From IMG/VR virus record IMGVR_UViG_3300042450_001194, positions 1 through 34,997 of that record: DNA of 34,997 nucleotides; one strand, written 5' to 3'. Every line of letters begins with the position of its first letter. Position 1 is the stretch's first letter. Positions 1-34,997 of this stretch are shown here, piece after piece. The notes beneath the pieces were generated by a model. The model worked only from the letters and a program-made list of their open reading frames with translations. It had not been told where the DNA came from and did not search any database. Source of the DNA: a virus. The position numbers and the translations under genes are program-made.

Positions 1-126
1 GCACGAGCTGTTTGTCACGTCCCGGCGGGCCGACACGCTGTATCTGCATACGACGTGGGAGGACAACCGCGAGAACCTGAGCGACTCGTTTCTGGCGAAG
101 ATCGAGCAGACGCGGATTGACAACCC
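1..126. repeat. Terminal overlap, left copy (circular contig end)
   Basis: Bases 1-126 are identical to 34871-34996. The next base differs: G at 127, A at 34997. Joining the two copies keeps the terminase large subunit frame open across the junction, so this is best read as an assembly overlap of a circular or circularly permuted molecule. A true 126-base direct terminal repeat cannot be excluded from sequence alone. Confidence 0.9.
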
Positions 127-730
127 GCCGCGCTACGCGCACGTCTACGGCGGGCAATGGCGGCGCGAGGTGTCTGGGCTGCTCTGGACGCGGGCCGAGA
201 TCGATCGGGCGCGGATCTCGAGCCGGCCGGACGATATGACGCGGGTGTTGGTGGCGATCGACCCGGCGATCACGGCGAACGAGTCCAGTGACGAGACGGG
301 CATCGTGGTCGTCGGGGCGGATCGGCACCGGAAGGGCTACGTGCTCGAAGATCTGTCGGGCCGGTACACGCCGAACGAGTGGGCGACGGTGGCGATCGAG
401 GCGGCGCGGCGCTGGAAAGGCTCGATCGTGGCGGAGACGAACCAGGGCGGCGATATGGTGACGGCCGTCATTAAGTCGCTTGGCGATCGGGCGCACGGGG
501 TCCGGATCATCGACGTGAAGGCCAGCCGCGGCAAGCTGGCGCGCGCGGAGCCGGTTTACTCGTTGTATCAGGAAGGCCGGATCTATCACTGCGGGTCGTT
601 CCCGTTGCTTGAATCGCAAATGGCCGGCTTTAATCCGGAGTCGTCGCTAACGTCGCCGGACCGCGTCGACGCGCTGGTCTGGGGGCTGTCGGCGCTGCTA
701 TTGACGGGCGCGACGCCGTTCGTCGTCTGA
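2..730 (+). CDS. terL: Terminase large subunit, C-terminal part (continues from window end)
   Basis: This is the nuclease half of the packaging ATPase. The reading frame is open from base 2 and continues the frame that starts at 34347; joined across the terminal overlap the protein is 417 residues, normal for TerL. The RNase H-like nuclease domain is visible: an AIDPA motif giving the first acidic ligand (about residue 262 of the whole protein), a middle AETNQGG segment with an acidic residue, and a final DRVDAL motif (about 395-400). In this family (Terminase_6C-like) these acids bind two metal ions and cut concatemeric DNA during headful or site-specific packaging. A 92-base gap separates it from the portal gene. 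The codon at the junction is CCG here and CCA at the far end, both proline. Confidence 0.93.
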   Translation, partial: HELFVTSRRADTLYLHTTWEDNRENLSDSFLAKIEQTRIDNPPRYAHVYGGQWRREVSGLLWTRAEIDRARISSRPDDMTRVLVAIDPAITANESSDETGIVVVGADRHRKGYVLEDLSGRYTPNEWATVAIEAARRWKGSIVAETNQGGDMVTAVIKSLGDRAHGVRIIDVKASRGKLARAEPVYSLYQEGRIYHCGSFPLLESQMAGFNPESSLTSPDRVDALVWGLSALLLTGATPFVV

Positions 731-822
731 GCGCGCCGTGGTGTCAACAGTGACGCGGCGCGATGTTGCCGCGCGTGGCGGGAGTCGGTAGCATTCGGGA
801 GCGATTACTCTAGCCGGGCTCT
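731..822 (+). other. Intergenic leader before portal gene, with a short hairpin
   Basis: This 92-base gap separates terminase and portal. A perfect 6-bp stem, CGCGGC with GCCGCG, lies at 754-759 and 768-773 with an 8-base loop. No T-run follows, so it is not a convincing intrinsic terminator. The hexamer TAGCCG occurs at 811-816, but without the flanking stem seen at the three early leaders. I see no clear sigma-70 promoter. Confidence 0.4.
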
Positions 823-3414
823 ATGGCTGACGAACTAAGGGCGCCGTTTCTGGCGCGAGTGACAACGGCGTTGGCGGCGCTGCGCGGGACGGCCGAGGCG
901 CGCGCGATCACGCCGACGACGGCGGGCGGATCGTCGGCCGCGATGGGCGTCGGCACGGCGAAGCTCAACGCGCTCGCCAGTATGTCGCTTGTGCGGACGG
1001 CAAACCCGCAGGAATACAAGCCGGACGGCGCGACGGTGCGCGCGCAGGGCTTCAATAAGCATCCCGTTGTACACGCGTGTATCCGCGCGGTGGCTGACAT
1101 TGTGGCGTCGGTGCCACTAGTGGTGTTGCGTGAGCGCGGCATGCAGGAATCAAAGGTATCGCTCGACCATCCGTTGCAGCGGCTGCTGGACTATCCGGGG
1201 CCGAGGATGACGTCGCGCGGGATGCGGGCGCGCATCGCGGTCGATTATCTGGGCTACGGAAACGCGATGATGCAGCTCGAGCGGCCGGCGCCTGGGCGGA
1301 TGCCGCTGGCCATCCGGTCGATCAACCCGGAGTCGATCCAGTCGGTATGGGTGGACGCGGAAGGCGACCCGCGGCGGTACGATTACGGCAATTGGGCGGG
1401 CGTGATTATCCAAGTGCCGGCCGAGGACGTGCTGCATTTCCGAGATCTCGATATGCCGCGGCCGTACTACCCGGATGTTTTCGGGTTCCCGCGCGGCGCG
1501 ACGGCGATCGCGTCGATGACGGCGGACAACGAAGCGACGCAATACGTGCGGCAGGTCGTCACGAACGACGGCACGCCGACGTTCGCGGTGATGCTCTCGG
1601 ACGAGGCGACGCAAGACGACGCAACGGCGATGCAGGACCGATATCGCGCGCGGGTGGTGGATCGCGGCAAGCGCGGCACGCCGGCGTTCTTTGGGTCGGT
1701 TAAAGACATTAAGCCGCTGGGGTTCACGCTGTCCGATCTGGAGTTTCCGGACTTGCGGCGCGTCTCGCGTGAGGACATTTGCGCGGCGTTCGGGGTCGAT
1801 CCGCGGATGATCGGGATCGCGTCGGCGACGTCGGACGCCGGGCTATCGGGCGCGCAGTACGTTGAGGCGCGTATGCGGCTTGTGCAGCATACGATCGAGC
1901 CGATGCTGTCGTCGATTGAGGACGAACTAAACCATTGGCTCGCGCCCGAGTTCGGCGACGTGTGGATCGCGTACGATACGGACGTGCTGTCGGCGCTGGT
2001 CGAAAACGACGTCGTCACGTCGAATCGCGTACAGGCCGAGTTTAAGATCGGGCTGCGGACGTGGGAGGAATCGCGGCGCGCCTTGAAGCTGTCGCCGGTG
2101 CCGGAGCCGACGGACACAATCGCGCTGTCCAGTGGCACGACGTTGGTCCCGGCGGCGGTCGCGGTGATCGACCCGCGCGCGGTCATGGATCAGCCGCCGA
2201 CGGTCGAGGCGCCGCCTCCGGGCGGTGGTGAGGGTCCGTTGGTGACGGAGGACGAAGAGGACGCGCTCGACGCGGACGAGGAAACGATCGACGGGCGCGC
2301 GTTGACGCGTGCGGACGTGGTGCGGTCGTTTACCGAAGATGCGATGTCGGGCGACCAGATCGAGGCGGTGGCGGAACTGCTGGAGTCGGTGATGACGGCC
2401 GAGCTGCCGGCGGCGGCGGTCGTGCAGTTGATTCTGGCGGCGTTCCCGAAGCTCAAGCCCGACGCGGTGCAGGCGATGGTAGACGCGTGCGTCAATTTTG
2501 CGGTCAAGCCGCGGCCGAACGACGAGGACGAGCCGGACGACGAGGAGCCGGAGGAGTCCATGCCGGCGGACGACGGCCGGGCGTGGTGGGAGCGGTTAAG
2601 CGACGCGGAACTGGCCGAAGAGCCGCGGTTCCAGCTCTGGTCCCGTGCGATGGAGGAGCTCACGCGTCGCGAGGAGCCCTACTACCAGACGGCGGTCACG
2701 CGGTTTGCGGCCGAGCGGACGGAAGTCGGCGCGCTGTTCGGCGTGGATTCGCGCGCGTATAAGACGGCCGACGAGATCCTGGCGGAGATTGAGCGGCGAA
2801 TAAAGGCCGGATACAAGCCGGGCGGCGAGTACTACGAGGCGTGGCGCGCGGCGTATCTCGACTTGATCGGCGAGATGTATATGGTCGGCGCACGTCAGGT
2901 GGCGGGCGTCGGGCTGTCGTTTTCGTTGCAGTCGCCGGAAGTGCTTGCGGCGATCGACGGGCGGGCGGCGCGGCTGGCGGAATTGGTGGGCAAGACGACG
3001 GCCGACAACATTCTGGCGGCGATCCGCGCGGCCGAGTTGGCCGGGCTGTCGGTGAAGGAAACGGGGCGGCTGGTGCAGGCGTCGGTCTATAACGAGGTCA
3101 TTACGGACGGTCGGGCGCGGACAATCGCGCGGACGGAGTCGGCCGGTGCGATGAGCCAGGGGACGTGGGACCAAGCGCGGGCGGACGGCATCTATCTGTC
3201 GAAAGAGTGGCTGGCGTTTGAGGACAACAAAACGCGTCCAACGCACGGCGCTCGAGAAGGTTGCGCGTCCGAGGGCGTCATCCCATTTGATCAGCCGTTT
3301 GCATCGAACGGTCTAATGTATCCGCTCGACCCGGCCGGCGACGCGTCCGAGGTTATCAACTGCCGGTGCGTGCTGGCGCCGTACATCACTAGTGTCGACG
3401 AGGCTCCGATATGA
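823..3414 (+). CDS. Portal protein fused to a MuF-type head morphogenesis domain
   Basis: The portal is the dodecameric ring at the head vertex through which DNA enters and to which the tail attaches. Residues of about 75-450 match the HK97-family portal pattern, including a segment reading FNKHPVVHACIRAVADIVAS and a later EDICAAFGVDPRMIG segment. An acidic, low-complexity linker follows (about 470-590). The C-terminus (about 700-860) has the Mu F/SPP1 gp7-like minor head protein signature: an RTESAGAM helix near residue 765, then spaced Trp, Arg and His residues, IPFDQPF, and a terminal INCRC near 845. At 863 residues it is about twice a normal portal because two usually separate genes are one reading frame. 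The ATG at 823 is the first good start after terminase. The stop overlaps the protease start by 4 bases. Confidence 0.92.
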   Translation: MADELRAPFLARVTTALAALRGTAEARAITPTTAGGSSAAMGVGTAKLNALASMSLVRTANPQEYKPDGATVRAQGFNKHPVVHACIRAVADIVASVPLVVLRERGMQESKVSLDHPLQRLLDYPGPRMTSRGMRARIAVDYLGYGNAMMQLERPAPGRMPLAIRSINPESIQSVWVDAEGDPRRYDYGNWAGVIIQVPAEDVLHFRDLDMPRPYYPDVFGFPRGATAIASMTADNEATQYVRQVVTNDGTPTFAVMLSDEATQDDATAMQDRYRARVVDRGKRGTPAFFGSVKDIKPLGFTLSDLEFPDLRRVSREDICAAFGVDPRMIGIASATSDAGLSGAQYVEARMRLVQHTIEPMLSSIEDELNHWLAPEFGDVWIAYDTDVLSALVENDVVTSNRVQAEFKIGLRTWEESRRALKLSPVPEPTDTIALSSGTTLVPAAVAVIDPRAVMDQPPTVEAPPPGGGEGPLVTEDEEDALDADEETIDGRALTRADVVRSFTEDAMSGDQIEAVAELLESVMTAELPAAAVVQLILAAFPKLKPDAVQAMVDACVNFAVKPRPNDEDEPDDEEPEESMPADDGRAWWERLSDAELAEEPRFQLWSRAMEELTRREEPYYQTAVTRFAAERTEVGALFGVDSRAYKTADEILAEIERRIKAGYKPGGEYYEAWRAAYLDLIGEMYMVGARQVAGVGLSFSLQSPEVLAAIDGRAARLAELVGKTTADNILAAIRAAELAGLSVKETGRLVQASVYNEVITDGRARTIARTESAGAMSQGTWDQARADGIYLSKEWLAFEDNKTRPTHGAREGCASEGVIPFDQPFASNGLMYPLDPAGDASEVINCRCVLAPYITSVDEAPI

Positions 3415-4214
3415 GCGCACGACCGAAGCCGCAGGTGTATTTCCAGTCCGACGCGCACGTCCAGATGCGGGCGGACGCGACGCTGCCGGACGGCGTGGCG
3501 GGTCGCGTGTCCGGCGTGGCGCTGACGTACGAGACGGTTGACAGTTACGGCACGCTGTTTGCGCGCGGGTGCGCGAAGATGACGATTGCGGGCAAGGTCG
3601 CGGCGCGGAAGGTGCCGCTGTTGATGGATCACGAACGGCGGACGGGCGCGCACGTCGGCGTGGTGTCGATGATGCAGGAGATGGGCGACAGTCTGATGAT
3701 GACGGCCGATCTGTTCGACACACCGGAAGGTCGGGCGGCGTTGGACTACGTCAAGACGGTGATCGCGGCCGGCGCGTCGACGGGGTTCTCGATCGGGTTT
3801 GTGCCGCGGAAGGCGGAGACGGTCACGATCGACGGGCGCGTGGCGGAGCGGTTTCTGGAAATTGAGCTGCGCGAAGTGTCGATCACGCCGATGCCGGCGG
3901 TGCCTGGCGCGGACGTGACGTCAGCGCGGGCCGAGTCGGTCCCGGCGCTTGAGCGCAGCGACGTGGAGCTGCTGACGATGGCGGCGGCCGCGGCGCTGGA
4001 CGCGTTGCCGGCCGAGACGCGGGCGGCATTGTTGGTGCGGTACGTAGGGAGTAGGACCGATGACGGGGACGGGGCTACGGGGCTCAATGCGAACGCGAAC
4101 GGGCCGACGACGCCCGCGACCGCGACGGATTCGAGCGTGACGGACGCGAACGGCTCACGGCATCTTTCACACGCACAGCGGGTATCCGCGGTGCGATCCA
4201 GTTTTAATTACTAA
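3411..4214 (+). CDS. HK97-family prohead protease
   Basis: This serine protease is expected to cut the N-terminal scaffold-like arm from the capsid protein during head maturation (peptidase family U35/S78). The catalytic pattern is visible: His in LLMDHERR (residue 74), Ser in GASTGFSIGF (123 or 127), and an acidic residue in the LEIELREVSITPMPAVPGA segment, whose last part is the family hallmark. The protease core ends near residue 175. The last 90 residues are Ala/Thr/Asn-rich and may be a removable tail or scaffold-like extension. The start codon at 3411 overlaps the portal stop (ATGA) and the capsid gene begins 13 bases after its stop, the usual portal-protease-capsid order. Confidence 0.92.
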   Translation: MSARPKPQVYFQSDAHVQMRADATLPDGVAGRVSGVALTYETVDSYGTLFARGCAKMTIAGKVAARKVPLLMDHERRTGAHVGVVSMMQEMGDSLMMTADLFDTPEGRAALDYVKTVIAAGASTGFSIGFVPRKAETVTIDGRVAERFLEIELREVSITPMPAVPGADVTSARAESVPALERSDVELLTMAAAAALDALPAETRAALLVRYVGSRTDDGDGATGLNANANGPTTPATATDSSVTDANGSRHLSHAQRVSAVRSSFNY

Positions 4215-4227
4215 CACGGACACGACT

Positions 4228-5583
4228 ATGAAGGCGCCATTGGTGTCGAAGAGCCGCGCGGCGGCGGAGCTGCGCGAGAAGGCTCACAAGATCCGTCACG
4301 ATCTGGTCGACGCGACCAATTCGTACACGGCTGAGGAAGTGGAAAAGATGACGGGCGATATTCGCTCGTTGGAGATGCGAGCGCAGGCGGCCGCGGAGTT
4401 CACGCCCGATGCCGAAGTCGCGCGTCAGGGCGGCGACGAAGGGCTGGTGCGCGTCGATGCCGGCGGGGATCGCACGGAGTTCGCCAATATGGGCGACGCC
4501 ATGCAGGAGGTCCGCTCAACGATCGTCAACGCCTTTTCCAACGTGGGCAGCTACATCCGGGCGGCGACGCGCGGGCCGGCTAACGCGGCGGAAGCGGCGG
4601 CGCTGAAGCAGGTCGACCAGTTCACGCGCACGATCACGGGCAGCACGAACGGCGGCGAGTACCTGCTCCCGTTGACGCAGGTGCCTGAGATCTTTTCGGT
4701 GAGCAACCAGCAGCCGGGTCTGTTCCAGTACGCGCGGCGCTACAACGTGCCGGGCCGTTCGCTCCGCATCCCGTACCTGGTGCAGGACGAAGGCACGACG
4801 ACGCTGAACCGTCCGATGGCAGGTAAGATCGCCAACGTGTCGATCGTCGGCGAAGGCGCCACGAAGCCGGTGCGCGAGCCGACTTTTGGCCAGCGCCTGC
4901 TGACGATGTACAAGTACGCGGCGATCACGCAGTTCGGCGACGAATTGCTCGGCGACGACTTCACCGGCGAGCTGCCGAGCGAAGTCACGACCGCGGTCGG
5001 CGGTCAGATCGTGAACAAGATTAACGAAGACATCACGATCGACGGGTCGGGCTCGAGCGAGCCGCTCGGCGCGCTGAACAACGCGAACACGTCACTCATC
5101 GCGGTCAATCGCGCGACGTCGACGACGTTCACGGCGGCGGACGCGTTCAACATGTACGAGAAGCACACGCACGGGCCGAACTCGGCGTGGATGATCTCGC
5201 GGCGCGTGCTGAACAAGCTGTTCGCGCTCCAGACGACCAACAACACGATGGTCACCTGGCTCGCAAACTTGCGCGACAAGCCGCAGATGCTGCTGTTGGG
5301 TCTGCCGGTGATCGTGACGGACCTGCTCCCGACGCTCGGCACCAAGGGCGACGTGGCGCTGGTGAACGGCGATTTCTACGCGATGGGCTTGCGCCAGGCG
5401 TTGACCGTCGAAAGCTCGATCCACGTCGCGTTCATTCAGGACGTGACGACGTACCGGTTCGTGGCGCGCGGCGGCGGTATTCCGCTCCCGACGTCCACGT
5501 ACGCGTACAAGGTCGACAGCAGCGGCAACAAGGTGGACGCGCACTCGCCGTTCGTCGTGCTCGATGTCCCTGCGTCGTCCTGA
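4228..5583 (+). CDS. HK97-like major capsid protein
   Basis: This is the main shell protein, 451 residues, usual size for an HK97 gp5-type precursor. Residues 1-75 are charged and helical with coiled-coil character, resembling the delta/scaffold arm. From about residue 140 the fold signature appears: NGGEYLLPLTQVPEIFS, then the P-domain segment VPGRSLRIPYL, then IVGEGATKP and a helix with ITQFGDELLGDD. A DGSGSSEPLGAL segment and the C-terminal VNGDFYAMGLRQALTVESS strand complete the pattern. The exact protease cut site is not identifiable; somewhere between residues 100 and 140 is an inference. The next gene starts inside its last 20 bases in another frame, so the two are probably translationally coupled. 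Confidence 0.93.
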   Translation: MKAPLVSKSRAAAELREKAHKIRHDLVDATNSYTAEEVEKMTGDIRSLEMRAQAAAEFTPDAEVARQGGDEGLVRVDAGGDRTEFANMGDAMQEVRSTIVNAFSNVGSYIRAATRGPANAAEAAALKQVDQFTRTITGSTNGGEYLLPLTQVPEIFSVSNQQPGLFQYARRYNVPGRSLRIPYLVQDEGTTTLNRPMAGKIANVSIVGEGATKPVREPTFGQRLLTMYKYAAITQFGDELLGDDFTGELPSEVTTAVGGQIVNKINEDITIDGSGSSEPLGALNNANTSLIAVNRATSTTFTAADAFNMYEKHTHGPNSAWMISRRVLNKLFALQTTNNTMVTWLANLRDKPQMLLLGLPVIVTDLLPTLGTKGDVALVNGDFYAMGLRQALTVESSIHVAFIQDVTTYRFVARGGGIPLPTSTYAYKVDSSGNKVDAHSPFVVLDVPASS

Positions 5584-6901
5584 TCTGACGCGCGCGGGTA
5601 CGGTGTCCGGTGGGGTCGCGACGGTCGCGGCCTCACCGGAAGCCGAGCCGTCCACGCCGGTCATGGCGTTGACGGAGTGCATTATTGGCGACACGCGGCG
5701 GATGGTGGGCGAGTGGTTTACCGTGCCGCAGTCGCGCGTGGTGGATCTGGTCGCGTTCGGGTTCGTGATCCCGGACGCGTTTTTCGAGGCGATGCAGCCG
5801 AAAGCGGCGGCGCATTGGCGCACGGCGCAGCGGGAAGGGCTAACGGGTCAGTCGCTGGTGTGCGACGAGGCGACGGCGACGCGGCTCTGGAACGACGCCG
5901 GCGGGCGGGTGCTGACGCCGGACGGGTGGAACACGACAACATATGAGGCGGCGCCGGTCACCACGGACGCGGTGCGGGTGCTGCAACTCACGCAATACGA
6001 TCCCGGGTCAAGCGTATATCGGTACCACAGCGCGGCCAATACGGTCGAGGGCGTGGTATCGGCGATGGTGCGGTGGGGCGATAGCAACCCGCACTGCTCG
6101 CTACGCCAATGGGACGGGCTGCTGCATAACCGGACGGTCGAGCTGCTGGCGATGACGGCGGACGTGATCCATTGCCATATGGATTACCGGGCGCTGCATC
6201 ATGATCTCCGGTACGCGCTTAAAGAAGGTCAGCGGGCGGCAATTACTTACCACGGGTCGGTGTTGCCGGGTGACGAAGGACGTGTCTTGGTCGATCACCA
6301 ACGCGACGAGCGGATGGGCGCAATCCAGTTCGGGGCGCGGCCGTACCATAAAAGGTATGGCGTGCCGCGGTATCTACCGATCCCGGTGCCGGTGGCGGAT
6401 TACGAGGCGGCGGCGAAAGGTCGCGCGCGGGGGGACGTGCTGCGGATCGCGCACAGTCCGACGAAGCGCGCGATCAAGGGGACGACGGTCCTGCTCGACG
6501 CAGTCGCGTGGCTGCGGGAGTCGGAAGGCGTCCGGGCCGAGGTCGTGCTTATCGAGGATATGGCGCACGGCGATGCGCTGCGGCTCAAGTCGACGTGCGA
6601 CGTGACGTTTGATTCGTTTTGGCTCGGGATGCAGGGAAGCGGCATCGAGGGCGCGGCGATGGGGCACGCGGTCATTGCCGGCGATCCGGAGGCGGCGGCG
6701 GAAGCGGCGGCGCTGAACGGGGGCGTGGTGCCGTGGACGTTTGCCGATGAGCGGTACGGACTGCTCAACGTGATTCGCCGGCTGGCGACGGACGCGACGT
6801 ACTATGCGGCGGAAGCGGCGCGGGTGCGGGAGTATGTCGGGCGGGTGCATGATTACCGGGCGGTTGGCGCGCGGTACCGCACATATCTGAGGGAAGGCTA
6901 A
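5564..6901 (+). CDS. Glycosyltransferase-like protein with an N-terminal accessory domain, behind the capsid gene
   Basis: This 445-residue protein seems to have two parts. Residues of about 35-75 contain a short domain with the pattern MVGEWFTVPQSRVVDLVAFG, typical of small head-associated phage proteins. From about residue 135 onward it resembles a GT-B glycosyltransferase of the GT4 type: an ADVIHCHMDYRAL strand-helix, ITYHGSVLPGD near 225, then IAHSPTKRAIKGT near 295 and EGAAMGHAVIAGD near 361, where the nucleotide-sugar donor usually binds. A full EX7E motif is not obvious. Lying between major capsid and connector genes, it may glycosylate capsid protein; that is inference. The ATG at 5564 overlaps the capsid gene by 20 bases; GTG 5603 and ATG 5663 are possible alternative starts in the same frame. 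Confidence 0.7.
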   Translation: MSLRRPDLTRAGTVSGGVATVAASPEAEPSTPVMALTECIIGDTRRMVGEWFTVPQSRVVDLVAFGFVIPDAFFEAMQPKAAAHWRTAQREGLTGQSLVCDEATATRLWNDAGGRVLTPDGWNTTTYEAAPVTTDAVRVLQLTQYDPGSSVYRYHSAANTVEGVVSAMVRWGDSNPHCSLRQWDGLLHNRTVELLAMTADVIHCHMDYRALHHDLRYALKEGQRAAITYHGSVLPGDEGRVLVDHQRDERMGAIQFGARPYHKRYGVPRYLPIPVPVADYEAAAKGRARGDVLRIAHSPTKRAIKGTTVLLDAVAWLRESEGVRAEVVLIEDMAHGDALRLKSTCDVTFDSFWLGMQGSGIEGAAMGHAVIAGDPEAAAEAAALNGGVVPWTFADERYGLLNVIRRLATDATYYAAEAARVREYVGRVHDYRAVGARYRTYLREG

Positions 6902-7461
6902 TGGCGCTGGCGACGGTGGCGGACCTTAAAAGCTATTTGCGCATCGAGTCGGTCGCGGAGGACGCGCTCCTGGCGTTGATTATGGCGCGCGCGAAGTCGA
7001 TGCTCGAGATGTGGACCGACACGCCGATCACGGCGACCAGCCAGACGGCGGTCGATCGGGCCGAGTCGGTGGACATTCTGGTTAAGTCGCTGGTCTTTCC
7101 GCGGCGGCCGGCGCAGGTGACGGCGGTTGTGGACGCCGACGGCGCGACGGTCCCGGCGGGCGATTACACGGTCGATAATCGGTCAGGGATGGTGTACGCC
7201 AAGTACGGCATCGCGTTCCCGAGCGGTCCGTACACGCTGACGGCGAACGTCGGGCTCTCGCTGCGGGGCGATTACGCGGCGCTTGAGCCGATGCTCAACG
7301 AGGCGATACTCGATCTCGCGGCGGATCTGTACCAGCGACGCACGCCAGGCGCGGCGTCCGAGAACGCGGGCGGCACGACAATCCAGTGGGACGCGAGCCG
7401 GGAGACGGTGGCGCGCGTCATGAAAACGCTGCGGCAGCTCAAGCTCGGGGTCGCACAGTGA
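6901..7461 (+). CDS. Head-tail connector (gp6-like)
   Basis: This 186-residue protein fits the HK97 gp6/SPP1 gp15-type connector ring that sits under the portal. It opens with ATVADLKSYLRIE followed by acidic residues and a helix with ALLALIMARAKSMLEMW, the usual helical N-terminus. A beta-rich middle follows (VDADGATVPAGDYTVDNRSG), then a C-terminal helical section with LNEAILDLAADLYQRR, where these proteins pack as a ring. The ATG at 6901 overlaps the preceding stop by one base (TAATG). The next gene starts at a GTG overlapping its stop by four bases. Confidence 0.8.
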   Translation: MALATVADLKSYLRIESVAEDALLALIMARAKSMLEMWTDTPITATSQTAVDRAESVDILVKSLVFPRRPAQVTAVVDADGATVPAGDYTVDNRSGMVYAKYGIAFPSGPYTLTANVGLSLRGDYAALEPMLNEAILDLAADLYQRRTPGAASENAGGTTIQWDASRETVARVMKTLRQLKLGVAQ

Positions 7462-7874
7462 CGGTGGCGCCGGGTCTGCTCGATCGGCGGCTGGTACTGT
7501 ACGCGCGGCAGGATAGCGGCGCGGACGGGTTCCAGCGGCCGACGTACGTGCTCACGGGCGAATGGTGGGGCCGGCTGGACGATACGAGCGCGGCGCATGA
7601 GATCCCGCTCGCGCCGCAAGGGCATATGGAGATGCGGGCCGACGCGGTCGCTACGGTCATGGATTACGTGCCGGTACCTGTCAACGGCATCATTCGAGAC
7701 GGGGCGGGGCCGCTGTATTTTGTGCGAGGGGTATATGGGCAGCGCGCGTTGAGACAACAGCGGGTGACGCTCGAGCGGATCGACCCGACGGCGTACGCGT
7801 CGTTCGCGCTGTTCGACGAGAACGCGGTCGAGGACGGGGTGCATTTGGTGACGTCGCCGGTCGTGGTGCCGTGA
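7458..7874 (+). CDS. Head closure / head-tail joining protein
   Basis: This 138-residue protein resembles the phage head-tail joining family (HK97 gp7/SPP1 gp16-like stopper). The visible pattern is LLDRRLVLYARQDSGADGFQRPTY near the start, then EWWGRLDD, and near the C-terminus a strand with GPLYFVRGVYGQRALRQQRV, as in this beta-barrel family. The GTG at 7458 is preferred because it forms a GTGA overlap with the connector stop; a longer in-frame extension upstream would run far into the connector gene. Position directly after the connector supports the assignment. Confidence 0.72.
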   Translation: MTVAPGLLDRRLVLYARQDSGADGFQRPTYVLTGEWWGRLDDTSAAHEIPLAPQGHMEMRADAVATVMDYVPVPVNGIIRDGAGPLYFVRGVYGQRALRQQRVTLERIDPTAYASFALFDENAVEDGVHLVTSPVVVP

Positions 7875-8158
7875 TGGAGACGGCCGGCGGAGATCCGCGG
7901 CGCATGTGGTCGCCGTCGGACCGGGCGCGGGCGGACGGATTGGCGTCCCGATGGGGCGGGATCGTGTCCTATGCGGTGGGCGCGGACGGGGTGCGTGTTG
8001 AGTGGCTGGACCCGCGCGGGTATCGGGTGACGGTGGCGGGCGTGGACGTGGGCGAGTTGCTGGGGATGTTGTCGACAATGCTGCGCGAGCGGTACGCGGC
8101 GTCGCAAAACGAGGCGGGTCACATTCATCACAAGGGGTTGCGAGATGGCGACGTTTAA
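7874..8158 (+). CDS. Hypothetical small phage protein
   Basis: I do not recognise this 94-residue protein. It is mixed alpha/beta in appearance, with a Trp/Arg-rich start (RRMWSPSDRARADGL), a central strand pair around VRVEWLDPRGYRVTVAGVDV and a His-rich tail (HIHHKG). The ATG at 7874 shares a base with the stop of the head-closure gene; a GTG three bases earlier is possible. Its 3' end overlaps the next gene by 14 bases. Placement among neck genes suggests a structural or assembly role, by context only. Confidence 0.6.
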   Translation: METAGGDPRRMWSPSDRARADGLASRWGGIVSYAVGADGVRVEWLDPRGYRVTVAGVDVGELLGMLSTMLRERYAASQNEAGHIHHKGLRDGDV

Positions 8159-8567
8159 TAAGTTCTTCCCGTTTGTCGAGGCGGTCGCGGAAAAGGTGCA
8201 CAACCTCGCGTCAGATACCCTGAAAGTCGCGCTGTCCAACACGGCGCCGGCGCAGGCGAACGGCGTTTTCGCGGACATTACGGAGATCGCGGCGGGGCAC
8301 GGGTACGTGGCAGGCGGGAACACGGCGACGCAAACGACATCCTCGCAGACGGCCGGCGTGTACAAGCTGGTGCTTGCCGATCCGGCGACGTGGACGGCGA
8401 CGAGCGGATCGTTCGCGGCGTTCCGATACGCGGTGCTCTACAACGACACGGCGGCGAGCAAGAACCTGATCGGCTGGTGGGATTACGGATCGACGGTGAC
8501 GTTGGCGAATAACGATTCGTTTACGGTCGATTTCGATCCGACGACCGGCGTGCTCACGATTACGTGA
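8145..8567 (+). CDS. Conserved phage structural-type protein, function unknown
   Basis: This 140-residue protein belongs to a type often seen in phage genomes near head or tail genes. It starts MATFNKFFPFVEAVAEKVHN, followed by LKVALSNTAP, an ADITEIAAG segment, a Thr/Ser-rich loop, FRYAVLYNDTAASKNLIGWW and a final strand ending in VDFDPTTGVLTIT. The pattern suggests a beta-sandwich, plausibly a decoration protein or minor virion component. The ATG at 8145 lies inside the previous gene (14-base overlap). A 131-base non-coding gap with strong hairpins follows it, so it may end the head operon. Confidence 0.65.
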   Translation: MATFNKFFPFVEAVAEKVHNLASDTLKVALSNTAPAQANGVFADITEIAAGHGYVAGGNTATQTTSSQTAGVYKLVLADPATWTATSGSFAAFRYAVLYNDTAASKNLIGWWDYGSTVTLANNDSFTVDFDPTTGVLTIT

Positions 8568-8698
8568 TCGGATGGCACAATGTAGTGGTCCGCCAATTGG
8601 CGGGCCTCTACATTGCCCGGCTATCTGTACGCGCGGCGACGGTGGATGGTCCACCGCGCTGGGTGCGAGATCGTGCGACCTTTACGCGGGTGCCGTAG
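8568..8698 (+). other. Non-coding gap between head module and fibre cassette
   Basis: The gap contains the 38-base palindrome at 8578-8615 and a second hairpin with 7-bp arms CGGTGGA and TCCACCG at 8640-8646 and 8650-8656 around a 3-base loop. No convincing TTGACA promoter and no reading frame with a ribosome site were seen. Confidence 0.6.
8578..8615. repeat. 38-base interrupted palindrome in the head/fibre gap
   Basis: Outer arms CAATGTAG (8578-8585) and CTACATTG (8608-8615) are exact inverted copies, and the centre is the perfect 12-base palindrome CGCCAATTGGCG (8591-8602). The 5-base segments between them pair imperfectly. As RNA it would fold into a very stable hairpin. It has no T-run. 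It could be a transcript-end structure, a protein operator or a recombination/module boundary. Confidence 0.75.
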
Positions 8699-9508
8699 AT
8701 GGCTGACCTAAAGATTTCCCAGTTACCAGCCGCGACGACACCGCTGGCTGGTACTGAAGAGCTAGCGATTGTGCAGAGCGCGGAGACGCGCCGCGTGGCC
8801 GCGTCTGCGCTGCTGTCCACGCCGGTCACGATCCCTGGCACTAGCTCCGCGACCGGCGCGATCCGGTTGCGCGAAGACACGGACAACGGGACCAACTACG
8901 TCGCGCTGGCCGCGCCTGCGGCGATTGCCGCTGACGTGACGTGGACGTTGCCTGCCGCAGACGGGACGAGCGGGCAGGTGTTAAGCACGAACGGCAGCGC
9001 GGTGCTGAGCTGGTCAACGGCGGCGAGCGGCGGGAGCAAAACGCTGGCGGTGTTTACGCCTCTCGATAACCAGCCACCGGCGAGCGCGTTTGCGACGCTG
9101 GACACGCGCAACAGCGTGGCGACGCTCGACTTCGATGCGGCGACCGACGAAGCGGCGGTGTTCGTGGGCGTCATCCCGGAAGGCGCGGTGCTGACAAGCG
9201 GCATTATCGTGCGCCTGTCGTGGGCCGCGACGAGCGCGACCAGCGGCGACTGCGTGTGGCTGGTGGACATCGAGAAGACGACGGGCCACGACATCGACGC
9301 GGACGGGTTCGACACGGCGGTGAGCGGGACGACCGCGACGAGCGGCACAAGCGGCATCGTGAACACGACGGCGATCACGGTGACGACCATCGACAGCGTC
9401 GCGGCGGGCGATGCGTTCCGCGTGCGCGTGCGGCGGGACGCGGACGCGGGCGGTGACACGATGACGGGCGATGCGGAGTTGATCGCCGTCGAAGTAAGGG
9501 CCGCGTAA
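8699..9508 (+). CDS. Fibre- or decoration-like structural protein
   Basis: This 269-residue protein starts with a phage fibre-type segment, MADLKISQLPAATTPLAGTE, then ELAIVQ and a short helix, a pattern common at the virion-attached end of fibre and capsid-decoration proteins. A second segment (about 75-105), DVTWTLPAADGTSGQVL, resembles repeats found in tail fibres. The remaining 160 residues are Thr/Ala/Asp-rich and beta-rich, ending in a strand pattern like a small jelly roll. Its location between head and tail genes, not after the tail tip, leaves open whether it decorates head, neck or tail. The next start overlaps its stop (TAATG). Confidence 0.62.
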   Translation: MADLKISQLPAATTPLAGTEELAIVQSAETRRVAASALLSTPVTIPGTSSATGAIRLREDTDNGTNYVALAAPAAIAADVTWTLPAADGTSGQVLSTNGSAVLSWSTAASGGSKTLAVFTPLDNQPPASAFATLDTRNSVATLDFDAATDEAAVFVGVIPEGAVLTSGIIVRLSWAATSATSGDCVWLVDIEKTTGHDIDADGFDTAVSGTTATSGTSGIVNTTAITVTTIDSVAAGDAFRVRVRRDADAGGDTMTGDAELIAVEVRAA

Positions 9509-10137
9509 TGTCTTATAGCTTTGTTGCAGCAAGCTTGCAGTATATCACGCACGACTTGGCGACGAATAAAGGTGCGCCTGTGACGTTTTCTGGGTTGGCA
9601 CAAATCAGCACGGCTGGAACCCAAGTAGTGGTGGGATATTTTTCGGTTACGGCAAATACTACGCGACGAAGTGTCGGGTTTAATACGTCGCGACAAGCAA
9701 CGGCTATTGTGGCGTCAGGTGTGGGAACCGGCACCGCCACGTCTTCGGCTGCGTTGGCATTGACTACGTGGGGTCATGTGGCCGCGACCGCACCGTCTGG
9801 GGATGCAAGCCGCTCCGTCTGGCTGAACAACGTCAGTGCCAGCAATTCTACCGCCGCCGGAACGCCGACAAACAGCAATATGACCATTGGCGCATTTCGC
9901 CGTGGAACTCCTATTAATCATTTCGACGGCCTTTTGGCAGAAATAGGCGTATGGGATGTAGAGCTGACGGATAGAGAAATCCAATCCCTTTCAAAAGGGT
10001 TCTCGCCACGCCGCATCCGCCCGCAGAGCTTGTTTGCGTACATCCCGCTCGTGCGAAACCTGCAAGAACTTCGCAGCGCGTTATCGTTGACCAATACCAA
10101 CGGGGCTACCGTGGCAGATCATCCGAGGGTGTACTGA
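9508..10137 (+). CDS. LamG/concanavalin-like lectin domain protein
   Basis: This 209-residue protein has the features of a laminin-G-like beta-sandwich: an opening AASLQYITHD strand, a strand around TWGHVAATAPSGDASRSVWL (about 88-107), and the characteristic end MTIGAFRRGTPINHFDGLLA then EIGVWDVELTDREIQSLSKG (about 125-168). In phages such domains usually bind sugars on virion fibres or decorate the shell. The last 40 residues (SPRRIRPQSLF onward) match the tail region of similar proteins. The DNA is visibly less GC-rich than its neighbours, with many A/T third positions, suggesting recent acquisition. It starts at the TAATG overlap and ends in a TGATG overlap. Confidence 0.7.
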   Translation: MSYSFVAASLQYITHDLATNKGAPVTFSGLAQISTAGTQVVVGYFSVTANTTRRSVGFNTSRQATAIVASGVGTGTATSSAALALTTWGHVAATAPSGDASRSVWLNNVSASNSTAAGTPTNSNMTIGAFRRGTPINHFDGLLAEIGVWDVELTDREIQSLSKGFSPRRIRPQSLFAYIPLVRNLQELRSALSLTNTNGATVADHPRVY

Positions 10138-10568
10138 TGGGCTATTACTGGCACGCTGGCCCACCGCCAGACCTGCGCGTGCTCGACGACACGCTCTATG
10201 CCGAGTGGGTGGCGAGCGGCAACCCGAAGGCCGAGTGGTGGACGCTGATTCCTGACCCGCCGGGGCCGAACTACCGATGGGACGGTACGCAGTGGGTGGA
10301 GATCCCGCCGCCGCCGCCCGAACCGCTTACGCGATTAGGATTCTTGTCGCGGTTTGAGGTCGCGGAGTTGGTCGGCATCGAGGTGGCGCGCCAGACCGCG
10401 TCCCAAGTGCAGCAGCGCGCGACGCTGGCCGTGCTAAAAGAATCGTGGATGGCCGCAAACGATATCGACGTGACCGACCAGCGCACGATCGACGGCGTCA
10501 CGATGCTGGTCACCATGAGCTTGCTGACAGCTGAACGCGCCGCGGTAATTCTCGCGCCGCCGCAGTAG
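10137..10568 (+). CDS. Small fibre-associated phage protein
   Basis: This 143-residue protein resembles small genes that follow fibre genes in tailed phages. The N-terminal part has Trp/Pro-rich segments (AEWWTLIPDPPGPNYRWDG, then QWVEIPPPPPEP), and the C-terminal half is helical after LTRLGFLSRFEVAELVGIEV, a pattern I associate with small tail-fibre partner proteins. It may be a fibre chaperone or a structural element; I cannot decide. It overlaps the lectin-type gene by one base and sits three bases before the repeat protein gene, so all three are probably one unit. Confidence 0.55.
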   Translation: MGYYWHAGPPPDLRVLDDTLYAEWVASGNPKAEWWTLIPDPPGPNYRWDGTQWVEIPPPPPEPLTRLGFLSRFEVAELVGIEVARQTASQVQQRATLAVLKESWMAANDIDVTDQRTIDGVTMLVTMSLLTAERAAVILAPPQ

Positions 10569-10571
10569 CAG

Positions 10572-11954
10572 ATGGCCAACCGGCTGCTTCAAGAGAACGG
10601 CAATTTACTGCTGCAAGAGGATGGCTCTGCCATCCTGCTCGAGCAGCAGTCTTTTGCGCTTGTAGCTGACGCCGGATCGTTTGCCGTTAGCGGGCAGGGG
10701 GCAACGCTGCGGACGACGCGGCGGATGTCGGCCGACGCGGGTGTGTTTACGCTGGACGGGCAAGCGGCGACGCTACGTCGCAGCGTACGGATGGCGGCCG
10801 TCGTTGGTGCGTTTGTCCTCGACGGGCAGGCGGCCGAGTTTACAAGAGCGCGGCACATGGCGTCCGAGCCCGGTGCCTTTGTGCTCGACGGGCAGACGGC
10901 CGATATGTATATCGGCGCCCACCTTAATGCGTTGCCGGGCGCGTTTACGCTCGACGGGCAATCCGCGGCGCTGGTCGTCGGTCGCCGGATGCTGTCGGAT
11001 GCGGGCGCGTTTACGCTGGACGGGCAACCGGCGGAGCTTCGCCGTGCGATTGTTGCGCCGGCTGACGCGGGGGCGTTCACGCTCGACGGGCAGGCGGTTG
11101 CGCTCCGCCGGGCGATTATCGCGCCGGCTGACGTGGGCGCGTTTACGGTGGACGGGCAGGCGGCGGCGCTGGCCTTCGCGCGGCGACTGTCGTCTGAGCT
11201 AGGCGCATTTACGCTCGATGGGCAATCCGCGGATCTTCGCCGGTTTAAGGGGATGTCCGGCGAGCCCGGCGCGTTTACGCTTGACGGGCAGGCGGCCGCG
11301 CTTACAATCGCGCGCCACATGGCGGCGGGCGCCGGCGCGTTTGCGCTCGATGGGCAAGCCGCAGGGCTCTTGGTTGCGCGGCGGCTCACGGCCGATGTCG
11401 GCGCGTTTGTGCTCGACGGGCAGGCGGCGGATCTCCGGAAGTTTAATGGCATTGTCGGCGGCGCCGGTGCGTTCGCGCTTGATGGGCAGGACGCTGGCCT
11501 TATTGTCGCGCGGCGACTCGCGGCCGAGCCCGGCGCGTTCGTGCTCGACGGGCAGTCCGCGACGATGCGGACAGACGTCCGACGGCAGAGCGACGCGGGT
11601 GCGTTTACGCTCGATGGGCAAGCGGCGACGTTTCGGCGCGCGGTCCGGATGGCGGCTGGTGCGGGCGCGTTTGTGCTGGACGGGCAGGACGCCGACCTCT
11701 ATATCAACGACCATCTCAACGCGTTGCCCGGCGCGTTCGTGCTGGCGGGTCAAGACGCGCAATTTCGACGGGGTCGCGTTTTGGTGGCCGGCGCCGGCGC
11801 GTTTGTGCTTGATGGGCAGGACGCGCAGCTGGTGGTCGGTCAACCGTCGATTACGAGACTACGCGGTCGGGATCTGAGCGGACCGGCGTATCTAAGCGTC
11901 GATCAGAGCGCGGCGGTGATGTTGAGCCGCGACACTTCAGAAAGTTACTGGTAA
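10572..11954 (+). CDS. 22-residue tandem-repeat virion protein
   Basis: This 460-residue protein is built almost wholly of repeats. Residues 1-30 form a capping segment with two LLQE(N/D)G motifs. Residues of about 35-430 are 18 consecutive 22-residue units with consensus GAFTLDGQAAxLRxARRMAA; Gly1, Phe3, Gly7 and Gln8 are nearly invariant. Each unit predicts two short strands and a turn, so the whole may be an elongated beta-solenoid or a string of small sheets. The last 30 residues (LRGRDLSGPAYLSV onward) are non-repetitive. Similar repeats occur in phage proteins of unknown role, from memory. Context next to lectin- and fibre-like genes suggests an exposed virion protein. No membrane segment or signal peptide is seen. 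Confidence 0.72.
   Translation: MANRLLQENGNLLLQEDGSAILLEQQSFALVADAGSFAVSGQGATLRTTRRMSADAGVFTLDGQAATLRRSVRMAAVVGAFVLDGQAAEFTRARHMASEPGAFVLDGQTADMYIGAHLNALPGAFTLDGQSAALVVGRRMLSDAGAFTLDGQPAELRRAIVAPADAGAFTLDGQAVALRRAIIAPADVGAFTVDGQAAALAFARRLSSELGAFTLDGQSADLRRFKGMSGEPGAFTLDGQAAALTIARHMAAGAGAFALDGQAAGLLVARRLTADVGAFVLDGQAADLRKFNGIVGGAGAFALDGQDAGLIVARRLAAEPGAFVLDGQSATMRTDVRRQSDAGAFTLDGQAATFRRAVRMAAGAGAFVLDGQDADLYINDHLNALPGAFVLAGQDAQFRRGRVLVAGAGAFVLDGQDAQLVVGQPSITRLRGRDLSGPAYLSVDQSAAVMLSRDTSESYW
10674..11861 (+). repeat. Eighteen 66-base tandem repeats inside the coding region
   Basis: The units start at 10674, 10740 and every 66 bases to 11796 without a single insertion or deletion. They are diverged at DNA level but keep the core coding for LDGQ. 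Unit 4 and unit 16 share the segment HLNALPGAF, a sign of higher-order duplication. Confidence 0.9.
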
Positions 11955-11963
11955 GGGGGCGAG

Positions 11964-12317
11964 ATGACGGTGGTCACGACAAAGCCGATCTATCCGGCAA
12001 ACGCACATCTGACGCGCCAGGTGGTCGAGATTTACAACTCGGCGACGAACGCGTACGAGCCGTACACGGCCGGCAATTTGGCCGTGTCGTTTGCCGCGAG
12101 CGCGGACGGCACGTCGCCGATTGCCGGGCTGACAAATCTGGCGCTGAGTGCGACCGGAGTCTCGGGGACGTATTTTCGCGTCATTCCGTCGGCGCAACTG
12201 GCGCCGCTGGCGGCGTTGTCGGGCACGGTGGTCTACCAGATCGTGAGCGGTGGGACCGACGCGGCGTATCGGGTCGTGACGCCAATGCGGGTGTCGGTGC
12301 CGAGGTGGGCGCAGTGA
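11964..12317 (+). CDS. Hypothetical neck/tail-region protein
   Basis: I do not recognise this 117-residue protein. It looks mainly beta: TRQVVEIYNSATNAYEPYT, then NLAVSFAASADGTSPIAGL, and a closing segment VVYQIVSGGTDAAYRVVTP. It begins at ATG 11964, preceded by a purine-rich AAGGGGG ribosome site about 8 bases upstream, making it the first gene after the repeat protein. The stop overlaps the next start as GTGA. It lies where head-tail joining genes are expected, so a minor neck component is possible. Confidence 0.62.
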   Translation: MTVVTTKPIYPANAHLTRQVVEIYNSATNAYEPYTAGNLAVSFAASADGTSPIAGLTNLALSATGVSGTYFRVIPSAQLAPLAALSGTVVYQIVSGGTDAAYRVVTPMRVSVPRWAQ

Positions 12318-12703
12318 GCGTCACGGTCGTCGATCGGTCCGGCGCGGCGATCCGTCGATATGACGAGGCGTCACGGCTCGGGCTGGACGCGGCGGCCAAT
12401 CACCTCCGGGTCGAGATCGTGAAAGCGTTCGGGTCGTCCTACTATAAAGGGGGCCGATTCCGGTCGACACTGCAAGTCAAGCAGTCGATTCGAAAGCTGA
12501 TGCCATCCCGGTCTGGCTCGGGATGGGAGACGTCGGTGGGCACCAAGTTTATCGAGGCGCTGTACTGGGAGCTCGGGCACCGGAACGCGTTCACGCGGAA
12601 GTACGAGCGGGTGCAACTGTGGGTGCCGACGGCGGTCGACAACATCCAGCGAATGCAGAAAACCTTTAGCGTGATCGTGGCGCGGATTATGGGGGCGGCG
12701 TAA
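12314..12703 (+). CDS. HK97 gp10-like neck protein (probable)
   Basis: This 129-residue protein has the features of the gp10/minor neck family: an N-terminal helix with DEASRLGLDAAANHLRVEIV, then a basic section with STLQVKQSIRKL, a Gly/Ser turn, a central strand with ETSVGTKFIEALYWELGHRN and a C-terminal amphipathic helix ending VIVARIMGAA. The YWELGHRN pattern (tyrosine-x-glutamate-x-Gly) is typical of this family, which helps terminate or join the tail. GTG 12314 is preferred as it overlaps the previous stop (GTGA); GTG 12305 would add three residues. It is followed by a tail-terminator-like gene in the usual order. Confidence 0.7.
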   Translation: MSVTVVDRSGAAIRRYDEASRLGLDAAANHLRVEIVKAFGSSYYKGGRFRSTLQVKQSIRKLMPSRSGSGWETSVGTKFIEALYWELGHRNAFTRKYERVQLWVPTAVDNIQRMQKTFSVIVARIMGAA

Positions 12704-13206
12704 TGAGCGACGTGTTACCGCGGTACGTGGTGCCGGGGACGACGCTGACGCCGTCGACATCGAGCACGGTGCAGATCTACGCGACCATCCGGGCGGCGCT
12801 GCTGGCCTACGTCGATCCGGCCGGCGAGACGATGGCAACAGTGCTCGGTCGAGACCCGGGGATCTGGGTGCGGTCGCAGCCCGATCCGCCAATCTTTCCG
12901 TACCTGACGCTACTGCTAAATCGGACGTCGGACGCGGCCTACAACGGGTACCGCGAGACGGCGTTGCTGGAAGTGCAGGCGATCGGGAAGCCGGAGTCGC
13001 AGCTGCCGCTGGTCGAGTCGCTCATGGATCTGGTGGACCAGTGCCTGACGGGGCTGACGGACGCGCGGTCCGGGCTGATGGTGGGGCGCTCGCGCACGCG
13101 CGCGACGGTGCCGATGTTCTCGACGCCGGCCGAGTCGGCGACGGTGGGCGTGGTTGGCACGTACCAGTTGTATTTTTGGCCGAGAGTGTTGACAGATAGG
13201 GCGTAA
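12703..13206 (+). CDS. Tail terminator / completion-like protein
   Basis: This 167-residue protein fits in size, position and pattern with the tail-completion family that caps the growing tail tube. It has an N-terminal helix reading VQIYATIRAALLAYVD, a central strand with PPIFPYLTLLLNRTSDAAYN, a second strand ETALLEVQAIGK and a helix LPLVESLMDLVDQCLTGL, then a strand ending QLYFWPRVLTD. It starts with a TAATG overlap. The next gene is the major tail protein, separated by a 63-base gap with a possible promoter. Confidence 0.62.
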   Translation: MSDVLPRYVVPGTTLTPSTSSTVQIYATIRAALLAYVDPAGETMATVLGRDPGIWVRSQPDPPIFPYLTLLLNRTSDAAYNGYRETALLEVQAIGKPESQLPLVESLMDLVDQCLTGLTDARSGLMVGRSRTRATVPMFSTPAESATVGVVGTYQLYFWPRVLTDRA

Positions 13207-13211
13207 GGGTC

Positions 13212-13240
13212 GTGAACGCGTGGGCGTTGGCGGCTATATT
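13212..13240 (+). promoter_or_regulatory. Possible promoter for major tail protein
   Basis: A good -10 hexamer TATATT at 13235-13240 is preceded after 17 bases by GTGAAC (13212-13217), a weak -35. The site lies in the only sizeable gap of the tail module and about 30 bases ahead of the most abundant tail product. A TTGACA at 13189 lacks a matching -10. Confidence 0.35.
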
Positions 13241-13269
13241 CTGCTTGAACCTTTTCTACGGATGACGCG

Positions 13270-13833
13270 ATGACTGCACCATTGACGGGCTTTACCTCGA
13301 CGTTCCCGACCGACGTGCTGGTGGACTCCGGCGTGCTGTATGTCGGCGCGACCGTGTTCGGCGCGTTTCAGGGCGGCTTGAAGTTCGATCCTGGCGTTGA
13401 GTATCTGAACACGATGTTTGACGGCAAGCGGTCCCCGGTCCGGCTGCTGGATCGCAAGTCGGCGATGGCGCCGAAGATCACGGGCACCGTCATCCAGCTG
13501 TCGACGACCAACGTCGGGCAGATCGAGCCGGGCGCCACGGTCAGCGCAACGGGCGCGTGGACGGGCTCGACGAGCTATGCGCCGAAGCGCGCGGCCTCCT
13601 ATCTGGTAGCCGGCGACTATCTCACGGACGTCCGGTGCATCTGGCTGCGCGGCGGCGGCAACTTCGTGCAAATCCGTTTTCCGTCGGCGCTGCTGCTCAA
13701 GTACGACGCGACGTCGCAGGACGGGCAGGAAGTGGCCATCTCGCTCGAGATTGAGGCGCGTCTGGATATGTCGGTGAGCGGCGCCAATACGGGCGATGCG
13801 CCGTATCGGATTGAGTATATCGCCAGCGTCTAA
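13270..13833 (+). CDS. Major tail (tube) protein, probable
   Basis: This 187-residue protein is in the position of the major tail protein, just before the frameshifted chaperone and the tape measure. It is beta-rich: DVLVDSGVLYVGATVFGAF, then GGLKFDPGVEYLNTMFDGKR (an early loop typical of tube proteins), a middle LSTTNVGQIEPGATVSATG, and a closing strand LEIEARLDMSVSG followed by APYRIEYIASV. Many phage tube proteins show the same pattern of a strand with a conserved acidic and aromatic residue near the end. ATG 13270 follows an in-frame-stopped ATG at 13262. A gap of 43 bases separates it from the chaperone. Confidence 0.75.
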   Translation: MTAPLTGFTSTFPTDVLVDSGVLYVGATVFGAFQGGLKFDPGVEYLNTMFDGKRSPVRLLDRKSAMAPKITGTVIQLSTTNVGQIEPGATVSATGAWTGSTSYAPKRAASYLVAGDYLTDVRCIWLRGGGNFVQIRFPSALLLKYDATSQDGQEVAISLEIEARLDMSVSGANTGDAPYRIEYIASV

Positions 13834-13876
13834 CGGCGCTGATTTGTAGGCTACCCGTCAAACAGGACCAGATCCT

Positions 13877-14191
13877 ATGTCGACGATTGATCTCGATGCG
13901 TTGGTGAACACGGCGCGACTCCCGAAGGTGCAGCTGTGCGGCCGCGAGATGACGGTGCATCCGCTGACGGGCGCCGCGGCGCACCGGTTGGCAATCGTGC
14001 AGGACGGCGACCCGACGGGCGCGGGGATGTTGGGCGCGCTGCTGGACGTGATCGCGGTGCTGCTCCCGGCGCTGACGGCTGAGGAGCGCGCCGGGCTGAC
14101 GGTCGACCAGATCGGGGCGATCGTGCAGCTCTCGCGCGGTCAGGTGGCCGAGGTCGAGCAGCAGATTGCGGAGATGGCGGCAAAAAACTAA
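13877..14191 (+). CDS. Tail assembly chaperone, short (unshifted) form
   Basis: This 104-residue protein is the gpG-type chaperone that coats the tape measure protein during tail assembly. It starts MSTIDLDALVNTARLPKVQL, has a GREMTVHPLTGAAAHRLAIV segment and a helical, acidic C-terminus (LSRGQVAEVEQQIAEMAAKN). It stops at 14189-14191, directly after the slippery sequence, so most ribosomes make this form. Size, acidic helical nature, location between major tail and tape measure genes and the frameshift site together make the call strong despite weak sequence conservation in the family. Confidence 0.85.
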   Translation: MSTIDLDALVNTARLPKVQLCGREMTVHPLTGAAAHRLAIVQDGDPTGAGMLGALLDVIAVLLPALTAEERAGLTVDQIGAIVQLSRGQVAEVEQQIAEMAAKN

Positions 14192-14616
14192 CGCCGGCCA
14201 GTGGATCGGACGCGACGCCGGCGGGCGGCGATGCGGTCACGATCCGCTGGTCGATCGCGGAATACATACAACGCGTGATTATCGAGACCGCCACGGCGAC
14301 CGGACAATCGGTGCGCGCTGTGGCGGCTGAGTCGTTTGCGCTGACGTTGTGGACGTGGGCCGGCGTGCGCCAGGCGGCGCAAGAGGCGGCGGTTGAGCGG
14401 TTAGGGGAACGGACGGATCTGGCGGGGCTGATGGCGTTCGCGTTTCACGACCCGTCGAAATTGCAGCAGGCGGAGATGCGGTACTTAAGCGCGGCGGGCC
14501 GTCTGTCGTCGATGCTGGACGCGACGCGGTCCCGGTTGACCGGGTTGTCGGAGCGGATGCAGGCGGCGCAAGCGGTCCACGAACAGCAGCGAGCGGCTGA
14601 GCCGCCGGAGGGGTAA
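13877..14616 (+). CDS. Tail assembly chaperone, -1 frameshift fusion (gpGT-like)
   Basis: Ribosomes slipping back one base at A AAA AAC (14182-14188) leave the first frame before its stop and continue in the frame open to 14616. The joined product is 246 residues: 104 from the first frame and 142 from the second. The second part starts LTPASGSDATPAGG (linker), then TIRWSIAEYIQRVIIETATA, a long helix with ALTLWTWAGVRQAAQEAAVE, and a charged helical end with RLTGLSERMQAAQ. No stop codon lies between 14188 and the downstream frame. This matches the lambda G/GT arrangement, where the T part recruits the tube protein. A GTG at 14275 could also allow separate translation. Confidence 0.85.
14182..14223 (+). 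promoter_or_regulatory. Programmed -1 ribosomal frameshift signal
   Basis: The heptamer AAAAAAC at 14182-14188 is in the right phase (GCA AAA AAC) and is followed at once by the zero-frame stop TAA. A 7-bp all-GC stem follows, CGCCGGC at 14192-14198 with GCCGGCG at 14217-14223 and an 18-base loop. The 3-base spacer is shorter than the usual 5-9, so part of the stem may be unpaired when the ribosome pauses. Confidence 0.85.
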
Positions 14617-14619
14617 CGG

Positions 14620-16692
14620 ATGGACGTCTTCGCGTTAACAATGAAGCTCAAGGAGGAAGGCGCCGCGCAGGTGCGGGCGGCGCTGACCTCGATGCGCGCC
14701 GGATTAAAGTCTACCGAGAAAGACGCAAAGCAGCTGAGTACCGCGATGACTGGGATGTCGCAGCACGCGCGCACGTTGGCAAGCAGCTTGGCGGCGGTGG
14801 CTGGCGGCGCGGCGACGCTGCGCGCGATCGATACGTACGCGATGATGAACAACCAGCTCAAGCTGGCGACGACATCGACGCAGGGGTTTGTCAAAGCGCA
14901 GGCCGACGTCATCCGGATCGCGCAGGCCACGAACCAACCGGTCGAAGCGGTGGCGCAGCTGTACGGCCGCGTGTCTCGCGCGGCGGCGACGCTCGGGCTG
15001 AGCCAAGAGCAAGTGGCCAAGCTGACGGAAACCGTTGGGCAGGCGCTGATCGTGTCCGGCGCGGACGCGGGCGCGGCCGCTGGCGCGCTGACGCAGCTCG
15101 GCCAAGCGCTCGCGGCCGGTGTCGTGCGGGCTGAAGAGTTCAACAGCATTATGGACGGCGCGCCGGCATTGATTCAGGGCGTCGAGAAGTCGCTGGGGCT
15201 GCTGCCTGGCGCGCTGCGCAAAATGTCTGCCGAAGGCAAACTATCGTCGCAAGTATTTAGCCAAGCGATCCTAAACGCCACCACCATTTCCTCGCAGTTT
15301 GCGCAAATGGTGCCGACGTTGTCGCAGCAAATGGTAGGGCTGCGCAACCAGTTTGTGTTAATGGCCGGCCGCATTGCTGAAACAACGGGCGCCACAACGA
15401 AGATGGGCGAAGCCATACAAGGCATTAAGCAAAATCTGTCGCAGCTTATTGCGATTGTCGCGTCTGCGGTGACGGCGTTTGTCGTGTATCGCGGCGCGTT
15501 GATTGGTGCGGCGGTGGCGAGTGCGGTGTTGACGTCGGCGCAAACCGTGGCGGCGTTCTTGTCGCTGGCACGGTCCGTGCGCTCGGTGGCTGCTGCGGGG
15601 GCGCTGCTAAATGCGGTGGGCGGCGGATGGCTGAAGCTGGGAGTTGTGCTGGTCGGCGCGGCGGCGAGCGCTGGCGTGTATCTGACGACGCAGAGCGCGT
15701 TAAACAAAGCACTAGCCGAAACCACAGCGGTCACGACAGAGCAGACGACGGCGACGACGCAACAAAACATCGCCGTTAAAGCGGCGGCGGTCGATCAAAT
15801 TGGGCTGCTGGTAGAATTGGCTGATGTCGCGCAATTAACCGCAACGCAAATCAACACGTTGCGCGGCGCTGAAACGCAATTTATTACGCAATTATCGGCA
15901 GGAAATATCGGGATTGAGCAACGCGTCAAGTTGAGCAAGCAGCTGTCATCCGTTCAGGCCGCGCTCGGTGAGCAATTAGCACTAAAAATGCCGACGCCGG
16001 AGCCAATTGTTAAAAACGTGACGGCGCGTCAGAAAATTACTTTTGATGTGGCTAAGGTGACGGCGGTCAGTCCGCAAGTAATCGCGCAAGTGAAGGAAAA
16101 TTTTGCCACCATGAACGCAGCGATCGACGAGCAAGCCGAAAGCACGTTAGACAACCTTCGCACGGGGTTTGCGGCGCAGCTTGGCGGAACGTTTGCGGAC
16201 GCGCTCGGGGCAGGATTTCAGGCAGCGTTTGCGACCGGGAGTATTAGTGAAGGGTTCAAGGCGTTTGGGAGCGCGATGCTGTCCGGGCTAGGCGGGATGC
16301 TGCAAGCGTTTGGTAAGCAGGCGCTGTTAGCGTCGACGCTGATGGCCAAGCTGATGGAATCGTTTGCGACGTTGAACCCGTACGTGGCGGTCGCGGCCTC
16401 GATCGCGTTGATCGCGCTCGGCGGCGCGCTTAAGGGTGCGGCGTCGTCGGCGTTTGGCGGTGGTGGGCAAAGCGCGAACGTGTCGACAATGGGCGGCGGG
16501 TACGGCGCATCGATGCGCTCGAGCGCGCCGACGTTACCGACGCTGACGTACGGGCCGACGTCCGCGGCGGCTGGGTCCGCGATCCGGCCGGCGTCGGCGA
16601 TGAACGTCACGATCATCGGGCCGAACGATCCGAGCGCGCAGCGGGCGATGCAGGAACTGATGACAAAGGCGGATCGCCGGGGGAACGTCTAA
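14620..16692 (+). CDS. Tape measure protein
   Basis: This 690-residue protein sets tail length and spans the tail tube. The tape measure domain is clear at about residues 75-215: NNQLKLATTSTQGFVKAQ, then RIAQATNQPVEAVAQLYGRV, followed by LGLSQEQVAKLTETVGQAL and MDGAPALIQGVEKSLG. Hydrophobic segments lie around 275-355 (IAIVASAVTAFVVYRGALIG; VLVGAAASAGVYLTT) and again near 570-600, as expected for a protein that enters the cell envelope. The C-terminus is Gly/Ser/Ala-rich. By the rough rule of 0.15 nm per residue the tail would be about 100 nm. A strong GGAGGGG site at 14607-14613 precedes ATG 14620, and the next gene overlaps its stop by one base. Confidence 0.9.
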   Translation: MDVFALTMKLKEEGAAQVRAALTSMRAGLKSTEKDAKQLSTAMTGMSQHARTLASSLAAVAGGAATLRAIDTYAMMNNQLKLATTSTQGFVKAQADVIRIAQATNQPVEAVAQLYGRVSRAAATLGLSQEQVAKLTETVGQALIVSGADAGAAAGALTQLGQALAAGVVRAEEFNSIMDGAPALIQGVEKSLGLLPGALRKMSAEGKLSSQVFSQAILNATTISSQFAQMVPTLSQQMVGLRNQFVLMAGRIAETTGATTKMGEAIQGIKQNLSQLIAIVASAVTAFVVYRGALIGAAVASAVLTSAQTVAAFLSLARSVRSVAAAGALLNAVGGGWLKLGVVLVGAAASAGVYLTTQSALNKALAETTAVTTEQTTATTQQNIAVKAAAVDQIGLLVELADVAQLTATQINTLRGAETQFITQLSAGNIGIEQRVKLSKQLSSVQAALGEQLALKMPTPEPIVKNVTARQKITFDVAKVTAVSPQVIAQVKENFATMNAAIDEQAESTLDNLRTGFAAQLGGTFADALGAGFQAAFATGSISEGFKAFGSAMLSGLGGMLQAFGKQALLASTLMAKLMESFATLNPYVAVAASIALIALGGALKGAASSAFGGGGQSANVSTMGGGYGASMRSSAPTLPTLTYGPTSAAAGSAIRPASAMNVTIIGPNDPSAQRAMQELMTKADRRGNV

Positions 16693-17132
16693 TGGCGTCG
16701 ATCACATTTACCGACGGGACAGGCGCGGCGACGCTCGATAATGGGCTGACCGCGTCGGCCGGCGGCGTCGGGTCGCGGTTTGCCGAGTGGGTGCCGTTCA
16801 CGCGGCGCGTGGGCGAGCGGGCGACGGCGTTGGGAACGGGCGCGAGCTACGCGTTTACGTTTCGGATCGACTACGGCGCGTCGTTCACGATGCGCGATTT
16901 GCCGAACACGGCGCAGTCGGTGGCGTTGCGGCTCATCCGGCATTTGGAAGGCGGAGGCGTCTGTACGGTGACGACGGACGACGCGGCGGCGCGCACGTAT
17001 ACCAACTGCTCCATCGACCCGGAGGGCGGCTCGCCGTCCTTGGCGTTTCAGGACGCGCAGTATCTGACGTACAGTCTATCGCTGACGCTCGTGAATCTGA
17101 GCGGCGCCGATATGTTGTGCCAATACCCGTAA
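16692..17132 (+). CDS. Distal tail / minor tail protein, probable
   Basis: This 146-residue protein follows the tape measure, where the distal tail protein is usual. It is beta-rich: MASITFTDGTGAATLDNGLT, EWVPFTRRVGERATALGTG, YAFTFRIDYGASFTMRDLP, then a helix SVALRLIRHLEGGG and a strand ending LSLTLVNLSGADML. I know no distinctive motif, so the call rests mostly on order and size. It starts at an overlap with the tape measure stop (TAATG) and ends 15 bases before the large tip gene. Confidence 0.58.
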   Translation: MASITFTDGTGAATLDNGLTASAGGVGSRFAEWVPFTRRVGERATALGTGASYAFTFRIDYGASFTMRDLPNTAQSVALRLIRHLEGGGVCTVTTDDAAARTYTNCSIDPEGGSPSLAFQDAQYLTYSLSLTLVNLSGADMLCQYP

Positions 17133-17147
17133 CGGAGACGCGCGACC

Positions 17148-20100
17148 ATGCCAGCAAGTACGATCGAGTACCGGCTCCGGATCCGGGACGCGTCGACGGT
17201 CGCCAACCCGGACGGGACGGCGGACGTGGTGTCGGTGTCGTCGACGCCAGGGTCGGCGAACCCGTATATCGCGAGCGAGCCGAGCGGGGACGGGCAGGAA
17301 GTCGACCCGCTGACGGGCGCGGTGCGAACCGGGTCGTACACGGTCGAGATCGTGGACGCCAACACGGGGACGGACGGCACCGGCACGATCCGGTATCTGA
17401 CGAAGTTGCTAGAGGACGCAGGCGCGCGTCAGCAGCTGTTGAGCCGGCGGGCGTATGTCGAGATCTCGACGAACGGCGGCGCGTTCTCGACGCTGGTGGC
17501 GGGATACGTGACGTCGGTGCGGCTGGTGAGCCCGATGCGGTACGCGGTGCAGATCGGGGACACGCGACGCGTTGAACAGACGCAAACGATTTTTCAGGGC
17601 GGCAGCCTTGGGCCGTATACGACGCGCGGGACGATTACGGGCGGGCCGGTGACGTCGAACTGGGGGCCGGTCGTGGCGCGCGGCGGGTGGCGGTATCGCC
17701 TCACGAACGCGGGCGGCGGCGACGTGTTTCTGGAATTCATTGACGGGTACGCGCCGTCAATTAATTCGCCGATTATTAAAGATTGGCGGAAACTGGCGCG
17801 GCCGGAGATTGGCGATTTTATCGAGGCGAGACGACAGGTTAATCCGTACGCGATTCTCGGGGGTTCGTCGCAATACGTGAGGGCGTATACCACGACAGAG
17901 TGGGATTTTACCGCAAATACGTGGGTCGTGTCGGGCGGCATGACGGCGTGGATCGGGACGACGGCGACGAACGCGGCGCCGGTGCAGGCGATTGTGTGTA
18001 GTTACAGCAGCGGCGCACCATACGGGCAGGCTCTTGGCGTCAGTCATGTGTATTTATACTGGCCTACGTGTCCGTATTCGACGGGTCAAACGCTGTACTG
18101 CTCGCTGTCGACAGTTGAGGTGACGGACGAAACGCCGCTCTACATCGACGCGCATCCGGTGGATCTAACAACGGAGATCTGGAAGAACGCGCGCATTGAC
18201 TACAACCCGTCCACGGCGCCGGGATCGTGGATTGCGACGATGCGCGGAGTCATTGGCGATTCGGTGCGACTGGCGTGTCGGTTAACGGACGCGCCCATTA
18301 TTGCGCCGTTTTTGGAGTCGGCGATCTTTGGGCCGTTCGGGGTCAGCGCGCGGACGACGTTGGCCGGACAGCAAGAGATGTTCCCGACGCGGATACGGAC
18401 GTCGTCGCTGCCGTCGTTGACGCTCGGGACCAATGATCTCAGGTCGGGCGAAGATGTTGTTTTTGATTTAGACGAACGGACGGCGGTGTCGGCGATCACG
18501 TTGTCGCAACAATGGATGAACGCGTCCATCTGGGTTGATGGCGCGGGCGCGACGGCGAACGGGTCGACGCAAAGCAACGGCACCAATACGCCATTAGACG
18601 GCGTGGTCGTGTCGCAGCTGAAGCAAACGGCGCAATATTGGGACGCGAACTTAACGGTCTTTACAGGGCGGTCGATTGAGTACGCCGTGCCTGGTATGAT
18701 CCATACGGCGACGAGCTGGGAACCGTCTACCAGCGAGCAGCTGGACGCGATCGCGAGCCCGGCGTTTGATCGCTACGGACGCGGCGCGGCCGCGGCGGAT
18801 GTGCAGGTGCTCGGGGGATCGAGCGCGGCGGCGGCGCAAATCGGGGACGAGCTCTATTTCGAGGCGGCGCACTTTCCGAATAAAGGCTACCGTATCGGCG
18901 AAAGCTCGGTCGGGGCGCGCATTATGCAGGTGGTGCGCCGGACGGAGTCGCCGAGCGGGCCGGTGTTGCGGCTGCTGGATTCGGGGCTCGCGGCGCAGCC
19001 GGCGACGTTGCCGACAATCACGGTCGCAAAAGTTGCCGGCGCGCCGACGACGACGGCCGAATACACGATCACGAACGCGGCGACGTTAAACGCGGGCGGC
19101 GTAATCTCGGTGCGGGTCCAGTGGGCGGCGAGCGCGTCGCAGCCGACGGGGGCGGGCGCCGATCACGCGTTCTATGCGCCAGGACAGATCCCGACGACGG
19201 CGCAGCAGTTGCCGGGCCAGTCGGTCGCGAACCAAACGATCTGGGTGCGCGCGCGCTCGGAACAAGCGGGACGGCGGCCGTCGAATTGGACGGCGTGGGC
19301 GACGATCGGGCTCGACGCGTTGCCGGCGGTCACGGGGTTGGCGGCATCAAACATTCGGCAGACAGCGGCGACGATTGCGTGGACGAACACGAGCACGACG
19401 TTTGACCTCATCGTGTATGCCTTTCAAGGGGCGAGCGCGCCGTCGGATTGGTCAACATATCAGGTGGCGACGTTGCCGGCGGGGTCGACGTCAACGACGG
19501 TGCGGTCGCTAACGGGGCCGTCGATTGCGTGGCGGCTCGGGGTCGCCTATAACGGCGCCGGCGCGGTCGGGCCGGTGTCGTCGGTGTCGGTGACGACGAA
19601 CAGCACGACGGACGCCGCGGTCCGGCCGGCGGGTCTGGCAATTATTCCCGGCGTCGACGATGTCACGTTGGAGCAAGGCATTGCGTTGGCGATGTGGGCG
19701 AGCGATCAGACGCTCGACATCGTCATTGAGCGCAGTCTGACGACGGGCACGGGGTTTACGCAGATTTCGCGCGTGGCGGGGTCAACGCCGACGTATGCGG
19801 ACGCGTTGCCTCGAACGGGGACGACGTACTTCTACCGCATCGCGCACGCGTTGGGCGGGTTCGCGTTATCGGAGTACAGCAACGAAGTAAGCGCGATCGC
19901 GCGCGGCATTCCGCGCGATATGGTGCGGACGGGCGGCGTGTCGACGGTGTCGTCGCCAGCGCTGGCGTGGGCGTTGAATACGACGACGGGCGTCGTGTCG
20001 GTGTCCGCGGTGACGGGTACGGAAGCGGTGAAGGTGTATTTTGCGGCGAGTAAGACAGCGTTTCCGAACACGGCGGCGATTCTGGCTGGGACGCTGGTCA

Positions 20101-21125
20101 GCGCGCCGCCGTTTGTGGTGGCGTCTATCATTACGATCGTGGCCGGCGAGTTTGGGTATCTGGGCGCGATCGCGGAGGACGCGGCGGGGAACCGCTCGAT
20201 GCCGGGCTACGCGGTGGCGTCGTACGCGGTCGCGGCCGATCCCGGCGTGATGGGGTTACCGGGTCCAAGCGGGCCGGCGGGATCGACCGGCGCGACGGGT
20301 TCGACGGGCGTCACGGGCGCAAGCGGCGCGCCGGGCGTGGTCGGGTTGCCCGGTGCGAGCGGGCCCGCGGGCGCGAGCGGATCGACGGGGCCGACTGGCG
20401 TCACGGGCGCAAGCGGCGCGCCGGGCATTATCGGGTTGCCCGGTGCGAGCGGGCCCGCGGGCGCAAACGGCGCGACGGGGCCGACGGGTCCAAGTGGAGC
20501 GAGCGGCGTGCCGGGCGTAGTCGGGCTTCCGGGTGCGAGCGGGCCGGCGGGATCGACCGGCGCGACGGGTCCGACGGGTCCGAGTGGAACGAGCGGCGTG
20601 CCAGGCGTGATGGGGTTGCCGGGCCCGACGGGGTTCGGCTCGACGGGTGTCACGGGCGCGACGGGACCGGCGGGCGCGACGGGGCCGACGGGAGTCACGG
20701 GGGTGACGGGCGCGGTTGGGCCGACGGGTGTCACGGGTGTGACGGGACCGGCGGGCGCGACGGGGCCGACAGGATTAACGGGCAGCGCGGGCGCGGTCGG
20801 TCCGACGGGCGTCACGGGGGTGACTGGGCCGAGAGGCGTGACGGGAGCGACGGGGCCGCAAGGCGTGACGGGGGCGACGGGTCCGCAGGGTATTCAGGGT
20901 CCGATCGGCGTCACGGGGCCGCAGGGTCCGATCGGCGCGACCGGCGTGACAGGCGTGACGGGTCCGATTGGGGCGACGGGGCCGACGGGCGTCACGGGGG
21001 TGACGGGCGCGGTTGGGGTCACGGGCGCGGTCGGCGCGACGGGGCCAAATTATACCGTGACGATTTCGACGTCGAATCCGAGCGGGTCGGGTTCTTCAAA
21101 CCAGCTGTGGGCGAAGGTGATTTGA
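17148..21125 (+). CDS. Tail-tip protein with FN3-like domains and a collagen-like stalk
   Basis: This 1325-residue protein is the largest gene. Residues 1-150 resemble a tail-hub segment ([32 protein letters not shown]). Residues of about 150-620 are beta-rich and unassigned. From about 620 to 1030 there are three fibronectin-III-like or related domains: one around [10 protein letters not shown], one starting [19 protein letters not shown] (about 724) and one around 825-920. Residues 1033-1301 are Gly-X-Y triplets (collagen-like), broken once by GF in place of a triplet. The final 24 residues, with [16 protein letters not shown], form a cap common on phage collagen-like fibres. It is likely the central tip fibre, a trimer. 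ATG 17148 follows a GGAGA ribosome site. Confidence 0.82.
20241..20600 (+). repeat. Four 90-base repeats in the collagen-like region
   Basis: Exact 90-base periodicity starts at 20241, 20331, 20421 and 20511, with a fifth partial unit from 20601. Each encodes a 30-residue block of the type [14 protein letters not shown] followed by Thr/Ser-rich triplets. The following 450 bases continue as shorter Gly-Val-Thr, Gly-Pro-Thr and Gly-Ala-Thr triplets. Confidence 0.9.
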
Positions 21126-21126
21126 C

Positions 21127-21585
21127 GTGCCAATGTATTGGTACAACGGCGGCAGCTGGCGCCTGACAGACGATCTTTCGATATGGAACGGGTCGGTTTG
21201 GAAGCAGGTGGTGGAATGCTGGATTTGGGACGGCTCGGCGTGGCGTTCGACGCACGTCGGGCCAACAACGTTGTCGAGCGTGAACGTTATCGATGCGGCG
21301 TGCGATCCGTTGCTCGGGACATACCGAGTCTCATGGTCGTACGCGTCGCCAAACATCGGGGACTGGTTTTTGCGGATTGAGGCGCGATTTAACGGCGGGT
21401 CGTATACGATTGCGGCGGATAATATTGACCCGACGACGTCGCCGTATACGGATTCGGTTGACGGGTTTGCGGGCTTTACGTCGCTTGATACGACAGACTT
21501 TCGGATCTCGTTGCTTGCGGTGAGCGACGGCGCCACGAACGCGGGCGGGTCGCCGCAGACGCGAAACGGTCCGTTCTCTTGCTAA
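21127..21585 (+). CDS. Tail-tip associated protein with Trp-rich repeats
   Basis: This 152-residue protein starts with three short Trp-containing strands of one pattern: YWYNGGSWRLTDDL, IWNGSVWKQVVECW and IWDGSAWRSTHVG. Such W-x-GxxW repeats are common at the start of small tail-tip proteins in phages. The rest (about 48-150) is a beta-sandwich-like domain with YRVSWSYASPNIGDWFLRIE. The GTG at 21127 is chosen because a GAAGGTGA site lies about 8 bases upstream; ATG 21133 is possible. It follows the collagen-like gene by one base, so it probably attaches to or caps the same tip structure. Confidence 0.62.
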   Translation: MPMYWYNGGSWRLTDDLSIWNGSVWKQVVECWIWDGSAWRSTHVGPTTLSSVNVIDAACDPLLGTYRVSWSYASPNIGDWFLRIEARFNGGSYTIAADNIDPTTSPYTDSVDGFAGFTSLDTTDFRISLLAVSDGATNAGGSPQTRNGPFSC

Positions 21586-21600
21586 CGGAGGGGTAACGCG

Positions 21601-22440
21601 ATGGCGCGATGGTATGCGACGTTTGACAATACGACGAACGCAGGGCTCGAGACCAGCTATTACGAGCGGGTCGCGATTTCGGGCGGGAGTACGCTGAAAG
21701 CCAACCTGCTTTCGGCGCGGTCAGCGTTATCGGCGGCAGTGTTGGCGCAATTAACAACGGCGAACCAAAACGGCGCCAGCGGAATCGTGGTACCGACGGA
21801 CGTCATCACGCGCGGCGGCGGCAATTTGTCGTGGACAAACGTGTACACGAACGCGGCAGCCATCTGGCCGAGCGATCCGAGCGTCCGGCCGACCACGCAG
21901 ATCCTCAGCAGCAATTCGACGCCGGTCAGCCCAACGGATGGTGGCACGATCACGGACAGTCTGTATACAACCGGCGTGACGGCGCTGGAGTCGTGTTTTA
22001 CCGCGATGACGGGCGGCGGTCCGCGGGCGCGGCTCGGGGTCAATCCCTGGCGCACGCTGGCGTCGATTTACCACGATCACGCATTGACGTATCTGGCGTG
22101 GGACGATTACACGCCGGGCCAGCCGATGGCGCTCACGATAAACGTCAGTAACACGCTGGTGATTGTGCAGTGGCCGATCGGGGGCAGTTACGAATTTCCG
22201 GCGGACGTGCTTGCGAGCGTGACGGCGACGTTTGGCGGGACGATTGGCGGCGTGTTTTATAGCGGGAATCTGACGGTCGCGGCGGGCTCGAGCCAAGCGC
22301 AGATCCCGATCGGGGCGAGCGTGACGACGGGCGCGGCGTGGGACATTACGGCGACGGCGTTCTTCTCCTATGCCACGCCGATCGCGGCCCAAGGCATTGA
22401 GGTGAGCATTCGGCAGACCGGCACCGTCAACAACGTCTGA
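21601..22440 (+). CDS. Tail-tip region protein, function unknown
   Basis: I do not recognise this 279-residue protein. It begins MARWYATFDNTTNAGLETSY with a helix rich in Ala/Leu (LLSARSALSAAVLAQLTTAN), then a Thr/Ser/Pro-rich middle and a beta-rich C-terminal half (ALTINVSNTLVIVQWPIGG). It resembles no known receptor-binding motif, but its place after the tip proteins fits a virion protein or receptor-binding component. A strong GGAGGGG site precedes ATG 21601, nearly identical to the one before the tape measure gene. Its stop overlaps the first tandem glycosyltransferase start (TGATG), so the two are tightly coupled. Confidence 0.6.
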   Translation: MARWYATFDNTTNAGLETSYYERVAISGGSTLKANLLSARSALSAAVLAQLTTANQNGASGIVVPTDVITRGGGNLSWTNVYTNAAAIWPSDPSVRPTTQILSSNSTPVSPTDGGTITDSLYTTGVTALESCFTAMTGGGPRARLGVNPWRTLASIYHDHALTYLAWDDYTPGQPMALTINVSNTLVIVQWPIGGSYEFPADVLASVTATFGGTIGGVFYSGNLTVAAGSSQAQIPIGASVTTGAAWDITATAFFSYATPIAAQGIEVSIRQTGTVNNV

Positions 22441-23552
22441 TGCGGGTGCATCTGCTGGCATTGCCGCATACGGTGACGCATCCCGAGTGGTCGCACTGCG
22501 CGTTTACGCAGAAGGTGGTGCGGCTGTCGCCGATGCTGCGGGCGCAGGGGATCCACGTGACGCATTACGGGAACGAGGGAAGCGCGAGCGGTGCCGACGT
22601 CGACGTGACGATTATGGGGAACGCGGCGCAGGAAGCGTTGCTTGGGCACGCGTTGGAGCCGCACGGGGCCAAGTTCTTCGGCGACGACGCGAACGCGAAC
22701 ACGCCGCTGTACCAACAGTGGAACGCGACGGCGCGTGCGGCGTTGGAGGATCTGGTCGCGCCGGGCGACGTGATTCTGCTGCCGTTTGGGTGGGGACACG
22801 ACGCCGCAGTCCGCGATCTGCCGGTGCTCGCGCGCGGGGCGGCGGCGATTGAGTCAGGGATCGGCTATTTCGATTGCTGCTTGCCGTGGCGCATTTACGA
22901 AAGCCACGCGGTGCGGCACGTCGTGATGGCGAAGGAAGGCCGGCACGGGGTGCAGCCGGACGGTCCGCGCATGGAGACGGTGATCCCGAACTATTACGCG
23001 GTCGACGAATGGCCGCTGGCGGCCGGCGGGCCGGCGCTGGTGTTTATGGCGCGGATTCTGGAAGGCAAAGGCGTGCCGACGGTGCTGGCGATGGCGCGCG
23101 CGCGGCCGGACGTGCCGGTCGTGCTTGCGGGCCAAGGCAACCCGCTGGAGTGGGGACCGCTGCCGTCTAATGTGCATTACGTGGGCCCGGTGATCGGGCG
23201 ACGGCGGGCGGAACTGCTGGGCAACGCGTTGGCAATTGTGTGTCCGAGCCGATACGTTGAGCCGTTTGGCGGCGTCACGATCGAAGCGGCGTTGTGCGGG
23301 ACGCCGGCGATCACGGCTGATTTCGGGTGCTATACGGAAACGATTGAGCCGGGCGTGACGGGCGTGCGGTGTACGGCCATCGACGAATACGTGGACGCGA
23401 TTGAGACGGTGCGCGGGTTACATCGGCCGACGGTCCGGGCGCGCGCGGTGGCGCGGTATGCGATGCCAGTGGTGGGGCAGCAGTACGCGCGCGTGCTGGC
23501 GCGGGCGCAGTCGGTGGCGTTGGCCGGCGGGTATCCGTCGGCCGTGGCGTGA
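22440..23552 (+). CDS. GT4-type glycosyltransferase, first tandem copy
   Basis: This 370-residue protein should move a sugar from an activated nucleotide-sugar to an acceptor. The GT-B fold of family GT4 is indicated by the donor-binding C-terminal half: MARILEGKGVPTVLAMARA (about 203), VVLAGQGNPLEWG (about 224), then CPSRYVEPFGGVTIEAALCG (about 270), which holds the E-x7-E signature, and ITADFGCYTETIEPGVTG. The N-terminal half starts MRVHLLALPHTVTHPEWSHC and includes AIESGIGYFDCCLPWRIYES. No membrane segment is seen, so it is probably soluble. Acceptor unknown; its coupling to tail-tip genes suggests a virion protein. It is a paralogue of the next gene. Confidence 0.87.
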   Translation: MRVHLLALPHTVTHPEWSHCAFTQKVVRLSPMLRAQGIHVTHYGNEGSASGADVDVTIMGNAAQEALLGHALEPHGAKFFGDDANANTPLYQQWNATARAALEDLVAPGDVILLPFGWGHDAAVRDLPVLARGAAAIESGIGYFDCCLPWRIYESHAVRHVVMAKEGRHGVQPDGPRMETVIPNYYAVDEWPLAAGGPALVFMARILEGKGVPTVLAMARARPDVPVVLAGQGNPLEWGPLPSNVHYVGPVIGRRRAELLGNALAIVCPSRYVEPFGGVTIEAALCGTPAITADFGCYTETIEPGVTGVRCTAIDEYVDAIETVRGLHRPTVRARAVARYAMPVVGQQYARVLARAQSVALAGGYPSAVA

Positions 23553-23577
23553 ACTTTTTGACGACGAGGCGCACCAG

Positions 23578-24696
23578 ATGCGGCTGCACGTCCTAGGCAT
23601 TCCCCATACCGTGACCGACGCGGCGTGGTCGCATTGCGCGTTTACGCAAAAAGTCCGGAGACTGTCGCCGATGCTGCGCGCGTTCGGGCATCACGTTACG
23701 CATTACGGCGTGGCCGGCTCGAGCGCGGGGGCCGACGTTGACGTGGTGCTGATGGATCAGGACGAGCACCAGACGCTGCTCGGGCATCCGTACGCGCACG
23801 GCACGGCGCTGTACGGCGCGGACGCGGTGGACGGGAACGACTGTTATAGGCAGTGGAACCACTACGCGCGCGAGGAGCTGCGCGAGCGGGTGCAGCCTGG
23901 CGACGTAATTCTGTGCCCATTTGGGCACGCGCACGGCGCCGCGGTCCGAGGGCTTCCGGTGCTTGCGGCCGGCGCGGGCGCGATCGAGTCGGGGATCGGG
24001 TACTTCGAGACCATGCTGCCGTGGCGCGTGTACGAATCGTACGCGGTCCGGCACGCGTGCATGGCAAAGGAGGGCCGGTACGGCGTCACGGTCGAGAGCA
24101 ATCGGCTCGAGTTCGTGGCGCCGAATTACTACGACGTGGCGGACTGGCCGGCGGGCGAGTGGATGGACCGATCGGGCGCGCCGGTGGTGTTTCTGGGGCG
24201 ACTGACGGAAGGCAAGGGCGTCGGGATCGTGCTCGATGTGGCGCGGCGTCGTCCCGATGTGCGGTTCGTCCTGGCGGGTCAGGGCGACATCGACGTCTGG
24301 GGCGAGCTGCCGGCGAACGTGGAGTACGTCGGCGCGCTGGGGCAGGAGCGGGCGGCGCTGTTGGGTGGCGCGCGGGCGATTATCGCGCCGAGCCGGTACG
24401 TCGAGCCGTTTGGCGGCGCGGTGGTCGAGGCGGCGATGTGCGGCACGCCGGCGATTACGTCCGACTTCGGCGCGTTCGCGGAGACGGTGCAGCACGGGAT
24501 CACTGGGTACCGCGCGCAGACGTTGAACCAGTTCGCGGCCGCGGTCGATCGCGTGCTGGAGCTTGATCGCGGGTATATCCGGGCGCGGGCGATCCGGCTG
24601 TATTCGATCCCGAAGGTCGGCCGGATCTATGACGATTTGCTGACGGTGTGCGCGGAGCGGCTGGCCACGGGGACGTTTCCGGCGGTGGGCTGGTGA
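23578..24696 (+). CDS. GT4-type glycosyltransferase, second tandem copy
   Basis: This 372-residue protein matches the preceding gene from end to end: MRLHVLGIPHTVTDAAWSHC at the start, AIESGIGYFETMLPWRVYES in the middle, then FLGRLTEGKGVGIVLDVARR, VLAGQGDIDVWGELP and PSRYVEPFGGAVVEAAMCG with the E-x7-E motif. Alignment with its paralogue fixes the start at ATG 23578; a longer frame upstream overlaps the first copy and is not conserved. The copies differ across the length, so this is an old duplication with possible division of labour, for example different acceptors or donors. A 25-base gap separates them. The stop overlaps a GTG that may start the first lysis gene. Confidence 0.87.
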   Translation: MRLHVLGIPHTVTDAAWSHCAFTQKVRRLSPMLRAFGHHVTHYGVAGSSAGADVDVVLMDQDEHQTLLGHPYAHGTALYGADAVDGNDCYRQWNHYAREELRERVQPGDVILCPFGHAHGAAVRGLPVLAAGAGAIESGIGYFETMLPWRVYESYAVRHACMAKEGRYGVTVESNRLEFVAPNYYDVADWPAGEWMDRSGAPVVFLGRLTEGKGVGIVLDVARRRPDVRFVLAGQGDIDVWGELPANVEYVGALGQERAALLGGARAIIAPSRYVEPFGGAVVEAAMCGTPAITSDFGAFAETVQHGITGYRAQTLNQFAAAVDRVLELDRGYIRARAIRLYSIPKVGRIYDDLLTVCAERLATGTFPAVGW

Positions 24697-25070
24697 CGCG
24701 CGGCCAGCTGTCAACGCAGCGGTTGGCTCCGGTCGAGATCGGTGGCAGATTTCGGCGCACGGGGAGCGGACATTCACCATCGACGGCGGCGCGGATGGCA
24801 TTTCACGTGGAACAGGCAGTCCCGGCGCTGGTCGCGGCGATCGCGGGTACGGGCACGTACGGACTGCAAGCGGCGAACGCGACCGCCAATCCGATTCCGT
24901 ACCTGACGCTCGGCATGACGGTCGTGTCTGTGTGCGTCGCTGGCGCGGTGGCGTGGGGTGTCCAGAAAGCGGACAGTCGGCGGACGCGGGCCGATGTGGA
25001 AAAGTTATCCGCGCTGATGTTGGAAACCGTGCAGCGACTATCCCGGATCGAGGCAAAGCTCGAGCGATGA
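24693..25070 (+). CDS. Small membrane protein of the lysis cassette
   Basis: This protein has two hydrophobic stretches, VPALVAAIAGTGTYGLQAAN and IPYLTLGMTVVSVCVAGAVA, then a charged helical tail (VEKLSALMLETVQRLSRIEA). That layout fits a holin or holin-associated protein next to the endolysin. Two starts are possible: GTG 24693, overlapping the previous stop, gives 125 residues with an Arg-rich, unconvincing leader; ATG 24795 gives 91 residues beginning MAFHVEQAVPALV, which is more protein-like but lacks a clear ribosome site. The stop overlaps the endolysin start (ATGA). Confidence 0.62.
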   Translation: MTRGQLSTQRLAPVEIGGRFRRTGSGHSPSTAARMAFHVEQAVPALVAAIAGTGTYGLQAANATANPIPYLTLGMTVVSVCVAGAVAWGVQKADSRRTRADVEKLSALMLETVQRLSRIEAKLER

Positions 25071-25585
25071 CGCGACGCGGGACAGTGCCGGCGGAGGTGC
25101 GCGCGGTGCGAGATCTGGCGGTACTGGCGCCGAAGTTCCGGTCGGCGCTCGAGCGGGTGCTCGCGACGATGCGCGGGCTTGGTCACGCGCCGGTCGTCAT
25201 CGAGACGTTACGGAGCGGCGAGCGTCAGCGGTATTTGCACGGGTTCGGGCGCGCGTACGACGACGGCCGCGGCGTGGTGACGCATAGCGCGGACTGGGAC
25301 GAGACGTGGCACGGGTACGGGCTCGCGGCCGACGTGGTGTGCGGGGACGCGTTCTGGGCGGCAACGCCTGAGTTTTGGTCGGCGTTGGGTCGATCGTGCG
25401 CGCGCGAGGGGCTGCGGTGGGGCGGCGATTGGGACGGCGACGGCGACAGCCGGGACGAGCGGTTCCTTGATCGGCCGCACATCCAGTGGGGGCCGCCAAT
25501 GCGGCGGAGTCCGAGTCCGAGGGCGGCGCGGCTGGTGGCGGACGGTGGTCCGCCAGCGGTCTGGCGCGAGGTCGGGGCTATCTAA
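25067..25585 (+). CDS. Endolysin, M15-family peptidase
   Basis: This 172-residue enzyme should cut the peptide part of peptidoglycan as an L-Ala-D-Glu or D-Ala-D-Ala peptidase (zinc M15 fold). Visible motifs are PVVIETLRSGERQRYLHGFG near residue 44, the zinc-binding pattern WHGYGLAADVVCGD near 82 (His, then Asp 7 residues on), and the last ligand in LDRPHIQWGPP near 137. No cell-wall-binding domain or signal peptide follows, and the single globular domain is typical of phages of Gram-negative hosts. Start ATG 25067 overlaps the upstream membrane protein stop. The holin candidate follows 12 bases after its stop. Confidence 0.88.
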   Translation: MTRRGTVPAEVRAVRDLAVLAPKFRSALERVLATMRGLGHAPVVIETLRSGERQRYLHGFGRAYDDGRGVVTHSADWDETWHGYGLAADVVCGDAFWAATPEFWSALGRSCAREGLRWGGDWDGDGDSRDERFLDRPHIQWGPPMRRSPSPRAARLVADGGPPAVWREVGAI

Positions 25586-25597
25586 CCGGGGGTGATC

Positions 25598-25930
25598 GTG
25601 GATTGGGTCAAACTGAAGGTGGTTGAGTACGCGCTGTCGTTTGTGGTGGCGCCGCTGGCCATGCTGGCCATGCAGGGGCTCAAGATCGGCGTGCGCCAAG
25701 TGGACGCGCTGCCGAGTTGGCAAAAGCGCGGCGTCGTGGTCGCCATCGCGGCGCTGTTCACGGCGCTCGGGCATCTCGCGGGCGTCGATTTCGGCGTGAC
25801 GTCGGAGTCGGTCGACGCGCTGGCGACGCTGCCGGTGGCGACGCTGGAGACGGTGATCGCGGCGCTGATCGCGATGGCCTTGCATTGGGTGAAGACGACG
25901 CGCCAGGCGAAGGCAGACGGCGCCAAATAG
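25598..25930 (+). CDS. Holin candidate
   Basis: This 110-residue protein has two or three hydrophobic segments: VVEYALSFVVAPLAMLAMQG, VVVAIAALFTALGHLAGVDF and TVIAALIAMALHWV, with a basic C-terminus (KTTRQAKADGAK). Size, topology and position right after the endolysin fit a holin, which opens the inner membrane at a set time. GTG 25598 is preferred because GGGGG ends five bases before it; GTG 25592 would add two residues. It is the last gene of the late block: a promoter starts four bases after its stop and a strong terminator lies 115 bases further on. Confidence 0.7.
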   Translation: MDWVKLKVVEYALSFVVAPLAMLAMQGLKIGVRQVDALPSWQKRGVVVAIAALFTALGHLAGVDFGVTSESVDALATLPVATLETVIAALIAMALHWVKTTRQAKADGAK

Positions 25931-25933
25931 CCG

Positions 25934-25962
25934 TTGACAGCGTGCGCGCGCGAGCGCATATT
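25934..25962 (+). promoter_or_regulatory. Sigma-70-type promoter for a short RNA
   Basis: A perfect -35 TTGACA (25934-25939) is followed after exactly 17 bases by CATATT (25957-25962), matching the consensus -10 at four of six positions. Transcription would start near 25969. The hexamer TAGCCG (25928-25933), overlapping the holin stop, touches the -35. Confidence 0.7.
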
Positions 25963-25968
25963 CGGGGG

Positions 25969-26072
25969 GTCGGTGACGGCGCGCAAGCGGCCGGCTGACC
26001 TCAGTCCGCGTAAGGCTAGTGGCGTCGAAAGGCGGCCATGCAAGAGACCCCAGTCTTAGCTGGGGTCTTTTT
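25969..26072 (+). ncRNA. Putative small RNA, about 104 nt
   Basis: A dedicated promoter and a strong intrinsic terminator frame this short segment with no conserved reading frame. A 5' stem (25968-25974 with 25994-26000, including two G-U pairs) starts at the predicted transcription start, and GGCCG at 25989-25993 could alternatively pair with CGGCC at 26033-26037. A GTG at 25974 opens a 28-codon basic frame ending inside the terminator loop, so a micro-peptide is possible, but its leader would be only a few bases. No resemblance to a known RNA family was recognised. It might regulate lysis or early genes; no target could be deduced. Confidence 0.55.
26045..26072 (+). terminator. Intrinsic terminator closing the late block and the small RNA
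   Basis: Nine perfect pairs, AGACCCCAG (26045-26053) with CTGGGGTCT (26060-26068), surround loop TCTTAG, and five T residues (26068-26072) complete it. The A-rich 5' flank can extend the stem into the T-run, so it could also work weakly on the other strand. Confidence 0.93.
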
Positions 26073-26503
26073 GTATCTTGCGGGTTCGGCGGGCGGGCGG
26101 TACTGTTGGTACGACCCGCCACGGCTAAGACACCGCGGCGGGTGATCGGGCCTGATGTGGCTCTCCCGATTGCGCTATGCGGACCATGCGCGCACCAATC
26201 CTGAGCGATCCAGACGAGCGTGTTCCACCAATCCGGGCAACGTCGAGCCTACGCCCCGGCCGGTCACCAACGCTCGAGCTGCTGCACGACGGCCGCACAT
26301 CCTGGCCGATAGGTACCCTCCGAGGGCGCGACTCGTTTAGCGGGCGAGCGCGGGCAGGAGCGCCAACGATGGCCAGTCCGTTTGCCGGCTCTCTGTGAGG
26401 GTCGACGGGTCCGAGCGATCCGATTGCACGGTCACCTTACAGCGGTGGTGACCGGGTATGGCTCCGCTGTGTTTAAAAAAAAAAGAGAAAGCGAAAGCGA
26501 CTC
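26073..26503. other. 430-base non-coding, hairpin-rich region (possible origin or structured RNA)
   Basis: No convincing gene is present. Inverted repeats include CCCGCC with GGCGGG around 26115-26143, ATCGGG with CCCGAT around 26145-26170, and CGGTCACC (26429-26436) with GGTGACCG (26447-26454). The nonamer GAGCGATCC occurs twice, near 26203 and 26414. An A10 run (26475-26484) lies 20 bases ahead of the -35 of the next promoter and may act as an UP-like element. The region separates late and early blocks, where an origin of replication or a structured RNA would be plausible; neither can be shown. Confidence 0.5.
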
Positions 26504-26532
26504 TTGACAGTTCGTGCGTCTGTCCGTATTGT
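26504..26532 (+). promoter_or_regulatory. Early promoter, copy 1 of TAGCCG-leader family
   Basis: TTGACA (26504-26509), a 17-base spacer and TATTGT (26527-26532) form a good sigma-70-like promoter with an A-tract just upstream. The predicted start is near 26539, exactly where a leader hairpin begins. Confidence 0.8.
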
Positions 26533-26538
26533 TGTGGG

Positions 26539-26560
26539 GTGAGCGCTAGCCGGCGCGCAC
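26539..26560 (+). promoter_or_regulatory. Leader hairpin 1, loop TAGCCG
   Basis: Arms GTGAGCGC (26539-26546) and GCGCGCAC (26553-26560) pair at seven of eight positions around loop TAGCCG (26547-26552). The hairpin begins 35 bases after the first base of TTGACA and ends 25 bases before the ATG at 26585. Confidence 0.65.
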
Positions 26561-26584
26561 GAAACCCCGGACGGAGGTATGACG

Positions 26585-26785
26585 ATGAGCTGTTTCTCAC
26601 GCACGACGGTTAAGGCGCTCGCACGCAAGGGCGTTACGGTGGTTGGTTCGCAGTGGTTGCCGGACATGTCGTCCGACATGCCGATGGCCTGCGGAGAGCC
26701 GGGCTACGTGGTCGACGATAACGGGACGGGTCGCGTCCTGACGTTTGCCGGCGTGCTGGCGATGGCCTCCAAGACGGAGGCCTAA
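26585..26785 (+). CDS. First early gene, small protein of unknown function
   Basis: I do not recognise this 66-residue protein. It begins MSCFSRTTVKALARKGVTVV, has a Met/Asp-rich middle (WLPDMSSDMPMACGEPGYVV) and a hydrophobic end (RVLTFAGVLAMASKTEA). ATG 26585 is chosen because GGAGG (26573-26577) lies seven bases upstream, while the earlier ATG 26579 is only one base from it. It is the first product from the strong promoter at 26504, a position where phages often encode host-takeover proteins; that is inference only. The next gene starts four bases after its stop. Confidence 0.62.
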   Translation: MSCFSRTTVKALARKGVTVVGSQWLPDMSSDMPMACGEPGYVVDDNGTGRVLTFAGVLAMASKTEA

Positions 26786-26788
26786 TCC

Positions 26789-27019
26789 ATGAAGACGCAG
26801 ACTGTTTTTACCGTGTTGTTTTCGTCGATCACCGGTGCCGCAACGGTTCACGATACGTTGTGCACGACGGTTCAGGGCCGACGGTCGCGCGCGCTCCACG
26901 CGGTCAATGTGTCTGGCGTTGATGCCGGCGCGGCGGCGCGGACGTTTTTTGAAGACGAGCAGCTTGCAGAGCGCGGATTCAAGCTGCCGAAGGTATGTCA
27001 ATGCGCGAAGGCATTTTAG
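26789..27019 (+). CDS. Small early protein of unknown function
   Basis: This 76-residue protein begins MKTQTVFTVLFSSITGAATV, with a moderately hydrophobic first segment that could be a signal-like or buried strand, then a basic section (VQGRRSRALHAVNVSG) and a C-terminus holding VCQCAKAF with two cysteines. GGAGG lies about eight bases before ATG 26789, inside the end of the preceding gene, so the pair is probably one transcript. A new promoter of the same leader family starts two bases after its stop. No family recognised. Confidence 0.6.
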   Translation: MKTQTVFTVLFSSITGAATVHDTLCTTVQGRRSRALHAVNVSGVDAGAAARTFFEDEQLAERGFKLPKVCQCAKAF

Positions 27020-27021
27020 TC

Positions 27022-27049
27022 TTGACACGTAGCAAACGCGATGTATTGT
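27022..27049 (+). promoter_or_regulatory. Early promoter, copy 2 of TAGCCG-leader family
   Basis: TTGACA (27022-27027), a 16-base spacer and TATTGT (27044-27049), the same -10 as copy 1. The predicted start near 27056 coincides with the foot of a perfect hairpin. Confidence 0.8.
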
Positions 27050-27054
27050 AGGGC

Positions 27055-27080
27055 TCGAGCGGCATAGCCGTGCCGCTCGA
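27055..27080 (+). promoter_or_regulatory. Leader hairpin 2, loop TAGCCG
   Basis: Ten perfect pairs, TCGAGCGGCA (27055-27064) with TGCCGCTCGA (27071-27080), hold loop TAGCCG (27065-27070). As it sits at the very 5' end of the transcript it could stabilise the mRNA, serve as a protein-binding loop, or as DNA be an operator over the start site. Confidence 0.85.
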
Positions 27081-27105
27081 TTTCACGCGGACCAGAGGGG
27101 AGACA

Positions 27106-27303
27106 ATGGATACGGTAGACAGCCTGGTGCAGATCGTGGCGCGGTATTCGGACGCGCAGCTCGCGGAGGCACGCGACATGATGGCGCGGTGGCACGGCGA
27201 GGCGGATATGCCGGCGTCGCTGATGACGCTCGCGCGGATCATCGAAGAGGAAGCCCAATACCGGAAGGCCGAGGACTCAGCGCTGCGGGAGGGCGGACGA
27301 TGA
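27106..27303 (+). CDS. Small helical acidic protein, unknown
   Basis: This 65-residue protein is helical and acidic: MDTVDSLVQIVARYSDAQLA, then ARDMMARWHGEADM and a C-terminal helix ARIIEEEAQYRKAEDSAL. It starts at ATG 27106 after a strong AGAGGGGAG site and follows leader hairpin 2 by 25 bases. The stop overlaps the next start (ATGA). No family was recognised; it may be a regulatory or adaptor protein of the recombination block that follows, judging only by operon position. Confidence 0.6.
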   Translation: MDTVDSLVQIVARYSDAQLAEARDMMARWHGEADMPASLMTLARIIEEEAQYRKAEDSALREGGR

Positions 27304-27653
27304 CCAGCGACCAAGTGCTCGCGGCCGGTCACGCAACCCGGCATTATTGCGCCAAGATCCGAACTGCGCTGAACAAATTGTTTGCGGAGTCGGAGGCGTG
27401 TTTTCGGGTGCTTCACGAGACTGACGAGGCCGTGAGCGCGCAGCTCGACGCCGTCGGCGATACGGACGCGGTTCGGGCGGCTGACCTACGGGCGGCGCGG
27501 AATCTGCTGACCAAGCTGTCGGCCAGCCTTAACCACGTCCGGCAGGATCTGCATATCGCGCTAGACGCGACGGACGGGCTCGACCATCGGGCGTCCATCC
27601 TGCTGGCGCTGGATCTGTCGGACACCCTACCGTGGACGGAGGACGCGCGATGA
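27300..27653 (+). CDS. Helical protein of unknown function before ERF
   Basis: This 117-residue protein looks fully helical: MTSDQVLAAGHATRHYCAKI, then LNKLFAESEACFRVLHETDE, a section AADLRAARNLLTKLSASLNH and DLHIALDATDGLDHRASILL. The heptad-like leucines suggest a coiled coil or helical bundle. ATG 27300 and the stop at 27651 both use four-base overlaps with neighbours. Being upstream of the ERF annealing gene in the same operon, it may assist recombination; that is context only. Confidence 0.6.
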   Translation: MTSDQVLAAGHATRHYCAKIRTALNKLFAESEACFRVLHETDEAVSAQLDAVGDTDAVRAADLRAARNLLTKLSASLNHVRQDLHIALDATDGLDHRASILLALDLSDTLPWTEDAR

Positions 27654-28357
27654 AAAGCAGCGAGTCGATTGGGCTGATCGCGCCGGCGATCGTGAAGGCG
27701 GCGGCGGATCTCGGGCCGGTCGTCAAGGACGCGACCAACCCGGCGTTCCGGAACAAGTACGCGACGCTCGACGCGATCATGGAGCAGGTCCGGCCGGTGC
27801 TCGCGGCGCACGGGCTGGCGGTGATGCAGGGCGTGCTCCATCCGGAGACGGACGGCGGGCGGGTGGTCGGGATCGCGGTCGAGACGCGGTTGCTGCATTT
27901 GTCGGGCGAGTGGATGGCGAGTGTTGTCGTTGTCCCGGTGGAGAAGTTGACGGCGCAGGGCGCGGGCTCGGCGATCAGCTACGGCCGGCGCTACGGGCTG
28001 TCGGCGATGCTCGGGCTGACGGCGGAGGACGACGACGGCAACGGCGCGTCGACGTCGAAGCGGGCAGAGCCGGCCGCGGCAAAGGCGCCGCGCGAGCCGG
28101 AGGCGGGCAAGCGGTTGCACGATCGCGTACCGGCGACGCCGGCGGCCGCCATGAGCTTGGCAAAGGCGGCGACGGTTGAGCTCAAGGGCACGAAGCTGGC
28201 CGATATGGACGATGCACGGCTTGCGGCGGTCCGAGCGTGGGCGGTTGAGAAGGCCAACAACTACGTCCTGGCGGCGTGCGATGCGATCGCGGCGGCGCGC
28301 GAGGCGGACGGCGAGGACGACGGCAACGCGTTCGACGACGAGCGGGTGCCGTTTTGA
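27650..28357 (+). CDS. erf: ERF-family single-strand annealing protein
   Basis: This 235-residue protein anneals complementary single strands in phage recombination and concatemer formation. The ERF core is clear: NPAFRNKYATLDAIMEQVRP near residue 30, VLAAHGLAVMQG, and the hallmark GSAISYGRRYGLSAMLGLTA near 107 followed by EDDDGNGA. A basic, Ala-rich linker and a helical C-terminal region follow. The last residues, DERVPF, resemble the acidic-aromatic tip of SSB-like proteins that recruits partners. Such phages often pair ERF with an exonuclease; candidates here are the DnaQ/PolB-like exonuclease at 30833 and the VRR nuclease at 32500. Confidence 0.92.
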   Translation: MKSSESIGLIAPAIVKAAADLGPVVKDATNPAFRNKYATLDAIMEQVRPVLAAHGLAVMQGVLHPETDGGRVVGIAVETRLLHLSGEWMASVVVVPVEKLTAQGAGSAISYGRRYGLSAMLGLTAEDDDGNGASTSKRAEPAAAKAPREPEAGKRLHDRVPATPAAAMSLAKAATVELKGTKLADMDDARLAAVRAWAVEKANNYVLAACDAIAAAREADGEDDGNAFDDERVPF

Positions 28358-28539
28358 GCGCCGGGGGCGAGTGGGTCGAGGAGTGGGCCGACGTGGAGTC
28401 GGACGAGCAGGAGGCGCGGGCATTTGCTCGCGCCGTCCAGCGGCACGTCAACGCGCAGGCGTGGGAGGACCGAAACACGGGGATGCAGCTCGAGCCGTTC
28501 CGGTCGGACGAGGACGGGGACGAGGAGGACGACGCGTGA
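28354..28539 (+). CDS. Small acidic protein of unknown function
   Basis: This 61-residue protein begins at a TTG (28354) overlapping the ERF stop and ends in a very acidic tail (FRSDEDGDEEDDA). The middle is helical (SDEQEARAFARAVQRHVNAQ). No better start is available downstream without losing most of the frame. Acidic tails of this kind occur in DNA mimics and in proteins that bind single-strand-binding protein, but nothing further supports such a role here. Confidence 0.5.
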   Translation: MSAGGEWVEEWADVESDEQEARAFARAVQRHVNAQAWEDRNTGMQLEPFRSDEDGDEEDDA

Positions 28540-28787
28540 AAAACAGACTGACGGATCTCAACGATATTCTATTTGCCCAGCTCGAGCGGCTCACGGACGA
28601 GTCGCTTACTGGCGACGAGCTGGCGCAGGAGATCAGCAGATCGACGTCGGTGGTACAGGTGGCAGACCGGATCGTCGAGACGGCGGCGTTGCAGTTGCAG
28701 GGCGCTAAGCTGATCGCGGAGCATGGCGGCAAAACGCGGGTCGCACTCCCGTCGACGATGGCGCTATCGGCTGGGGCTGCGGCATGA
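28536..28787 (+). CDS. Conserved small phage protein
   Basis: This 83-residue protein begins MKNRLTDLNDILFAQLERLT, followed by DESLTGDELAQEISRSTSVV, then a helix ADRIVETAALQLQGAKLIAE. The opening is one I recall from small proteins in many phages of Proteobacteria, often next to HNH genes. Function is not known to me. GTG 28536 overlaps the previous stop, and the HNH-like gene starts inside its stop (ATGA). Confidence 0.65.
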   Translation: MKNRLTDLNDILFAQLERLTDESLTGDELAQEISRSTSVVQVADRIVETAALQLQGAKLIAEHGGKTRVALPSTMALSAGAAA

Positions 28788-29638
28788 AGGGCGCGCGGAT
28801 CACGTACAGCGAGGCCGAGCTCGCGTTTATATGGGCGCGTCGGGATATGCCGCGCGCCGAGATCCGCGCGGCGTTTGTCCTGGCGTTTGGCCGGCCCGAT
28901 GTCCGGGTCGAGCACATTACCGGACTGTGCAAGCGGAAACGGTGGGGGGCGGCGCGCGCGACGTATTCCGCGGCCGACGACGCGTTGCTCGTTGCACGGT
29001 TTGCCGATACGCCAACGGCGAAATTGGCGGCGATGCTTCAACGGCCGGCGGGATCGGTTACGCATCGCGCGCGCCGGCTTGGGTTGACCAAGAGCGCGGC
29101 GTATCTGGCGACACCGGCGAGTGGTCGGATGCAACCCGGGACAACGCTCGGGGCGCGCACGTACTTCCCCAAAGGTGGACGGCCGGCGAACAAGGGGCGG
29201 ACGTATCCGAAGGGATGGGCGCCGGGACGGATGGCCGACACGCAGTTCACGGCTGGACAAGGCGGCTGGAATCACAAGCCGGTTGGGTTTGAGCGGGTCG
29301 CTGGTCAGTACACGTTTACGAAGGTGAGCGACGTCCGGAACGTGCCGTGGACCGTCAACTGGAAACTGACGCACGTCCTGAACTGGGAAGCGTTGCACGG
29401 TCCGGTGCCAGACGGTCAGTGTCTCAAGAGTCGAGACGGAAACCGGCTCAATACAGATCCGACGAACTGGCAACTGATTCCGCGCGCTCTCCTTCCACGA
29501 TTGAACGGGGGCCGCGGGAAGCGGCTCGGGTATGACGTCGCGCCGGCGGAACTCCGGCCAATTATTTTGGCGGTCGCGCAGATTTCGCACGCAATCAAGA
29601 ACCCAGGCAAACGAGAGACACAAGGACAGGGCGCATGA
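28784..29638 (+). CDS. HNH-like protein with N-terminal helix-turn-helix repeats
   Basis: This 284-residue protein has two helical DNA-binding-like repeats at the start: ITYSEAELAFIWARRDMPRA with RVEHITGLCKRKRW, and TYSAADDALLVARFADTPTA with SVTHRARRLGL, each like a SANT/Myb or HTH unit. A Gly/Lys-rich loop (GGRPANKGRTYPKGWAPGR) follows, then a finger-like HNH_3-type segment near residue 195-230: LTHVLNWEALHGPVPDGQCL then SRDGNRLNTDPTNWQLIPRA. The canonical second His before DGN is absent (SRDGN), while Asn is kept, so it may be a weak endonuclease or only a DNA-binding protein. It may instead be a homing-type element. Confidence 0.75.
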   Translation: MKGARITYSEAELAFIWARRDMPRAEIRAAFVLAFGRPDVRVEHITGLCKRKRWGAARATYSAADDALLVARFADTPTAKLAAMLQRPAGSVTHRARRLGLTKSAAYLATPASGRMQPGTTLGARTYFPKGGRPANKGRTYPKGWAPGRMADTQFTAGQGGWNHKPVGFERVAGQYTFTKVSDVRNVPWTVNWKLTHVLNWEALHGPVPDGQCLKSRDGNRLNTDPTNWQLIPRALLPRLNGGRGKRLGYDVAPAELRPIILAVAQISHAIKNPGKRETQGQGA

Positions 29639-29763
29639 CGTGGCTGAATTGGGTGTTCTGGGGGCTAGTGCTGGTCGCGCTGATCGTGCTGGCGTGGTGT
29701 CGGCGGACCGAAGAGCGCGCGCTTGCATTGGGTCGGGAAACGGACAAGGAGATGGGGCGATGA
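29635..29763 (+). CDS. Small membrane protein, 42 residues
   Basis: A short frame fits between neighbours with four-base overlaps at both ends: ATG 29635 within the stop of the HNH-like gene, and stop TGA 29761-29763 within the next start. It encodes an N-terminal hydrophobic helix, WVFWGLVLVALIVLAW, followed by a charged tail (CRRTEERALALGRETDKEMG), typical of a single-pass membrane protein with cytoplasmic tail. The perfect overlap geometry argues it is real. Function unknown. Confidence 0.68.
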   Translation: MTWLNWVFWGLVLVALIVLAWCRRTEERALALGRETDKEMGR

Positions 29764-30002
29764 CGAGCGAACGGACGGTTCACAAGATGCGGCAGGAAAT
29801 CATCGAGGCCGCGGCGGCGCTGCACCGGCACGCCAAAGACGAGGGCGCGCTCCGGATTCTGGCGTCGCGCAATGTCCGGGACGCCGAGATCTACAAGCCG
29901 CGGATAAAGACGGCCGCGGCGTACGCGACGGAGACGGAGGCGGTCATCCTTAAGATCTTTAACGCGGCGGTCCGCCGCATGAAGGCGGAGATGGGCGAAT
30001 GA
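29760..30002 (+). CDS. Small helical basic protein, unknown
   Basis: This 80-residue protein is helical and charged: MTSERTVHKMRQEIIEAAAA, then LHRHAKDEGALRILASRNVR and a second helix TETEAVILKIFNAAVRRMKA. It could be a small DNA- or RNA-binding protein, but no motif is distinctive. It starts at ATG 29760 and its stop overlaps the winged-helix gene (ATGA), so it is part of the same operon. Confidence 0.6.
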   Translation: MTSERTVHKMRQEIIEAAAALHRHAKDEGALRILASRNVRDAEIYKPRIKTAAAYATETEAVILKIFNAAVRRMKAEMGE

Positions 30003-30640
30003 CCGACCAAGACTACGCGACGTATCGCGACCGCCGGGTCATTACGCTGGTCCACAACGAGCAGTATCTAATCCGGCGGGTCACCGGCGGCGAAGTGCTG
30101 GCCAGCTGGGACGCGGTCGATAAGCAGTGGCGCCAAATTGCAGCCGGGCGCAATACTCCGCGTGGGACTGTCATCGAGGCGGGCACGGTCGCGGCCGTCG
30201 CAACGGCGCGCAGTCCTGGCATGAAGGGGTCGCGGAGCCAGTGGACGCCGATCGACCAATGCCGTCACGATCCGGCGCCGGCCAAGAAGAAGGAGACGAT
30301 CGGGGGGGCGATTCTCGCCATGATACACCAGCACGGGCCGCTGACGACGGCGAAGCTGTCAGAGCTGCTGCCGCACATCCCGCCCAAAAGCCTACGGACG
30401 GCGTGCGGGGATCTCGCGAATACCTTGAAGCTGGGCCGATCGTATGTCATGGTCGGAGAACGGCAAATTACGGCGTATACCGTGGGCGTGGTGACGCACG
30501 AGCCGCGCAAAAAGACGGTCAAGCCACATCGAGCGGATCACGTAAAGGCCGAGCCGTGGATACATCCGATTCGGAGGCGTGCGCTCGGGTTGCCGGTGGC
30601 GCAATCGCCCTTGACAGTTAATCCGGATGACGTAGTTTAA
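29999..30640 (+). CDS. Winged-helix DNA-binding protein
   Basis: This 213-residue protein has an N-terminal beta-rich region (RRVITLVHNEQYLIRRVTGG; EVLASWDAVDKQWRQIAAG) and, at about 98-165, a winged helix: TIGGAILAMIHQHGPLTTAK, LSELLPHIPPKSLRTACGDL, then a wing strand with GRSYVMVGERQITAYTVG. The C-terminus is basic (RKKTVKPHRADHVKAE). It may be an early transcription regulator or replication-initiation-like protein. The -35 of the next promoter lies inside the last codons of this gene. Confidence 0.65.
   Translation: MTDQDYATYRDRRVITLVHNEQYLIRRVTGGEVLASWDAVDKQWRQIAAGRNTPRGTVIEAGTVAAVATARSPGMKGSRSQWTPIDQCRHDPAPAKKKETIGGAILAMIHQHGPLTTAKLSELLPHIPPKSLRTACGDLANTLKLGRSYVMVGERQITAYTVGVVTHEPRKKTVKPHRADHVKAEPWIHPIRRRALGLPVAQSPLTVNPDDVV
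30611..30638 (+). promoter_or_regulatory. Early promoter, copy 3 of TAGCCG-leader family (weaker -10)
   Basis: TTGACA (30611-30616) followed after 16 bases by TAGTTT (30633-30638), a weak -10, all within the end of the winged-helix gene. Geometry relative to the following TAGCCG hairpin and start codon equals that of the other two copies, which supports it despite the -10. Confidence 0.58.
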
Positions 30641-30643
30641 AGG

Positions 30644-30665
30644 GGCAGCCGTAGCCGCGGCTGCC
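30644..30665 (+). promoter_or_regulatory. Leader hairpin 3, loop TAGCCG (terminator-like)
   Basis: Eight perfect pairs, GGCAGCCG (30644-30651) with CGGCTGCC (30658-30665), hold loop TAGCCG (30652-30657). TTTT follows at 30666-30669, so it could also end the upstream operon or act as an attenuator. It ends 28 bases before ATG 30693. Confidence 0.8.
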
Positions 30666-30692
30666 TTTTCCCTCGCGGACGGAGTACAGACA

Positions 30693-30833
30693 ATGGTCGA
30701 AATACTGAACGACAGCGCGGTTCGGGCGGTCCTGGCGGACGCGGTGACGCAGACGGTGGTCGTGATGTGGGCGGGATGCTGCATCTATATGATGGCGTCG
30801 GCAGTCCGGGCGTCGATTGGGCGGGCGCGATAA
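30693..30833 (+). CDS. Small membrane protein, 46 residues
   Basis: This short frame begins at ATG 30693 after a GGAG site and ends in a TAATG overlap with the exonuclease gene. It starts MVEILNDSAVRAVLADAVTQ, then has a hydrophobic segment TVVVMWAGCCIYMMASAV and a basic end (RASIGRAR), suggesting one membrane span. It is the first gene after leader hairpin 3. Function unknown; accessory lysis, superinfection exclusion or host interaction are open possibilities. Confidence 0.62.
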   Translation: MVEILNDSAVRAVLADAVTQTVVVMWAGCCIYMMASAVRASIGRAR

Positions 30834-31534
30834 TGGCGCCGGTCGTGCTGGACATCGAGACGGTGCCGCTGATCGCGTCGCTCGAGATGCCCTATCCGGA
30901 GGGCGAGCGGATGCCGCCGGCGAATTACAAGTCAGACGAGGCGGTTGCCAAGTGGCGCGAGGCGGACGTCACGGCGTGGCGCGCCGATCGCGTGAAGGCG
31001 TGCAGCCTCAACCCGCGGCTCGGGCGCGTGTTCTGCGTCGGGCTCAAGTCGGGACCGTTGGAGCAGGTCGTGGTCGCCAAGACGGAGCTGCGCGAGGCGC
31101 GGGCGCTGGCGACGGTTTGGGAGGTGATCGCGGACGCGGACGGGCGGGTGGTGACGTGGAACGGGTCGTGGGATCTCCGGTTCCTGCTCATCCGGTCCAT
31201 GCTGCTCAAGGTGCCGGTCCCGATCCGGCCGGCGACGGTGCGCGGGTGGCTGCGGAAGTACAGCACGCATCCGCATTGCGACGTCAAAGCGATGCTGACG
31301 AACTGGGAGGCGCCGGTTCGCGGTGAAGGGTTGAACGAGTGGGCGCAGGCGTTCGGCGTCGGTGGCAAGACGGACGGGCTGTCAGGAGCAAGCGTCTGGC
31401 CGATGTTCGCGCGCGGCGAGTTCGACGCGATCGCGGCGTACTGTCTGGACGACGTCCGGGCGACGGCGGCGCTGTACGAGGCCGCGGGGCCGGTGCTCGA
31501 TCTGGACTTCGAGACGACGGCGGTGCAGCCGTGA
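30833..31534 (+). CDS. 3'-5' exonuclease of the DnaQ/PolB-like (DEDD) type
   Basis: This 233-residue enzyme shows the three exonuclease motifs: APVVLDIETVPLIASL (Exo I, Asp and Glu at residues 7-9), VVTWNGSWDLRFLLIRSM (Exo II, Asp) near 105-120, and AAYCLDDVRATAALYEAAG (Exo III, Tyr and Asp, a DEDDy arrangement) near 202. This set digests DNA or RNA from the 3' end with two metal ions. It lacks a polymerase domain, so it is a stand-alone nuclease such as those in phage recombination modules, and may supply single strands for ERF. ATG 30833 shares a base with the previous stop. Confidence 0.85.
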   Translation: MAPVVLDIETVPLIASLEMPYPEGERMPPANYKSDEAVAKWREADVTAWRADRVKACSLNPRLGRVFCVGLKSGPLEQVVVAKTELREARALATVWEVIADADGRVVTWNGSWDLRFLLIRSMLLKVPVPIRPATVRGWLRKYSTHPHCDVKAMLTNWEAPVRGEGLNEWAQAFGVGGKTDGLSGASVWPMFARGEFDAIAAYCLDDVRATAALYEAAGPVLDLDFETTAVQP

Positions 31535-31776
31535 CACATGAGCCAGATTTGAGTATTGCGGAAGTCGCCGCGCTGGTGGGCGTCACGCGGGCGCGGGTGT
31601 ACCAGCGCGTCAATGGCGAAACGGGCGCCGGCGAATGGGCGCGCCGTGTCGGCTGCTTGCCGTCGCACAAGCGGGTAATAACGCCTGGCGGCCGGATGGT
31701 CACGCGGGTTCCGCTGAGTGCGGCCATTGAGTGGCGCGATCGGCGGAAGGCCGCCGCAATGGAGGGGCAGCCATGA
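31531..31776 (+). CDS. Small helix-turn-helix protein, first of two paralogues
   Basis: This 81-residue protein has an HTH near the start: LSIAEVAALVGVTRARVYQR, then VNGETGAGEWARR and a basic middle (CLPSHKRVITPGGRMVTRVP), ending LSAAIEWRDRRKAA. It has the layout of a DNA-binding adaptor resembling MerR/excisionase-type proteins. A second protein of the same type is encoded at 32889. GTG 31531 overlaps the exonuclease stop by four bases. It might be a regulator or, as in other phages, a small DNA-recognition factor; not decidable. Confidence 0.7.
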   Translation: MTHEPDLSIAEVAALVGVTRARVYQRVNGETGAGEWARRVGCLPSHKRVITPGGRMVTRVPLSAAIEWRDRRKAAAMEGQP

Positions 31777-32138
31777 CGCTACTGGATTTATGGGACGATT
31801 CCGCGGCGTTTGCGGCGATAATGGCCCGGTCCGAGGCCATCGCAGCGGTCGACGCGCGGGTGACGGATACGCCGAGCGAGTCGGACGTCGTCCGCACGGT
31901 GACGCTCGATCTGCTGGCCGAGCTCGCGGACGCGGGCCGGCGCGAGTTCTGCGCGGACGACCTCGGGCAGATGCTGGACGAGCGACAGGTGGCCACCGAT
32001 CTGTCGACGCGGCGCCGGATCTGCGCTACCATCATCACGCGGGGAGCGTCTGACGGGCTATGGCACAAAATAGGATACGTCAGTTCGAGGCGGCGCAAGT
32101 GCGCCCCGATCGTGCTCTGGCGGGTCGGCGCACCGTGA
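31773..32138 (+). CDS. Hypothetical protein, 121 residues
   Basis: I do not recognise this protein. The first half is helical (MTLLDLWDDSAAFAAIMARS; VVRTVTLDLLAELADAGRRE) and the second part has a possible winged-helix-like pattern (FCADDLGQMLDERQ, RRRICATIITRGASDGLWHK, IGYVSSRRRKCAPIVLWRVG), similar in style to small phage proteins that bind nucleic acid. ATG 31773 overlaps the previous stop, and the next gene starts at a GTG overlapping its own stop. Confidence 0.6.
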   Translation: MTLLDLWDDSAAFAAIMARSEAIAAVDARVTDTPSESDVVRTVTLDLLAELADAGRREFCADDLGQMLDERQVATDLSTRRRICATIITRGASDGLWHKIGYVSSRRRKCAPIVLWRVGAP

Positions 32139-32503
32139 AGACGGCCGCGGATCTGCTCGGCGATTTCGGGCTCGCGCACGTCGCCAGCTTGCCGCGCGAT
32201 GTCTTGGCAGAGCGGGTTGAGCGGCTGGCGGCGTATGCGGCGGCGTATGATGCCACCTACGAAAAGCTGTCGCAAGTGCTCCAGCGCAGGACGTCAAAGC
32301 TCCGCCAGGCGGAGGAATCGGCCGGCCATCTGACGGCGGTTGCGGACCGGCTCCGGCTGATCGCGTCGATGCAGGCGGACGTGATGGTTCGCACGTTGGC
32401 GTGGCATCGCGCGATCGGGACGGAGCGAGAAGCGACGGCGTCCGAGGCGCTGCGCGTCACGCTCGAGCTGTTTAGCGGGATTCAGACGGAGGGGACACGG
32501 TGA
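32135..32503 (+). CDS. Helical coiled-coil protein, unknown
   Basis: This 122-residue protein is helical with coiled-coil potential: LPRDVLAERVERLAAYAAAY, LSQVLQRRTSKLRQAEESAG, LTAVADRLRLIASMQADVMV. GTG 32135 is preferred because it gives the usual GTGA overlap; an ATG at 32060 would add 25 basic residues and overlap the previous gene heavily. No family is recognised. It precedes the VRR nuclease by a four-base overlap, so it may be a partner subunit, by context only. Confidence 0.55.
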   Translation: MKTAADLLGDFGLAHVASLPRDVLAERVERLAAYAAAYDATYEKLSQVLQRRTSKLRQAEESAGHLTAVADRLRLIASMQADVMVRTLAWHRAIGTEREATASEALRVTLELFSGIQTEGTR

Positions 32504-32892
32504 CGGATAGCGGGACGGTGCGGCGAAAGCCGCGGCATTTGGAAGCGATTGAGCAGCGGCTGTTTGTCCAGCGGTACCGGCTCGATCCGCGGACGCGCGA
32601 CTTGCCGGCGTGCGCGATCCCAAACGGGGGGCGGCGCGGCGCGCGCGAAGCCGCCATGCTTAAGGCGGAAGGCGTCACAGCCGGGGCGCCGGACTGGGTG
32701 TTGTTTGTGCCGACGAGCGGGTGGGCGGGGCTGGCGCTCGAGTTTAAGTCGCCGACGGGGAAAGGGCGGGTCACGAACACGCAAGCCGATTTCCACGAAG
32801 CGCTGCGCCGACAGGGGTGGATGGTGGCGGTCGTCACGTCCGCGCTTGCGGCGTGGGACATACTCATTGCGTACCTCGGGGCGCAGATATGA
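32500..32892 (+). CDS. VRR-NUC domain nuclease
   Basis: This 130-residue protein has the PD-(D/E)xK fold of the VRR-NUC type: a basic IPNGGRRGAREAAMLKAEGV (about 42-61), then GAPDWVLFVP with catalytic Asp (about 66), the E-x-K in LALEFKSPTGKGRV (about 78-90) and the trailing NTQADFHEALRRQGWMVAVV helix. VRR-NUC proteins of this size in phages are thought to act as structure-specific nucleases, for example Holliday junction resolvases. That fits a role in resolving recombination intermediates ahead of packaging. GTG 32500 and the next ATG at 32889 both use four-base overlaps. Confidence 0.85.
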   Translation: MTDSGTVRRKPRHLEAIEQRLFVQRYRLDPRTRDLPACAIPNGGRRGAREAAMLKAEGVTAGAPDWVLFVPTSGWAGLALEFKSPTGKGRVTNTQADFHEALRRQGWMVAVVTSALAAWDILIAYLGAQI

Positions 32893-33233
32893 GCGCGCTG
32901 CCAGAGATGTCGGTCGCGGCGGCGGCGCGGATCTTAGGTGTGTCGCGGCAGCGGGTGTACCAGCGCATCGCGGTCGCGACTGGAGACGGGGACACGGAGC
33001 ACGGCCGGCCGCTGGAAGCGACAGTGCGCGCGAGCGGTGGGCGTGGGACGCGAGGCGGGCACCAGCTGCGCGTCGAGCTCGATATCGTCCTCGCGTGGCG
33101 TGCGGAGCGGGTCGCGGCGGGATTGCCGGTCGGTCCGATCCCGGCGCAGTACTGGCGGGACGTGGTGCCGCAGCCGCCGGAGATCCCGGCGACGCCAGCA
33201 TTTTCCGGCATCCCGAACCTCAACCCCTTCTAA
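32889..33233 (+). CDS. Small helix-turn-helix protein, second paralogue
   Basis: This 114-residue protein begins MSALPEMSVAAAARILGVSR followed by QRVYQRIAVATG, the same HTH layout as the protein at 31531. A basic, Gly-rich section follows (ASGGRGTRGGHQLRVELDIV), then a helix LAWRAERVAAGLP and a Pro-rich end (PPEIPATPAFSGIPNLNPF). It could be a second regulator or a terminase accessory, being near the packaging genes. ATG 32889 overlaps the nuclease stop. Confidence 0.65.
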   Translation: MSALPEMSVAAAARILGVSRQRVYQRIAVATGDGDTEHGRPLEATVRASGGRGTRGGHQLRVELDIVLAWRAERVAAGLPVGPIPAQYWRDVVPQPPEIPATPAFSGIPNLNPF

Positions 33234-33234
33234 C

Positions 33235-33399
33235 ATGTATGAACCAACGCAGCCGATGGAGCGCGTCGAGACGATCCGCGCGCAGTCCGGGGGCAAGATG
33301 ATTACGTCGACGATTCACTGGGACCACATGATGCACGTACTCTTCGCGCGACGGCAGCATGAGGCGCTCGGCGAGCCGTATCCGGCTCAGGCGGCGTGA
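33235..33399 (+). CDS. Small protein of unknown function, 54 residues
   Basis: This short frame runs from ATG 33235, one base after the previous stop, to a TGA that overlaps the next start. It encodes MYEPTQPMERVETIRAQSGG, then MITSTIHWDHMMHVLFARRQ and a short end. It fills the only interval between coupled genes, which supports its reality, but it resembles no family I know. Confidence 0.5.
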   Translation: MYEPTQPMERVETIRAQSGGKMITSTIHWDHMMHVLFARRQHEALGEPYPAQAA

Positions 33400-33740
33400 T
33401 GGCGACAAAAAACAGCCTACAAACAGCCGTTACGGCTAAGCGACCCAACCCAATTAAAGGGAACAAGCCGTTCCCTAAGGGGGTGAGTGGCAACCCGCGG
33501 GGGCGCCCAAAGCTGCCGGACATCCGCGAGGCAATGGCGCGGCTGCTCGGAGATGAATCCGACGGCGCGGTTGCTCTGGATCGGGTACTAAAGGCGCTGC
33601 GCACGAAGGCGATGTCTGGCGACGTCCGAGCGGCCGAGGTGCTGCTCGATCGCGCGTTCGGCAAGGCACAGCAGACGATGGACGTCACGTCAGCCGGTCA
33701 TCGCATCCCGCCGCCGATCATGTGGAGCGACGGGAAGTGA
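33399..33740 (+). CDS. Putative small terminase subunit (DUF5681-like)
   Basis: This 113-residue protein has a DUF5681-type opening near residue 23-37, KPFPKGVSGNPRGRPKLPDI, a pattern often found upstream of large terminase genes, followed by helices (REAMARLLGDESDGAVALDR; LKALRTKAMSGDVRAAEVLL). This composition, a basic Gly/Arg loop plus helical bundle, fits a DNA-recognition subunit of packaging. It lies one gene ahead of TerL. ATG 33399 shares its A with the previous stop; GTG 33396 would add one residue. The exact role is an inference from position and motif. Confidence 0.68.
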   Translation: MATKNSLQTAVTAKRPNPIKGNKPFPKGVSGNPRGRPKLPDIREAMARLLGDESDGAVALDRVLKALRTKAMSGDVRAAEVLLDRAFGKAQQTMDVTSAGHRIPPPIMWSDGK

Positions 33741-34369
33741 AGCATTATGAGCGGTGGTGGGAAAACAATCTGAGCCGCCGCCGGGCTGAGTTTTCTACGT
33801 GGCTGGCCGATTCGGACGTTTCCAGCCGCAAGGCGGTCGGTTCGGTTGTCGACGCGATCGCGGCGGAAGGGCAGAATGGCCGCATGGTGGACGTGCTAGA
33901 GTGCGGTCCCGGTACGTACCTTGACTGGGAAACGATCTGGTCGCAGCGGCCGGCGGTGTGCTATTCCGCGGTGGACGTCACGCCGACGATCGTCGAGGAC
34001 GGGCGAAAGCGCGGGCTCGATGACGTGCGGTGCGGGTCGATCGAGGCGTTGCCGTATCCGGCCAACTGCATGGACGTCGTGTACTGCCGGCACGTGCTGG
34101 AGCATTTGCCAGGCTATAAAACGGCGCTGCTTGAGATGCGGCGCGTGGCGCGTCGGGCGGCGGTCGCGGTGTTCTGGCGGCTCGATACGACGGCGACCAA
34201 GGACGTCATCCTCTGGAACACGGTGAGCGACGTGCCGGACACGTATCATAATATGTACAGTCAGGCCGCGATCTCGGCGTTTCTTGAGACGGCCGAGGTG
34301 CCTCATACGTGGAAGCAAGCAAATACAGATTGGTTGCTCATCATGCATGGCAAGCGCGGCCGACTCTAG
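33737..34369 (+). CDS. Class I SAM-dependent methyltransferase
   Basis: This 210-residue enzyme has the Rossmann methyltransferase signature: motif I VDVLECGPGTYLDWE (about 52-66), an acidic strand end YSAVDVTPT (about 75) and the post-loop pattern SIEALPYPANCMDVVYCRHV with LEHLPGYKTALLEM, typical of Methyltransf_11. No DNA-methylase motif (DPPY or NPPY) and no PC motif for cytosine methylases is seen, so the target may be a sugar, a lipid or a protein. GTG 33737 is preferred for its GTGA overlap; ATG 33722 would add five residues. TerL begins 23 bases before its stop, so both are coupled. Confidence 0.83.
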   Translation: MKHYERWWENNLSRRRAEFSTWLADSDVSSRKAVGSVVDAIAAEGQNGRMVDVLECGPGTYLDWETIWSQRPAVCYSAVDVTPTIVEDGRKRGLDDVRCGSIEALPYPANCMDVVYCRHVLEHLPGYKTALLEMRRVARRAAVAVFWRLDTTATKDVILWNTVSDVPDTYHNMYSQAAISAFLETAEVPHTWKQANTDWLLIMHGKRGRL

Positions 34370-34997
34370 CGCGGAGCCGGTCGTCCTGCTGGCGCCGTAC
34401 CGGGCGCTATTTCAGCAGCGGCCGGCGTGGCGGTACGCGTTCTTGACGGGCGGGCGCGGGTCCGGCAAGTCGTGGCATCTGGCGGTGTTTCTGCTGAATC
34501 TGACGTATGAGCCGGATCACGTCATCCTATTTACGCGGTGGACGATGGAGTCCGCCGGCGCGTCGATCATCCCGGAGTTTGTGGATAAGATCGAGCGGTT
34601 GGGGAAAGCGGACGATTTCGCCATTACGCAAAAAGAGATTGTCAATACCAAGACGGGCAGCCGCATCCTCTTCCGCGGCATTAAGACGTCGAGCGGGAAC
34701 CAGACGGCGAAGCTCAAGTCGATCCAAGGCGTGACGACGTGGGTGCTTGACGAGGCCGAGGAGCTGGTCGACCGGCGGACGTTCGACACGATCGACGACT
34801 CGATTCGCAGCCAGTTGCAGCCAAACCGGGTGATTCTGTCGCTCAACCCGTCCAGCGTCGACCATTTCCTGCACGAGCTGTTTGTCACGTCCCGGCGGGC
34901 CGACACGCTGTATCTGCATACGACGTGGGAGGACAACCGCGAGAACCTGAGCGACTCGTTTCTGGCGAAGATCGAGCAGACGCGGATTGACAACCCA
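34347..34997 (+). CDS. terL: Terminase large subunit, N-terminal part (continues at window start)
   Basis: The ATPase half of the packaging motor. Walker A reads GGRGSGKS at residues 35-42, Walker B VLDEAE with Asp135-Glu136, and a coupling-type segment SLNPSS follows near 170. The preceding arginine-rich region and ILFTRWTMESAGASIIPEF match phage terminase family 3/PBSX-like members. Start ATG 34347 overlaps the methyltransferase end by 23 bases. The frame is open to base 34997 and continues without a break at base 2 when the 126-base overlap is merged. Confidence 0.93.
   Translation, partial: MASAADSSAEPVVLLAPYRALFQQRPAWRYAFLTGGRGSGKSWHLAVFLLNLTYEPDHVILFTRWTMESAGASIIPEFVDKIERLGKADDFAITQKEIVNTKTGSRILFRGIKTSSGNQTAKLKSIQGVTTWVLDEAEELVDRRTFDTIDDSIRSQLQPNRVILSLNPSSVDHFLHELFVTSRRADTLYLHTTWEDNRENLSDSFLAKIEQTRIDNP
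34871..34996. repeat. Terminal overlap, right copy
   Basis: Identical to bases 1-126, 126 of 126 matching; the next base is A here and G at 127. Merging the copies gives a circle of 34870 bases with an uninterrupted terminase gene. Confidence 0.9.

Follow-up and report, generated by a model that had tools for sequence, protein, structure and literature searches.

A covarying leader hairpin with a constant UAGCCG loop at three promoters in the early region of an uncultured phage

Leader RNA hairpins in which a protein recognises the loop or tip are found in the lambda boxB/N and LoaP dfn systems. The boxB loop is a pentaloop, and LoaP binds a UNCG loop. The put element of phage HK022 is a different kind of RNA structure: it spans ~70 nt and combines an RNA triplex with two stem-loops (PMC9378689). 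In bacteria, 5'-terminal stem-loops stabilise mRNAs such as ompA and papA, and the RppH of B. subtilis requires unpaired 5' bases (PMC3997798). Cluster K mycobacteriophages carry Start-Associated Sequences (SAS) with Extended SAS (ESAS) (PMC3203893, PMC11373665). Here, a similar arrangement is described in the window, the whole stretch of 34,997 nucleotides that was analysed (virus record IMGVR_UViG_3300042450_001194), where three copies of a promoter followed by a hairpin and the loop TAGCCG are confirmed. These copies, P1 to P3, comprise the following features.

26504..26532, + strand: P1 promoter, TTGACA 26504-26509, 17-bp spacer, -10 TATTGT 26527-26532 (sequence, consensus scan)
26539..26560, + strand: P1 leader hairpin GTGAGCGC-TAGCCG-GCGCGCAC, loop 26547-26552, one A.G mismatch (sequence, covariation, folding)
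26573..26587, + strand: P1 RBS GGAGG 26573-26577 and ATG 26585-26587 (alternative ATG 26579), gene of 66 aa (sequence)
27022..27049, + strand: P2 promoter, TTGACA 27022-27027, 16-bp spacer, -10 TATTGT 27044-27049 (sequence, consensus scan)
27056..27079, + strand: P2 leader hairpin CGAGCGGCA-TAGCCG-TGCCGCTCG, loop 27065-27070 (sequence, covariation, folding)
27096..27108, + strand: P2 RBS AGGGGAG and ATG, gene of a conserved 65-aa protein (sequence)
30611..30638, + strand: P3 promoter, TTGACA 30611-30616, 16-bp spacer, -10 TAGTTT 30633-30638 (sequence)
30644..30665, + strand: P3 leader hairpin GGCAGCCG-TAGCCG-CGGCTGCC, loop 30652-30657, then TTTT (sequence, covariation, folding)
30681..30695, + strand: P3 RBS GGAG and ATG 30693-30695, gene of a 46-aa protein (sequence)

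The initial annotation placed TTGACA at 26504, 27022 and 30611 and the hairpins 35, 34 and 33 bases from its first T, and these positions are exact; the -10 lies 16-17 bases after TTGACA, as it had claimed. Its distance from hairpin to start codon holds at P2 (26 nt) and needs correction at P1 and P3, where 24 and 27 nt replace 25 and 28. At P1, the start codon with the better spacing is 26585, not 26579. All three hairpins begin 6-7 nt past the -10, at the predicted transcription start, and are followed by a linker, an RBS and an ATG. The gene at 29999-30640 overlaps at its end with the P3 promoter.

The combination TTGACA...TA...TAGCCG occurs three times in the window against a mean of 0.02 in shuffled sequences, none of which reached three. 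The hexamer TAGCCG itself is present 14 times on both strands, and only the P1-P3 occurrences sit in stems of at least 7 pairs. A covariance-model search of the whole record returned strong matches at early promoters only. Leader folding z-scores against shuffles were -1.1 for P1, -3.6 for P2 and -1.9 for P3; since the values for P1 and P3 are moderate, folding energy alone is modest evidence, and the strong evidence comes from covariation. The comparison covered 13 distinct UAGCCG leaders, which represent roughly seven lineages of related phages. In their stems 92% of cells are paired, with 26 double-changed cells and also G-U changes, and stem covariation reaches 0.739 compared with 0.243 in shuffles (0/500 as high), in the correct register only. 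The loop is UAGCCG in 13/13 without change. The geometry is fixed as well, the -10 being followed by the stem after 6-10 nt and by the loop after 14-16 nt, which puts the predicted stem start at about +1 to +4 from sequence-inferred start sites. The proposal that the arms are unlike yet still pair holds, with the qualification that the P1 arms pair at 7/8 positions and contain the A.G mismatch. For the window's clade, these data support the UAGCCG hairpin as an RNA element and not a DNA operator, as originally proposed from the invariant loop and changing stem.

Relatives chosen only for their Erf homology also have the UAGCCG loop at the corresponding promoters. In the wider phage group, the start-site hairpin is kept with other loops, namely CYAGA, GCCAG, AATGAC and AACGTT. 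One relative, L009, has UAGCCG at P1 but ACAGCCA at P3, and both L006 and L009 show different arms again around the same UAGCCG loop. L011 and L012 display the reverse pattern at several promoters, with arms nearly constant and loops or spacers variable. A fixed loop on a changing stem is thus the rule in the UAGCCG clade and is inverted in these two genomes; the check on related phages suggested earlier found the hairpins kept and the loops different between clades. Some hairpins of L010 and L011 are promoterless and sited before RBSs. In L027, a P3-type promoter and hairpin are joined to a P2-type linker, a chimera which indicates that cassettes recombine. No near DNA match to the window was found in the phage collection, where all Erf and portal matches are <60% identical, and a host search of the bacterial genome collection returned no relative of Erf or of the capsid protein.

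The reading we favour, though we would put it at slightly below even odds, is that P1-P3 are one cassette in which a 5'-terminal mRNA stem-loop protects the transcript and insulates the RBS, and the loop is additionally read by a trans factor in this clade. The cassette would consist of a sigma70-type promoter and the 5'-terminal RNA stem-loop, with a linker free of structure leading to a strong RBS/ATG, and would drive early (replication-region) genes across a group of uncultured phages. Host polymerase is predicted to start at about the first stem base, so that a hairpin of ~8-9 bp would form the very beginning of the transcript. This stem most likely protects the 5' end against decay that depends on it and leaves the RBS free of upstream structure, a role which may explain why the hairpin is kept group-wide despite sequence drift. 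In the window's clade, the UAGCCG hexaloop appears to be under extra selection, most likely via recognition by a trans-acting factor. Such a reader could be a phage or host protein, or less likely an RNA, and would mark or co-regulate the three early transcripts. A clade-specific phage protein was considered for this role and rejected: of the proteins encoded in the window's early region, none is confined to UAGCCG phages.

A hairpin common to relatives with loops that differ points to an RNA tag on early messages that is specific to the lineage. It is possible, with somewhat less confidence than the reading above, that this amounts to a lineage-specific RNA code, in which a trans factor reads the 5' UAGCCG and sister clades on the same cassette use other loops, or constant arms as in L011. 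Under such a code, the signal would have moved in these phages from one part of an ancestral leader hairpin to another. Should the loop be read in trans, the clade would make a compact natural system, with three promoters of one genome bearing identical loops on unrelated stems. Together with sister phages of the same architecture and other loops, it would open to direct experiment the search for the reader, the 5'-end protection of phage early mRNA and the shifts of RNA recognition specificity between related phages.

Among the alternatives, the one that survives best, although unlikely, is that nothing reads the loop, which stays constant through recent shared ancestry and recombination or through its own stability, with the stem alone mattering. 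The chimeric cassette of L027 shows that recombination happens, the loop varies freely among relatives, and the P3 loop of L009 differs. Against this, arms are wholly unlike within one genome around a constant loop, which whole-cassette exchange cannot yield, and L006 and L009 have yet other arms on the same loop.

A DNA operator, with the start-site inverted repeat bound by a repressor that silences the early promoters, is improbable. Such a site predicts arms conserved within a genome and a free spacer, which L011 and L012 would fit; the palindromes span the predicted start site, and the phage group conserves two HTH proteins, encoded in the window at 31549-31776 and 32889-33233. P1-P3 show the opposite, with wholly unlike arms and a fixed spacer, and the changes preserve pairing, G-U included. 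The promoterless copies before RBSs also argue against an operator.

We regard antitermination as similarly improbable. Here the nascent hairpin, alone as in HK022 put or with a protein as in boxB/N or LoaP dfn, would make polymerase pass terminators of the early operon. An invariant-loop RNA hairpin directly after early promoters does recall put, which acts as nascent RNA near such promoters, and LoaP, which binds a leader hairpin. But 11 terminator-like sites were found in 20-35 kb (both strands), compared with 8.1 +/- 3.2 in shuffles, and the sole strong intrinsic terminator sits upstream of P1; with none strong downstream of the promoters, antitermination has little support. Among the early-region proteins that were scanned, there was no N-like or NusG-like protein or other cognate reader; a host protein might still supply such a function. 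The link to put and boxB drawn in the initial annotation is therefore not upheld, given the one short hairpin instead of the two stems of put, the lack of a strong downstream intrinsic terminator and the quite different loops of relatives. A role of the hairpin as attenuator or terminator was rejected too, as four U follow the P3 stem and none follow P1 or P2.

Least probable is a target for RNA in trans, where the UAGCC loop would kiss a small RNA of the phage and the three genes would be controlled together. The candidate is the predicted P0 transcript (25969-26076), which comes with a predicted promoter and a predicted strong terminator and contains GGCUA at window position ~26014; GGCUA also occurs in L002, L004, L006 and L009, all UAGCCG phages. 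The same motif is present in L010, which has no UAGCC loop, there is no covariation with the loops of L005, L008 and L013, and a 5-mer match is weak. A loop-linker pseudoknot was rejected by inspection: L008 pairs (CUAGA with UCUAG), but the UAGCCG clade reaches at most CCG/CGG.

A second RNA, with at most a hypothetical link to the hairpins, lies just upstream of P1.

26110..26470, + strand: structured noncoding RNA, ~350 nt, conserved (covariation, sequence)
26078-26083 and 26101-26106, + strand: its own promoter, TTGCGG and TACTGT (sequence)

This RNA covaries, is conserved across the same phage group as the hairpins and is absent from Rfam. By inspection, no complement of the UAGCCG loop is conserved in it, a further point against kissing.

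The initial annotation knew of no phage element of this kind with this loop. Rfam gave 0 matches above the gathering threshold in the window (only a chance-level sX12 at E 3.6), and UAGCCG was absent from all papers that the literature search listed. Like boxB and dfn, the element is a hairpin in leader RNA, but it carries UAGCCG in place of a UNCG-type tetraloop or the boxB pentaloop. It shares with put a nascent RNA structure encoded just past early phage promoters and differs in being one 22-24 nt hairpin at the predicted +1, followed by a short linker and an RBS, with no terminators evident downstream. Stem-loops of the ompA/papA type resemble it in having the stem at, or a few bases from, the 5' end (predicted here) and upstream of the RBS, but rely on the stem and not on a fixed loop sequence.

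Compared by architecture, SAS/ESAS appear to be the closest analogue. The SAS consensus GGGATAGGAGCCC before the start codon is absent here by eye, the linkers reading CGGACGGAG..., CGGACCAGAGGGGAGACAATG and similar. Within a subcluster, SAS/ESAS arms keep their sequence, and where they depart from it the changes do not support RNA pairing (PMC3203893, PMC11373665), whereas the window's clade combines compensating, variable arms that keep pairing with a fixed loop. Both systems nevertheless present a repeated cassette before a subset of non-structural genes, with a SigA-like promoter, an inverted repeat (of variable spacer in SAS/ESAS) and a conserved translation-start sequence, and the SAS repeat consensus differs between subclusters just as the hairpins differ between clades here.

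P1, P2 and P3, the three early promoters of the window (TTGACA at 26504, 27022 and 30611), each consist of TTGACA, a spacer of 16-17 bp and a TAnnnT -10, followed by a hairpin whose stem starts 6-7 nt past the -10, the usual +1 position. All three loops read TAGCCG. Between hairpin and start codon lie 24, 26 and 27 nt, respectively, and this gap includes a good ribosome-binding site. The recurrence of promoter, hairpin and TAGCCG loop claimed by the initial annotation was borne out, as the TTGACA...TA...TAGCCG pattern occurs three times in the window versus 0.02 times in shuffles. TAGCCG itself occurs 14 times on both strands, with a real stem at the P1-P3 sites only, and UAGCCG hairpins are confined to the early region. 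The accompanying claim that the differing arms still pair holds overall, but the P1 stem has one A.G mismatch.

The window is itself an IMG/VR phage record (34,997 bp). Its gene order is portal and capsid, then tail, then a replication region, with the terminase at the end. P1-P3 lie, all in one direction, within the replication region, which encodes an Erf-like annealing protein, an HNH endonuclease, a DNA polymerase exonuclease-like protein and a VRR nuclease. The phage belongs to a common uncultured group. In IMG/VR, at least 136 proteins are related to its major capsid protein (identity about 77-100% for the best 80); the bacterial genome collection contains none. Among deposited phages, no portal or Erf match reaches 60% identity. 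Two related small HTH proteins, present in nearly all relatives examined, are candidate regulators of the early promoters.

4228-5583, + strand, major capsid protein gene
31549-31776, + strand, small HTH protein (PHROG 686)
32889-33233, + strand, small HTH protein (PHROG 686)

Relatives (L-numbers) were fetched by the Erf protein alone, the loop being no part of the query. TAGCCG loops were found at matching promoters in L002 (three), L003/L004 (two), L006/L007 (two) and L009 (one). Scanning all viral contigs for promoter plus loop yielded 18 stretches; those whose leader forms a proper hairpin come from the Erf-found phages plus L017, L022 and L027, and exonuclease homology afterwards confirmed these three. 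L027 also carries a chimeric cassette (881-962), a P3-type promoter and hairpin fused to a P2-type linker, which suggests that cassettes recombine.

Across 13 distinct leaders, 92.3% of cells in the 8-bp stem are paired versus 64.6% in shuffles, with 26 versus 8.8 double-changed cells and a covariation of 0.739 versus 0.243 (0 of 500 shuffles as high), statistics that ignore the kinship of these rows; the control that accounts for kinship is a one-base register slide, which abolishes the covariation. This register-specific signal upholds, for the window's clade, the earlier proposal of an RNA element and not a DNA operator. Among orthologues, C opposite G has become T in the second arm (L003 P2 and P3, L002 P3, L027), and in L003 P2 a C-G pair is also replaced by T-A; RNA stems evolve in this way. 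The covariance-model search suggested at the outset, run on 17 whole related records, gave strong matches at early promoters only. Constancy of the loop by descent alone is unlikely, as it requires recombination within the hairpin that swaps arms and spares the loop.

A hairpin just after the promoter is a habit of the whole group (Erf and capsid relatives), with various loops; the loop-census scan gave 0-1 matches per run on block-shuffled sequence.

L005/L008, loops CCAGA and CTAGA
L013, loop GCCAG
L156/L162, loop AATGAC
L151, loop AACGTT
L011, leader hairpins at 6415, 6958, 9289 and 9735; promoterless hairpins at 6018 and 6713

The fixed UAGCCG loop thus belongs to the window's clade, not to the wider group, and the third leader of L009 has the loop ACAGCCA despite membership of that clade. 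Several leaders in L011/L012 share almost the same arms (TGGTGTCAGC/GCTGGCACCA) around six-base loops that vary (AATGCG, GATCCG); the leader with loop GCCTCT has a slightly shorter stem, and one with loop ACTGAG has different arms that retain pairing. Constant arms with variable hexaloops in L011 are the reverse of the window's pattern. A DNA operator at the early promoters would be compatible with the L011 arms but is incompatible with those of the window, and is improbable. Promoterless hairpins in L010 and L011 are followed by a ribosome-binding linker of the same kind, and in one L011 copy a T-A pair has become G-C. Together with the group-wide hairpins after promoters, they indicate that the ancestral unit seems to be an mRNA hairpin ahead of a strong ribosome-binding site and, in most cases, at the 5' end.

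On the likeliest reading, transcription would, judging by the distance to the -10, start at the stem, which would shield the 5' end and leave the ribosome-binding site open. This role is suggested because the stem is retained group-wide with drifting sequence, because promoterless copies precede ribosome-binding sites, and because 5' stem-loops are known to stabilise bacterial mRNAs and RppH of B. subtilis requires unpaired 5' bases (PMC3997798). In the window's clade, a trans factor may read the UAGCCG loop, the one pointer to it being a loop that is invariant while the arms are free; no such reader was found among the early proteins of the window. Antitermination, in which the hairpin modifies polymerase for readthrough and which had been linked to HK022 put and lambda boxB, is improbable: no strong intrinsic terminator lies downstream, leaving little to act upon, and the two-stem fold that defines put (PMC9378689) is missing from the window leaders.

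Two noncoding RNAs are predicted upstream of P1.

25934-26078, + strand, predicted small RNA gene (P0), between the late operon and the ~350-nt RNA
~26110-26470, + strand, ~350-nt structured noncoding RNA with its own promoter (TTGCGG-17-TACTGT), directly upstream of P1
Relatives of the ~350-nt RNA:
L002 6538-6918
L004 6956-7350
L006 6950-7345
L005 1400-1770
L008 6030-6400
L009 4590-4990
L010 6195-6560
L013 6795-7200

Across nine phages, the ~350-nt RNA folds into a consensus of 54 pairs, and double changes occur at 28; pairing extends to 94% of cells versus 80.5% in shuffles, with 65 double-changed cells versus 18.9 (0 of 500 shuffles as high), and the signal is gone at every register slide. 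It has no match in Rfam. A pattern scan also found it in L168 and L178 (the records of L011 and L012), L169, L171, L173 and L175, and a promoter with leader hairpin directly follows it in L168, L169, L171, L178 and L181. This RNA may be more novel than the leader hairpins. The P0 gene has the promoter TTGACA-17-CATATT, a strong intrinsic terminator (26042-26071) and the segment AAGGCTAG, conserved among several relatives. Kissing of the loop by the P0 transcript is conceivable, as GGCUA is on the predicted transcript in all UAGCCG phages examined, but very improbable, since L010 has GGCUA yet no such loop and no covariation was seen between GGCUA and loops.

No Rfam family matches the leader hairpins, and among the papers listed by searches of an open-access library there was none with the hexamer UAGCCG and none on such a leader, an absence that weighs little. 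Among described arrangements, the nearest is SAS/ESAS of cluster K mycobacteriophages, which combines a SigA-like promoter, an inverted repeat and a conserved start-site sequence at non-structural genes, with subcluster-specific consensus (PMC3203893, PMC11373665). Its authors preferred a DNA site, as departures do not support RNA pairing (PMC3203893, PMC11373665). The RNA pairing test that SAS/ESAS fails is passed by the hairpins of the window's clade.
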